Assembly: GCA_037783545.1 (NCBI GenBank)
Contig: JBBELK010000052.1
Location: 1,054,001-1,118,000 of the forward strand
DNA length: 64,000 bases
Direction of reading: 5' to 3'
From: Henricia sp. BOLD:AAB3569
Lineage: Eukaryota; Echinodermata; Asteroidea; Spinulosida; Echinasteridae
The notes beneath the pieces are model-generated. The model did not search any database, had not been told where the DNA came from, and worked only from the letters and a program-made list of their open reading frames with translations. Each line of letters opens with the position of its first letter. The stretch's first letter is position 1. This document shows, piece after piece, positions 1 through 64,000 of the stretch. A program made the position numbers and the translations under genes.

Positions 1-31
1 ACAATAACATTTCTTTGGCCGAATTGCTCAC

Positions 32-3000
32 CTTTTCAGGCATGTCCATTAATAACTTGGTCTGTGAAGCCACCGCATAGAACTCATTCTGCGAGGATCT
101 GTAAATTAAAGGCAATTTGTGTTTTTCAACTTCCCCATATTATGTAACAGGACAGACCAAGATGTTCCAGGACAGGACGCCACCTTTTGGTGTGCCAATC
201 ATTGGATAGACCTTGGTGTGTTCCGTTCTTTTGTTCCTTATTCATTTATACCTTAGACAGTTCCTTATTGGCTGAGAACACGTCACGTGGCTAGTCTTAA
301 ACACTTTTAAGCCTGGCCCGCAGACACGCCCTAGTCAGTTTCAGCGCGTATGGAACACATGCACACAAAAAACTCACATGCCCGAAAGCAAATTCGATGC
401 AGTGTAATTTACCCAGCCGTTTGAGTGCACGTATAGCTCGCGTGCAATACTAGTACACCCTCTAACAAAAACAACTCGACGCACAGCACTTTGAATAGCA
501 CACACGACGCCTCAAGGAAAATACTCCTTCAAATGGCCAAACTTTCGAAGAATTTTGGTAGTTTTACTGATATACACAAAAAAAGTATTTATGAATGGGA
601 ATAAAAAAGTGTATTTTGCCAGTCTTAAACAGTATGTTTAAAACCGGCTGGGGACCTGGAGGCTGATAATAACCATCGCCTTTTGGCTCACGCCATTATC
701 AGCCTACAGGTCCCCAGCCGGTATTAAACATACAGTTTACGACTGGTAAAAAACACTTTTATTCCCCAAGGCCAAACAAAATAAATGGTGTGTTTACTGT
801 AACCCAACCTACCTGGAATTTTTGAGGCCAAATTCCCGACCTCAAACTTTTTATTGCCAATTTTCAAGTTGATAATTTTAAATGAGCACTATTTGCAATA
901 ATTTCCAACGAACATAACATTTTCTACACTTGTACATGAACATGTTTAATAATGTTAATAGTGAGTTTCAAACATTGCAAAACAACACGCAAATGCATGA
1001 ACTGAAATAAATGACAAAATAAAATTATTTTCCTACCTACCTACCTGGATTTTTGTTAGGCCGTTACCGTAAACGCACCATTTATTTTGTTTGGCCTAAT
1101 TAAACTTCAACATTAAATTAATATTAACTAACCCCCATGAAGCCCCTTCATGTCAGTGAAATGTTCTTTTTGATGGCTTGCAAATGTTTTGAATGTTATC
1201 TGCTCAGGCATGTTTAACCTCCGACATTAAAATTATTGAATTCCTGTTCCGCATCCCGCCCCTTCCCTTGCTTTTTAAAAATTATTTCCACACAACAAAA
1301 GGGAAGATAGAAAAACAAGGAAAATTGTTTTCTTCTTTTTAATATCGTTACTGGGACATGGGGTTCGGCACGAAATCAATCTCCTTTTTGAAGATGTGGT
1401 AGCCCTGAAAAGAGCTGTTGGTTTTGGTGAAGGGCAGCTGTAGCGAACTACAATGCAAATCTCTCTAAGTAGGTGTCTTCGCTGTCGCTGTGGAAGAGCG
1501 CAGCTGAGTCCTCGTCCAGCTGAGCAGAGTCTTCCGTGTTGGACTCTTCTTCCTCCTCGCGCTGATGATCTTGGCCTTGACGAAGCCTTTGACGATTGCT
1601 GCCGCTGCTTAATGGCCTTCCAGGCGGGCCTAACACCCAGTTGCAGACTTCTGCATGCATGGCTAGCCTCATCTTGCTATGGTCTTGGTGAATGTGTGCA
1701 GGCCCTCCGCCATCCATTCCTTTATTGTGCTGTCATCCAAACATCCTTGACGAAGCCTTTGACGATCGCTGCCGCTGCCGCTGCTTGATGGCCTTCCAGG
1801 CGGGCCTAACACCCAGCTGCAGACTTCTGCGTGTCTGGCTAGCCTCATCTTGCTATGGTCTTGGCGCATGTGTGCTGGCCCTCCGCCATCCATTCCTTTA
1901 TTGTGCTGTCATTCAAACATCCTTGACGAAGCCTTTGACGATCGCTACCGCTGCTTGATGGCCTTCCAGGCGGGCCCAACACCCAGCTGCAGACTTCTGC
2001 GTGTCTGGCTAGCCTCATCTTGCTATGGTCTTGGTGTATGTGTGCTGGCCCTCCGCCATCCATTCCTCTATTGTACTGTCATTTAAACATCTTTGACAAC
2101 AAAGATCACCCTGTGGCGACGTACCGTGTGCCGACAGTGCATTATGGGCAAAACATTATGGGCAAATGAAATATTAAAATTACCTGTCTGGCTTATTGAC
2201 TCTTGGCGAGGCCATAACACCCTTCACCATGTGCGTCTTCTGTAGCTTGGTACAGTACTCCTGCATGCCCTGTACTGCAGTCACAATCTGCAAACATTAA
2301 CACATGAGGGAGGCATTTTGTATTGGGGAACTTCCACAAATTTCGGAAGTATACTTCATCAGTCGAAAAAGCGAACGTGAACACAAACACAAACCCGACG
2401 TAAATCTGACATCAAACATTTTGTGGCTGTTATCAGCACAAGTTGAAACTAGTTCAACTTACTGCAAATTTGCGGCGCGAAAACTTTGCTGCGACATCAA
2501 ATTTGTATTCGCGTTTGATTTCGCGTGAATTATGAACCTGACCTAACTCCTTAAAAATTGATTATTATTAGTGTTATTATGCGATTCCAAAAGAAAATTT
2601 GCATGGGACAGGTAACCTTTAAAGGCCCATGGATCATTTGCAATGACCCCAAAAAGTAATCGACGAGTTTACAGGGGAAAATTTCTGAAAGTAAAGATTG
2701 AATTAATAGCAACTATCCATTGAAAGGTTTTCGCTCAAAATGATATAATTTTACCAGAAAATAATTTGTAAAGATGAAATTATTTAGATAGTTTGCAAAC
2801 GATTTACTTATTTTTGGTTCGCATCTACGCGGTCCAAAATGCATGGGCGCTGTGTACTCCGTGTGCGTGTTCCAACGCGATGCATTTTTATGGATCGCGC
2901 GCACACGCAGTATGTGCGCCACAGAGTGCATGACGCAAGCCACATAGTACCCGATCAACTGAGAACGAATATTTGAAACACCCTGCCAAGACCAGGAAAA

Positions 3001-4848
3001 TGCATATGGATTTTCATGTTTTTTTTAAGCGTGGTACATTTGACAAAGCTGAAATTTCTTCGGATGAGTTTGTTGATGTCTTTCTTTTGATTTATAATGG
3101 TTTTATTCGCAGAATCGGTCAAAAACAGATCATCTACAGGGCCTTTAAGAGCAATTTCAATCCAGGCAGAAAAAAAAACCAAAACAAAGCAACATAACAA
3201 GCATGGAAACTGACCTTTTCAGTGCAGGTTTTCATATCTGATATAGTATCAGCAGCATCTATCAGGTCACGGTAGCGCTCACTGCAACATGAACAATATT
3301 CGTGTTAAAGCCGTTTTGTTTCTTAAACTATCTATATACCTGTACATGTGATATATTATACACAGGGTATTTAGGTAGTATTCACAAATAACTGAGACAG
3401 TTCCTATTGGTTGAGAACACATCACATGTGTGGTCTTAAAGAGTACGCTATGAGGAGCACCAATCAGGTACATGTGTGCTACATTGTGTTTGCACAGTAC
3501 TGAAAATCAGTGTCAAAAATTGTTGGGTTGTACTTGTACAACTACAAAAATTGGACGACAATAATAATGGGTTTTGATTTTATCTTCAAATATTTCCATG
3601 CTGGTTGAGTGTTTTATAACAATTTGTTATAGTATTCATTTGTCTGGCTGTCCTTGTCTGTGTCTGCTTGTCTGTGTCTGCTTGTCTGTGTCTGCTTGTC
3701 TGTGTCTGCTTGTCTGTGTCTGCTTGTCTGTGTCTGCTTGTCTTTTGTGTGTTTATCTTTTGTGTTTGTCGTTTGTAAAGCCCGCCGCACACCTTTGCGA
3801 TTTACCGGATAATCGGATCATTGGACCACATACCGGAAAGGTGTGCGCTGAAACAATTTGGGCCGGTCTGACCTTACGCCATAGACCGGAGCAAATCAAA
3901 CGTGTTTCATTTTTCCGGATCCGATGGTCCGGTGTGCCGGTGAATCGCAAAGGTGTGCGGCGGGCTTATGGTCCGATAATTTGCAATTTTGATGGTTTCT
4001 TTTAAACACTTCACATGCCCCAGTATTATTTGGAAATTTCCCCAATACTGGGTCATCTGAGAGTGTAAGGGGCTCATATACAAGCTTTGCTTTTAATGAG
4101 TTTCTCCACAACGTCAACTTATTGTATTTATGATATAAAGAATAAGATCTTCATTTTCTTTGAAGTAAGTGAATTGTGATATTTACATGTATACTATAAG
4201 AATGTATGTACTATACGTAAGAATGTATATGTATACACGTAAGAATGTATGTACTATACGTAAGAATGTATACGTAAGAATGTATACGTAAGTACTATAC
4301 GCAATGTACTTCATTTGTTTTCTCTGTGAGCACTGTTTATATTTTGTATTTCAACTTTTGTACTACGCTAGTACCAGCTTTACAATTTTTGTTTGAACAG
4401 AACTGAATGAAATTAGAATGTCTGGCAAGGGCCTCTACTCACCCAACCATCTGCCTCAAATCCTCTTTCTTCTTTTCAATATCAGCTCTGGAAAAAGAAA
4501 GTCAAGTTACAAATTATTTAAAGAATTTGGATGTTTCTAAGCTAGGTGTCGTGCAGCTGCAGGACAAATAAAGCAATAAAATGATTTGACACAAGTTTTC
4601 GGGGGAGTCAAAAATGGTGCACATATATTTCATTTCAAAAATAGGACACTTGGTGCATATGGCGACTATTTTAGGTTGTCCTGACTGTTGTCCATTATTT
4701 AGCTCCCTCGGGTGTTGAATTTGAAATCATGTTTTATATTTTGGAGGATTAAAGAGCGTTAGGATTAAAACACTTCTTACCTCGTTTCTTGCTCAATTTT
4801 GCGGATCTCATTGATGGTGTACTTTTCAAATAGTTGTCCGGTGTCCAT
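32..4848 (-). CDS. COG1: COG1, conserved oligomeric Golgi complex subunit 1 (5' part, five exons)
   Basis: COG1 is a lobe A subunit of the COG tether, a cytosolic complex that captures retrograde intra-Golgi vesicles. Coding exons on the minus strand are 4848-4781, 4487-4443, 3281-3215, 2287-2184 and 98-32. All have AG acceptors and GT donors, and the split codons join without a frameshift. The start Met is in exon 1 (MDTGQLFEKYTINEIRKIEQ), followed by EKKKEDLRQMVGERYRDLID, ADTISDMK, then VQGMQEYCTKLQ and NEFYAVASQTKLLMDMPEK. This matches the N-terminal coiled-coil segment of animal COG1, especially the KKEDLRQMVGERYRDLI-AADTI block. About 114 residues are present. Vertebrate COG1 is close to 980 residues, so most of the gene lies beyond the left edge. 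Intron 3 holds a TTAA-bounded transposon and intron 4 a tandem array. Identification is from memory of the family and is strong. Confidence 0.93.
230..625 (+). repeat. Interspersed repeat, copy related to 38037-38415
   Basis: A block of about 390 bp that is similar along its length to 38037-38415. Shared words include TTGGCTGAGA-ACGTCACGTGG, GTTTCAGCGCGTAT, TTACACAAAA and GGGAATAAAA-GTG-TTTTGCCAGTCTTAAA. A shorter relative lies near 3389-3440. It lies inside COG1 intron 4 territory. The end carries an AATAAA, but no terminal direct repeats were seen, so the class is unknown. Confidence 0.65.
598..766. repeat. Foldback (palindromic) MITE with ~50-bp arms
   Basis: The left arm (619-670) contains TTTAAAACCGGCTGGGGACC, and the right arm (695-746) holds its reverse complement through GGTCCCCAGCCGGT. 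The pairing continues outward to GGGAATAAAA at 598 and TTTTATTCCC at 766. The loop is only about 24 bp. The left outer part is the same as the end of the 230-625 repeat. Confidence 0.75.
770..1096. mobile_element. Harbinger-like MITE, copy 1 (GGCCAAACAAAATAAATGG family)
   Basis: About 327 bp starting GGCCAAACAAAATAAATGG and ending in the inverted form (CACCATTTATTTTGTTTGGCC). It is colinear with the 46202-46533 copy, including the shared internal stretch CTATTTGCAATAATTTCCAA. The second copy has clear TTA target duplications. This copy sits in COG1 intron 4 and its flanks are less clean. Confidence 0.8.
1348..1437 (-). other. Exon-like ORF of unknown origin inside COG1 intron 4
   Basis: On the minus strand a CTACAG acceptor is followed by 29 sense codons and TAA, with residues such as FTKTNSSFQGYHIFKKEIDF, then an ATTAAA about ten bases downstream. 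It adjoins the tandem array at 1448-2090, whose minus strand is also open. No known protein was recognised. It could be the 3' exon of a nested gene, a gene fragment carried by repeats, or chance. Confidence 0.3.
1448..2090 (-). repeat. Tandem array, ~176-bp unit, about three copies, open on both strands
   Basis: Units beginning near 1568, 1740 and 1916 repeat the words TTGACGAAGCCTTTGACGAT, GATGGCCTTCCAGGCGGGCC and CTGGCCCTCCGCCATCCATT. The unit of about 176 bp is not a multiple of three, so each repeat shifts the frame, yet long open frames persist on both strands. The minus frame of the last unit ends in an acidic stretch with EEEEESNTEDSAQLDEDSAA. The array lies wholly inside COG1 intron 4. 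It may derive from a duplicated exon of an unrelated gene, but I do not call it a gene. Confidence 0.7.
2619..3148. mobile_element. TTAA-bounded transposon TTAAAGGCCC family, copy 1 (full length)
   Basis: A 530-bp element bounded by TTAA on both sides, starting AAAGGCCC and ending GGGCCTTT. It is nearly identical to 49153-49669 over its length. Partial copies are at 54410-54686 and 31916-32166. TTAA duplication is the piggyBac-type target. No transposase is present, so it is non-autonomous. It sits in COG1 intron 3, 66 bp from the exon 3 donor. Confidence 0.8.
3655..3745 (+). repeat. 14-bp minisatellite (TCTGTGTCTGCTTG)n
   Basis: About six near-perfect tandem copies of TCTGTGTCTGCTTG, then a TTTTGTGTTTGTC decay. 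Confidence 0.92.
3778..3967. mobile_element. 190-bp MITE with near-perfect 25-bp TIRs
   Basis: It begins AAGCCCGCCGCACACCTTTG and ends with the exact inverse, CAAAGGTGTGCGGCGGGCTT. The interior also has inverted CCGG-rich words (ATTACCGGATAATCGGATC and GGTCCGGTGTGCCGGTGAAT). It lies upstream of COG1 exon 3, in intron 2. It has no coding capacity. Confidence 0.82.
4185..4300 (+). repeat. Degenerate tandem repeat (GTAAGAATGTATGTACTATAC)
   Basis: Repeated GTAAGAATGTAT and ACTATACGTA words with a variable spacing of about 15-25 bp. Confidence 0.75.
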
Positions 4849-4914
4849 GTTTGTGGTCTTGGGATAGCCTAAAATGTAGCAGACAAAATTCACAGGCATA
4901 TATTGGAGAGGTAT

Positions 4915-5062
4915 AAAAAAAACAGTATACACGTAGGATGAGTGTTCAACTCTGCCTTGTTTGCAGGAGGTCGTGGGTTCGAGTCCCACCCGAGCACGAT
5001 ATAAAGTTTTTCATAGTGTCTTGGCAAAGCACCGAGTATACAGTGTTAATAATAACGTCGGG
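4915..5062 (+). mobile_element. tRNA-derived SINE, 3' part (+)
   Basis: It carries a pol III B box (GTGGGTTCGAGTCCCACCC), then a short body ending GTATACAGTGTTAATAATAA. The tRNA 5' half is degraded. The same body appears inverted at 5411-5560. It lies just upstream of the COG1 start codon and is followed by a GTCGGGTAAGGGCAAAACAA motif shared with 5568 and 51817. Confidence 0.72.
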
Positions 5063-5410
5063 TAAGGGCAAAACAAACCTTAATTAACATTCAGTTTCCC
5101 TGACTCAAACTAAATTAATTTTTGATTTGGTTTGGTTTGGTTTGGCCTGTCAATAACAATATAAACCATGGATTCTCAGGGCTCGAAATACCCACTCAGC
5201 CATTGATTGTGGACAGCGCCCCCTCGTGGTAACGGTGCCATCCCAGATTTTCTATTTTACACGTGGTTGTCTGCTCGGAGCGATGTGAATTCGTCGATTG
5301 GAGAAAAACGAAGAAATGCACGCAAGTTTTTAGAGTATAACGACCACTGCGGTATGTAGTTTCGTGTAAAAAGACTTGTTAAGTAAGGTTGTTTTTTTGC
5401 CCTTACCCGA

Positions 5411-5560
5411 CGTAATTATTAACACTGTATACTCAGTGCTTTCCCGAGACACTATGAAAAACTCCATAGCGTGCTCGGGTGGGACTCGAACCCACGACCT
5501 CCTGCATACAAGGCAGACGTCTTAACCACTCGACCACCAAGCTAGCCGGTGTTGAGTTGG
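5411..5560 (-). mobile_element. tRNA-derived SINE (-), full tRNA head
   Basis: Read on the minus strand: a tRNA-like head with A box (TGGTCGAGTGGTTAAGA), loop CTTGTAT giving a Thr-like TGT anticodon, B box GGGTTCGAGTCCC, then a body ending in GTATACAGTGTTAATAATTA. The acceptor ends do not pair, so this is a SINE rather than a working tRNA gene. It is flanked on both sides by the same GTAAGGGCAA-type transposon sequence, which suggests insertion into an older repeat. Confidence 0.78.
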
Positions 5561-5944
5561 TTAAGGGCAAAAAAAAACAACCTTACTTAACATTCAATTT
5601 CCCCGACGCAAGTCTAAATCAACTTCTAAAAAGACTCGGTTAATGATTCTGTTTGGAGCCACATTTTTGACGGGAAAAATTTATGTCATTCTGAAATTAT
5701 AGGACTTTTAATATCATTTCAGTAAAAACAGGCCTGTACTTTTAGCTATCTGGAAGTACAGTATGAGTCACTAGCCCGGTGGTCAAGTACATTTTAAACC
5801 AAAATTTGAGCCCCGATTCTTATAGCGCACATGTGGCCGTTTATCCTGCAGAATACTCTTGGCATTGTTGCCTTTATTGTAAATCGCTGCCGTCAGGAAA
5901 TCACCAGAAACATGTTGATTGATCTAAGAAGAGTGTGTTTCCAC

Positions 5945-6528
5945 TGAGCAGTGAGGACTCAAACTCCCAAAGGGAAGAAATTCACCATAATCGGTGAATT
6001 CTCCCAATCCGGAGACAATTGTATCAGAACATATGGCCTTAAAATTTGCCTTGTCACGTGACCCTAGTGATGCAGATGCTTTACAATACATACAAGCATG
6101 CGACCATAGGAGAAATCCAGGCATAAAATCCACAGTAATCGTCGTGAAAACCGTGTCGTCCTTGGGCACAGACCACAAATTACACCAGCAACGATCGTCT
6201 TTGGTGCCAAATTGTTGGCGATAAGCCAAATTTACATAGATTTTCATTTTTGTGTGCGCAAAACTTACCTCGCTTTGCCCAATTTCGTATTAGCCAATTA
6301 TATGCATGCGCAAATGAGTGGATACGTGCGAAAATGAGTGGATACGTGCGAAAATGAGTGGATACGTGCGAAAATGAGTGGATACGTGCACAAATGGTTC
6401 CGAAGAATATCATTCTCCCGGTCGGGTGAAAATCTCTGCATCGAGGGGAAAAACTTCTCCCGATAAGGAGAATTCGCCAGAAGGGGAGAATTTCTCCATT
6501 TCGGGAGTTTGAGTCCTCACTGCTGAGC
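5945..6528. mobile_element. Non-autonomous DNA transposon with GCAGTGAGGACTCAAACTCCC TIRs
   Basis: The 21-base inverted termini are at 5948-5968 and 6505-6525. The element contains a 20-bp minisatellite at 6309-6388 (GAGTGGATACGTGCGAAAAT, about four copies). The interior near the ends is rich in GGAGAATTC-type words in both orientations. No protein is recognised. Confidence 0.72.
6309..6388 (+). repeat. 20-bp minisatellite
   Basis: Four tandem copies of GAGTGGATACGTGCGAAAAT, the last with CACA in place of GAAA. Confidence 0.92.
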
Positions 6529-7618
6529 ACTGCATGTAATTCGGAAACATTTTAGTATCGTTATCTTTCCAGCAGAAACAGCCATAAATTGTTATTTTCC
6601 AGTGCGTGCAACACAAATTCAATCCTGCTTAGAGAAGGTTTTTGTGTCTGCGAGCAATGGTGATCTCTGCACAACTCGAGGGATTATATTACAAGGCATT
6701 ATGCCTACATGTATGAACTCACTTTTTTCCCTCCGATATGTTGTTGATTGATTGGCCATGTTCTGATGCTTAGGATAATGTCACGATGCGTAAGAGATAA
6801 CATCAGCACTTCAAATTTTAATCATCAAGTCCTGTTGAAAGTCAAAATTGTAGTACAAATGTCACTGGCATCACAGGGATTCTCATTTCTGTAACATAAA
6901 ACAAAAGGACACACATTTACAATACCTAACCAGTTTGCAACAGCCAATGAGGTCGCATCATACACTGTAGAACTAGGCCCTAACGGTATATCATGTATAT
7001 TTGCTTGGGATTTTGCGTTGACAAAATGTCAGCACAAATTTCAACAGTTACTCCTAATCAAATGTGAAATGACCGAGCGGGCAAAAGTCACGTGGGACAG
7101 GTCACCCAATGCAATAGCACCACTCAGAAACGATGTAGCTGTTTTCAAAACGGCTGGCTTTGTTTCCAACTTATGGCCTGTCCGCATTGGACTTTTTTGG
7201 GGAAAACTTACCGAGACGATGGGTACTTTTCCCATTTTTATTCCAGTTTAATCTCGTACTATTTCTGGCATGCAACAGCCCGAGTCAGAAACAAAGCCGG
7301 CCGGCGGGGTACATTAACATGCACGGACACCCAGGATTTTCCTTGTTTAATTATGAAACCACGTAAAACTGTTTAGTTTGGTTATAAATAAAAACGCAAA
7401 AATAGGAGGGAAAAGCATCATGAATTTACTGAAGGAGTGAAGAAAAGCTTAGAATGTTTTTGAGAGTTGTCTCATACTTATACTAGTTTAGCGCACATGG
7501 CGCATGGGGTCTCAGGGTATGCAGGGGGCATGCATGCATGGTAATCTTTCCCTAAAAAAATCTCAGCCTGTCTCACTGATGCATTGCCATTGGCAATGCC
7601 ATGTTTTTTAAGCCTCCA

Positions 7619-7892
7619 GGGGCCAATTTCATGGAGCTGTTTAGCAGCCGATTTTGTGCTAACGGAGGCTCCGGCTATTTCATGGAGACCGTAACCTTAA
7701 GCACTGCCAATTGTTTGCTAGCTTCACAGGCAAATTTGCTAAACACTCGTGACGCAACAATGCCCGTTACCAAGCACGTGCATGCTTAATCACGCCGCGG
7801 CCGTGAAATAGCCTTAAAGTTAGCACAACTTTTCTGCTACAGTAAGCACACGTTTTCAGCTAGCGCTTAAGCAGCGCCATGAAATTGGCCCC
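7619..7892. mobile_element. MITE with GGGGCCAATTTCATGG TIRs
   Basis: GGGGCCAATTTCATGG at the left and CCATGAAATTGGCCCC at the right, about 274 bp apart. A CAG trinucleotide flanks both ends if the TIR is read from GGGCC. It is directly followed by a second element with similar ends (7904-8178). Confidence 0.75.
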
Positions 7893-7903
7893 AGTACACA
7901 ACT

Positions 7904-8178
7904 TGGCCCAATTTCATGGAACCCGTTAATTAGCACAAACATTTGTTTAGCACAGAATTTCTTTGCTTTCCTTCCTCCATGATTTTACAAAACTGGGTTG
8001 CCAGCCAAAATCGTATGTGACGTGTATTTACTGATATTTTGCTCCTGTTCCTAAAAATACAATTTGACATACAATTTTGGCCTAGGCCTAACCCATTTTA
8101 CACTACAAAATAAAATTAGTATAAATTACAGAGCAAAGAAATTCTGTGTTAAACAAATTTTTGTGCTAAATTGGGCCC
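7904..8178. mobile_element. MITE with GGCCCAATTT ends and AGCACAAA subterminal repeat
   Basis: Left end TGGCCCAATTTCATGG, then TTAGCACAAACATTTGTTTA. Right end is the inverse, TAAACAAATTTTTGTGCTAA then ATTGGGCCCA, with AGAATTTCTTTGCT inverted on both sides. The termini are related to the preceding MITE. Confidence 0.7.
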
Positions 8179-8398
8179 AGGACATGCCTGTCACGAATCA
8201 CGATCCTACTCAATTCTTTGACCCATGTTAAGGAAGACATTGGGTATTTTTTTCATATACATTGAACACGGATTTGGGTAAATTTATATATTGGAATCGA
8301 TAGCTTATTTAATTCTAAGATATACTTCCCACTGACACTTCCGTCGCAAATGTTGCATTTCTGAGATAAATAAATGATAAAATTACTGCATAAAGTAA

Positions 8399-9875
8399 GA
8401 ATGAAAGTTATAGATTTGCGTCCGGGCATTTTTGAAATGACATGAGGCTTTTTTTCATTATTCATTATTCATTATTTTCTCGTACTAGCTTCTTCAACGA
8501 TGTAATTGCAATATGTATGTAGTTATTAATGCTAGTGATGCGTAATACCATGTGTACTGCATGCTTATACATACCCCTAGTTCGTGGAGACGATAGCGGA
8601 ACGAACCTCTCATAGTTCTAGGACATATCTATTTTGCTTGTGAAGGAAACACCAGAAACTACTGAAAGAGTTTTTCATTGAAAACGTCATAAAACTTTAA
8701 TAAAACATGCTCCAAAGTCTACATCATTTTAGAGTCAAGATCAGAGAAAAAGTCCCGTTAACATGAATGATCAGGCTGTTCCATTTTGTTTGCGTACTAA
8801 AAAACAGCGTCCGTCCAAAATTCTCAAAATACCAGATGCGCCCGTTCAATAAATGTAGCGCCTGGACAAAATCGTCGAGCGCGCGCCCGAGCAACAGAAT
8901 CACGACGTACATGTACACATGCACGCGCACAAGCCACAGTTTCAATGCGCTATTGACCCCTTCGAACACGTGCGAATAGGCCATTTTGGGAGTCAAATAA
9001 TGCTGAGTCATTGTGGAAGCAATGTGCATGCGCGTTGTGTGTGTCTCTGGTGGGCGTAACGCGGTTTAGTTCACCAATGGGAGCCTCATCATGGGCTGCT
9101 TTCGAGCGCTCGTCCCTGGTGCTCCCAGGTGGTGGAAACGTTACGTCACACACATGCTTACACACGCTTTCGGGCGAGCACCATGGAGCACCTGGTGCCG
9201 CGCTCGAAAGCAGCCATGCATAGCGTGTTTACTCCCAAATTACGTCATTGGCACGAGCTCAATAGGGGCTGCTTTCGAGCGCTCGTCCCTGGTGCTCCCA
9301 GGTGGTGGAAACGTTACGTCACACACATGCTTACACACGCTTTCAGGCGAGACCATGGAGCACCATGGAGCACCTGGTGCCGCGCTCGAAAGCAGCCAGG
9401 GCTAGGGCTGCTTTCGAGCGCGGCACCAGGGGATCCCTAGTGTTCCCTGGTGCGCGTTCGAAAGGCACAAACTGCATGTGTGTGACGTAACGTTACCAGC
9501 GCCTGGGAGCTGGTGGGAGCACCAGGGACGAGCGCTCGAAAGCAGCCCAACAAGTCGATCTTTTTGTATAAATAGTGTGCAGCGACTGGTACCCAGAAGT
9601 CGGCTATTTCGTAACGGCATTTCGCATGCATTTTTCTCTGTGTCGCAGGGCATCCTGACTACATTTTTAGTCGATGAACGGGACCTTGTCTACTAGTAAA
9701 ATGCGTGAATATAACCTTTTACCATTGTTTGATGATTTGAAACTTGAAAATTCGTGATGCAGAGTCTTTTTTTGTAAAAATAATGAAAATTTTTGAAAAT
9801 AATGAAATTTTTCGGCGGTAGCTTTCAGAGCATGCGGGCGGTGGACGCAAATCTATCATTTTCATTCTCATGGCC
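8399..9875 (+). mobile_element. Harbinger-like element, copy 1 (5' end eroded), nested
   Basis: Near-identical to 61014-62236 except that the outer eight bases of the left end are missing and extra mini-palindromes are present at 9089-9221 and 9266-9398. The right end keeps CATTTTCATTCTCATGGCC. It sits inside the 8243-10118 element. Its frames share peptides with the other copy only because the DNA is duplicated, and no transposase domain is seen. Confidence 0.82.
9089..9398. repeat. Two extra 120-130-bp mini-palindromes (GGCTGCTTTCGAGCG ends)
   Basis: Each unit begins GGCTGCTTTCGAGCGCTCGT and ends GCGCTCGAAAGCAGCC, with GGTGGTGGAAACGTTACGTC inside. Units occupy about 9090-9219 and 9268-9397. 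Both are absent from the paralogous copy at 61014-62236, which retains near-empty sites. A third related unit at 9407-9547 is shared by both copies. Confidence 0.8.
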
Positions 9876-10493
9876 AAATGACGCGGCGAACGGTCTGTGC
9901 GTCAGCGCGACAACAGAGGGCGCTGCGCGCGCGCGAGAATGGTTATCTTGTGCACTAACTGAAGGCAATTTTTTAAGAAGAAAACGTGATTTTTCTACAA
10001 AAAAGCAACATTTGCGACAAAAGTGCAAGTGGGAAGTATATCTTAAAATTACATTATGTGTTGATTCCAGGAGGTAATTTCCTCAAAGTCTTAGTTCAAT
10101 GTATACGAAAAAAATACCAAACATTGTAACTTTGACCCCAATCCTAATTTTGACCCCAACATTTCGACGAGCCACCTACGTTTCCCAACCGCGATGTTAT
10201 CGTGGCCACCGTCTCGTCTTGACTCGACCGGCGTCAACCGTGCGTCAACGTGGAACAGAGCATAGCGCCGCTAGCGTTCGCATACTGGAAGTTGCCCAAA
10301 TACGGTTCGTGACCGGATAGGAATGATATTTACACGTACAAGTACGCAGCCTGTACGAACGCGTCCAGAAAAAAATCACGCGAGACCATCACCGCGCAGC
10401 CTTTGTTCAAGGCATCCTGACAGCTGGATTGGTTCCCGGCGATCCTATCGCTGGCCGGCACATTTATAAGCAATGGGAGCTGCAAAGTGCAAA

Positions 10494-11245
10494 ATATAAA
10501 ACTATAGTGCTCAACTTACTTACGAGGGTGGACAACATTTTCGGTCTAGGGTCAGGGGCGGATCCAGGATTTTCTTCACCATGAAATGGTGAAGACAATA
10601 AAATGGCAAACGCGTAGCGCGAAGCCCTAACGGCGTTCAAGTTGGCCTTATGGGGCGAACAATTTTGGATTGTAGATTCTGTGGTGCGATTTCAGGCAAT
10701 ATTTAACCACTTTAAGCAGGGAAAAGTGTGATGTTATCTGAGGCAGATACCCCAACAGTTTCAAAAGTTATCGATAATTAATTATTTTTTAATTTTTTTG
10801 TAAAGGAAAGGGGAGCGGGCGTGCGCCCCCCATGCCGCCCCTGCTAGCTCTAGGCCTTCGTCAGGGTTGTGGATCTGGAATGCTTGAATGCAGGGAATTC
10901 GAAGTTTATCATACCCAGAGGCGCGAGCGTTCGATCCGCTGACCTTGAAGATGATGCGTTGCTCCATATCCAACTCGGTGTGTTGTTCAGTTAATTGCCT
11001 TGGTGTGCGTTGTCACCAATGCAACTTCCATATGCACTGCTGAACAACGCACCGAGTGGAGCAACGCCCATCTTCAAACTCGAAACGCTCGCACCTCTGG
11101 GTATAAACTTCGAATTCCCTACATAGCATTCAAGCATTCCAGATCCACAACCCTGACGAAGGCCTAGAGAGGCCGAAAATTTGGTCCACCTCTTAAGTTG
11201 AGCACTAGTTTTATATTTTTCAGTTTGCACTCTAGTTTTACACAC
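10494..11245. repeat. Foldback element with ~200-bp arms, interrupted by a CAGGGGCGG element
   Basis: The right arm (10995-11245) reads GAACAACGCACCGAGT, CCAGATCCACAACCCTGACG, then TAAGTTGAGCACTAGTTTTA. The left arm holds the reverse complements, split between 10494-10544 and about 10851-10990. The split is explained by an insertion at 10553-10843. Confidence 0.75.
10553..10843. mobile_element. CAGGGGCGG-TIR non-autonomous element (hAT-like) nested in a foldback
   Basis: It starts CAGGGGCGGATCCAGGATTT and ends CCGCCCCTG. TCTAGG occurs just outside each end (10545-10550 and 10849-10854). Internal words GCGTAGCGCGAAGCCCT and TTTTGGATTGTAGATTCTGT match 63300-63650. CAGGG starts are typical of hAT elements, but the clear duplication here is 6 bp rather than the usual 8, so the class is tentative. 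Confidence 0.65.
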
Positions 11246-11420
11246 ACCGTACCACTGGGTTTCCTTCAATTTTAAAGGCCTGGAACGTGTTCAGAAAAAT
11301 AGATTTTATTCTAACCTAACAATCACATAAAATAACTCCGGTCCCGATCCCCAAAATGGGCAAAAAACAAAATTGCAATCTCCAGTTTGGATATAAAGCA
11401 GCAAAAAGGTTGGTGTTACA

Positions 11421-11560
11421 GGCAGACTCAGTCTCTTTAATGCGCGCGTGAGACCAAATTCGTGCCACGAACTACGCAGCTCCATGCCTTTGTTATGGAG
11501 CTGCGTATTTCGTGGGACGAATTTGGCCTCACGCGCGCATTGACAATCATGTGCCTTTAA
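11421..11560. mobile_element. Palindromic MITE family P, copy 1 (diverged ends)
   Basis: A near-perfect palindrome centred on CAGCTCCATGCCTTTGTTATGGAGCTG, with arms reading AAATTCGTGCCACGAACTAC outward to GCGCGC. The ends are less conserved than in the other copies. It is one of eight copies in the window. Confidence 0.82.
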
Positions 11561-12431
11561 TTACTGTAATGCTTTATGGAATCTCAATACCCCAAAATGG
11601 GGGATCAAACCTTAATAATTCTTAGTACGACATGTTAGTTGATCTATTGGATCAGAAATAATTCCATGGCCTTAGACCTTTTAATTGGTAAGTGTTTTCT
11701 TAGAAAATCTTAAAATTTTCCCACTTTTAAAATCGAAATTTATATTTTTTTATCAAATCTGCATTCAATTAATAATGCTTGCACGTCATTTTCAGGGAAA
11801 AACTGCTACGACGCCTTGAACAAAGGCTACGCGGCGGCCAGCCGCGTTATTTTCTGCACGTGCGCGTACGTACCGCACCGATACGAACTGCGTACGTGTA
11901 AATAGTGATCTTGATTTGGTCACGAACCGTGTTTGGGCGAACTCATAATCCAGTCAGTGTGCGAACCACGGTGCGAACGCTAGCGGTCCGTACATGACGT
12001 GTAGCGCGCGGCGGTGCTTTTGATCTGTCATGTCTGTTGTCTTGTTAATGTTTTGCTCAGTTCTAAACGGTAGGCCTACATAAGTTTTATACTAGGCCTG
12101 ATTTTTAGGTCACGTCTAAAGTCTGATTGGTAAAATATAACAACCATGCATGACAACGAATTATTGTTCACGTGCATATGATTTTTAAGCCTATTTTGTT
12201 TTTGGTCATCGTCACAATGGTGCCGTTATGTTTCCCAACAGAATGAATGCCAGATCCCCAAAGCCAAAAAGGACCTTTTTAAAAGCACTTTAGGTATTTA
12301 TTTGAATGAAATTACCTCCTGGAATCAACAGATCATTAAATTCTAAGATATACTTTTCCCACTTGCACTTCTGTCGCAAATGTTGCATTTCTGTCTTCTG
12401 AGATAAATAAGTGATAAAATTACTGCATAAA

Positions 12432-12655
12432 AATAAAGTAATTACAAATTACCTAATTTGTAATTACGAATTACTTAATTTCATAATTACGAATTACTAA
12501 TTCGTAATTACTTAATTACGAATTACTAATTCGTAATTACTTAATTACGAATTATTTAATTCGTAATTATGGATTACTAATTCGTAATTACAGATTATTT
12601 AATTCGTAATCACGGATTATTTAATTCGTAATTACAGATTACTTAATTCGTAATT
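12432..12655. repeat. AT-rich palindromic minisatellite (TAATTCGTAATTAC)
   Basis: About 220 bp built from alternating GTAATTAC, GAATTAC and TTAATTCGTAAT words. Nearly every unit is self-complementary, so the tract can form many small hairpins. It adjoins a fragment of the Mutator-like family at about 12310-12430 (AAGATATACTTTTCCCACTT). Confidence 0.85.
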
Positions 12656-12802
12656 GGGTCTTTCCACGCTAATGGGCCTATTTGAAAAATTTGTCAATAA
12701 ATCCTTTCAGATGTCTTCAGTTTATCTCAAATTTCTCAAAGAAATTCCCTTGTACTGTTCTCAGGAGATAACTTTTGCCCAAAAAGGTAAGAAAATGCTG
12801 CT

Positions 12803-12948
12803 ACAACATACATTTCTGAAAAGCTTGTGTACAAATTTCCCCTTATACGTATGTAACTGGACAGACAAAAATGTCACACTTTTGTCTGTCCAGTTACATA
12901 CGTATAAGGGGAAATTTGTACATAAGCTTTTCAGAAATGTATGTTGTG
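12803..12948. repeat. Perfect-arm hairpin, 68-bp arms, 9-bp loop
   Basis: The left arm ACAACATACATTTCTGAAAA through GGACAGACAAAA (12803-12870) is mirrored by the right arm from TTTTGTCTGTCC to GTATGTTGT (12880-12948), with only one or two mismatches. The preceding GGTCTTTCCACG-TAA is shared with the 49877-50286 foldback. It is probably a young MITE. Confidence 0.85.
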
Positions 12949-13197
12949 AATTGGAATATTGTATGTTGTGAATTGGAATATTGTCTTGGAGGTACTAACA
13001 TTACAAATTTTGGGCTATGATCTTCACAAGATTGTCCTTTTCATGTAGGTCCTACAGCTTTAATATCACTGATAAAAGCCTGTGGTTGAAAGGGACCATG
13101 TTAGATGCTCTAGAGACTTCTGTGGAGCTCCCTGAAGAAACATGTATCTTGAATTGAAAACAATTATTTGTCCTTTTTAAAATGTTTTTGTTCATAG

Positions 13198-16100
13198 TGT
13201 CTAATGGAGCCAGTTACGGACTACAGCTCCCACAGTAGTGACAGTGGTGTTGGACAAGATTTGCTTGTAAGAACTGCCGCCTTGGACCAGACACGAGAGA
13301 ACAAAGGCATCGAGCTCCCTGTAAAACATGGCACACCATCTGGTATGCAGCGTGGAACCCTTCTTGAAAGATACCACCTCCACAACCACTCCAAGTCAAT
13401 AATTTGTCAAGACTGTGGCATATTCTTCACCTGTGATTCTTTTCTGAGTCACAGTCACGATAACCATGGCAGGAAGCGCCATCGTCCACCAGCTGATTCC
13501 CTAGAACTTGATATTTTGAATCCAGACACGAGACAGACGAGAGCTTGGGAAGAGTTCCTTGCAAAGATGGGACGCGTACCAAGGCACTTAAAGTCTAATA
13601 TTGATCCTGCTAACCCGCGTAATTCAACTGGCACAAGACAACTTTCTCCTGCTAGAACTGTTGAAACTCTCAATGATAAAAAAGTGAAAAGGGAGAGTAC
13701 GGACATATCAAATTTTGACAAAAATGTTCAGGAAACGGTGAATGCCTCTGAACGTCTGCTCAGGGAAACCTCTCAGTATCTTCATTCATCAGCCGAAAAA
13801 CTGAAGCACAGAAGGCAAAGATCCTTGAGAAATTACCAACTTCACCCTAAACCTCCTCCGTCTCGTGAGCCTGTGAATGACAGCTCTTTATCCTCGGGAT
13901 CTTCAGCAGATTACCAGCCAGTCATCAAAGATAAACTTTCAACCGGAGCACTCGCCAACAGGCCGAATCGCAAATTCCTCGAAAAGTACTTGGAGAAGAG
14001 CGGCGATAGCTTCCAACTTCTTACTGACTCTCTTTCATCTCTGAAACCATCAACTTTGAAATCCGATTCCTCGGTAACTAACTTGAGATCTGTACATGTC
14101 AGTGCTCCACATACACAACAAGAACTGTCGACATCAGAAGAGAAAGGAGAATGTGTGATCATGGACATACCTGCACCTTTGGAGGTACCGGTAGGTGGAG
14201 GAGGAGATGCACTTTTAGGCATTTTACAAGCAACATCAAGATCGACCAGTCCAGGAAAGTCAATGCAAGGAAAAAGCATCATACTGCAGGAGCCTTGTGA
14301 TCAAAATGGTGAGCAGTTGTGTAGTACATTGTGTATGTACATGTACAGGCAATTCCTCAAAACGAGCCTGGTGTTTGATTCTGAATAACCTTTGAAATAT
14401 CTACAAACAGGGCCGCAGTAAACTGGGTTGAGGACCCAAAAATTACAGTTTGGGTGAGGACTTAAAAATTACAGTTGAATCGAAACTTGGAAAATTTCTG
14501 ACAACAATTTGCCACCCGGACAAAAAAACTTGCCACCCGGATGAAAATATTCAAGTCGTCTCTCTAGAAACACTTAAAGGTCAAGTCTGTTTTGAACAGT
14601 GCCCTCACATGGCAAACGTTGGGTTGGTCACTGTTCTCCATGTGAGGGCAGTGTTCAGCGTGCCCCGAAAAATAGCGACTAGTGGAGAACCCCCCCTCCC
14701 CCGCTGCCGGCCTAACTGTTGAAAAGTGGTCACAGTACAGCACTACATATTTGTTTTGCAAGGCTGGTTCTATTAGTTCATGTACTTCATCATATGAATG
14801 AGGAAAATTAAATGCAAATTTGGCATTCCACCCCAAATTCTATGCTTTGAATAGGTGAAGAGTTGAGTTAGTTTCAACTTGCATGAATATTTGCTGCGAA
14901 ATTTATGAAGTATTCACTTTCTCATAAACGGACCTTCCGTTAAAAATTATCAAATGCACAACTTACATGTATATTCTGAAGTTTACAAACTTCTTTTTTC
15001 TGCAGATCCATTATTCATAATCCAGACAGCACAGGAATTACTCACGCTTGCAGCACATAGGATGCAGGAAAGACCACAGAACAATCAAGGTAAGGAATGT
15101 TGTGGTACAAATTGTTTGGTACCGATATTACAAAATCAATATTTAAAAGCAACCACTTTTCGACTTGCTGTGCAGTCACCAAGTGCATCTGCGCTTTTTG
15201 TTTTGAGCATTTCTAAGTCGGGCGCGTAGGCATGTAGAACACGGCAGCATCATTCAAATTTTTATCCCACGCGATATTGGCGTCAATGTAGACAATGGAT
15301 TGCCCACTGCAGTGCAGCTTCCATGTTAAATTTGCTTGTAGCGAAAACGTCAAACACTAAATTGTTTTCTGAAGTATTACTGCATCTATGTGGCTGAAAT
15401 TTCTACAAGGTAGTTTATCACGATTATTCTTCAGGGGCTCTCCAAATTTGTCACCATTTTCACAGTTCTACAGAGCGTAGTATTTTTCAAGACACGCACC
15501 CCCCACCCCCCTCAGCCCCCACCCCCCTTTCCCCCCACCCGAAATATTAGGAATTGTTTGTCACTACCATGAAATGTCAACATTTTACGTGTATGTATTT
15601 TTTTTTTTAATACACTTCTTTCCTAGCAACACCAAACAAATAAATACAAAAGTTTACCAATCATGCAATCTGTCTTGAATGTGTGGGCAAAGCTTAATTA
15701 TTATTATTATTATTTTTTTTGGAAGATGGCATTGATTGGCAGAAGAAATACGAAGCTGAGAAGGAACTGAGCAAGGAAAAAGACAGAAAAATCCAAGAAT
15801 TGGAGGGTGAGTTAATGGGGCTTTCAGAGGGCTGAAGTGACTTTTCACGTTGACCTATGGACATTGGAAGAATCACTTTCAGTCGATCGCAAAAACATGG
15901 CGGCCGCCATCAAATCAGTGTTGGATTCTCTACTTTAGCCATTTTACACATGTCAGAAATCCCATGACCACATTTAAGTCAAAATAAAACTTTGAAAAAC
16001 AAACAATGCACGTCGTTCTCGTCTCAAATGCTGTGCAATAATCAGTTTCTCCCAATGAATCTTCCAAACAGCAGAGCACTCGTCAAACCTGCACCATAGA

Positions 16101-16494
16101 ATTTTAGCCTTGAACATCAAGTTTCCCTCAGATACAGTTTATTTGGTTTTTGAATTCACTACATGAAGAGGAACGATCATCAGCCATGCTGCACACGGTA
16201 CACTCGGTTGTTCCCACAGTGACATTCACATTTAATGCCACCAAATTAAGTTGTCCTTGAGCTGAAAGCACAGCCAAACACATGTAGGCCAATGCAAATA
16301 AGGGAGGCATGTGGGGAAAGAATTTTACAGCATTAAGACAATTCATGTGAACAAATTGTCAGTGTGCACCGCTATGTATATTTAGAGTAATTTTTATTTC
16401 ATATTCCAAACCACTAGGACAGTTACTGAACGAGCAGAGGAAGAGGAAAGAAGCAGAGATCCAGCTTAGAGCCAAACGTTTGCAGAACCTCTAG
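13198..16494 (+). CDS. Unrecognised protein with Cys/His motif and C-terminal coiled coil (four exons)
   Basis: Exons 13198-14308, 15006-15089, 15726-15806 and 16418-16494 join in frame. All internal junctions are GT-AG with donors GTGAGC, GTAAGG and GTGAGT. From ATG 13204 the product is 448 residues. A possible zinc-binding motif lies at about residues 69-89: CQDCGIFFTCDSFLSHSHDN (C-x2-C plus His pairs). The middle is long, low-complexity and Ser/Pro-rich, so probably disordered. The last 75 residues (KKYEAEKELSKEKDRKIQEL, then NEQRKRKEAEIQLRAKRLQN) look like a charged coiled coil. Exon 1 starts at a TTCATAG acceptor, so there is probably an upstream exon. The frame is open to that acceptor (two codons), and translation could begin earlier. 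ATTAAA at 16592 may be the poly(A) signal. No family was recognised. Confidence 0.82.
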
Positions 16495-16591
16495 TATTTG
16501 GTATTTCTCTTTTCTATTTAATGTAAGAGTACATTTTTAGTGTCAAATTTAGCTTATGTTGCTTCGACCCTGAACAAAGTTCTCTCCTTGA

Positions 16592-16597
16592 ATTAAA
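16592..16597 (+). promoter_or_regulatory. Candidate poly(A) signal ATTAAA
   Basis: ATTAAA about 100 bp after the stop codon of the 13198-16494 gene. It is the first such hexamer downstream. Confidence 0.4.
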
Positions 16598-16599
16598 GA

Positions 16600-17110
16600 T
16601 AGATTACAAACGGGTTATCTCCATGTGTAATTGAGGATGTGTATGATAAAAAACAACCTGTGTATAAATCAACCCAGTATCTCACCTATATGCTCCGAGA
16701 AAACAATGAAAATGTGTCCATGCCTTCAAGAAATTGTGCAAAGTCACCATCCTATTTTAGGCTGATCCCTTGGAAACAGTGCATAGAAAATGCAGCCATG
16801 ATACCACGGTAGTCAGGGACCAATCATGAGGCCTACTCAAACTCGACCAATATGTTAGTTGCATTAGCATCTTATAATGCTCATGAAACCTTTATAAAGG
16901 GGCCACCTGTTTAAAGTAGCCAGTTTTTACGGTCCTGAGGGTGGCCACTATACAGTATTGGTAATTCCCAAAATTAGGGGTCCAAAAGTGTGACATGCTT
17001 TTAAAGATTTTCAAGTGTGTTTAGTGATTGAAAGTGGTTTTCCAGTAGAAAATATTTATTTTTATTTCCATAAATGCCACTTAAATTTAACGTTTGTGTG
17101 TGGATAAGGC
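16600..17110. other. Intergenic, nothing recognised
   Basis: No open frame, tRNA or repeated motif stands out between the 3' end of the coiled-coil gene and the 17118 element. Confidence 0.5.
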
Positions 17111-17117
17111 ACCAAGG

Positions 17118-18069
17118 CAGGGCTGCCAACACTCACGCATTGAGCGTGAGACTCACGCATTTTACTTCATTCTCACGCTCTCACGCACGCATGACATTTT
17201 CTCACGCTTAAAAAAATTACCCTCTCAAAAAAAAAAAGTAATGCCGATCGATCTGTTTCGGTACCTACCAATCGCATCCGCTAGTATCGATGCCCTCTGT
17301 TGACAGCTCCAACTAAATCATGTGGTCTGGTGCTTTTCTTTTCGCGCAATCAGTATGGCTTCTCTGAAAGGGGGTATTGGTACCCAACTCATTTTAGTCA
17401 TCAATCCGAACAGAACAGAAAAAAAGGTGAATGCCATCGTTCATGTATCACGCGCTGGATCTGTGGAGTTGGCATTTTTTTCATCGCAAACAATATTCCG
17501 TTGTGCATTGCAAGGATCGCGGCATGGATTATTTGCAAAGGAAAAATTTGAGGTGTAAGTGGACATCGTCGGAAAAGTAGTGGGCAAACAAATTTGAGAA
17601 ACAAAAAGAGTTGAGAAAAGTTTTTGTGTACAAAACTGGCTGAAAATAAGTATTTTTTAAGTCTAACAAAAATAATTCCACGTAAATTTGTTTTTTCCTA
17701 TCAAATAGTGAAAGACATTTGAGGTGAGAAAAGCTAATGGTCAACTGAATATCTCAATTATTACCCATGACACTTTCACCTCCAAGGAGATTCACCTAGT
17801 GAGCTGAAAAGGGAATTGGGTTTTGATGAATGAAAACTTTTGGGTCTGAGACTGAACTAATAGAACTAGAGGGATAAAAATTTCTATGCCAGAGGCACTT
17901 TTATGCGACAGATTGGACCATTTCTACCTAAAAAATGAAAAAGCTCCGTATCGTGGGGGAACCCCCCTCCCACACCCTCCATCCTTCCCTCGGTCGCGAT
18001 TGTCCCTCGGCCCCGCGCACTCACTCACAAAATCTTACTCTGAACTTTGACTCAATGTTGGCAGCCCTG
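17118..18069. mobile_element. Non-autonomous DNA transposon, CAGGGCTGCCAACA TIRs, 6-bp TSD
   Basis: It starts CAGGGCTGCCAACA and ends TGTTGGCAGCCCTG, flanked on both sides by CCAAGG (17112-17117 and 18070-18075). Subterminal ACTCACGCAT and GCGTGAGA repeats follow the left end, and ACTCACTCACAAAAT precedes the right end. A 78-codon open frame at 17322-17558 matches no transposase I know. The TIR start resembles hAT elements. Confidence 0.72.
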
Positions 18070-18119
18070 CCAAGGTTAATGCTAACTCATTCTACAGCTA
18101 AATTTGTATTGGCGTAGGT

Positions 18120-18950
18120 AACCCGGGACACCAAATTCCTATTCAATATAATGGAACAAATTATGAGCCTGCCCTTTATGGTCTGTTATTTCAAATATTT
18201 GTCAGTAATCACAGAACAAAATATTCAAGAAATTGGTGCTGTCCCCTGTACTCACAGGCCAGTCTGTCAAAAGAATATGTGATCATGAGTGGCGAATTTT
18301 GATGCACTGGGACACCAAAGGTTTTGGACCCCTAATTTTTGGAATTACCCATATAGTTTCATTGTATATAAAGCTCTTTCTGACATAAACTCCTTTTTTT
18401 CTAGTTCCTGCCATTATTCTTTTGATTGTTTATCCATTGGTTATTGCTCTGCCTCTCTCACAGAATGCTATATTGACAGTTTACTCTAGACCCCATGTTA
18501 TGCCATTTATGTTTAATGCATGGCATTGCCACCATGGAGAAGCATAAACATCACCCTAGTAGCACAATGTATTGCACACTGATAATAATCAATGCCATGA
18601 TGGGGGGTAAAGTGCCAGGTATTTAATTCATCTTCCCTGCAGATGCAAAGGCTTAAACTTAAAGCCAATACTGTTTGCAGTTTCTCCAAATTTTACTTCA
18701 CAAGTTGACAAGAAAAACCCAAACCAAAGGTGTTGATAGCAATGGTAACAAACACCGTATAATTTTTCCTGTGTAAAATGGTACCTTTTGGGGAGAAATT
18801 GCCAACTGAAGGATGCTTCAAAAAGAAATCATCTGCAGATGCTTTTTTTTAACCATTCATTCAACACAAAAAAACATGCATGGATTGTTAAGGTTTTCTG
18901 ACGTATTACTGCATCTTGGCCTATGTGGCTGAAATTTCTACAAGGCAGTT
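18120..18950. other. Intergenic, no supported gene
   Basis: AT-rich sequence with short chance frames only. The phrase TGTGGCTGAAATTTCTACAA near 18922 also occurs at 15393, marking an old low-copy repeat. Confidence 0.45.
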
Positions 18951-18953
18951 ATT

Positions 18954-19316
18954 GTGGGGTACCGTGGCCGAGTGGTTAGGAACATTGACCCGCAATCATG
19001 GGTGAAAACTTGTGGTTGCGGGTTCGAATCCGGCTGCGGTACCTGTGCCCTTGGGCAAGGCACTCGACCACACTTGCTCCATCCTTCGGAAGGGATGAAA
19101 AGCCGTTGGTCCAATGTGTTAGGTAATGGTAACGCACTCTAAAGATCCCAGAGCATTCTTTCGTAAAGAGCAAGGGGATATTCCCCGGTCATTTCTAATT
19201 CGAATTCTTCATGTGTTTCCTCACGCTTGCGAGTGACAGTGCAATGAGCACTATTGAGGAATCCTTGGTATAAATACCAGAAAGAAATAATAATAATAAT
19301 AATATAAATAATCAAG
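18954..19316 (+). mobile_element. Full-length class II tRNA-derived SINE (+)
   Basis: The head folds like a tRNA with a long variable arm: acceptor GGTACCG pairs with CGGTACC, A box GTGGCCGAGTGGTTAGG, B box GCGGGTTCGAATCCGG. The unrelated body includes CTTGGGCAAGGCACTCGACC and CCATCCTTCGGAAGGGATGA, and the tail is (AAT)n. Antisense relatives are at 30162-30354, 43236-43564 and 50395-50710. The Leu/Ser-like head is the pol III promoter. Confidence 0.88.
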
Positions 19317-19319
19317 TTA

Positions 19320-20720
19320 TGTTAATGATGCTGTTCCTGTTTTAAAAAGTTTTTCAATCATGTAATCTGTCTTGAAGTATTTATCTTAAATAACAAATGA
19401 GTAGCTGAACAAAATCATGATATTGTTTGGTAGGTCAGGTTTTCATTATTGTGGTTCAAAGGTACAAACGTCATTTACCAATTCTGCATAGTTTTTGTTT
19501 GCACACTGTGTTTACTCTTGTGTGCTTTCCCACGGTAGGGGGTCCTTACAGATGTGTACACATATGTATTGTCTGTCTGATATTGAGCTGTGTTTCACAA
19601 TGGATGAATCATAAGCATTGATCATGTGGTATGGTTGCTTTTGTGCTTGTTCATCCAGTCAATTGCAGTGACTAGTTTCTGCCAGTCCGGACCGGTTTGC
19701 TGGGAATGTATATATATTCACCTTAAATTTAATTACAGTTTTCAGTGCCCTGCTGTAGTTTTTGGCCAAGCCTGAATAAATTACTGTATATTATTAGCAG
19801 AGGTTGGGAGAAAAATCATGTGGTCATTAGGCACCACACAACATACATGTATACATGCATACTGTTCGTTCCTGCACCTACTTTTATGATATCCGTCTAT
19901 CCTCATAATGTAATGAATGTGGTCGACGCACCAGTCTAACTGTGTGAAAATGTATGCTTTTCACAGGACTAATGAGACAAGCTATAGTGGTTAAAAAAAA
20001 GGGCCTAGATATTTTCCTCCAGAATAGACAGACGAGGTGTGACGTGGTTGCCATGGTAATTGGGCTGTAAACATGGCCGTCAGAAAAAAAGTACCATTGC
20101 AAAAGCACAGGGACAAGGTTCAGTGATTTTTAGTGTAGAGCCATTGCCTAGGCAATTAACAAAAGATGACGTATTCACTTCGGCAGTCTATTAAAGTGTA
20201 CATTGTAATTCCATCAGTTCAAACATTAGAGGGAATCAGTTAAACAAAAGTTAAGCAATAAAGGTTTGTTGTAAACATGAACAATTTTCATGAAGCAAGG
20301 AATTGTTGCGTCGGTCAAAACGATGTTAAGTCGGAGTAATTTTGCCCATTCACGTTGCAGTATGCACTCTATATGCTAAGCGCACTTCCCCGAGGCACAC
20401 TGAAACGCATAGCGTGCTAGGACGAGACTCGAACCCACAAACATTTTATTGATGGTATTAAGATGGTACTTTGTGTAGAAAATTAACAACTGAAGATGGT
20501 TTTTATCGATTAACACAAAAACTATGCATGAATTTTAAAACTTGGCATTGAAACTAGAATGGAATGTTTGGAATTATATTTTGTATGTGGTTTGTATTAC
20601 CTCTGTAATCTGGTATGTCAATAACTCTCAGTCCTTGACTGTGACCCTAAACTTGCCAGGAATTGCTGGCTGCCAGTCAAGAATTTGTTAATCCTTTCAG
20701 TGTGACCTTTGTGTCTGCTT
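19320..20720. other. Intergenic with scattered fragments
   Basis: No gene supported. A short antisense SINE fragment is at about 20365-20440 (GACTCGAACCCACAAAC). A 17-codon frame in good context starts at 20073 (MAVRKKVPLQKHRDK, then a possible donor AAG|GTTCAG), but no following exon was found. Confidence 0.4.
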
Positions 20721-20724
20721 CGGT

Positions 20725-21516
20725 TTAAAGGTACACACCGGCTTCGTTGGGCTCGAAATTGACCCATACCAGATTCTGAATGCCCTTCCGTAATAAACTG
20801 AACATATCCTGTAAAGAAACCACAGAATTTTGCCGTTTTTGAGCAATTTAAAAAATACAGAGGTCACGTGACTTTTTGGAACCAGATCCTGGTTCCGAAA
20901 AGTCACATGGTCTTGCGAGTTAGTTTTGTGTCCAGTCGCATGAAAGTTTCTTACTGCAGAACTTAACTGCACCAAATTTAACTCTGATTTGTCTACAATA
21001 TTTATAAGTAGTTGACAAAAGAAGACTATTTAATATACAGGTATGAAACAAAGTTGTATGAAAATTCGAACAGAAATTTTTGTTTCGAGTCCGGAGAATG
21101 GACTCGGCGAGCGCGTGCTAGTATAGCAAATATCCCGAGTGCACACATGGCGGGTTGGTTGGTGTACATGTACGTTCGTGAAGAAAAAACATGATGCTAA
21201 CTTCTCCAGAGAAAGCGAAATTAATAATCGGTCGTCCGGGCTGTCCAGTGAAATTGTGATCAGAAAATTGGAGATATCCCGAGTAGGAAAAGAGCGAATC
21301 GTTTGTGACAAAGTCGTGAGGCTCGCACGTAGTTGCAACGGCTGGTAAAGCGTATAACCCGTCTTTTGACCGTTTTTGTTAATTTTGCACTTCTTTAGTA
21401 AAATACGGGATATATTTTGACGATTTTTGTTTTTTTCACAACGACCATCAAAAAAGTATTGTCAATGCTGCTACATCACTAAATCATGTAAACAGTAGGC
21501 TGGTGTGTACCTTTAA
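20725..21516 (+). mobile_element. TTAA-bounded element, TTAAAGGTACACACC family, copy 1
   Basis: A 792-bp element with TTAA at both ends and inverted termini AAAGGTACACACCGGCTT and GGCTGGTGTGTACCTTT. It is colinear with 50728-51547, including GGAACCA-GATC-TGGTTCCGAAAAGTCAC hairpin words. The plus strand near 21220-21348 encodes an open stretch shared with the other copy ([20 protein letters not shown] and on to RSCNGW, stop). Confidence 0.83.
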
Positions 21517-21519
21517 GAG

Positions 21520-22840
21520 ACAATTCTTGCGGTCACATGCCTAAACATGGTATTGTTTATTTGTATCAGAGAGCACAATAAATGTTAAAAATCAAAATAA
21601 TATGTGCATGAACTCGTCATATTTTAAAGATTTTTGTATGTTATGTTGAATATGTAATGCATGGGCCTACATGTATTACAAATGGATAATTATATGTAAA
21701 TTAACATTTCATACCTGATTGATTTTGTGTGATATTGTAAAAAACAAAATGGCTACGGCTAAGTGTGGATGAAATTTTGATAATACATTATAAATGCACC
21801 AACTCTCCAGTACTGTTTATAATTTTGTGCTTTGAAACCACCTAGCATGTGACATGAGACTGGATTTTTAAAATGCAGATGTACATGTATGTTTATATGA
21901 AGTCACAAGTTGTTATTTACCACCACAGGCCTTGAAACATGTACTTGCACTTCGATTGTATTGTTTGACATTGGCCAATTATATTTGCAGATGTGAACTT
22001 GCATATTGTGTGCTATAAATAGGATATTTGCTTCACACATGAAGCAACATGTTGGACTTATGAGTACAAAGGTTGTTGGCACATATGAAGCTCTGTTTGT
22101 TCAAAATGCAAATGATGTGCACTATTGCATGTGTACAAATGTGCTGCACATACATAAGATCAAGGGGAAGTGGCACAACCAGGAAGTGTTCTTACAACAG
22201 TACATACAGTATGTGTGGCTTCTTGCACTGGTTGCCACTTCTTGCATGCCATATATCCTTAGGAAATGAATCATCATGTATACTAATTGTTATTATCGGT
22301 ACTCCATTTTTGAATTTCCTTGTGTGTTACATGTTATTGCACAAAGCAACATTTTCTTGGTCATTGTATTACACTCATAATAAGAGCACCATTAATTGAC
22401 CAATCTCAAATTAGTGCCGACAGCCTCCCCTTGGATTCTGAGCCATTGTATCACGTCTTTTCATTTGCAAATTTTATCACAAAAGATAGCACTGAGACAC
22501 AGTTTTCGATGACATTTGGAAATTCCTCAACAGAATACTATCATGCCCCAAGTGTTTGTTTTTTATAAACTGGTACTGTACAAAAATCCTGTCACCAAGT
22601 GCTGGACTGTCCCTCAAGTTTTTGTGAACTCTGCAAATATTTCATGCAGTGGACTTTCAATAAAACCACTTGATCTTTTGAAATCTTAATGTACATGTAC
22701 TGTCTTTATTTTCAATTTGCATGAATGATTTGTTTCCCCAACTGCAAAACATAAATTACTAAATTTTCATGACCTATTTTTGGTGAATGTTACCTGGGAA
22801 ATGTTAGAACCTTTTGCTGCTAACCAATTTGTTTTTTACA
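21520..22840. other. Intergenic, AT-rich, nothing recognised
   Basis: Many ACATGTA words and chance frames. No repeat ends, tRNA or homologous protein was seen. Confidence 0.45.
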
Positions 22841-22841
22841 C

Positions 22842-22962
22842 TTAAAGGCAGAGGCTCGTGATGTCAAATTCGTGCCACGAAATACGCAGCTCCATGCCTT
22901 TGCTATGAAGCTGGCCCGAGCTGCGTATTTCGTGGCACGAATTGACGAGCCTCTGCCTTTAA
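22842..22962. mobile_element. Palindromic MITE family P, copy 2
   Basis: TTAA ends, AAAGGCAGAGGCTCGT start and ACGAGCCTCTGCCTTT end, central CAGCTCCATGCCTTTGC loop. Its inner arms are shorter than in other copies. Confidence 0.88.
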
Positions 22963-22969
22963 TGACATC

Positions 22970-24440
22970 AAGGTCAGGTGTACATGTACATGTAATAAGG
23001 TTTCCCTGGATAATTGTTTTAACTTAAAAAAAAAAGAAGATATATGGATGACATGATATTGTGTGTCTCTGTGTAAAAATATATAATATATTGGTGAGTT
23101 TCTTTTTCAAAAGAGCAGACAGTTTCATATTGATTTCATTTGGGAAAATAGTGTTTGTTTGTACATGAAGCAGTGCACATGTATAGTAGGCCTTTATGTA
23201 TTATTTTGTTGTGGAGTGGTTGGGTGAAGGTTGCATGTTGGTGGCTGTTGCACAACTCTTTCCAAGAATTGACTTTTGGCATTTCGTTTGCTGTAAATAG
23301 TCTAGACCTATTGCATCATGGTTGGTCATGTCAATTTTCATTGCCTTGAGTCTGACAATGTATACACATATTTTTAATAGCAAAGGAACAATAAAGGTTC
23401 GTATATCCAATTTAGGTTTTTTCCAGTTCTCTATAATACATGTATGTCACTACTCTAAACAATGCTTTCTAAAGTTTAAAGTGCTTACTGTACATGTATT
23501 TCGCAGAATGTTAAAAACAAATTCTGTTTTGAATATAATAATGCTGACTGCAACTTTGCACTATTCAGTTGATATCTTGTGTGTACATTTTGGTCACGCA
23601 AGCAGGTCAAATATTTATTCTTTTGATTATGATCAACAATGCAGTAAACTGTGTACATGTTGACTTATTATCTTCAACTGGAAACATGTTTGTGCTTGAA
23701 AAATTTTCCAGGGAATGTTGATGACACTGAACTTAGGAGCTAGGAATGCAAGGTTAAATTTTTGGTACAAAATGGCTTTTGGGCAATTGTGCTGGGTCAT
23801 TTCATGAAGATATAGCTGATGAATATTGGGCTTCAAAAATTTACCCTTAGCAAAGTAACGAACACAATATCTGGCATAGTGCCTGATCATGCATTGAGAT
23901 GAAACAACCAAACCTGGGATGAGAGAAAAAAAGTCCCTTGCGATTTTTCTCTCATCCCTAGTTTGGTACATGTACACTCAGCACATATTATGACCTTGTA
24001 GATTGAACGCCACAATTGATTTTACCCCAAACACCACTGTAGTCTGGGGTTAGGGTACTGTACAGTGTAAGCTCACTGTACCCAATTTGGCAGAAATATT
24101 AAAGTGGGATTCTAATAAAGCTATATACTATTTCACCTTTCTGCGTGTCGTGCCTTCTTTATGTGTTTGTCGATTTATTTCTTCTCAGTTTTTAATTTGT
24201 CCACGCCGAAAAAGAGAGAAAAAAATACTTTTTTCCAAACCCCCTTTTCGCTTATCTGAGAAAACAAAAGGTCACGGCCTTCTCAGCACAGTTCTCGCGT
24301 GACGTCATCTTTGGGAGACGATCTGACTGGTCTGGTACCTGACCTCACAAACTTACGTGAACACAAAACTAGTACAGCGCGTGCAGTTGGACCGTGTATA
24401 GTTTACGTACAGTAGTTGATACAAAAAGCACGCGTGCATC
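22970..24440. other. Intergenic, no supported gene
   Basis: AT-rich. At 23909-23957 a small hairpin made of GGGATGAGAGAAAAA and TTTTTCTCTCATCCC matches the tail word of the tRNA-Lys-like SINEs at 36869 and 54056, so this is probably two opposed SINE tails. Confidence 0.4.
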
Positions 24441-24528
24441 AAAGCATCATCATGGCCGAATCAGACGTGTTTTCGGAAGGTTCTTGGGAAGATTTTAGTG
24501 TAGATTAACTTGTATCAAACTACCTGTA

Positions 24529-24762
24529 TAGACCATATCAAATAGCCACCATTTCGTGGGGCAGTTCCATTGTTCAACAGTTTAAAGGCAGAGGCTCGAG
24601 CGAGGCCAAATTCGTGCCACGAAATATGCAGCTCCATAGCAAACGCATGAAGCTGCGTATTTCGTGGCACAAATTTGGCCTCGCGCACGCATTGATGAGC
24701 CTGTGCCTTAAATTAACAAAAGGTGCCTCACGAAATGGCGGCTATTCGATACGGTCTATATA
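24529..24762. mobile_element. MITE with TATAGACC TIRs, carrying a nested family P copy
   Basis: The left end TATAGACCATATCAAATAGCC with CACCATTTCGTG is inverted at the right as CACGAAATGGCGGCTATT then CGATACGGTCTATA. The inside is almost wholly the family P palindrome at 24582-24712, so the host element was very short before the insertion. Confidence 0.72.
24582..24712. mobile_element. Palindromic MITE family P, copy 3 (nested)
   Basis: TTAA on both sides, AAAGGCAGAGGCTCGAGCGA start, central AGCTCCATAGCAAACGCATG loop, and GCGTATTTCGTGGCAC in the arm. Confidence 0.88.
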
Positions 24763-26670
24763 CACATTTTGAAAAAGCACTTGAATAATACATGTACATG
24801 ACAAAAGTGATGTCGATTATAGCTTATTAGACATTTATTTCTTTTTTAATATACTTCATACATATATATATATATACACACACAGCACTGTAGCAAATGT
24901 TTCAATTTGTATTACACTCTATTAAAGCAGTTTCCAACAAACTTTGTAAAAAACATGACCAAAATGAGAATTTTTGTTTACTTTACCACATGGAAGTAAC
25001 ACTGGCTGCATCCTGATATTACATGCGAGTCTACATGTATGTAAGGTAATCAACCTGCCTACCCAGTGTTTTCCACTGATTCGTGTGTATTTGTAAAGGT
25101 AGAGTACATGATTGGTAAACTGTTACAACTGGCGTTATTTTCACTCGCGATTAAAAGCATATGTTGATAAAACTGCCGTGTAGAAATTCCAGCCACATAG
25201 AGCCAGTAATACTTCAGAAAACTTGAAAAATCTAGTAATGGCTTTTGTGAATGGTAAAAAGTCTTTTGCAAAAGACTTTTTAGAAAACCACCTTCAGTTG
25301 GGGGTTTGGTCACTTTTTTCGTGCCTCAGGGTGGGGATTTTTCCCCATTGAAATACATGTTGAAATACATGTTTTGCACCCGAGGGTGGGGATTTTTGTC
25401 ACTTAAATTGTGCCCCATGGGTGGGGATTTTGTCACGCGAAAAGTGACAATCCCCACCCCTTAGGTAGGGGGAGGGGTGGGGGAAACAATTGATAGGTGC
25501 ATTATCTTCGAGCCCTGAAAATACAATTTTGGACAGAAATAAATTCATGTGGTGTTTGGTACCATTGTTATTAACTTTTTTTTTCTTTTTCGGTTTTTGT
25601 TAAACTCGTGAAAAAAAAATTGGGGTCACTGCAAATAATGTACTCTACCTTAATAACCAACAGCCAATGAATTTGGACATGGCCTATAATCGTGGTAGAA
25701 TCATGTACGTGTACCTCATGTTTTTTGCATGAGGTACTGTTTGGCTTAATTGCTTCCATAACATTGGCAGCCCTAAGTTTGATTAATATATCGTGCAAAT
25801 TTGGCATTATCAGCATAGCCACAAAAGTGATGTGTGCAACCGATACTGTGTACTACATGAAAGTTATTACTTAGCTACGTGTGTGTATTGTTAAAAGGCT
25901 GGACAAAAAAATATAAGGCAGATATTAAAGAAGTGGGAATCTTTTTAAATGCTTAATTGACCTAATACATGAAGGCAGTCAGTGAAATCTTTTGATTTAA
26001 AGATGCATTTGACTAAAGTAGAGTATGATATTACAATAAGCAGGCCTATACAGATAAAAAAAAACACTTTGGCCACTAAAAAGGGCAAAAGAATTCAAAA
26101 AAGTTGTGTCATATGCTGGACATAAAAGCCACACTGCATGTGATTTAACTACAAATCGGGAATTTTACGTCGTCGCTCTTTCATTTCTGCATTTTTAAAA
26201 ACAATTTCCTTTTGTAACAACCAAAGAAATACTTTTGATTTTTTCCCTTAGTTGTGTTCAAAAAAATTTACACAAGTAATTTTTGCATGACTTTTTACCT
26301 TTTATTCCAACCGTTTGCCTGACCGCTTCCCATCATAATTTGGGAACAAAAACAATGGTCACACTGCACACTGTGCCCTTGTGCCATGGCTTACATAAAA
26401 GATATTTTTTTTAGGATTCACCTGAATATTTTGGGTCATTTACATGTAGCAAAATTTATTATGCTACACATCACCACGGGAATTTTGAGAGGTGATGAAC
26501 GTCTTCAGAAAAATGTCGTCTGAATTATTTGGCAAATTTACAAACCTTTACATACTGTACGTAGGTGTACAAATTATCAATATGGGGGTCCTGAAAATGC
26601 ACCACCAGGGAACCGGATTAACCCCAACTTCCTAGAGTGTATGTAAAATCATATTGAATTTGGAGTGTTA
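24715..26670. other. Intergenic, simple repeats only
   Basis: A short (TA)n(CA)n microsatellite at about 24858-24884 and repeated GGGTGGGGATTTTTG words at about 25320-25480, the last inverted (AATCCCCACCCC). No gene is supported. Confidence 0.45.
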
Positions 26671-26673
26671 GGG

Positions 26674-26813
26674 TTAAAGGCACAGGCTCGTCAGCAATGC
26701 GCGCCCGCCACATGTGAGCCACGCAATACGCAGCTCCATAGCAAAGGCATGGAGCTGCGTGTTTCGAGCACGAATTTGGCGGGCGCGCATTGCTGACGAG
26801 CCTGTGCCTTTAA
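26674..26813. mobile_element. Palindromic MITE family P, copy 4
   Basis: TTAA-bounded 140-bp palindrome: AAAGGCACAGGCTCGTCAGC start and GCTGACGAGCCTGTGCCTTT end. Confidence 0.9.
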
Positions 26814-26819
26814 CTTACA

Positions 26820-28310
26820 ATGTATTGGCTCTATTATGACTTGCCTTAATTGTGCTGCATGGCCTTGAACAGACTTTTTCAGTACATGTTTATAACAATG
26901 ACCTAAATACCAAATCATCCTCTACAAGACTGCAAATGCTTTTTAGTACAATTAATACAGAATACCCCAAGTATGTATGATACACATACATGTATAAGCA
27001 ACATGTACAAGTAGCATTATGTACAGTTACTGTGGCATTATTTACATTATGCAACACTTCAGCTTTAGAAGGATAATACCACAGCAAATCCTACAGTTAT
27101 CACAACATATCTAGACTTTGCATTGAAAAATACAATATTGCACTTTGTGTACTGTCATGACTGTGTAGCGTGCACTCAGCTCATAATCCCATGCCAGAGC
27201 AATGTTTCCATTGGTCATTTTATAATGTACAATGTTGGTGTGGTTTAATTAAAACATTAAGTCCAATTGATGTCCATGTTGAGTGATTAGTTGTGATGTA
27301 AACCTGACATGCCACAACTCAACTAGTTTTAAAGGATGGACGTCCACAAGCTATTTAACCACAGAGTCACGGTAAATATGCATGAGTGTTATGCAAGAAA
27401 TTGTCCAATTAGATGGGAAATGTTACTGCAGGTCATGTGGTAACTTTCCACATGTGTACTTTGATGCACAGCAGCCCATAATGATAATTAAAAAAATGTT
27501 CCCTGTGAAATTTAGTCACCATCAAGACTAAGCTTAATCATGACAATAAAAGTTTACCTAAAATTAAGTCCAATATGAGCCCCCTACCCATGTTGAAATG
27601 TACAGGGGCCTGTAGGATCCATGTGGAACTGTAGGACCGCAGCAAGTCTTCAAAGTTGCTTTTGTCTACTGGTAATGGTATAAATTTAACCTGATGATCA
27701 TGAACAGTACACTGTGGTTGCTCTACACCACCATAACTCAACCCATTTCCTGGGCAGGGCTACGGAAGTGTTTGTTTAGTCAGGGTTGAAATATGAAAAC
27801 GTTACTAATAGCAAATAAATTTTATTTAAAGAAAATTAAAAAGGCTTGGAATTTTGGATCAGTTCAATTTCCGTAAACTGCCTTCACACGCCTTTTCATG
27901 ACGGGCTTTCTAATTGATAATCGATTATTTGCTCATAGGCGTAGCAAGCTCTCAACAAGTTTGGGGGGCGGGGTGAGGGGGGAGGACCTACGGCTAGCGC
28001 CCTCATGCAACAGCTTGTATGGACATACTGTACATACATGTATAATGTAATAGCATTGTCATGGCGTTTTATCACCGGTGTTATATTAGTTTCATTAACT
28101 TTTTTATTTTTTGCCGACAGTACGGTCATGATTTTACCGACAAAATATGAATTACATCCATATATGGGAGGCAAAAAAGTGGGGGAAAAATTTTTGACAT
28201 TTTTGCCCCCCAATTTTAAAAGTGGGGGGGGGGGGGAGATGCTCCCCTGTCTTCTACGCCTATGTTGATGCATTGATTTCAAATATTCTGTTAACAGTAA
28301 TGGCATTTTC
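26820..28310. other. Intergenic, no supported gene
   Basis: AT-rich with ACATGTA words. A G-run at 28217-28236 follows CCCCCCAATTTTAAAAGTGG. It matches nothing else in the window that I can identify. Confidence 0.4.
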
Positions 28311-28315
28311 ACCAA

Positions 28316-28456
28316 TTAAAGGCACAGGCTCGTCAGCAATGCGCGCGCGCCAAAATCGTGCCACAAAATACGCAGCTCCATGCCTTTGCTATGGAGCTGC
28401 ATATTTCGTGGCACGAATTTGGCGCGCGCGCATTGCTGACGAGCCTGTGCCTTTAA
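28316..28456. mobile_element. Palindromic MITE family P, copy 5 (best preserved)
   Basis: TTAA-bounded 141-bp palindrome with both arms almost perfect: AAAGGCACAGGCTCGTCAGC, then GCGCGCGCGCC, then CACAAAATACGCAGCTCCAT, a CCTTTGCT loop and the inverse. Confidence 0.93.
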
Positions 28457-29072
28457 AACAATGTGAAAGATCAAATAAATGCGTTGATAAACAAGGCATT
28501 TTTATATACACACGAAAATTAAGTCAGCTGCACTGTGGGTAGACCTATATTAACCCTACATAGCAGGCCTGTAACTACAGCTCTGCTTGTACAATGTAGG
28601 GCTGGGGACCTTGCATGTAAGTTGCATTTTAATTTTTAGCATTTAGCCATTTGTTCATAAAATGTATACAAAAAAAAAATTATACCATCCCCAGCATGAT
28701 AAATAACACCAAGCTTCAGCATCTAACCTTTGCACTATGACGCCCCAAATTATTCACTTTCGAATGGAGGTGCACTTAGAAAGTCCACATCCTATGCTGT
28801 TGTTGCTACGTGGTGCACGCCAATGCCTAGTAACTAAGTGGTTGCTTTATGCCATTCTCTCCCGAGTATTGATTCACACCTGCCGCATGCATGCACCCGG
28901 TCACATTACATAGCAACAAAAATTTATGTCTGGTCATCTGGATGTATACAAAGTGTGCATGTGAAAGAAAAATACGTAAATGTACGTCAGCACATCAATC
29001 TCTATTCATCTGAAACATGCAAAATGCTGATTTCTCGAGTATTCTTGCTTGGCACTGTCATAATTCTTAAAA

Positions 29073-29228
29073 TTAAAGGCACAGGCTCGTCAGCAATGCG
29101 CGCGCGCCAAATTCAAGCCACGAAATACGCAGGTCCATAGCAAAGGCATGGAGCTGCGAATTCCGTGGCATGGATTTGGCACGCACGGATTTGGAACGCG
29201 CGCATTGCTGACGAGCCTGCGCCTTTAA
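29073..29228. mobile_element. Palindromic MITE family P, copy 6
   Basis: TTAA-bounded, 156 bp. The right arm carries a short internal duplication (TGGATTTGGCACGCACGGAT), which makes it longer than its sisters. Confidence 0.9.
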
Positions 29229-29267
29229 GGAAAGCTGTGTAGCACTGTAGTACTTCTAGATACTGAA

Positions 29268-29468
29268 AGTATAGGCTTGTTTTTTTACTGAAATTATATG
29301 ATTAAAAAGCCTATAATTTCAGTAGAACCATTTTTTGTTTCCTATTAAAAACATGGTCACATGTCCGATAGGAAACAAAATGGTTCTACTGAAAGTATAG
29401 GCTTTTTAATTATATACATGTAGGCCTAATTTCAGTACAAAAAAAACCATCCTATACTTTCAGTATCT
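29268..29468. repeat. Compound foldback (ATACTGAAAGTATAGG)
   Basis: The outer arms TACTGAAAGTATAGG and CCTATACTTTCAGTA enclose a second inverted pair built from TTTCAGTAGAACCATTTT, GTTTCCTATT and ATAGGAAACAAAATGGTTC. It ends 161 bp from the 3' stop codon of the Mcl-1-like gene. Confidence 0.72.
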
Positions 29469-29628
29469 GGAAATAGCACTGTAGCATCATGGAGGTAGGA
29501 AAAGAAGTGTAATTACGAAATACAAATTTCAAATGGTGCTCAACTACTTAGTGCGCACCGTTTCAAATGTGTTCTTTCATTGCTAAAACTCTTGGTACGG
29601 TATGTTGAGCATTCCTTCTTGGTTTTAT

Positions 29629-31031
29629 CTACTTGGTGAGAAATCGCAGGGCAGCGAGTCCTCCCAGAACAGCTCCTGTAACCAGCAATGAATTGAACGT
29701 TGCCGTTTCCTTCCAATCTTTAGCTTTGAAGCTCTCATTGAAGTTATCCTGCAAGAAACAAATCAGAACAGTTCAAGGAAAATGAACCAGGAAATCAATT
29801 TCTGTCCCGGCCCAATAAGTCTACCGAATGCTACGTGGAGTTGAACCAAGAGTTGCGGGGTAATTCTGCAATTGTGCTAAATTTTATTGCGGGAAATTGC
29901 GGAGCTAAGAGAATTTAGGACAGGTTGCAGATGCATCGTCACAACTTTCATAAGACATACTTATGAAGTATTAAGTACCTACTCGCCTACCGGGGGTACC
30001 CACCGTTTAAAACTGTTTAAACAATTTTCAAATCATGCTGGTCGAATTCCCCTCCCGGTCGAATACGGTACATCGTATGAATTTCTCATTGTACAGCCAC
30101 GTCGTTTACACAAATCTTGATCTTATTAACCTTGATAAATAATTGATCAGCTCCAAACAGGAACATTTTATTTATTTATTTACCACATCCAACAGCGGAG
30201 AACCGCCAATTACAGGAATGGAAGCAAGTGTGGTCGAGTGCCTTGCTCAAGGGCACAGGTGCCACAACCCGTCGCGGCCCGGAATCGAACCTACATTCTA
30301 GTACTAGCACAGAAACTTAAGTTCGACGCACTAGACCGCTCGGCCATAACACCCCACAAAACATCACTCAGTACATGCACATCATGTAACAAAATGAACA
30401 AAGATTAACACGATTAATTAACATTTTGTTTATTTATTTGTTTATCATTATTAATAAATTGATCTTTATTTTATTTTTAACCTACCCAACCACCTTGCTT
30501 TATGATCCATGGCGTTAACCTTTCTGCAACATAATCTCCACAGACCTCCACAACTTCATCGATGTATTCGGAGTTGCCGTTTTCCTGACAATACTTTGCT
30601 AGTCGAGCGGCGAACACGTAAACCATGACAACTCGACCCCAATTTACCGCCCCTTCCTCGAACATGGCATTCAGGCTGATATTGAAAAGCTCTCTTCCGG
30701 CGCCATGTTTCTTTGGGTTGTACTGAAGATTGTTCACTAGTCCGTTTAAAGTGATGGCATATCTGTCTTCAACCTCACGACCTACCCTCCTCAGTGTCTC
30801 GGTGTATTTGCAAGGTGGCCGCCCGGCATTTGATTCCAGTTTGAAGTTGATAAAATCCTCACCGAGCCTTTTGCAGATTATTTTACATTCAGCTTCCTTG
30901 CTGGACGAGAGAGAATTACCGTTCAGTTCTGTTGGGCTGGGTGGCGAATTCTTGGAGTCACTGCTGGTATAAAACAGCTTCGAAATACTGTTTTTCTGCG
31001 GAGAAACACCGCCAAGGATACTTTCAGACAT
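29629..31031 (-). CDS. Bcl-2 family protein, Mcl-1-like (two exons, complete)
   Basis: Exons 31031-30486 (182 codons) and 29748-29629 (39 codons plus stop) join in phase 0 with donor GTAGGT and acceptor TTGCAG, giving 221 residues. A Ser-rich N-terminus is followed by a BH4-like helix (CKRLGEDFINFKLE), BH3 ETLRRVGREVEDRY at about residues 79-92, BH1 EGAVNWGRVVMVYVFAARLA, and BH2 WIIKQGGW|DNF split exactly by the intron. A hydrophobic C-terminal anchor follows (SLLVTGAVLGGLAALRFLTK). NWGR, GGW and the ETLRRVG stretch point to Mcl-1 rather than Bax or Bak. Such proteins sit on the outer mitochondrial membrane and bind BH3 helices to restrain Bax/Bak. The usual BH3 Asp after Gly is Arg here. The intron holds an antisense SINE. 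Subfamily assignment is inference. Confidence 0.92.
30162..30354 (-). mobile_element. Class II tRNA-derived SINE (-) in the Mcl-1-like intron
   Basis: On the minus strand a tRNA-like head (GGCCGAGCGGTCTAGTGCGT, B box GGTTCGATTCCGG), then the body CTTGAGCAAGGCACTCGACC and an (AAAT)n tail. Same family as 18954-19316. Confidence 0.82.
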
Positions 31032-31576
31032 GGCTGTTTATCTTGGAAGCTATTTGCTGCGGTTTAAATTCGGTAAAAGGAAAAATATGTGTTTTTTAAC
31101 GCAATTTTCTCCACCCGCCTGCGTCTATCGCCTCAAATTTGTACAAACGACGACCCCAAGTGCGCGATATCAGCTACAGAAAATGCACCTCAACAGCGCG
31201 TTCTTTCGTCTCGGGATTACTCGTTGAAGTCACGAAATGTACCGAAGCATAATCGGCCATTCGAGAAATACCACGAAAGGTTATTTTTAGAATGACGCGC
31301 GACGACGTCGCTGGCGCTTTACGTCACATGACTTCCAAGAATTGTTTTTAGGTTATTCCATTATATCAGTAGGGTTGACGTTGTGACAGGGCAGTACCCT
31401 TTTATATTGAAATATAAAAGGTATAAGATTGTACGTTTCTGTTACATTTATTTTCAAAACTAGCATGAAAAGTCTGCTCATAAATTAATGTTTGTTGTCA
31501 TCTGGCAAACCTAATATTTTTTTATCTCCTCAATTTTCAAAGTGGAAGGACTGTCCGATTAGTGCGAAACCCGTCG

Positions 31577-32262
31577 TCAGTCTGGTCAACTCGACCGTTT
31601 ACCAACTCGACTCGAACCAACTCGACCGTCGTATAGTATTACCAACTCGACCGTTGTATACCAACTCGACCGTTGTGCGTTCAACCGGAGAAGTCAACTC
31701 GACCGTTGTACCAACTCGACCGTTCTCCAACTTGACCGGTTGCGTTCAACGGGAAAGGTTCGTGGCGGTATGCGAAAGCGAAGGCGAATCATGAGCAAAA
31801 CTGACATAAACATTTCCCTGCGAAAATTTTGCAAATTCGTAGCGCGAAAATGTCGCAGTCAACCGGCTTTGCACGGGTGACCGGCGCCGGCCCAGCCCGT
31901 GATTCAGCCCATCGTCCGCCCGGCACACGCAGTATATGATATGATGTGCATGACGCAAGCCACATACCCGATCAACTGAGAACGAATATTTGAGACACCC
32001 CGCCAAGACCAGGAAAACGCATATGGATTTTTATGGGTTTTTTAAACGTGGTATACATTTGACAAAGCTGAAATTTCTTCGGATGAGTTTGTTGATGTCT
32101 TTCTTTTGATTTATAATGGTTTTATTCGCAGAATCGTTCAAAAACAGATCATCCTCAGGCCTTTAAGTCAACGGACGAGTTGGTACACCGGTCGAGTTGG
32201 TAGAACGGTCGAGTTGGTAATAACGTTCGAGTCGAGTTGGCAAACGGGGCGGTCGAGATTAT
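31577..32262. repeat. Inverted arrays of an ACTCGACCG minisatellite
   Basis: 31577-31745 has seven or more ACCAACTCGACCGTTGT-like units. 32166-32262 has the reverse complement (GTCGAGTTGGTA units). Between them lies a TTAA-element fragment (31916-32166). This arrangement of opposed arrays resembles foldback transposons whose arms are built of short tandem units. Confidence 0.68.
31916..32166. mobile_element. TTAAAGGCCC family, 3' half only
   Basis: From CACACGCAGTATATGATATG to CAGGCCTTTAA, it matches the right half of 2619-3148. The left half is missing. Confidence 0.75.
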
Positions 32263-32529
32263 GTTTGCGATAACGCAATCGTAATCTACGCAGCGTGTTG
32301 TGTCATGAATTGTTGAATGCACGCACATGCTATTGCCACGCATCAGCGGACGGAGAGAAGACGGGAATCCGGTGAGAAACGCCACCAGAAGTTACATGTA
32401 CGCGTATTTGTTCACCATCACCAATCTACCTCAACACTGGGCCAACATCATCCGTACAGCGGGCATAAATCCATGTAATCCATGTAAATACCGTAGGCCT
32501 ACACGTACGTTTGCCACCCTATTCATCGA

Positions 32530-34640
32530 ATACTAGACAACTCGTACCCGAGACAACTCGTACCCGGGACAACTCGAACCCGGGACAACTCGAACCCGAG
32601 ACGACTCGTACCCCTTTTGTTATCATTTTGGTAACATTTTTTAATGTCCTGCGAAACGTCCCCAAAAGTTCCAGCAAACATCGCGGCAAAAGTCAGTAAA
32701 GTCGAAACAGATATCACAGCGAAAGTTTCAACAAAGTCCTGGCAAATATCCCGGCAAAATTGCGCAAAAGTGCCAGGAAATGTTGTGGCAAAAATTGCGC
32801 CTGAAATCGGGTGAAATGTTTGTAAAACTATTGCCGGCAAAAGTGACACCAAAATTCGCGCCAAAAGTCCGAAAGTCTTGGCAAACGTCCCGGCAAATTC
32901 CCGATAAAAAGAAAAAGGTCCTACAAACTTCACAGTAAAAATGTCGTTCCAAGTAGGGGAAAAGTGACGGAAAAAAAGTCTCTACAAAAACAAGTTAGTG
33001 AAATGGTTTCATAAAGTGGCGCGCACGTACATGATAGAAAGGGTTCGAGTTGTCCCGGGCACGAGTCATGGGTACAAGTTGACCAGGCCCCAGGGTGTCT
33101 TTTTTTGGGTTCGAGTTGTCCCATGTACGAGTTGTCCTGTTTCCTATTCATCTGCCATGGTATTGTTCAATAAATATGATAAAGTGGCGAGGTCACGCTG
33201 GACCTACGTACCTACCTGCCCCCTTCCAACTCGCCCCCTGACTGACTCGCCCCTTACCAAGACCAAGTCCGAAGTCGCCCCCTGACTGCTGACCGAGTCG
33301 CCCCTTAGCGTACCCGCCCCCTTGACAGTACGGGCGCATGGACATTTTATCGGATGTCTTACTATTGTTGGACATCATACCATGGCATAGTCGGACAAAA
33401 TTGTCCTAACATAGTGCGATTGTCATACAATTGTCAGACTTGATTCTTTCATGGGCCATTTCGGGGGAAACAGTCCAGTATCACATATTTACAATAGCGC
33501 CCTCATTTCCAGCAGCTCAAAACACCTTAGGTTTAACTTGCGGCGGGTACCTGCAAGTTGCAAACAATTATATTACAATAAAGAAATGCATCTCGCTATT
33601 TAAATACCTGTATAAATTGTGTCAATTGATGTATTACTATCAATTCATATTTTATTTTATTTTACATTACCAGAAATATTGGCTGCTATTTAAAGCATAC
33701 TGGGGAATCCGTTCCATTACATTCGTCAGCATGCATCCCTGTTATTAATTTTTTTTAAAGCGGAGTAAATTAAGATCGTCATTTGAAATTTTGGTAACAA
33801 TGGGACAGTCATAAGGAACAGAACCCAATACAATTTCTGGAAAGTATAGAAATCGTTTCTTTTCGGTATAACATGACTGAATTGATTAAATTACATCAAA
33901 ATGACTCGGGCGTGTGTTGGCTCAACACAACAGCCGGTTACTCCACAGATTTGCGTGGATTTCCTCGGGGTATAGTATCGTCGCTTCACAGAGTGGAAAT
34001 TCCCTGAGATCTCAAGATGTCCGGATCTGGGGTTGTAAACATTTCCAGATTCACGTTGCCTTTGTTTTCCAGTACGTAACGTTTGTTACTATGGGGGGAA
34101 AATGCAGCCGACTTCGCGTGTTCGCGTTCAGGGCACTTTTTGAAATCGGGCCAGATGGTCAGGGGGCAACTCGGTCAGGAGGCGACTAGGCCAGGGGCGA
34201 CTAGGCCAGGGGGCGACTTGACCTACAATCAAAATAATCGACCTGGCAACTATGCCGATATACGTTAGGATTTTGGAAACGGGACAACTCGTACCCGGGA
34301 TAACTCGAACCCAAAAAAAGACAACCGGGTCAACTCGTACCCAGGACAACTTGTACCCGGGACAACTCGTACCCTTTCCCATCATGTACGTTCGCGCCAC
34401 TTTATGAAACCGTTCTGGCACTATTGCCCCTACTTTGAGCGACACTTTTACCGTGAAGGAATTACCAGGATTTTTGCTGGGACTTTTGGCGTGACTTTTG
34501 TCGGCACTTTTACCGGCACTTTTACAGACTTTTGACCCTACTTCAGCCGCAATTTCTGTCGCAACTTTTCGACTTTTGCCAGGACTTTGTTGGAAGTTAT
34601 GCCATAATTTCTATCGCAACTTGGTGACTTTACACCTAAT
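32530..34640. repeat. Large foldback with arms of degenerate short repeats
   Basis: Left arm (about 32530-33320) reads GACAACTCGTACCCGGGACA, then many GGCAAAAGT/GGCAAACGTCC units, TTTCATAAAGTGGCGCGCAC, GGGTTCGAGTTGTCCCGGGC and CGCCCCCTGACTG. Right arm (about 34150-34640) has the inverses in reverse order: GTCAGGGGGCAACTCGGTCA, GGGACAACTCGTACCCGGGA, GCGCCACTTTATGAAACC, then ACTTTTGGCG/CTTTTACCGGCA units. The loop at 33330-34140 is ordinary AT-rich DNA without a recognised gene. Confidence 0.7.
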
Positions 34641-34691
34641 TTTGGAATGACTTGACTGTACCTTTGAAGTGTTTTAGAGGGGAAACTGGAT

Positions 34692-35183
34692 TTATTTTTT
34701 GTCAGGCCGGCAAATTTTTGTCCGGGTGCTAATGGTACTTGTGATGATTTTGTTTGGGCGGCACGCCCGGACAAAACCAGTAGTAGAGAACGCTGCATAG
34801 AGGTCGAACACCTTTTGCTTCTTCAACAACTTCGCAGTGCAGCCTTGGTCTTGTGCATTCATGCCTGTCGTCGACTCAGATGTTACAACTACAAGCATTC
34901 TCTTAATGGATTTTTGCTTCTGCAGCGAAACCAACTGCTGGACATCCCCTTGAGATGGATGTACCTCCAAGTATGGGCAATACCTGGCAATTTCTGACGT
35001 TTTGGGGATTTCTGGTGTCTTTAGAACTTGAGGTGGCTGGTTAGCACGTATGGGTGACTTGTTTCCATCGTCAAGGCATTTAGTGTGAGCTCTCCAGATG
35101 TTTCTGGCCAAATTGTTTTTCCTGCTGTAGATGTTGCAGAATGGGCATGGGAATCGGTCACAGGGTTTGTGTTGCTCAGTCAC
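34692..35183 (-). CDS. 163-codon ORF with a degenerate zinc finger, probably retroelement-derived
   Basis: An open frame on the minus strand starts MTEQHKPCDRFPCPFCNIYS. The CPFC pair followed by KNNLARNIWRAH resembles a C2H2 finger whose first His has become Asn. The rest is Lys/Ser-rich. It lies immediately 3' of a decayed gypsy integrase on the same strand, so it may be an extra 3' ORF of that element. A 3' portion shares words with 48838-48990 (ACTTTACACCTAATTTTGGA), so this end is repetitive. Real expression is doubtful. Confidence 0.4.
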   Translation of the reverse strand: MTEQHKPCDRFPCPFCNIYSRKNNLARNIWRAHTKCLDDGNKSPIRANQPPQVLKTPEIPKTSEIARYCPYLEVHPSQGDVQQLVSLQKQKSIKRMLVVVTSESTTGMNAQDQGCTAKLLKKQKVFDLYAAFSTTGFVRACRPNKIITSTISTRTKICRPDKK

Positions 35184-35659
35184 ACATAATGCCGACTTTG
35201 CCCCAAAGGACTTGTCACACCTGATGCTCTCCGCTCGACCGTCATGTCATCGGGGGGACCGGTTTGGTGTGAATGATCGGCGGGGAGAGTCGTGGCATTT
35301 CCGGCTGTGGCTTCTTTTCGGCATCAGCCGGAGAAACAGGAAATAAGTTTTTAGAAACGCGAAATACGCTTTTATGTTACTGCAGGGTCCGACTTGGTCC
35401 ACTCTCTATATCGCGGAGGCAGCCAGTGCTTTCGGCTGTTCTCTCCTTTGGCCGTCACCGAGTCTCTTGATGTAAGACTTGATGGATCTCGTACGTATGT
35501 CATCATTACTCCCATGCATATTATTTTCCTGTACGTCGCTGGTTATCGCATCTGCCATAGTGCCATGCGTACCGTCACTCCCACCTTACCCATTAGGGTT
35601 CAGATCCGCTGCAGGCACTGTCCATCCTCCTCAGGTTTTGCAGGCTGTCTACTTCTCTT

Positions 35660-36660
35660 TTCTTTCCCCTCCACCATGACTTGTCAACTCAACCTTCAAA
35701 AGGCTAGAGGCGATTTGTGTAAACAACTCTGGACTTGTGGCGTTGACTTTTTTGTATTCGAACAATCACGTCCCTCAGAATGTCTGTTACAAGGTAGGGC
35801 GCTTCCCACCTTGGCTGGAGCTTGGGAAACAACTCAACATGCCTCTGCTCGACTACTGATGTCACAGCAGTCCTCGGTTCCAAACCGTTTGGCTTATTTG
35901 ATGTTTGGTAGTTCCGTTTTTGATATTTTGCAGCTTTTTGCAGATGGACTCTGGCATGCTCATGGCTTCATGCATCCTCTCTTGCAGTTGCAAGGCATAG
36001 TCGCCGATCTTCCGGGTTTGCTGATCTTCCGACTTGACTGGCAGTTCCACTTCTTGGCCAAATGTATGATAGTTTAGGGTTTGTCTAGACATACTGTGCA
36101 TGGTGTGTCATTGTCATCATCACCAACTGCAGGTGGAGCTCCTATTTCAATTGATTCTCGGCGACAAGCTCAGCATATGTTTGAACATGCGGTTAAAGCG
36201 TTCAACTTGCCCATCGCTTTGAGGATGGTGGGGGAGAAGGGTTATCATCCGTTTTTTAAATCAATACCAAGAACTTCTCTTGAAAAAGGTTGCTTTGGAA
36301 CTGCGGGCCAGCCTTGGTCACTATTTAACTGCCGTGGTGTGCCATGTCGGGAAACAAACTCTCTAACAAGAACATCAACAATTGTCTGTGCCGTAATATG
36401 CTTGACAGGAAAAGTCTCGGTCCACTAAGTGAAGTAGTCCGTTATGGCGACAATGTACCGGTTCCTCCTGCCCTCTGTATGCCTCTCTATTGGAACCCCT
36501 GGGATCTCTTGAGTGGCGCTCTATCTCCATGGGGAGGATGTTTGTGTTTGGCACGTTGAAGGCATCTATTACACCATAGCACCACGCAGTTCCTCATGTT
36601 CTCCCCCAAAAAAATCTTGATTTTACCTTGGCGTAGTTACATGTATTTCAAGGTGACTGG
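35660..36660 (-). pseudogene. Decayed Ty3/gypsy retrotransposon integrase
   Basis: On the minus strand, several frames carry short matches to gypsy-type integrase in the right order: the zinc-finger tail and linker (KHKHPPHGDRAPLKRS, near 36545), catalytic core around ITDYFT and FVSRHGTPRQLNSDQGW, the late core motif HPQSDGQVERFNR near 36200, and the C-terminal region (LQPRWEAPYLVTDI) near 35810. Frames change several times and stops interrupt the core, so it is not functional. No LTRs, reverse transcriptase or RNase H could be found in the window. Confidence 0.8.
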
Positions 36661-36868
36661 CTGTGGGGTCGTCATGAAGTTGTTTGAAAACCTTGTCTCA
36701 AATCCACCTAGAAGCCATTGGGAATGATGTGGGTCATCCTCTTCCCAACACTTGCATAACACATTATTGTGATTTTTTTGTATTTATTTTTAAAAAAAAA
36801 TTGCAAAAAAACAAGACATTGGGTTTGTACTTTGTAGGGAGACCTGAAGGAGTGCATGTATACCACTG

Positions 36869-36965
36869 TGCCTCATAGGTCAGCTGGTAGAGCTTCTGCC
36901 TAGAGAGTAAGAGGCCGTGGGTTCAAATCCTCATGAGGCTCATGTGATTTTTCTCTCATCCGGTC
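36869..36965 (+). mobile_element. tRNA-like SINE (+), tail TTTTTCTCTCATCC
   Basis: Acceptor strands GCCTCA and TGAGGC pair, the D arm reads GTCAGCTGGTAGAGC, and the B box is GGGTTCAAATCC. The anticodon stem is mispaired, so it is not a working tRNA. The tail GATTTTTCTCTCATCC is shared with 23941, 53456 and 54056. Confidence 0.7.
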
Positions 36966-37044
36966 CCATGTTTGGTTAAAACTTTCCCCTAGGCATATTT
37001 GCAAATTTCAAACTGAACTTCTCCATTTTGTTAACAATTTACAG

Positions 37045-37365
37045 AATTCACAGGACATTGGAACAAAAATGGTTCACAGTGTAACCAACACTCAGAGATG
37101 GCCGTCTTCACAGCAGCAAGGGATCCATGGCAACAGGCCAGTGATGGCCAATCAAGTATTGTGGGATCAGGAATCGCTCATCAATGCCAGTCGAGGTGCA
37201 CAGTGTTTACCCTTTGTTAACATGCCAGCAAGGGATGTGGGTATGGCCCTCAGGCTCCTTGCAGACAGTTGGTTGTATGAGAGACAAATAGGCTTTCAGA
37301 TGCGAACAATTGCTGATGAGGTGTATGCACGACATCAAAGACGGAGGAATAACATCTTGACATAG
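37045..37365 (+). CDS. Candidate BH3-only apoptosis protein (Bmf/Bim-like), coding exon
   Basis: A 98-residue frame starts at ATG 37069 (context AAAAATGG) and stops at 37363-37365. A TTTACAG acceptor ends at 37044 and the eight codons after it are open in frame, so an upstream exon, coding or not, is likely but not found. Near the C-terminus the segment RQIGFQMRTIADEVYARHQR fits a BH3 helix: hydrophobics at the four standard positions (I, M, I, V) and the invariant small residue-Asp pair (AD). It aligns with Bmf (QI-L--IAD-F) and Bim (LRRIGDEF-A). BH3-only proteins bind the groove of Mcl-1/Bcl-2 guardians. There is no membrane anchor. The divergent Mcl-1-like gene is 6 kb away. The motif is short, so homology is inferred and not proven. 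Confidence 0.62.
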   Translation, partial: NSQDIGTKMVHSVTNTQRWPSSQQQGIHGNRPVMANQVLWDQESLINASRGAQCLPFVNMPARDVGMALRLLADSWLYERQIGFQMRTIADEVYARHQRRRNNILT

Positions 37366-37379
37366 CGCCGACAACTGGT

Positions 37380-38030
37380 GTTTGCACGACCTTTCTCGTG
37401 TGCACAGAAAATCAATGCAGGTTGAGGAAACTGCATTTTACCGTGATAAACTGCTAAATGAACGGAGAAATTCTAGGTCGGCTTTATGAATAACTTATTG
37501 GTTACGCCATTGTTACAAGGGCTGCAGTTCAACTTGATAAAATTCTATGTACATTAACAGAATTGCTGACTGATGATGTTTCATATGAAGTAAAGCAGTG
37601 AACAAAAGCAATAAGGAAAATCTGCTGCATACCATCACATGCCAAGTTTTTAACACTTTAATACCAATTTGGCTAAGTACTTAATTACAGTATAAAGTAC
37701 CGGTAGTTGTCGGTAACATATGCTCAGGCTTATTCAGTGTTACTTTTTGTGTCAAGGGATTTAACACTTTTGATAATTGCCAAGTCTATTCATGTACATA
37801 CATATCTAAAAACGTTTCAGATCAAGTGTTCATTTACATTTAAAAGGACTATTGTATAAATTGCAATGATCTGAAGTTTTTTTTTTACAAGTCGACAAGA
37901 AAAACCTTGCTCAGTGTTGATGGCATCGGTAAAAAACACCTCATGATTTTTTTCAATCTAAAATGGTGTCTTTGTACGGACGAAATTACTATAAGGCGAA
38001 GGTACATGTAAATAATATTATTTTAAATTC
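37380..38030. other. 3' flank of the BH3-like exon, nothing recognised
   Basis: No canonical AATAAA within about 250 bp of the stop codon. AT-rich unique-looking sequence. Confidence 0.4.
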
Positions 38031-38036
38031 ATAAGT

Positions 38037-38415
38037 ACCTTAGACAGTTTATGCATCGCTATTGGCTGAGAGTACGTCACGTGGCCAGTCTTAAACGGAT
38101 GATAAAGGCCCGGCGAGTCTTAAACATTTTTGAGCCTGGCTCGCCGCCGCGCCCAGTTTCAGCGCGTATAGAACACGTGCACGCACACGCTCAGAAGCAA
38201 TGTTATTGCATTGTATTTACCTGGCCGTGTGTGCGTGCGCGATTGAACAAAAACAACCTGACGCACAACACATTAAACAATGCGCACGATGCATGTAGGA
38301 AAATACAAAATGGCCAAATTGAGACATTTATTGCGGAAGAATTATGGGAGTTTGACTGATTTACACAAAAAGGTACTTATGAATGGGAATAAAAGTGCGT
38401 TTTGCCAGTCTTAAA
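38037..38415 (+). repeat. Interspersed repeat, copy related to 230-625
   Basis: Colinear with 230-625. The 3' end reads GGGAATAAAAGTGCGTTTTG then CCAGTCTTAAA. Confidence 0.7.
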
Positions 38416-38426
38416 TGCCTAGCGTA

Positions 38427-38875
38427 CATCGACATTGCAACTGGAAGCAACTCAACTGATCAGTTGCTATCGATGTATGCGTAGCGCGCTCATCAACGGC
38501 AACTGATCAGTTGCACAACTAGCAGCAACTGGCAACATCCAGTTTTCAGAGCACGCACATCGACACGGCATCTCGGTAAAGCCTATAGAGTACATTGACC
38601 TTGCAACTGGAAGCAACTGTTGCTTGCAGTAGCTGTCGATGTGTGCGCACGTATTCCGACTTACACGTGCAACTGACAGCAACTACGCGTACATTGACGC
38701 AACTGACCGCAACTGGGTACAACTAGTTGCCAGAAAGTAGAACATGAGCAACTAGCAGCAACTGGGATTTTTCTAGTTGCCAGTAGTTGCAAGTACGCGC
38801 ACATCGACCTTTTTGAGCAACTGATCAGTTGCTCCCAGTTGCCGCGAGTTGCTTCCAGTTACAATCCTTATTAAA
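38427..38875. repeat. Cluster of CAACTG / CAGTTGC repeats
   Basis: In 450 bp the hexamer CAACTG or its complement CAGTTG occurs more than 20 times, often as CAACTGATCAGTTGC or GCAACTGGAAGCAACT, interspersed with CATCGATG/ACATCGAC words. The spacing is irregular, so it is not a simple tandem array. CAACTG is both an E-box variant and a Myb-type core, but the repeats may just reflect a degenerate foldback. Confidence 0.75.
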
Positions 38876-38879
38876 TGAG

Positions 38880-40550
38880 CATACACACTCATTCTTTCGC
38901 ATTTACCGTGACACGTAAACCATGAATGAAGTTGGCAGCTCTAATCATGTACATACAAGTGCTGCCTTACATCATGCTGTACATGTATCCTGCTCACTGA
39001 TGTATGATGCAACACGTGTAAATTTAAAGAGCATAAAGTGATTAATGGCTTTCCACTGACACTGTATTCCTAAACTTTACAGCGTCAATGAGAAGGTGCA
39101 TCGTAGCGTTATAGCCAGAAAGAGTTTGAGAAAAATCCGTTTTGAAATGAAAATGCCACCAATACACTTATAGTTCCTTATATCTTTATTAATCATTTGT
39201 GTGAAAAAAATAAACATGTTATATGTAGTACTACTACATTGTAGGCTATAAAAATTATTGCATTTAATCATTGGATTAGCATACAAATTTGTAGGAAAAG
39301 TATACCCAAGAAACAAGACATGTGCTGAACATGTGCAACTTGACATTATTTTTATGCAAAGAACAATATGATGCACTGAAAAGTGGATACAAACTTCACA
39401 AAGAATGGCTTATGGGCGCTGCTATTTTGTCCTAAAACCGGGCAAAGAACAACATTTTTCTGTTTTTTCGAGTATTGCCATACACGTAGGAATGCGTAGG
39501 AGCCGTATGCAAAAGCACCATTCTTTGGACAAAATGGTGGCATTTATACAACAAGGTTTGTGATCTACGTACGTTTCAGCGGACTGGGTGATATTTCTTG
39601 TTCTCTGTATTTAATAATGTGCGAGTTGCACTTAAGTACAATGCCTGTTCTTTCTCGAGTATATTTCTTCTTTATAACATGTTACAATTTTACTATATAT
39701 TGCATATCCTGGCGACTCTGGTCCCTGACTGTGTTAAGGGTATAAGACGCAAACAATCTGCCACTATATACATGTAGTTGCAAATTATTTATTGTAGTGT
39801 AACAAATTTAAATGCTTGCTCACAACATGGAGGAAGGTTTGTTGCTAAAGGGAGTCCAAGGAAGCATTTTGCACCCCCATCAGCAAAAAACCATTATGCT
39901 TTTTTTTTATTGTAAGGCGGAATACCAGTATCATGTTTTATATGATCTCTACCACTGACCTATATGCACTAGACGGAGCATGCAACAGCGTGGAAATGCC
40001 AGAATTGAAGCCACGCGCCAGCCATCTTAGTATTCCTAAGACAATGCTTTGCCTAAACTGATCCCCGGTCTATAAAATCACTTGCATTCCACTAATTAAA
40101 CACATGTCAAGGCAAGGCATTGTTTCTGGGGTACCAAGATGGTAGCTTGAAGTTTAGAGGGCATTGCTGCATCCAGTGGTCAGATATGTATGTCATAAAC
40201 GGCAATGTTGCAGCAACTGCCATTAGTTATATTGTGAGTGGTTCTCAGGAAATTCAATTTTATTTTTATCCTAACAAATGTTTAAAGCATTTACATGTAC
40301 TTTATTTTAATGAAAAACATCATTCTTTGTATTTTACAAATCGGACACCCTGTGAAAAACGCAATTTTTATACGGCAATTTTTGCGCCTTGTCCACATTG
40401 TGTGGCACACAGCGCGCCCTCTGGAGACGGAAGAAAACAGATTAGACAGGCCACCAGTCCGGAGGATGCACTGGGAGGTCTACGCCTTGAACTATTCGCG
40501 GACCGCCAATAATTCAAAATATTGACAGTAATTGTTAAATAACTATTTTT
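38880..40550. other. Intergenic, no supported gene
   Basis: The longest frame (40120-40512, plus) has no recognisable domain and no clean splice context. Sequence around 39300-39530 is related to 42420-42670 (CCAAGAAACA-AGACAT, CAAAGAATGG), an old repeat. Confidence 0.45.
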
Positions 40551-40553
40551 CCC

Positions 40554-40761
40554 GTATTAGGACGACCGTTTTGGGTAGAGTGCTTACAGAAACCACTAAA
40601 ACCTCAAAATTGTCGGAAAGAAACTCATGAATTGACACCCATTTTCTCGACCTAATTCTCTGAAAAAAATGTTTCGCGACCTAGACGAAAATGGTTTTTG
40701 AAGCACTTGGCGTTAGGACGACCGGCTATCGGTCGCCCTAATGCGGTCGGTCGTCCTAATA
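40554..40761. mobile_element. Short element with GTATTAGGACGACCG inverted ends
   Basis: GTATTAGGACGACCG at 40554 and CGGTCGTCCTAATAC at 40747, about 208 bp apart, with further GGTCG-CCTAA words inside (40735, 40789). Confidence 0.65.
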
Positions 40762-41418
40762 CGCCTTTTTTACCCATAACCGGTCGACCTAAACGCGAAA
40801 AAGCAGGTTGTTAGATAACTAAACGCTGGTCGATATGTTTTCATTGATGTCTTATTTGAAAGTGAATAACTTATGTTTCTAGAAAATTATCAATTCAAAA
40901 AAAAAAATTTTTTTCCAAGGTGCCACACCCAATACATCTTTAATTATTGCTCTTGTATGTACTGTACAGTATGGCAGTTTTGTAAAGGAGCGATTTACAA
41001 TAACCCCTTCCGGCCTAAAATTAGCAACAGTGCTGTAAACCTTTTCCAGTCTGTAATTACAAATCGGAATCAAATTTCATAGCAGAAAAACCTGCTAATA
41101 ATCAAGTTTGTGCTGAAAATGAAAATTGTCCGGTAGATTTTGGCTAGCAACCTGTTTTAAGCACTGTAATTTGTATCATGAAATTTGGGCCTGATGATTG
41201 CCTCCACCTCAAAATTACCACTATTGGTCGAGAGTAAAAAAATGCTGATAAAATTCCACTTTAATATTCCCATCATATGGAGATGGGTGTGCTCAAGTAC
41301 CTTTGTAACATTTTGATATTTTGCAATTATAACACGACTTTGTACAGTACGATCTTCAATAAAATGCGGTGTGATGAGATATTTTCCCCATTGTAATTTC
41401 TTATTTAAAGATTCTATG

Positions 41419-41526
41419 TAGACCCTTTGCACGGGCGGCCATGACAGGGGGTAGGCACTTTGTGGATCTATTGTCGCATTATTTAAAATATGAAAACCTG
41501 TCATGGCCGCCAGTGCAAAGGGTCTA
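41419..41526. mobile_element. Short MITE with TAGACCCTTTGCAC TIRs
   Basis: TAGACCCTTTGCACGGGCGG then CCATGACAGG at the left and the inverse CCTGTCATGGCCGCCAGTGC then AAAGGGTCTA at the right. ATTTAAAG lies near both ends and could be the target duplication. Confidence 0.7.
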
Positions 41527-41529
41527 TTT

Positions 41530-43230
41530 AAAGTCCACGTGTGTTGTAATTTGCAGTGAGACAATGTCCCTTTAACAGCGTTTGCCCTCAACATTGCTGG
41601 CCAACAGGGCCAGTTGGCTCAGGTCTTCACTGGCCCGTTGGCATTTCAAGTGGCCCGGTTACCGTTACAATACATGTATCTGGTTGTGTTTTTTTGTACA
41701 CATTCGACTTTTAATGTTTGCAATAACCATGTATGAGTGAATATAAAACAATTGGTAGTCATCATCATGGGTTCTCCCCAGTACAATTAGTCCAGTAGCG
41801 GTTTTTATGGCCGTGAGAGTCTGAAGAACGATCAAAGTGTTTGTATAAATCTTTTAGGTGGTCTTTTTTTTACGAAAGAAATTATGCGCACGGCGTGGGT
41901 CTGTTACTTTAACTGTCCAGCCAGACCATTTGGAGAGGCTTTCCAACTGTCCCGAGATGATATCAACTGTCATTTGGCCAACGGACCAGTGCTAAATAGA
42001 ACGCTGCCTTTTCATTATAACATCTACAGTATGTGCGAGAAGCTGAAACTTTTCAATGTGATGAAATTGCTTTGAAGTTACTTCAAATTTAGTAGGCGTA
42101 CACATGTAAGCTTCTTTCCACAGTAATGGGGTACATTTGTGACATACATGTACAAGATCTTTGGTCCCAGTTCACTTTAAATGTCTTAATCATATCTTTA
42201 AATCATGCAGCTAAACTGAGGAAATAACTTTTGCACCGAGGAGTAACAAAAATAGTCCTACAACATACATTTCTGAATCAAGTAGAAAAATATATCCCAA
42301 AATATATCCAAGAAATCTTACTTCATTTATCAAAATATATCAAGAAAAATATAGCTTTCTATACTATAGACCACTATTAAAATGTTTAGGCTTTACTACC
42401 TGAAAAGTACTTAAAAGAGAATTATATATACCCAAGAAACAAAAGACATTGTTGTAAACAAGTGCAACTCGTACATTATTATTTTACAAAGAACAAGATA
42501 TAAGACCTACTGAAAAGCGGACACAAACTTCGCAGAGAATGGCAACTGCAGCGATACCTTGTTGTATGGACGCCACCATTTTGTCTGAAAACTGAGCACA
42601 ATCCTATGACATTCCCGAAAAAGTCATATGCAAAAATGTCATTCTTTGCCTAGTTTTCGGACAAAGTGGCGGCACCCATTAAGGCTGTGCCTAACGAATC
42701 GAATATTCGAATAGCATTTTATCGAATCGAATATTCGGTATGTGCTTTTTCCACTCTAAACTAAACATGTCTTTCAGCTAGGAAGAAGTTAAAAAACATT
42801 TTTCCTTTGCCGAAGTAGCTGCTTCGATGTCATATTTGCATCCAACTACAAGTCCAGTGTACAAGGGCCGACGAAAATATCTGCAAAAACCTCTTTGGGC
42901 GAGAGACTGCTATGCAAGTTACAACATAAAGTCTAATTTTAGCACAGATTATTTTTTTAGGTTGCAAATTCGGCAACAAAAAGGCTGCTGTATTCCTGTG
43001 AGCTGTGATGAGTTCGGATATGCCAAAATCAATTAATTTCACAGCAAACTTTTTTGTCGAAATCTTAAGAAAAAGAATTCACGCATCTAAACAAAAAAAT
43101 GAGACCGATTTTTTTGAATAGTAAATTATTCGAAAATGCACAGGCCTAGCACCCATAAGCCATTTTTGTGAAGTTCGTATCTGCTTTTCAGTGGGAAATA
43201 TTTCCTGTTCTTTTTCTAAAAATAATGTAC
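41530..43230. other. Intergenic, repeats only
   Basis: No gene supported. AATCGAATATTCG words at 42697-42736 and TTATTCG at 43127 mark a small palindromic repeat. Confidence 0.4.
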
Positions 43231-43235
43231 GAGTT

Positions 43236-43564
43236 GTACTAGTAATAATGACGTCTTATATAGCACACATATCTAAGGTGGGATACTCATGGTGCTTTAT
43301 TACATTATTACCCTGGTCATTGGGCCCAACTCCTTGAGGAGTATGCAGCCCCTGCAGCCTGACACAAGCATGACATAGTGCCAAAAGGCTGCAACCCTTG
43401 CAGGTACCCATTTACTCCTGGGTGGAGAGAGGCAACTTATGGCAAAGTGCCTTGCCCAAGGTCACACGCACCTTGATCGTGGCCGGGAATCGAACCCACG
43501 ACCATGGATTTAGGCACGGTCTTGAATTCAATGCACCAAACCACTCAGCCATGATACTCCATGG
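43236..43564 (-). mobile_element. Class II tRNA-derived SINE (-) next to the FBP 3' end
   Basis: On the minus strand the head carries a GGCTGAGTGGTTTGGTGCAT A box and a GGGTTCGATTCCCGGC B box, then a body with CCTTGGGCAAGGCACTTTGCC. An AATAAA (minus strand, 43301-43296) lies inside it, 334 bp past the FBP stop codon, and could act as that gene's poly(A) signal. Confidence 0.8.
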
Positions 43565-43634
43565 TACCTGTTTAGCACAATGTCTTTTGTTTCTTGTGTA
43601 TACTTACTTCCCCTGTAATCTAGGTAAAAGTGTT

Positions 43635-46600
43635 TTACTTTGCTTCTTCCTTTCTGTATTTCTTGGCAATAGCCAAGAAATCGCGGACATCTTCCTCCGA
43701 GCCCATGATAACCGGGCATCGCTCGTGGATCTTGGTGGGTTGCAGGGCTAGAATGTCCTTGGTTCCCGTGGTAGCCAAACCGCCAGCTTGCTCCATGATA
43801 AAGGCCATTGGGTTGGACTCGTATAGCAGGCGAATCTTTACCAAAGATTGGAAAATAGAATATGCGCCTTATTACGGTTCCCCCACAATTGATTGCTTTC
43901 CGTGACGTAAAACATCCGGGAATGTTTAGTGGTCAACAGTCACGTACGTACACAAGTGCGCAAATAGATGCACATGAACACGCCTAAAAAATACTCACCA
44001 GCGTACTTTGATTCGAAGATGCCGCACACACGCGCTACGTTCAAATTATTGAGCATGCACTCAGCTTGTAAAAAACAAAAGTGTTTTTACTTGATCACGA
44101 TTTTTAGCCTGAAACAAGACATTTTTATCTTTATCGATACAACAGCCATGACGCAACAACATAAAGCAAGGTTAAGTAACAGAGGTAAGTGCAAACCAAT
44201 GCACTTTTCTTGCTTTTTTGGCCGGTAATAACTCGATCCACGTGCGTCATGAAAAAATGGAAACCAAAATGGTGGATGGAAGGCGTTACGTCTCCAGAAA
44301 GCAATCAATTTACTGCGCGCGGTACATGGCGCGGTGCATGATGGTATAAAAATCTAGTACACTGTCAGAATCTCGTACGTACAGTTGTACACAAGTTAAT
44401 AGGTTTCTGGAGGTGAGTGGAGTTCTTGGCCACTTCAAACTTGTAAAACGCGGTGAATTTGTGTTTTTGACACAAAATGTTAACTGGTAACATAGAGCTC
44501 AGATACAGAATCAACCTACTGTACATGTATATCTGTTTTGGGGTTATACAATGTATGGGCGTCTAGGGGTGTAATTGTTTAGATAACTGTCGAAAATCTG
44601 TGGTTTTGGTATTGCGTGAAGCCGAGCGTGCGTGGCGTCGCGAGTCATGGGACTCACTACCCACGAGTTTAGGCAATTTAAAATTCCAGTTTTACATCGA
44701 TCATTATGGGACAAGACAATGTCAAAAATTGTAAAAAACAAAAAAATTCAAAGGAGCAAAAACGCCACAGTTACTGGGTCTAATTAAATTGTTAACCATG
44801 CCAATTTCAAGGGTCATCAGGACAATTTGCTGTCACATATTCACTGGTTTCAAGAAATTTACCTTGCCGTTGGGGCTAGACTTGTTTCCAGGGTACAAGA
44901 AAATGCCACCATACACCAGGGTGCGATGCACATCAGCGACCATGGATCCAACATAGCGTGCATTGTATGCCTTTTGACCATCCTGTTTATTCAGTTATAA
45001 AACAGAAAATATAAACAACCAAGTAAGAGATGAATCAGGTAACAGTGCTGTACACATTTTTGGACATTTTTAGGGGAGCACATGAGAGTTTTATCACAAA
45101 ATGCTGTAAACACCATATAAAAAAAAAAAAATCGGAGAAACCACTAGATCTGTCAAAGACGCTGGTCCGATGGACCAGTGAAAACATTTAATGACTCATA
45201 GAAACATTCCCCGATGCCTAATCCACAGTAAACAATTCTTACTCAATGCTAAGAATTCCTGGTTACCACGAACAATTCCTGATCGCTTTAGACATTTTCA
45301 GCACTTCAGATAACTATACATTTCTTTCTCCGATCTCTCCAGACATGCCTCAGTGTTGGATCAAAAAGCAATCCCATCCATCCTGCACTCAATGACCTTA
45401 AACCAGAAAGTGTTGCAGTATCTCGGTGCCATTTTGAAAAGCACCAGTGGACCACCAAATTTTCAGCAGGACCAGTAGAGTTCTCTAATCTGCTGGTCTT
45501 TTTGAACAGCATGAAATTCAGGTTAATTTCGACCCCTGGACGTGTCAGTACATTCTCGATTGGAATATACGGTGGTCCTATACATTCGTCAAATAGATTA
45601 TTGTCAAACTGTGTTATATCCCACAAAAAACTGTTTTAGTACTTGGAATTTGCCATTCCATGTAGTGCTTAGTTGATACAAAGTGGATGAATGTCGATGA
45701 GTTTGGGAAATCTGGATGCAGTGAAAAGTAACTTGGCTCCACCGGGATATAAAATGTCAGTTTTCTCCACAAATGCCAAAAATGGATATACAGCATTTTG
45801 CGATGAAGTTCTTCAAAGGTAGTCTAGTGGGTGCATGTACTTGGCCAATGTGTCTGTGTCCCTAGGCAAGACACTTGGTCTTAATTGCTTCAGTGAAGCG
45901 AGATGATTTTGTTATGGTTCCTTGATGACAATGTTGTCAATAATACTATATACTTCGGTGATAGGGCACAATACAAAAATCAGCTATTAAAATAGGTGGA
46001 TAAAATTTGGTTTTTTCCTCATTTTTTCATGCATTCCTTTAGTCCTGAGATAAGATTACCCACAATTTTTTTGTGACACAAATTCCGTTCCCAAAACTCT
46101 AAAGAATACATGTAATTTTCTATTTTGTATCTTTTTTGGACAGAGAAGGCATTTTGATGGAACACTGTGGATGATACTGTTTTACTTTTAGACCACCTTT
46201 AGGCCAAACAAAATAAATGGTGTGTTTACGGCAACCCGACCTACCTGGAATTTTTGAGGCCAAATTGCCGATCTCAAACTTTTTATTGCCAATTTTCAAG
46301 TTGATAATTTGAAATGAGCACTATTTGCAATAATTTCCAACGAACATAACATTTTCTACACTTGTACATGAACATGGTTAATAGTGTTTATAGTGAGTTT
46401 CAAACATTGCAACACGCAAATGCATGAACTGAAATGTAAAACAAAAAGACAAAATTAAATTATTTTCCTACCTACCTACCTGGATTTTTTTTAGGCCGTT
46501 ACCGTAAACGCACCATTTTTATTTTGTTTGGCCTTAGATTTATTTGTAACAATGGATTTTCCAAGTGCAGGGCTATAACGAGTCTCCCTCTGCTCAAGTC

Positions 46601-49600
46601 CCAAGTCAAGTCAAGTCAAGTTGCCTTCGAGTCCCAAGTCAAGTCAAACTGCCTTTCAGTCCCAAGTCAAGTCAAGCCATTTTTCACCAATGCTTGAGTG
46701 AAGTCAGGCATGTTAATTGGTCAAGTCTGATCAAGTCAAGTAGTCACAACAGTAACTTTGTTCAAGCGAATTTCAAAATGACTCTTAATGCTGGAACTTG
46801 CATTCGTGTAGGGTATATTTATGGTGTTCTGACCACGTGACTCGGGTCCAAGTCATTAAAGTCAAGTCAATTAAGGTTCGTGTCTCAAGTCAAGTCAAGT
46901 CAGTGAAAATCGGGACTCGAGTCCTGAATCTCAAGTCCGAGTCATTACAGCACTGTAAAAAAGTCCAACAGGAAAATTATTTTTGACTCTTTCATAGCTT
47001 ACCTCCGGAAACTTCTTCTGTTTGATGTACTCGGTGATAGCTGGGTCCCAGGATGAAGCATAACCCTCATTGATGCTGTAAATATTTCCCCGTGGCTTCA
47101 CTTTCATCAGGCGGTCCGTCAGAACAAACTCCCCAATGGCCTGCAAAAGTTTGAATCTCACTGATGCAATGTTCTATACTGGTCAAAATCTTGTCCGGGC
47201 GTGCTGAGCAGCACACGTATTTCTTTTCCGTAGGTGGGTGAAGCAAATTGAGAATTTTCTCTGCTTATGATTGGTTGAGATGGACATGAATATTTTTTTC
47301 TCTATATAGCGCCCTCATGGAGTTGTTAAATTAAGGGGAAAAAAAAAGAAAATTGATGGGGTTGTCCAGTTGCTTGGTAGTCTAGTGGTGAAGACATGGG
47401 ACTATCAATCAAGAGTTGCGAGTTCAAATCTGCCGAGTCACATTTTTTTCTCTCAATAATAATAGACCGATCCAGTAAGCTCCGCCCATTTTGGAATTGA
47501 CCAATCACAGCCTCAGGTTGAGGTAACCAAAAAGTGGATCTCCATTTTGGTTACCCGAGTCCTCAATATTTTGTGCACAGAGCTTCGGAGAAATGCAGCA
47601 TGAGTGACGCAAAAACACCATAAACATCATTTTTATCAGCGCAGAGGACCCTAGCCGGTTTAAAACGGATTGTATAAGACTATCCTAACCTACTTTTAAT
47701 CCCTTCATCAATGTGTTTTTGTGTAAACTTACCAAAATTAGCTTGTCGTTTTGCTATGTTGTGCATTCACTGCATTCTAGATGTGTGTCGAGATGTTTTT
47801 GTTCGATCGCGCGCGTTACGCGTATTGCAGGCGTGTTGTACGTGCGTGCACGACCGGATACCTAAGTGCACATTTTGCTTTCGAGCGTGCAGTTTCTGTG
47901 TACGTGTTTCAATACGCACTGACCAGGGCGCGGACGCTGACGCACGGCGCAGCCTCGCGACTCTACTGCACACGTGCCTCACATGTGTGGCATGTTGCTA
48001 GGCAATTTCTAAATGGGCAGAGCTTACTGGATCGGTCTATTGAGGAAAGAGTGAGGGTTATGTTATGGTAAAGTTATCGACAAAACTAAGTAGGCCTATG
48101 CAACGTATGGAGTTACACCAATCGAAAGCAACTGCTTCACCCACCTACGGAAAAAAAAAATGTGCGAGCAGCACCCTCACGCGGCGAACACTGACCAACC
48201 CAGTGAATCCCCGTTTGCCGTGTGAGGGCGCTGTTCAAAATGGATGCATGTAAGAGCAAGTTGAGGTGCTAACCATTAGTCAATTTGCGATTTTTTTCGC
48301 ACATGCGTAGTTTGTTTTTCACCCGAACGCGTCGTCAGGCATATCTAGTCAAACATGGCCAAAATCGTCTGCACTGCCCCCGTCAACGGTTTACAAAAAA
48401 TACTTACAAGCAACCTTTTTCCTCATGTTTGCCCTCGTATGTTCTACTAAAGAAATTTCAACTCGTTAAAGCTACCATAGAATTGGTTATTAATTCTATC
48501 TTTAATTCTGATATAAATTAACACTTATTTAGCGAATGCTTTTTTTTTTCAATCGCGTTTACAATTCCGCCATCTTGAAAAGTGATGTGTTACAACTGAC
48601 TGGAGATGAACCTAGCCCGGGGCTTGGTTCCTCTAGTCAGACTATCTAGTCAAACCACGCAGCGTTTGGGTGACATCTACATGTAGATGGACTATGGTTA
48701 GTCTAGTTAACTATGGTCACCCGCCCGAACTTGCTCTAATCTGTCATGGTTGTGATCGGCCACAGATTGGGTCGCCGATGCGATAGATATGCAGTAAAAG
48801 TGGACTATAATGATGCCAGCAGCTAGAGAATCATGTTTTGCGACTTTACACCTAATTTTGGAATGACTTGGTTATACTTCGGAAGAGCTTTTATTTTTGT
48901 CTGGGCAGCCAAATTTTTTTGTACGGGTGGAAAATTTATGTCAAGGCACTAATGATGATTTTGTCAGGGTGGCGCACCCGAAAAAAAAAAAACAAACAAA
49001 CAGCTAGAAGAGAACCCTGCACTGATGGATATCCTTGAAATTGATGTTTTTACTCTTTTGAAATTTATCGCGGCAAGGTACCAGCTACCGTTAGCTGCGT
49101 CCCAGCTACCGTGGATGTGTACAGGGAAGGAGTCCTTGGAATGGTCTAGAATTTAAAGGCCCAGTGTATCATTTGCAATGATCCCAAAAAGTAATCGACA
49201 AGATTACAGGGGAAAAGTTCTGAAAGTAAAGATTGAATTAATAGCAACTATCCATTGAAAGGTTTTCGCTCAAAATGATATAATTTTACCAGAAAATAAT
49301 CCGTAAAGATGAAATTATTTAGATCGCTTTCAAACGATTTACTTATTTTTGGTTCGCATCTACGCGGTCCAAAATGCATGGGCGCTGTGTACTCCGCGTG
49401 CGTGTTCCAACGCGATGCATTTTATATGGATCGCGCGCACACGCAGTATATGATGTTCGCCACAGAGTGCATGACGCAAGCCACATAGTACTCGATCAAC
49501 TGGGAACGAATATTTAAAGACCAGGAAAACGCATATATATTTTCATGGTTTTTTTAAACGTGGTACATTTGACAAAGCTGAAATTTCTCCGGATGAGTTT

Positions 49601-52600
49601 GTTGATGTCTTTCTTTTGATTTATAATGGTTTTATTCGCAGAATCGCTCAAAAACAGATCAGCTTTTAAGAGCAGCTATACTCACAGGGTCCAGCATGAA
49701 ACCATTAACACCACAACCTGTGGAGAGTACCACCATAGTAGCACTGCCATACAATGCATAGCCAGCTGCCACAAGTTTGTCTCCAGGCACCAACACGTCT
49801 TTAAGGGTTACTGGTCCAACAGAATCCTGGGGGTAATAAGGACTATAAGTTGAACTGAAAGATCAGGAAAAACCGTGGAGTCTTTCCACGGTAAAGGGGG
49901 CATTTTGGCAACACAGACCATATTTTCCAGAAAATACCTTTGTCTGGTCTCAAAATAAAAGAAATAAGTTTCAGTTGTTTAGAAGAGATAACTTAGGCCC
50001 AAAAAGGGTTACAAATAGTGTGACAACATGCCTTTCTAAAAACGCTTCACCCGGTACCTAATGTTGTATTCTTTATAATGCACTCATTATTTTCTACAGT
50101 TAATTGTAGTAAATTATCTTTGTATTGTGTGAATTCAACATTGAAATAAATTGAATTGAATTGAAGTTATCTCTTCAGAACAACTGAAACTTATTTCTTT
50201 TATTTTGAGACCAGACAAAGGTAGCGGTATTTCCTCGAAAATATGGTCTGGGTTGCCAAAATGTCCCTTTACTGTGGAAAGACCCAACTATTGGTGGGTT
50301 TAATGAACTTTAAATCGCAGCCCGTACGATGAATTGCATGAAGCTTAATACAAATATTTTCTACCTAAACATCGAGATACATACACATGTAGGTAGGTGG
50401 CGCCATTGGCAGCCGACAGCCAGAGACACCGGGGAATCCCCTAACTCTTCACGAAAGAGTGCTCTGGGATCTTTTAAGTGCGTTACACAACACACTGGAC
50501 CATTGGCTTTACATCCCTTCCAAAGGATGGAGCAAGTGTGTTTAACACTATGAACAACTAACAATGGAAATTGGGCACAGTCCATATTATTAACAATGAT
50601 GTGTGCCCAATTTCCATTGTTAGTTGCTCATAGTGTAAGTGTTGCGAGTCATCAGTGACCCAAAACCACTCGGCCTCGTTACCCCACGAATGTGGGTCCA
50701 TGCATGAAACTCTTTTCTTGTGTGCTGTTAAAGGGCCAGGCACACACCCGCTTTGTTGGGCTATTTTGGGCTCGAAATAGACCCATACATTATTCTGAAG
50801 CGCTTTCGAGAGTAAAAAGACGCCGTCAAATTTGGCCGTTTTTGAGCACTTTTGAAAAATTCAACGTCACATGACTTTTCGGAACCAAATTATGGTTCCG
50901 AAAAGTCACGTGGTCTTGTGAGTTAGTTGTTTTTCCAGCCGTATAAAGGTTTGTTACTGCAGAACTGCACCAAATTCAACTCTGATTTTCCCCCAATATT
51001 TATAATTAATTGACAAAAGAGAGACTATTTATACAGGTATGAAACAAAGTTAAACATAAGTGTGAAAATTCGAACATAATTGTTTGTTTCGAGAGTCCGG
51101 AGAACGGGAGCGAGCGCGTGCTACGGCAGGCTACCGTGGAGTGTAGGATATTTGCCCCGCGCAGCACGGCAAATTTCCCGAGTGCACACACGGGTTGGTT
51201 GCTCCGGTGTACGTTCGTGAATAAAAAACATGCTAACTTCTCCAGAGAAAACGGAAATTCCTAATCGGTCGTCCGGGCTGTCCAGTGAAATCGTGATCAG
51301 AAAATTGGAGATATCCCGAGTAGGAGAAGAGCGAATCGTTTGTGATAAAGTCGTTAAGCTCGCGCGTAGTTGCAACGGCTGGTAAAGCGTATAACCCGTC
51401 TTTTGGCCGTTTTTGTTAATTTTGCACTTCTTTAGTAAATTAAGGGATATTTTAATGATTTTATTTTCACAACGACCATCAAAAAAGTATTGTCAATGCT
51501 GCTACATCACTAAATCATGTGAACAGTAGGCCGGTGTGTACCTTTAAAGAAAGGCTGTGCACATTTGTTTTTGTTTTTTTCCCTAGTATTTATTTATTTT
51601 TTTAAAATTAATTTATTTTGCCATGCATGCCTAGACTAGGCTATTTATGTTTACAGCTAGTTTGGTATTTTTTTAGTTTATGCCACAACTCGAATTTAAG
51701 GAAAATAAGTATTGGAATTGATAGCTTGGATGATTTTAAAATACCTTTTCCATTTGGAAATGTTGCCTTTCCATGAAAATTCTGTGTTTCTGTCACGTCC
51801 GCCGTGCATTGCCACGTCGGGTAAGGGCAAAAACAACCTTACTTAACGTTCGCCTCCATACAAAAGTGTGTGAAACTGCTGCCGGCCGAGGCAGTATGTG
51901 AAGCGCGCGAAGAAAGAGGGCGTGCGCGTGATGATCCGTTTGGTTTCTGGCCGGCCGCTTTGCGTGCAATCATATGCAATATTCTTTCCGTGATTTTTCT
52001 CTAAAACTAAGCCTTTGCGACGGAAATGCATGTAAGTATTCCATTTATAAAATCGTCCAAGCTATCGATTCCAATAATTATTTTCCTTAAATTCAAGTTG
52101 TGGCATAAACAAAAAAAATACAGCTAGTTTTAATGAATGTTGAATGTTTTACCTTTTTCCAGATTGCAAAGATAGAGCCAATGGACACTAAACAATCGAT
52201 GTTGGAAGAGCCATCCAAGGGGTCAAAAGCCACAATGTATTTGCCAGCTTTACCCGGATCTACCAAAATTGTGTCCTCGTTTTCCTCCGAAACAAGAGCA
52301 CAGGTGGTGAACGATGACTTGAGGGCATTGATGAAAAGATCGTTAGAAAGCACATCCAATTTCTTCTGCTCGTCCCCCGTCACGTTGGTGGAGCCAGCAA
52401 TGCCAAAACTGGGAATAAATAAAATGATTTGACCTTTTAATGATGCCGTTTCGACCAATCATCTCGCACGTTGTATCAGCTCACGACATGTTCGTAACTG
52501 AAAATGTTTGTAACTGAAGGAAGTGTTACTATTTCGCTAAAAGCTAAACGTAGTTCATCTGAATAAAGATAGGCCTACGTATCTATTGAAAAAATGTCCT

Positions 52601-53294
52601 GACTGTTGATTTAAACATTAGACCCCCCTGGTAAAAGTGGACGCTACCACTACGCAGGCGCGTGTGTATTACCGTGATTGGCTCTTGCTATAAGCCAGTT
52701 CGGGGTTAACCAATGGAGCGTTGTGACATCATTAGTCAAATGTCATTTGTACATAGAAGCAGGAGCTGAGATCTTTATTATCAGATATCATTTTGTGTCA
52801 AAAACACAAATTCAAGTTTTTTCATCGTAAAACGCGCCTTTCACAATGCATTTGTGCACAAGGATCGTGCGTTTATGTACAGACGACCTTTGTCAAAAGT
52901 TCGTTTGGGGATCTGACGCATGCGCAGAAGCTAACCCCGAACTGGCTTAATGGCAACAGCGTCCGTAGCTATGATGCAATTTTGAATGTCGCGCAAACAA
53001 GGCTATGTGCACCGGCACCCCTAGCTCAACTCGTTTCAGCAAGGGTTTTGTGGAACTCTTTGTGGAGCAAAGACCCTTGCGACAGGAAGATGGGTACACC
53101 AGGCAAAATGCTTGGCTCACTCACAGCTTGGAAATTCCAGCTTTCCTGACAGCAGAGGAGATAGCCTTGATTGCAGTCATAAGTGAGTTGAGGAGTTGCG
53201 TCATTTCACCAGTTGCTCCCTCGCATCGTGACTGCTCCTCCAGCATAAAGCGAGTCAATGTCATGAAGTCTGTTTGTATCCCCTCGGAACCCAT
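43635..53294 (-). CDS. FBP1: Fructose-1,6-bisphosphatase, complete, six coding exons
   Basis: FBPase hydrolyses fructose 1,6-bisphosphate to fructose 6-phosphate in cytosolic gluconeogenesis. Exons (minus): 53294-53125, 52408-52153, 49826-49686, 47140-47003, 44982-44863, 43835-43635. All junctions are GT-AG and in frame, giving 341 residues, close to the usual 338. Visible motifs: N-terminal allosteric helix region ([20 protein letters not shown]), metal ligands in VSEENED and [12 protein letters not shown]-site GKY ([10 protein letters not shown]), [14 protein letters not shown], the substrate-phosphate block [19 protein letters not shown], and [17 protein letters not shown] near the C-terminus. 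The start Met is the first in-frame Met before the conserved TRF segment. Introns carry many transposons; two inserted elements end within about 20 bp of a splice donor. FBP1 versus FBP2 cannot be decided in an invertebrate. Confidence 0.97.
43900..44860. other. FBP intron 5, nothing else recognised
   Basis: The intron holds a TATAAAAA at 44345 and short frames in the plus direction. No paralogous repeat or exon was supported. Confidence 0.35.
45829..45985 (+). mobile_element. SINE-like fragment (+) in FBP intron 4
   Basis: A degraded head AGGTAGTCTAGTGGGTGCAT is followed by CCCTAGGCAAGACACTTGGT, the body word typical of tRNA SINEs. Confidence 0.55.
46202..46533. mobile_element. Harbinger-like MITE, copy 2, TTA target duplication
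   Basis: Starts GGCCAAACAAAATAAATGGT and ends CATTTTTATTTTGTTTGGCC. TTA lies directly outside each end (46199-46201 and 46534-46536). 332 bp. Same family as 770-1096. A 3-bp TWA duplication and a GGCC start fit PIF/Harbinger. Located in FBP intron 4. Confidence 0.88.
46590..46940 (+). repeat. (CAAGT)n pentanucleotide tracts
   Basis: Runs of CAAGTCAAGT at 46596-46680, 46727-46740 and 46842-46905, mixed with CCCAAGTCAAGTCAA. In FBP intron 4. Confidence 0.85.
47372..47460 (+). mobile_element. tRNA-like SINE (+)
   Basis: A box GGTAGTCTAGTGGTGAAGA, B box GAGTTCAAATCTGC and tail TTTTTTTCTCTCAATAATAA. The head resembles Asp/Glu-type tRNAs, but the stems are poor. Confidence 0.65.
47461..48041. mobile_element. 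581-bp element with AATAGACCGATCCAGTAAGC TIRs
   Basis: The left 31 bases (through TCCGCCCATTT) are inverted at 48011-48041 (AAATGGGCAGAGCTTACTGG then ATCGGTCTATT). It begins right after the SINE tail. No transposase. Confidence 0.72.
49153..49669. mobile_element. TTAAAGGCCC family, copy 2 (full length) in FBP intron 3
   Basis: TTAA on both sides, 517 bp, colinear with 2619-3148. The right end lies 15 bp from the donor GT of FBP exon 3 (49685-49684). Confidence 0.82.
49877..50286. repeat. Foldback element with ~120-bp arms
   Basis: Left arm from GTCTTTCCACGGTAAAGGGG to AGAAGAGATAACT and right arm from AGTTATCTCTTC to CTTTACTGTGGAAAGACCCA pair along their length (TTTCAGTTGTT/AACAACTGAAA, CTTTGTCTGGTCTC/GAGACCAGACAAAG). 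The loop of about 170 bp ends in a TTGAATTGAATTGAA repeat. FBP intron 2, 51 bp upstream of exon 3. Confidence 0.82.
50395..50710 (-). mobile_element. Class II SINE (-) split by a 91-bp hairpin
   Basis: On the minus strand the head TGGGGTAACGAGGCCGAGTG and the body CCATCCTTTGGAAGGGATGT are the 18954 family, but they are separated at 50546-50636 by an inserted palindrome. Confidence 0.75.
50546..50636. mobile_element. 91-bp hairpin MITE nested in a SINE
   Basis: ACACTATGAACAACTAACAA then TGGAAATTGGGCACA, and its inverse from TGTGCCCAATTTCC to GTTAGTTGCTCATAGTGT. The loop is about 22 bp. Confidence 0.75.
50728..51547 (+). mobile_element. TTAA-bounded element, TTAAAGGTACACACC family, copy 2
   Basis: TTAA at both ends, 820 bp, colinear with 20725-21516. 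The plus strand 51230-51383 holds a 51-codon open frame, [20 protein letters not shown] and on to RSCNGW, most of which is preserved in the other copy. FBP intron 2. Confidence 0.85.
51664..52121. mobile_element. Mutator-like MITE with ~78-bp TIRs and perfect 9-bp TSD
   Basis: Flanked by AGCTAGTTT on both sides (51655-51663 and 52122-52130). The inverted ends read GTATTTTTTT, GTTTATGCCACAACT and TTGGAAT-GATAGCTTGGA. The 9-bp duplication with long TIRs fits Mutator-like elements. The right copy of the TSD ends 21 bp from the donor of FBP exon 2. It also carries the GTCGGGTAAGGGCAA word seen at 5055 and 5568. Confidence 0.88.
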
Positions 53295-53455
53295 CCTGAG
53301 TGCTGGCAGTGATCCTTGTTGCTATTTAAATCACAGATCTTCATGTGTAGAGAAAGAGAGAAAAGTGGCATTTGCTATCATTGTTACATGTAAGTTGCAG
53401 CTCTGCTCTCATTTCTGGAATTAGAGTACCTGAAATAAATTTCTTGAATTTGCTT

Positions 53456-54127
53456 GGGATGAGAGAAAAATCATATACTGAAACGCAAAAGAAACTTACC
53501 ACCTTTTAAACTTTTAAATAGCAACAATAACACAAGTGTGTAGTAATGTGTGAACTTATTTGTGGACAATAGTGTCCTCACTGTCAGACCAAACGGTGTC
53601 TCAAGGTCACTTGAACCTTCAATGGTCACTTCATGGCACAGCTGTTCAACAGCTGTTTTGACTGTCAGTGATTAGCCAAGGGGTATGGGATGATAGTAAT
53701 GAGCTGCACGTGATGTCTTGATGTTGGCTTTAAAAAGGCCAGTGCAAAATGGGCATTTCAAGCAACATGCCACGATTGTAATCCATCCAAAGACTGGTAG
53801 GCAGTATGCGCCGACGATGCACTGCCTGTATCCAAATCAATGGTGGCCACACACTATTGAAAGGGGACTGACATTGCACCCTCTTCTGTTCTTTACTGTA
53901 GAACAAACTGATGAGATGGTGTATCTTGGTCCAAAACTTGACATGTCATCAATAAAATGCCAATGTTTCAATTAGCAATTGTTGGTTTGTTTTATTTTGA
54001 ACTGTTACAATTTCATTACATTTTAAACAAGTGGTAAGTTTCTTTTGCGTTTCAGTATATGAGCCTTATCAGGATTCAAACCGGGGACCACCGGGGAGAT
54101 GCTCAACCAACTGAGCTACAAGGCTCA
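53456..54127 (-). mobile_element. tRNA-like SINE (-), split by a TA-bounded MITE
   Basis: The tail GGGATGAGAGAAAAATCA is at 53456 and the tRNA-like part (minus strand GAGCCTTGTAGCTCAGTTGG, B box CGGTTTGAATCCTG) is at 54058-54127. The 578 bp between them is a separate element. Acceptor GCCTTGT/ATAAGGC pairs nearly fully. Confidence 0.75.
53478..54055. mobile_element. mariner-like MITE, CTGAAACGC TIRs, TA target
   Basis: Begins CTGAAACGCAAAAGAAACTT ACCAC and ends with the inverse through GCGTTTCAG. TA flanks each side (53476-53477 and 54056-54057). 578 bp. A plus-strand frame of 85 codons inside (53718-53975) shows no transposase motif. Confidence 0.82.
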
Positions 54128-54409
54128 GTGGTATACTCCATCAGAACCCAATTGTTTTCTCCCAGTGTTGCATTAGAAGTGCTATCGACGCAATATTTGG
54201 TATGGTACATAGCTGTTGAAATGTAACAACTTGGGATGAGAAAAAAATGGTTGACGTCATTATCCCTTTCAAAATTAATTAGGTTGCAGACGTTGAAAAC
54301 AAGACTCCCCGATTCTTGTGAAGGTTTATGCACCAGGCAATACATCGGTAATAATTTTGATTAAATTCGTCAATAACTTCAAACAAGTGTCCCTTCCTTT
54401 AAACTTAGT

Positions 54410-54686
54410 TTAAAGGCCCAGTGTATCATTTGCAATGACCCCAAAAAGTAATCGACAAGTTTACAGGGGGAAAAGTTCTGAAAGTAAAGATTGAATTAAT
54501 AGCAACTATCTAATGAAAGGTTTTCGCTCAAAATGATATAATTTTACCAATAAATAATCTGTAAAGATGAAATTATTTCGATCGTTTGCAAACGATTTAC
54601 TTATTTTTGGTTCGCATCTACGCGGTCCAAAATGCATGGGCGCTGTGTACTCCGTGTGCGTGTTCCAACGCGATGCATTTTTATGC
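54410..54686. mobile_element. TTAAAGGCCC family, 5' half only
   Basis: Matches the left half of 2619-3148 up to GCGATGCATTTTTATG, then breaks into unrelated sequence. Confidence 0.8.
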
Positions 54687-54889
54687 ACGGCGAGGTGAGT
54701 TTGTCAATTTGAGAAAAACGAAGGTGTGTATACGCAAGTTTTGAGAGTATTATGGCTAGGGAGGTATGTAGAACCATGGAGTTATAAAACGTGTAGAGAT
54801 TTTAATTTTACCCAAAAATTGCAAAATGCAAAAATTGCAAAAATTGTAAAAAGACTTGGTTAAAGATTGGAGCCACAGTTTCGATAAAT

Positions 54890-55010
54890 TAAAAAAATAC
54901 AATTGTTTTCCCTATGTCACAACTCAAATTTAAGGAAAATAATTATTGGAATCGATAGCTTAGAAGATTCTAAAATACCCTTACCATTGACATTTCCGTC
55001 GCAAATGAAA
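54890..55010. repeat. Fragment of the 51664-type Mutator-like element
   Basis: CACAACTCAAATTTAAGGAA and TTATTGGAATCGATAGCTTA repeat the TIR of 51664-52121. Confidence 0.65.
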
Positions 55011-55087
55011 ATTATATCCGAAATATCCGTTTCAAGAAAATATTGTTAACTATAAATTAAACAAAAATTAAATTAAATTAAACATTG

Positions 55088-55495
55088 GTATTTTTTTCGT
55101 ATACATTGAACAAAGATTTTAAGGAAATTACCTGCTGGAATCAACACATAATGTAATTTTAAGATATACTTCCCACTTGCACTTTTGTCGCAAATGTTGC
55201 TTTTCTGTAAAAAAATCACATTTTCTTCTTCAAAAATTGCCTTCAGTTAGTGCACAAAATAACCATTCACGCGCGCGCGCTGCGCCCTCTGTTGTCGCGC
55301 TTACGCACACACCGCTCGCACGTCAGTTTGTGCATTACTTTAGTTTAAGTAGTAATTTTATCATTTATTTATCTAAGAAGTGCAACATTTGCGACAGAAG
55401 TGTCAGTGGGAAGTATATCTTAGAATTGAATAAGCTATCGATTCCACTATATAAATTCACCCAAATCCGTGTTCAATTTATATGAACAAAAATCC
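55088..55495. mobile_element. Mutator-like element, uninterrupted relative of 8243-10118
   Basis: Ends GTATTTTTTTCGTATACATT and the inverse AAATTTATATGAACAAAAATCC. Flanks TAAACATTG and TAAACATTA match at 8 of 9 bases. Inside, GCGCTGCGCCCTCTGTTGTC and GCTATCGATTCCA-TATATAAAT are shared with the interrupted element in the opposite orientation. Confidence 0.8.
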
Positions 55496-55527
55496 TAAAC
55501 ATTAAACAATGAAAGTTCTATGGGGAT

Positions 55528-56415
55528 ACTTCCAAGTACTGAAAGCCACCCAGACCAAACTGGGTGGCTTTCAAGAACAGCACTTTTTTTTCCCCATCAA
55601 AATCGTTGCTCAAAATGGAATCTTTAGGAAGGTCATTTTACAGGAAATTGCAATTTTTTGGTAAAATCAAAATCTCTACACGTTCTACATACCTCCCTGG
55701 CCGTAATTTTCTCAAAACTTACGTACACATCTCCGTTTTTAACAAGACGATCGAATTCAACTTCGTCAACTCCAGCTCGTGGCATCGTTAATTTCAGAGT
55801 CCATTGCCGCGCCTGCGCAATGGCGCTCGCCTCTAACGATTTCAAGCACCAGACCAGACCCAGCACGTACCATTTTTGGACGAGGGGGGATTTGTTTTAG
55901 TGTGCCACTGTGTGGTCGGTGAATGAAGGATTCACGTCAAATTACCACCAAACGGCTTTTTGTCAAAGCGACCCGCGTGGGAACTTTACGAGTGAAAAGT
56001 CATTTGACGTGAATCCTTCATTCACCGACCACACAGTGGCACGCTAAAACAAATCCCCCCTCGTCCAAAAATGGTACGTGCTGGAACTGGTCTGGTGCTT
56101 GAAGTCGTCAGAGGCGAGCGCCATTGCTCTGAAAAAACGATGCCACGAGGTCAGCACGAGTTGAAGTTTATGAAGTTGAATTCGATCGTCAAATTGTTAA
56201 AAACGGAGTTGTGTACGTAAGTTTTGAGAAAATTACGGCCAGGGAGGTATGTAGAACGTGTAGAGATTTTGATTTTACCAAAAATTGCAATTTCCTGTAA
56301 AATGACTTGTCTAAAGATTCCATTTTGAGCAACGATTTTGATGGGGAAAAAAAAGTGCTGTTCTTGAAAGTCACCCAGTTTGGTCTGGGTGGCTTTCAGT
56401 ATTTGGAAGTACTTG
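55528..56415. repeat. Very long hairpin, ~415-bp arms, ~60-bp loop
   Basis: Left arm 55528-55942 and right arm 56002-56415 are reverse complements with scattered mismatches. Shared words include GAAAGCCACCCAGACCAAAC, GGAATCTTTAGG, CACGTTCTACATACCTCCCT, ACGAGGGGGGATTTGTTTTA and CCACTGTGTGGTCGGTGAAT. The tip has GGATTCACGTCAAATTACCA against CATTTGACGTGAATCC. A last 45 bp of the right end (GAAAGCCACCCAGTTTGGTC) is duplicated just outside. Confidence 0.88.
55693..55785 (-). other. Exon-like ORF (31 codons) in the left arm of the long hairpin
   Basis: On the minus strand ATG 55785 opens exactly 31 codons, MPRAGVDEVEFDRLVKNGDV then YVSFEKITARE, ending at a consensus splice donor GAG|GTATGT. The opposite arm and the fragments near 5285-5370 and 54695-54770 carry the same segment with frame-breaking changes but keep the GAGGTATGTAG donor word. 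This looks like a first exon carried by a transposon. The family is unknown. Confidence 0.4.
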
Positions 56416-56469
56416 AAAGCCACCCAGTTTGGTCTGGGTGGCTTTCAGTATTTGGAAGTACTATGGGGA

Positions 56470-58090
56470 AAGCCTAGCCCAGGTTGGACGTCGTCTTCAT
56501 TGCATTTATACGAGTGACGTCCAGGTTACGATGTCTCTAAACAGGGGGACTGAAACTTCCACATAATTTTTAAGCTATATTACCTTTTAATGGACGTCGA
56601 ATTTATGTCCATATATGCTTGACGTCTTCATTTACAGGAACGGGAGGTTTAAACGTCATATACACCAAATTTGATGAAAAAAATAGTGAAATCTAAGGCA
56701 CAACCTAACGTTAAAGTTCAGAGAAATAAATAACAGCTGCCGTCGCGTCACGCTTGGACGTCACTGCAGTACAATGAGATGGCCACAAGAGGGCGGACTA
56801 TCCATTGTCATCTGTAAACACGTGGGAAAAGTCGCTCTTATCCCGAGTTTGCTCGAAAATGTGTAGAAAAATGACGTTGGACTAGTTTTTTTCCTGTTTA
56901 GAAGAATCATCGGGGAAAACGGACCTTGGTGCTAAATTCTGGAGATTCCAGGGACTTCCATGGTAAGTTTTTCAATGTTTAATTTTGATTGTAAAATGAA
57001 AATTCTGCTTCGAGTTCGGCGGCCATTTTGGTCGTGCAGGAAAATTCAACATGGCGAATGGGGGTAAATTGTCAAAGTAGGAACGTGACAAACGACATCA
57101 CGTGACCACATTTGTGTGACTAACTTACGTTCAGTTTTTTTTCTGTCGCCTGAGGTGTATGATTTTCAAACATCCATATCTGGGATGTTTTAATTTTGTT
57201 TAAATATGAGTTAGTCGTACATTGTACACAATGAAACTATTTATAGCCTGATACCCAAAATCTTGGAATCGTCGATGCTGCTCAAGAGGAAAAAATGGAG
57301 TAAAAATGAGACCACAACAAACTGTTAAGTTCCTATCTTCATGGGCAAAATTAACATATCTAAGGAATAGAAAATGAAATCGAGATTTATTTATGCAATG
57401 TGTGAAAATTTGAAGACAGTTTCTCGTTGCGACGATGGTTTGCTTTGAATCGGAAAATCGGTTGTAAACCGACTCGCCACGTGCAAGCTAAATGAAACCC
57501 CTATTCTGTGTCCAATAATGGTATAGTCCGACTCTATACTCCAACTTGGAAATGCATATTTATGAAGTGGGCGTGCAATCCAGTTCGTAAGTGAACGCCA
57601 CGGCAGCATTAGCCACCCTTTACGTGTAAATAAAGCATTTGGATTATGGAAGTACAGAATGGCGGAACAAAAGGAGAGGGCGCAATTTTATTTGGGTATG
57701 AATTTGTTCAACAATTGTATTTCTTTCCAAAAACATGATTTTCATGTTGCAATTATAATACAAAGAGAGTGCAAAGTGAAAAATGTTTTACCCACTTCAA
57801 CGCGCGCCCTTATAATTGTGCCCGCCATGCTTCAAAAAGGCTAATTTGATTCATTTGGAAACATAATAAATACAAAAATCGTGCGTACATTTGATGCACA
57901 CGATACCGCTTTGTGAAGAAAAAAAAAACCAGCGACATGGGAGGAAATACATTTATAAAGTTGAACGATGCCCCGAAAACCACCAATGAACCCGGGTGTG
58001 ATTTTTTCATGTGTGTAATTCTATGATTTTCAGTGCGTCTTTTAAACTCCATATCGATATTGCTTCCACCTCGCCTTTTCTCAAAGCGAT
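56470..58090. other. Gene-poor stretch with a possible promoter/first exon
   Basis: Less repetitive than its surroundings. GGGACTTCCATG|GTAAGTTTTT at 56951-56972 resembles an initiator exon that ends right after the start codon, but no downstream exon was recognised. Otherwise only chance frames. Confidence 0.35.
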
Positions 58091-58095
58091 GCACG

Positions 58096-58243
58096 TCAAA
58101 GGCACAGGCTCATCAGCAATGCGCGCCCGCCAAATTCGTGCCACGATCGAAATACGCAGCTCCATCATAGCAAAGGCATGGAGCTGCGTATTTCGTGTCA
58201 TCGTTTTGGCGCGCGCGCATTGCTGACAAGCCTGTGGCTTTAA
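58096..58243. mobile_element. Palindromic MITE family P, copy 7
   Basis: TCAA at the left (mutated TTAA) and TTAA at the right. AAAGGCACAGGCTCATCAGC start and GCTGACAAGCCTGTGGCTTT end. Confidence 0.88.
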
Positions 58244-58999
58244 CCTCGAAAAATGTATTGTTTTAGTCATACCCTCAAAGGCGATTTGTGTACTGAGTAC
58301 TAACCCAATAGCTCGCACAATAAAACCAAATGAGTTTGAAACATGAAAAATAAAGAAGCGTCGTGATTTAACGTGATCACCTTATGGGATCCAGTAAGAA
58401 TTATGCTACTTTGTGGCGTAAGTTTGGATGTCTTTTGGATGGAATGGTGGTTTTTAATGAATTTTTTTTTCATTTTGCATGCTGCTGATTTGACCAGAAA
58501 GAAATCGCTGGTCGAAAATGCCATCTTGTGTTTAAACAATGGGTAGTCGTATAACACATCATTATTTCATTTCAGTGCTTTGAAATTTTGAATTCTTTTC
58601 CGAGACGTGTGTGTCTGTTTGTAGTAGGCCTAACAAGTGTTATTTCCTTAATTCCCGCACTTAAACGCCAGAAAAGGGACACAGTCACAGGATTTCCGAC
58701 TCCACAAGAAAGACAAAGCCGAGTTATCATTCAATAGTCTCCAACTTTTACTACTGCACAGCTAACACACCGCAACACAACAACGAAGTCCCGTGTGCAT
58801 CATAAGCACACCGCACAGGAAGCAAGACTAATACAAAGAATTAGTAATACATGTACAATGTTATACAATGTAATACATAACCCCAGGCGGCACGTGGCCA
58901 GACTCTTCTGGCACGCGCCAATCCTTTTGGCGCGTGCCAGCTCTATACGCAAACTAGGTCAGTGCTCGGCAGAAGTTCCGTTCTGCCTCCAGAGTCTGA

Positions 59000-59075
59000 T
59001 TAAAGGCATAGTCTCGTCAGCAATGCGCGCGCGGCATATTCGTGCCGTAGCGCCACGAAATACGCCGCGCAATAT
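59000..59075. mobile_element. Palindromic MITE family P, copy 8 (left half only)
   Basis: TTAAAGGCATAGTCTCGTCAGC through GCCACGAAATACGC, then truncated. Confidence 0.8.
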
Positions 59076-59079
59076 CTGA

Positions 59080-61010
59080 CTGCTAATTGAGCTCACGTCT
59101 ATATATAGTCAAAAGCGGTCCCGGTTTTCTGGCAGGCCTAGCTTGTTGGCACAATGTATGGTGTCTGTTGCGAATCTTTATTGCATTGCGGCAGTGCTCG
59201 GCCCGGTCACAAGTGCAGATACGTATTTTAACCATTTGTTTTGACAAAAACATCCAGCAATGACTGGTCACAATTATTTTAACCAAAATGAGTCTCATTT
59301 TAAGGCAAAAAATACGACTTTAAAATTTCAATAACTTGAGAAGCGCTCGCCTTATGGAGCTATAGGAGACCCCTTATTTAATTCCATTTTGAAAGCTCTT
59401 TAAGATAAAATAGGTTCCACAACTATCAAATAAACTTTAACATTTGATGATTCTACCTACTTATGAAGTGACAATCTTGGAAATAGCCAGAACTCTTACT
59501 CTCAGAGAAAAAGAAGAAACCGATAATAAAATTTCAAAAATCTCAAACAACACTGAGATTCGAACCAGGGACCTTATGATTGCAAGTCGAACTCTCTTCT
59601 AACCAGACCACGAAGCTTGTTGCAAACCAACCACATTAAAAACCCTAAATTCCTTCAAAATATCCAACCCTAAACCTTAACCTATTATAGTCTCCTTTCA
59701 AGACGCTAAAAAGGTACAAACCCTCCTCATTTTCCCCTCGCAGTGGTGTAAAAAAATTACGCGCGCGGCTATAGGCCTACCGCAACGCGCAAAACGGACC
59801 TACGATATGAGAAGGCGCCGGGCTTTACCTAAAAAGGGGACTATCCTTCCGATGGTCCGATTTTTATTCGTTTTGCGTGCGTTGCGTTGGCGCTGCGCTC
59901 GTCCGTCTGTACTATGGAGCAATTCGGACGCAAACCCTATAGATGCAAACGAATGGAAAACGCATGACGAATGGAAAACGCATGACGAATAAAAAACGGA
60001 CCAATGGAAAGGCGCCTTATCCTTTGTTTTTCATCCGTCTTGCGTGCGCGTTTTGCTCCACCTGTTCGTCTGTATCGGTCCATAGAGCGATTGAGATGCA
60101 AATGGATGAAACATGCAGGATGGATAAAATAAACGTATCGACCTGTAAAGGCGCCTTTATTTGGTGTAAACCGACACACAGAAAATTAAACAATCGCAAC
60201 CACCTAAATTCACCATCCAAAATATATTCGTGCCGCGTTTCCGTGAAGTGACACGCACAAAAATGCACGCACAACAATCGCCTAAAAAGATTCTGTGTGA
60301 ATGAGCGTTAGTAAACTCATCCAAAAAGTTTGCAAAATTGTTTTGATAAAATTAATGTGCAACCACCACCAAACTAAAAAGAAAAGACAAGAAATCATGA
60401 GTCTTGTAAGCACCCAAATTAAGTTTTCCCTCACTTTCAAAGGTCTGGCGACGCCGCTGGCCTACGCCTATAGAACTTTATGGCAATGGGTACAGTATGT
60501 GTAAGGCCACTTTATGCCCAACACGTGTACGTTGCTAAGCCTGCTGTTGTATATGAATATGTATATCGCCTCTCCGGCAATCGCCGCGGTTTCATTGGAA
60601 GGTTGGGATAATAAAAATGGTTTAGCCTATTCCATCAAGGGGGTTTCTGACTTGCTGCACATCTTTTTTAAAGCAAATTACAAGTTGTTTTTTTTACTGC
60701 TTAGGAACAAACTTTCTTTTTTCTTTCAGGATTAACCAAATCTTTGTTCCAAAAATTAACATTTACTGACGTGATATTTTTATTAAAGTTTCAAACCATC
60801 AAGATCGGCGGCGTCAAAAATAAGAAAAATTTGGAGTTTTTTATATAATTAGAAAAACAAATTTTATTTAATTAAACTAATACAGTTATAAAATTGTATT
60901 AATCTACTAACTGTGGAGAAAATTTGATGACATTCGGACCAGTATGAGGGAAGTTACGGCTTTCCAAAGTAGCACATGCAAACGCACATCGGCGATTACG
61001 GTTTTTTGCA
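59080..61010. other. Intergenic, no supported gene
   Basis: Apart from the tRNA-like block, only related AAGGCGCC-bounded stretches are seen: AAGGCGCCGGGCTTTACCTA (59813), AAGGCGCCTTATCC (60009) and AAGGCGCCTTTATTTGG (60147), with GAATGGAAAACGCATGAC repeated twice between them. Confidence 0.45.
59550..59622 (-). mobile_element. tRNA-like sequence (-), Cys-like anticodon loop
   Basis: Minus strand: A box CGTGGTCTGGTTAGAAGAG, loop containing GCA, B box CTGGTTCGAATCTC. The acceptor stem does not pair, so it is a SINE or pseudogene. Confidence 0.55.
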
Positions 61011-61013
61011 TAA

Positions 61014-62236
61014 GGCCATGAGAATGAAAGTTATAGATTTGCGTCCGGGCATTTTTGAAATGACATGAGGCTTTTTTTCATTATTCATTATTCATTATTT
61101 TCTCGTACTAGCTTCTTCAACGATGTAATTGCAATATGTATGTAGTTATTAATGCTAGTGATGCGTAATACCATGTGTACTGCATGCTTATACATACCCC
61201 TAGTTCGTGGAGACGATAGCGGAACGAACCTCTCATAGTTCTAGGACATATCTATTTTGCTTGTGAAGGAAACACCAGAAATTACTGAAAGAGTTTTTCA
61301 TTGAAAACGTCATAAAACTTTAATAAAACATGCTCCAAAGTCTACATCATTTTAGAGTCAAGATCAGAGAAAAAGTCACGTTAACATGAATGATCAGGCT
61401 GTTCCATTTTGTTTGCGTACTAAAAAAACAGCGTCCGTCAAAAATTCTCAAAATACCAGATGCACCCGTTCAATAAATGTAGCGCCTGGACAAAATCGTC
61501 GAGCGCGCGCCCGAGCAACAGAATCACGACGTACATGTACACATGCACGCGCACAAGCCACAGTTTCAATGCGCTATTGACCCCTTTCGAACACGTGCGA
61601 ATATGCCATTTTGGGAGTCAAATAATGCTGAGTCATTGTGGAAGCAATGTGCATGCGCGTTGTGTGTGTCTCTGGTGGGCGTAACGCGGTTTAGTTCACC
61701 AATGGGAGCCTCATCATAGCGTGTTTACTCCCAAATTACGTCATTGGCACGAGCTCAATAGGGCTAGGGCTGCTTTCGAGCGCGGCACCAGGGGATCCCT
61801 AGTGTTCCCTGGTGCGCGTTCGAAAGGCACAAACTGCATGTGTGTGACGTAACGTTACCAGCGCCTGGGAGCTGGTGGGAGCACCAGGGACGAGCGCTCG
61901 AAAGCAGCCCAACAAGTCGATCTTTTTGTATAAATAGTGTGCAGCGACTGGTACCCAGAAGTCGGCTATTTCGTAACGGCATTTCGCATGCATTTTTCTC
62001 TGTGTCGCAGGGCATCCTGACTACATTTTTAGTCGATGAACGGGACCTTGTCTACTAGTAAAATGCGTGAATATAACCTTTTACCATTGTTTAATGATTT
62101 GAAACTTGAAAATTCGTGATGCAGAGTCTTTTTTGTAAAAATAATGAAAATGTTTGAAAATAATGAAATTTTTCGGCGGTAGCTTTCAGAGCATGCGGGC
62201 GGTGGACGCAAATCTATCATTTTCATTCTCATGGCC
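61014..62236 (+). mobile_element. Harbinger-like element, copy 2 (intact ends, TAA TSD)
   Basis: Starts GGCCATGAGAATGAAA and, after a few bases, ATAGATTTGCGTCC. Ends with the inverse through CATTCTCATGGCC. TAA lies at 61011-61013 and 62237-62239. 1,223 bp, no transposase domain. It is near-identical to 8399-9875 but lacks two mini-palindromes present there. Confidence 0.9.
61771..61911. repeat. GGCTGCTTTCGAGCG mini-palindrome shared by both Harbinger-like copies
   Basis: GGCTGCTTTCGAGCG start and CGCTCGAAAGCAGCC end, about 140 bp apart. It corresponds to 9407-9547. Confidence 0.8.
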
Positions 62237-62239
62237 TAA

Positions 62240-63250
62240 CCTATGGCAAAAAAGAGACGTCAATTTTCATGGTTCAACTGGCCATATCTTTTGTTTTAGG
62301 CAAAGTTGTCAAATTATTTTTACGTGGTCTTATTATTGACTTAAGACTGCACATTTTGGCACAAAAATAATTCCAATATTTAAAATTTAAATTTTTTTGT
62401 CACGTTCCTAGTCAAAGGGCTAAAACTAAGTGTTATATAGAAATTGATATTAAACGTCTCAATAAAAACGTCTGAAAAAAACACTTTTAGCCTTCTAAAA
62501 GTAGTCCCAGTGGGTGTCCGCCTCAAATTCTTTCATCAATGATGAATGTAGCCACTTACCTGCTTACACATGAGTTATCAAATCATAGAATGGCCAACTA
62601 CTTCGACTGTACCTGTACTTCCGCGTTCGCTTGTTGCCGACTTTATCGTCATTTATGACCCTTCCTTCCCGGTTGATCGTGTATGCAAGAAGTACGTGTT
62701 GCGCACGAAATCTTGGTCCATAAACATTATCTGGCGCCCTCTTTTGTTATAACCATTGGAGGAGCTTCCTCCTAGTCTGGTACCCGGACCAAAAATTCTT
62801 TGACTAGACTGAATTTAGTCGTTGTATGTGGAATATGTGAAGCGGGAACCAGTCTAGCTTCCTCCATGATATAACTAGGTTGTTCAGGGTCTGAAACTTC
62901 GTTAGACCATGGGGGAAGGAGTTTCATGGTTAGACTTGGATGACAGTCCTCCTAGGAGAAGAAAAACCCTGCCATAAACCCAGGCAGATGGAGCCCGTTG
63001 GCGATGGCGCGGCCTTTGTCACTTAGGCATTCGACGTCTAGGAGAGGAGCATTCCGAGTTCCGACGTAACAACCGAGGCTTACCAATTACAGCTTAAAGG
63101 GTCGGCGGAGTGCGGACCTCGCCGTTACCAACCTCTCAGACTGCTTGACCACGGTAGATCAACCTCAGGAAGCCACTAAATCAGTAAAGCCGGTCGGCCG
63201 CACTCGGCAACACGACCCTAAAGCCCCGGGCACAACGGATCGTACGAAAT
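62240..63250. other. Intergenic, no supported gene
   Basis: Only chance frames. TACCCGGACCAAAAATTC near 62780 and GCGGGAACCAGTCTAG near 62841 contain CTAGTCTGGT/ACCAGTCTAG inverted words, a possible eroded short element. Confidence 0.35.
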
Positions 63251-63271
63251 GTTGTCGTACTATATACAGGC

Positions 63272-63650
63272 GCGGATCCAGGAATTTTGTAGACGGGGGG
63301 CACAACAAAAAGGGACAAGTGCGAGCGCGTAGCGCGAAGCCCTTACGGCGTGGGGTCCGGGGCCCGCTTAAGGGCCCCGGGAAATTTTGGATTCTAGATG
63401 CTCTGTGGTGCAATCTAAGGCGATTCCTGGCCACTTTTAACTGACTTTTTTAAGTCACAACAAAAAGGGGCACAAACAAAAGGGGCACAACAAAAAGGGA
63501 CAAATGGGGGGTGGGGGCGGGGGCGTAGCGCGAAGCCCTTACGGCGTGGGGTCCGGGGCCCGCTTAAGGGCCCCGGGAAAATTTGGATTCTAGATGCTCT
63601 GTGGTGCAATATAAGGCGATTCCTGGCCACTTTTAACTGACTTTTTTAAG
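63272..63650 (+). repeat. Tandem partial duplication of a CGCGGATCCAGG-type repeat
   Basis: Two copies of about 140 bp share GCGTAGCGCGAAGCCCTTAC, GGCGTGGGGTCCGGGGCCCG and TGGATTCTAGATGCTCTGTG. They are separated by (CAACAAAAAGGG)-type units. The same family, more diverged, is the nested element at 10553-10843. Confidence 0.8.
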
Positions 63651-64000
63651 CAAAAGATTTGAAGATTGTTGTGTGTTTTGAGAATTGTGTGTATGAAGAA
63701 TTATTTTCGCCATTATTTTTAGCCATTATTTTCGCCCGGTTAAGTTGAAAAAAATCTATAAAGTTTCCCCCTCCCCAATTTGGCATTTAATATGCAGTTT
63801 TTACCCATCATCATTTCTTATTTTTCCGGATTTTTTCTTGGTTTTAATTCAGTCCAGTTGAAAAGTTCAAGAAAAGGACTTGATTTCAGACTGTTCCTTG
63901 CCCTAATGCCCTGTGTTAAAACATCGGCAGATCGGCTGCAAGACATAATAGACCATTAGTAGGCAGGCCTATGTGTATTGGCGTCAAGTTGTCCTCGGCA

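Follow-up and report, generated by a model that had tools for sequence, protein, structure and literature searches.

Within the 64-kb starfish sequence analysed here (the window), a predicted pro-survival-type Bcl-2-fold gene, tail-anchored and nearest to Mcl-1 by PDB ranking, was located on the minus strand (31031-29629), head-to-head with a plus-strand frame (37045-37365) to which we give an even chance of being part of a real BH3-only gene. The divergent arrangement proposed in the initial annotation, with the two genes about 6 kb apart, was borne out, the gap from 31031 to 37045 measuring 6.0 kb. For now, the locus is best described as an ordinary Mcl-1-like gene accompanied by a good candidate.

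The Mcl-1-like gene was resolved into two exons whose spliced product comprises 221 aa. Exon 1 (30486..31031, minus strand; 182 codons), as delineated by Pfam, PDB and the computed splice join, carries a BH3-like LRRVGREVE, NWGR in BH1 and BH2 up to GGW, and exon 2 (29629..29748, minus strand; stop codon at 29631-29629) supplies the end of BH2 and a C-terminal hydrophobic anchor, SLLVTGAVLGGLAALRFLTK. The GT...AG intron between them (29749..30485, minus strand), which houses a dispersed repeat detected by blastn (30162-30357), follows the tryptophan of GGW in phase 0 according to both the sequence and the computed join. The joined exons read GGW followed directly by DNFNES, placing the boundary at the GGW within BH2 that PMC8998228 describes as conserved. 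NWGR and the anchor were both recognized in the product by translation and hydropathy, the C-terminal end forming a 19-residue hydrophobic stretch with a mean hydropathy of 1.66. The BH3-, BH1- and BH2-like segments and the anchor that had been assigned to this gene from its sequence were thus all recovered, whereas the "BH4-like" label was left without model support, because the Pfam search (HMMER, E ≤ 10), whose filters discard most weak matches, listed no BH4 family for exon 1. By our reading, the segment EAECKIICKRLGEDFINFKLE occupies the expected BH4 position.

With regard to its family placement, exon 1 matched the Bcl-2 domain PF00452 over residues 80-182 with an E value of 2.9e-25 and a score of 89.1 bits against the curated cut-off of 31.4. 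In the PDB ranking of the spliced product, considered over the best 60 of 207 matches, Mcl-1 chains headed the list (E 3.3e-16, 62.8 bits) and Bcl-xL followed about 10 bits behind (53.0 bits), which supported the earlier designation of the gene as Mcl-1-like; exon 1 by itself had matched Mcl-1 at E 3.9e-13, and adding exon 2 improved this to the above value. The product shares with Mcl-1 (6qfm, 5jsb, 1wsx) the Bcl-2 fold, the BH3-, BH1- and BH2-like segments and the C-terminal anchor, and the starfish GGWD after BH2 resembles the RGWD of Mcl-1. It differs in that its BH3 has Arg in place of Asp (VGREVE), and that, at 221 aa in all, it lacks the extended N-terminal region found in vertebrate Mcl-1.

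The candidate exon (37045..37365, plus strand) is open to a TAG at 37363-37365 and is preceded by a possible splice acceptor, CTTCTCCATTTTGTTAACAATTTACAG, whose AG occupies 37043-37044. An ATG at 37069, 24 nt downstream of the acceptor, lies in the context AAAAATGG, which we take to be favourable for a start, and translation from it would give a complete coding sequence of 98 aa (37069..37365, plus strand) terminating in ERQIGFQMRTIADEVYARHQRRR. The frame proved to be as first described, ending in a BH3-like helix with the IAD signature, namely the 18-mer IGFQMRTIADEVYARHQR (37288..37341, plus strand; residues 74-91 of the 98-aa frame). Judging from the sequence, the product is probably a BH3-only protein of 98 aa, a length inside the range of 54-198 aa given for human BH3-only proteins in PMC7022251. 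Neither a Bcl-2 fold nor any other domain was recognized in the frame, Pfam at E ≤ 10 giving only a sub-cut-off PUMA match, and a C-terminal hydrophobic tail was likewise absent, the most hydrophobic 19-mer (0.88) lying before the BH3. The BH3-only reading is favoured because of the small size, the BH3 within a single exon and the lack of a second listed Pfam domain, in line with PMC7022251 and PMC8998228. The mitochondrial genetic code and gene order mark the genome as that of a starfish. Since the frame had one match in the whole 741-Mb genome, and is accordingly single copy, the exon does not appear to be a repeat; an origin from a repeat or transposon was rejected on the same ground, together with the finding of no repeat over 37045-37365 in 317 kb of partly overlapping loci.

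Alternatively, the stretch might be a genuine exon, either from a larger, unrelated gene in which a BH3-like helix occurs by coincidence, or at the end of a gene for a long protein resembling the 350-373-aa echinoderm candidates. The acceptor ending at 37044 would permit upstream coding exons, and the candidates published for A. planci and S. purpuratus in PMC8998228 are long. We nevertheless consider such an origin improbable, given the ATG inside the exon so soon after the acceptor, the single Pfam resemblance of the frame, the repeat-like nature of a good part of the upstream 6 kb, and the position of the nearest downstream gene with a Pfam match among the frames scanned, FBPase (46937-47173; Pfam E 0.0019), on the strand opposite to the candidate exon.

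The reading as a BH3-only gene drew support from similarity searches. When the whole 142-aa frame was searched against the PDB, three chains came up at E ≤ 10, each of them a PUMA BH3 peptide (E 0.22, 0.33 and 0.84), and PUMA was also the top match, at E 0.024, for a 47-aa query that we had trimmed; for comparison, the BH3 of human BIM (30 aa) hit that PUMA peptide at E 0.036. The Pfam PUMA family matched the frame at E 0.0053, its 17.5 bits being below the cut-off of 26.4. A genome search with the Pfam PUMA profile gave no match at E ≤ 10 and one first-look candidate, and was uninformative because the profile was silent for the candidate exon too. In a position-specific BH3 matrix, the 18-mer scored 17.95, the top value of the window, the runner-up (12.36) being the BH3 of the Mcl-1-like gene itself, and the best value in 60 kb of flanks was 11.97. 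Eleven known BH3s had leave-one-out scores of 13.14-30.33 (median 17.22), and the candidate surpassed six of them; with PUMA removed from the matrix it dropped to 15.88, above only two of the 11. The initial annotation had called the frame a candidate BH3-only gene, and as a candidate it was upheld by the PUMA peptides at the top of the PDB list, a score within the range of real BH3s and its single copy. A preceding second motif, VGMALRLLADSWLYERQI, was considered as part of a tandem BH3 and rejected, as it fits a loose pattern but has a matrix score of -0.9. A pattern scan of prokaryote contigs yielded 27 matches with no relative among them.

The principal competing explanation is that the BH3-like peptide is a product of chance, in an open frame that does not code for protein and merely lies next to an ordinary Mcl-1-like gene, which we regard as quite plausible, if somewhat short of an even prospect. 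Of 8325 simulated 64-kb sequences, 85 (about 1%) scored at least 17.95, as did 24 of 200,000 shuffles that kept the composition of the exon protein. Because roughly one 64-kb stretch in a hundred would hold an equal match by chance, we place a real BH3-only gene no higher than an even chance. Scaled to 741 Mb, chance alone would be expected to produce about 118 such motifs, of which about 4 would fall in frames of at least 142 codons (3.5% of windows), and the BH3 motif alone is thus not decisive. Long open frames are not rare here either, 10 of the 89 listed exceeding 142 aa. On the other hand, the joint chance of the motif within a frame this long, assuming independence, amounts to 0.0102 x 0.035, or about 3.6e-4 per window, the PDB matches were all of one kind with no random chains among them, and the frame, with its ATG just past a possible acceptor, closes soon after the motif.

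The residues of the motif itself spoke for both sides. IAD at residues 81-83 conforms to the xAD/xGD pattern of an Asp with a preceding small residue, whereas the conserved BH3 Leu (3a), five residues ahead of the Asp, is replaced by Met, as would be less surprising in a chance peptide. The exceptions at 3a named for tight binders in PMC4072508 are Tyr, Phe and Ile, Met not being named; weaker binders carry further, unnamed residues there, and Met was allowed at this position when candidates were chosen. The candidate helix is also less amphipathic, with a hydrophobic moment of 0.317 vs 0.593 for BIM and 0.518 for PUMA, which again fits a chance origin.

Codon usage did not clearly separate the frame from non-coding sequence. 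The test relied on kinase exons from 20 of 30 loci (4523 codons, frame chosen by motif), the others having been dropped from the training set as near-identical copies or for want of a stop-free frame, and some frames in the null of an earlier test that matched real domains (methyltransferase, L023:5931-6515; the FBPase match above) were excluded from the null used here. The candidate scored -0.004, indistinct from the null, since 30 of 252 null frames were as high by full usage and 72 of 252 by synonymous usage, and eight of nine known or probable exons outside the training set scored above it (0.110-0.441). One antisense frame over the same stretch scored about equally (-0.008); the in-frame score just upstream of the candidate exon was -0.242 vs -0.021 for the exon. 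That earlier test, on 1206 codons, had been mildly favourable (0.029), and was superseded by the independent 4523-codon test.

If the BH3-only gene is real, 37069-37365 would encode a small, anchorless protein of 98 aa whose BH3, of PUMA/BIM-like type, lies close to the C terminus. The BH3 helix would fold into the hydrophobic groove of pro-survival partners, the neighbouring Mcl-1-like product among them, with its Ile, Met, Ile and Val occupying the four pockets and the Asp of IAD pairing with the groove Arg of NWGR, a motif whose retention in the neighbouring protein counts in favour of the BH3-only reading. Occupation of the groove may then release Bax/Bak-type effectors. The leading PDB and Pfam resemblance is to PUMA (BBC3), with eight of 18 identities in the BH3 core, from which the candidate differs by Met for Leu at 3a, its sub-cut-off Pfam score and the missing hydrophobic C-terminal tail. 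With BIM (BCL2L11) it shares seven of 18 BH3 identities, equal h1-h4 spacing and the DE and RR positions, but it is devoid of a C-terminal anchor, and the dynein-binding motif that BIM carries was not recognized by eye.

As for the sequence between the genes, the claim that it consists of repeats held in part only, namely for nested inverted-repeat elements at 31695..34622 found by repeat search (for example, arms 33090-33144/34275-34329, 89%, and 31695-31749/32162-32216, 75%), a repeat at 31923-32167 that has other copies, and a repeat at 36858-36961 likewise overlapped by as many as 5 matches in 317 kb (blastn). The last is dispersed and SINE-like, and contains a tRNA-Ser-like sequence (36867..36943, plus strand; ARAGORN) just upstream of the candidate exon. 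A functional guardian-antagonist pair, formerly closer together, maintained by selection and served by a common regulatory region or promoter, would accord with the head-to-head orientation across a 6-kb gap, and with the approximately nine Bcl-2-fold loci that we read from a search of the 741-Mb genome, among which a chance neighbour would seldom be expected. Against this stand the many repeats in the gap, the failure to find a shared element and the lack of a perfect full p53 site in the 64-kb window; moreover, closeness was the criterion by which the pair was selected, and is thus not independent evidence. We consider such a pair unlikely, and it is very unlikely that the two are divergent neighbours kept together and co-regulated, with a switch between life and death built into a single locus. 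Pending synteny, the linkage of the two genes is most likely incidental.

The shortness of the motif makes BH3-only genes hard to spot in animals other than vertebrates (PMC7022251). Echinoderm candidates of 118, 350 and 373 aa have already been published in PMC8998228, with which the present frame shares its echinoderm origin and a BH3 within a single exon, so that echinoderm BH3-only candidates as such are not new, and the linkage alone would be. Among the matches listed in a literature search on linkage and shared promoters, no title concerned a Bcl-2/BH3-only gene pair. According to PMC8998228 and PMC7022251, doubt has been raised about the part that mitochondrial cytochrome c release plays in echinoderms. 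Conserved linkage, if proved, would represent an unusual arrangement, and a PUMA/BIM-like BH3 gene beside a pro-survival gene, if real, would offer a simple test system for BH3-in-groove killing in echinoderms.

The minus-strand two-exon gene at 31031-29629, initially annotated as Mcl-1-like, is an ordinary pro-survival-type Bcl-2 gene. Its frame at 31031-30486 (-) carried a complete Bcl-2 domain (PF00452, 89.1 bits vs. the Pfam cut-off of 31.4), and a GT donor lies immediately 3' of the GGW codons; joining it in phase 0 to the AG acceptor whose last base is 29749 adds DNFNESFKAKDWKETATFNSLLVTGAVLGGLAALRFLTK before the stop codon, giving a product of 221 aa. Exon 1 alone matched Mcl-1 in the PDB with E 3.9e-13, and the spliced protein did so with E 3.3e-16, its best PDB match, the exon-2 extension aligning GWDNFNESF with GWDGFVEFF; Bcl-xL chains followed from E 3.3e-13 among the best 60 of 207 PDB matches. 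This splice position, directly behind GGW, matches the boundary that PMC8998228 describes as a conserved feature of pro-survival genes. The protein's own BH3 reads LRRVGREVE, in which Arg replaces the usual Asp. The intron includes a tRNA-derived-looking repeat (30162-30357), for which the 317 kb of compared sequence contained as many as 8 overlapping matches.

On the plus strand, a frame runs without a stop from 36937 until the TAG at 37363-37365. The last base of a possible splice acceptor is 37044, and translation from the ATG at 37069 (context AAAAATGG) gives a 98-aa frame in which IGFQMRTIADEVYARHQR occupies residues 74-91; we read the whole candidate BH3-only protein as encoded in this single exon (37045-37365). 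The in-frame codon score was lower immediately upstream of 37045 (-0.242 vs. -0.021), which weakly favours the proposed boundary. The exon is single copy in the genome and had no repeat matches in the compared sequence. Counting against the candidate, neither AATAAA nor ATTAAA occurred within 900 bases 3' of the stop, the first ATTAAA lying at +907 and the first AATAAA at +1023.

The initial annotation had this exon ending in a BH3-like helix, and the PDB comparison, the Pfam PUMA family and a BH3 scoring matrix concurred in pointing to a BH3. The 142-aa frame, an unbiased query, retrieved only three PDB chains at E ≤ 10, all of them PUMA BH3 peptides (E 0.22, 0.33 and 0.84). With 47 aa around the motif, trimmed by hand, five PUMA peptides came on top (best E 0.024), followed by two chains of an unrelated enzyme (E 0.45 and 0.65). 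The human BIM BH3 30-mer matched the same PUMA peptide with E 0.036, and thus two accepted BH3s are about as alike as the candidate and PUMA. Pfam PUMA matched the candidate frame with E 0.0053, under the family's own cut-off. In the matrix, built from 11 BH3 peptides, the candidate scored 17.95, the top of the window, the Mcl-1-like gene's own BH3 being next (12.36) and the maximum in 60 kb of flanks being 11.97. The 11 known BH3s scored 13.14-30.33 on leave-one-out (median 17.22), and BH3 regions picked by hand from five further Bcl-2-fold genes in this genome scored 10.6-23.7.

Other features argued against the candidate. The conserved Leu position, five residues before the BH3 Asp, is occupied by Met; in the available part of PMC4072508, the tight-binder exceptions named from a peptide screen are Tyr, Phe and Ile, with Met unnamed, and Met was permitted there when choosing candidates. 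The hydrophobic moment of the candidate 18-mer was 0.317, as against 0.593 for BIM and 0.518 for PUMA; the frame's most amphipathic 18-mers are found N-terminal to the BH3. Codon usage did not distinguish the candidate frame from non-coding frames: its score of -0.004 was equalled or exceeded by 30 of 252 null frames for full codon usage and by 72 of 252 for synonymous usage, and an antisense frame of the same stretch scored -0.008. Of nine exons, known or probable, that had no part in training, eight outscored it (0.110-0.441) and the ninth (13207-14200) scored -0.036.

As for chance, a matrix score of 17.9 was attained in 85 of 8325 simulated 64-kb sequences from second-order Markov models of the window, and 1863 of 52,982 18-codon windows (3.5%, known exons and the candidate frame included) fell within frames of at least 142 codons. 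Assuming independence, the joint chance of such a motif in a frame this long is ~3.6e-4 per window; scaled to 741 Mb, ~118 chance motifs are expected, about four of them within frames as long. True BH3-only genes, by comparison, number perhaps a handful, and judged on sequence alone we estimate the odds of a genuine BH3-only gene as about even.

The two frames were confirmed to lie head to head, 6.0 kb apart, and this adjacency is the sole unusual feature of the locus; a literature search on linkage returned no such pair by title among the matches listed. The proposal that the intervening space is repeats held in part, the gap containing nested inverted repeats, dispersed repeats and a tRNA-like, SINE-like piece directly 5' of the candidate exon. 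Downstream of that exon lie minus-strand exons of fructose-1,6-bisphosphatase, N-terminal (52093-52458, E 7e-38) and C-terminal (46937-47173, a weak, sub-cut-off match, E 0.0019). Elsewhere, a 396-aa plus-strand frame (13198-14388) matched the c-SKI SMAD-binding domain weakly (E 3.6e-5, slightly under cut-off), and a minus-strand methyltransferase exon (Methyltransf_31, E 9.7e-24) lies ~6 kb past the right end, at 5931-6515 of the flanking sequence L023. An overlapping open-frame pair with identical translations at 9402-9696 and 61764-62058 is probably a recent repeat, and two related minus-strand frames (21030-21461 and 51121-51492, QYFFDGRCE...) are probably a dispersed repeat.

Across the genome, 17 stretches matched the Bcl-2 family. 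Several on separate contigs had equal or near-equal scores (C637/C683, C351/C998, C99/C361 and C406/C355) and look like uncollapsed haplotype copies; unlike these, the window's own region had no second copy. Counting such pairs once, we arrive at about nine Bcl-2-fold loci, one with a stop codon within the match; up to 8 such genes are given for a sea urchin in PMC8998228. One gene we call Bak-like, a tentative name drawn from its BH3 (VGKQLAKIGDQINSQYQC, matrix score 23.7).

In the mitochondrial contig C2104 (16,221 bases), COX1 uses AAA, AGA and ATA at positions conserved as Asn, Ser and Ile, respectively; these assignments are the echinoderm mitochondrial code. Two long minus-strand frames (362 and 340 aa), opposite to COX1, we read as ND2 and ND1, the starfish arrangement. 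The source of the DNA is thus most probably a starfish. Contig C955, with three COX1 copies at 16,221-base spacing, equal to the length of C2104, is a concatemer that is probably an artefact of assembly.

The novelty of the candidate is limited because echinoderm BH3-only candidates, from A. planci, S. purpuratus and 'S. japonicus', which we take for the sea cucumber, have already been published (PMC8998228, section 2.4). The starfish candidate would add at most another echinoderm BH3-only protein to these. The neighbouring Mcl-1-like protein retains NWGR and with it the Arg to which, in solved complexes, the BH3 Asp is bound. If real, the candidate protein would act on pro-survival proteins by docking its BH3 helix in their groove and would release the effectors.
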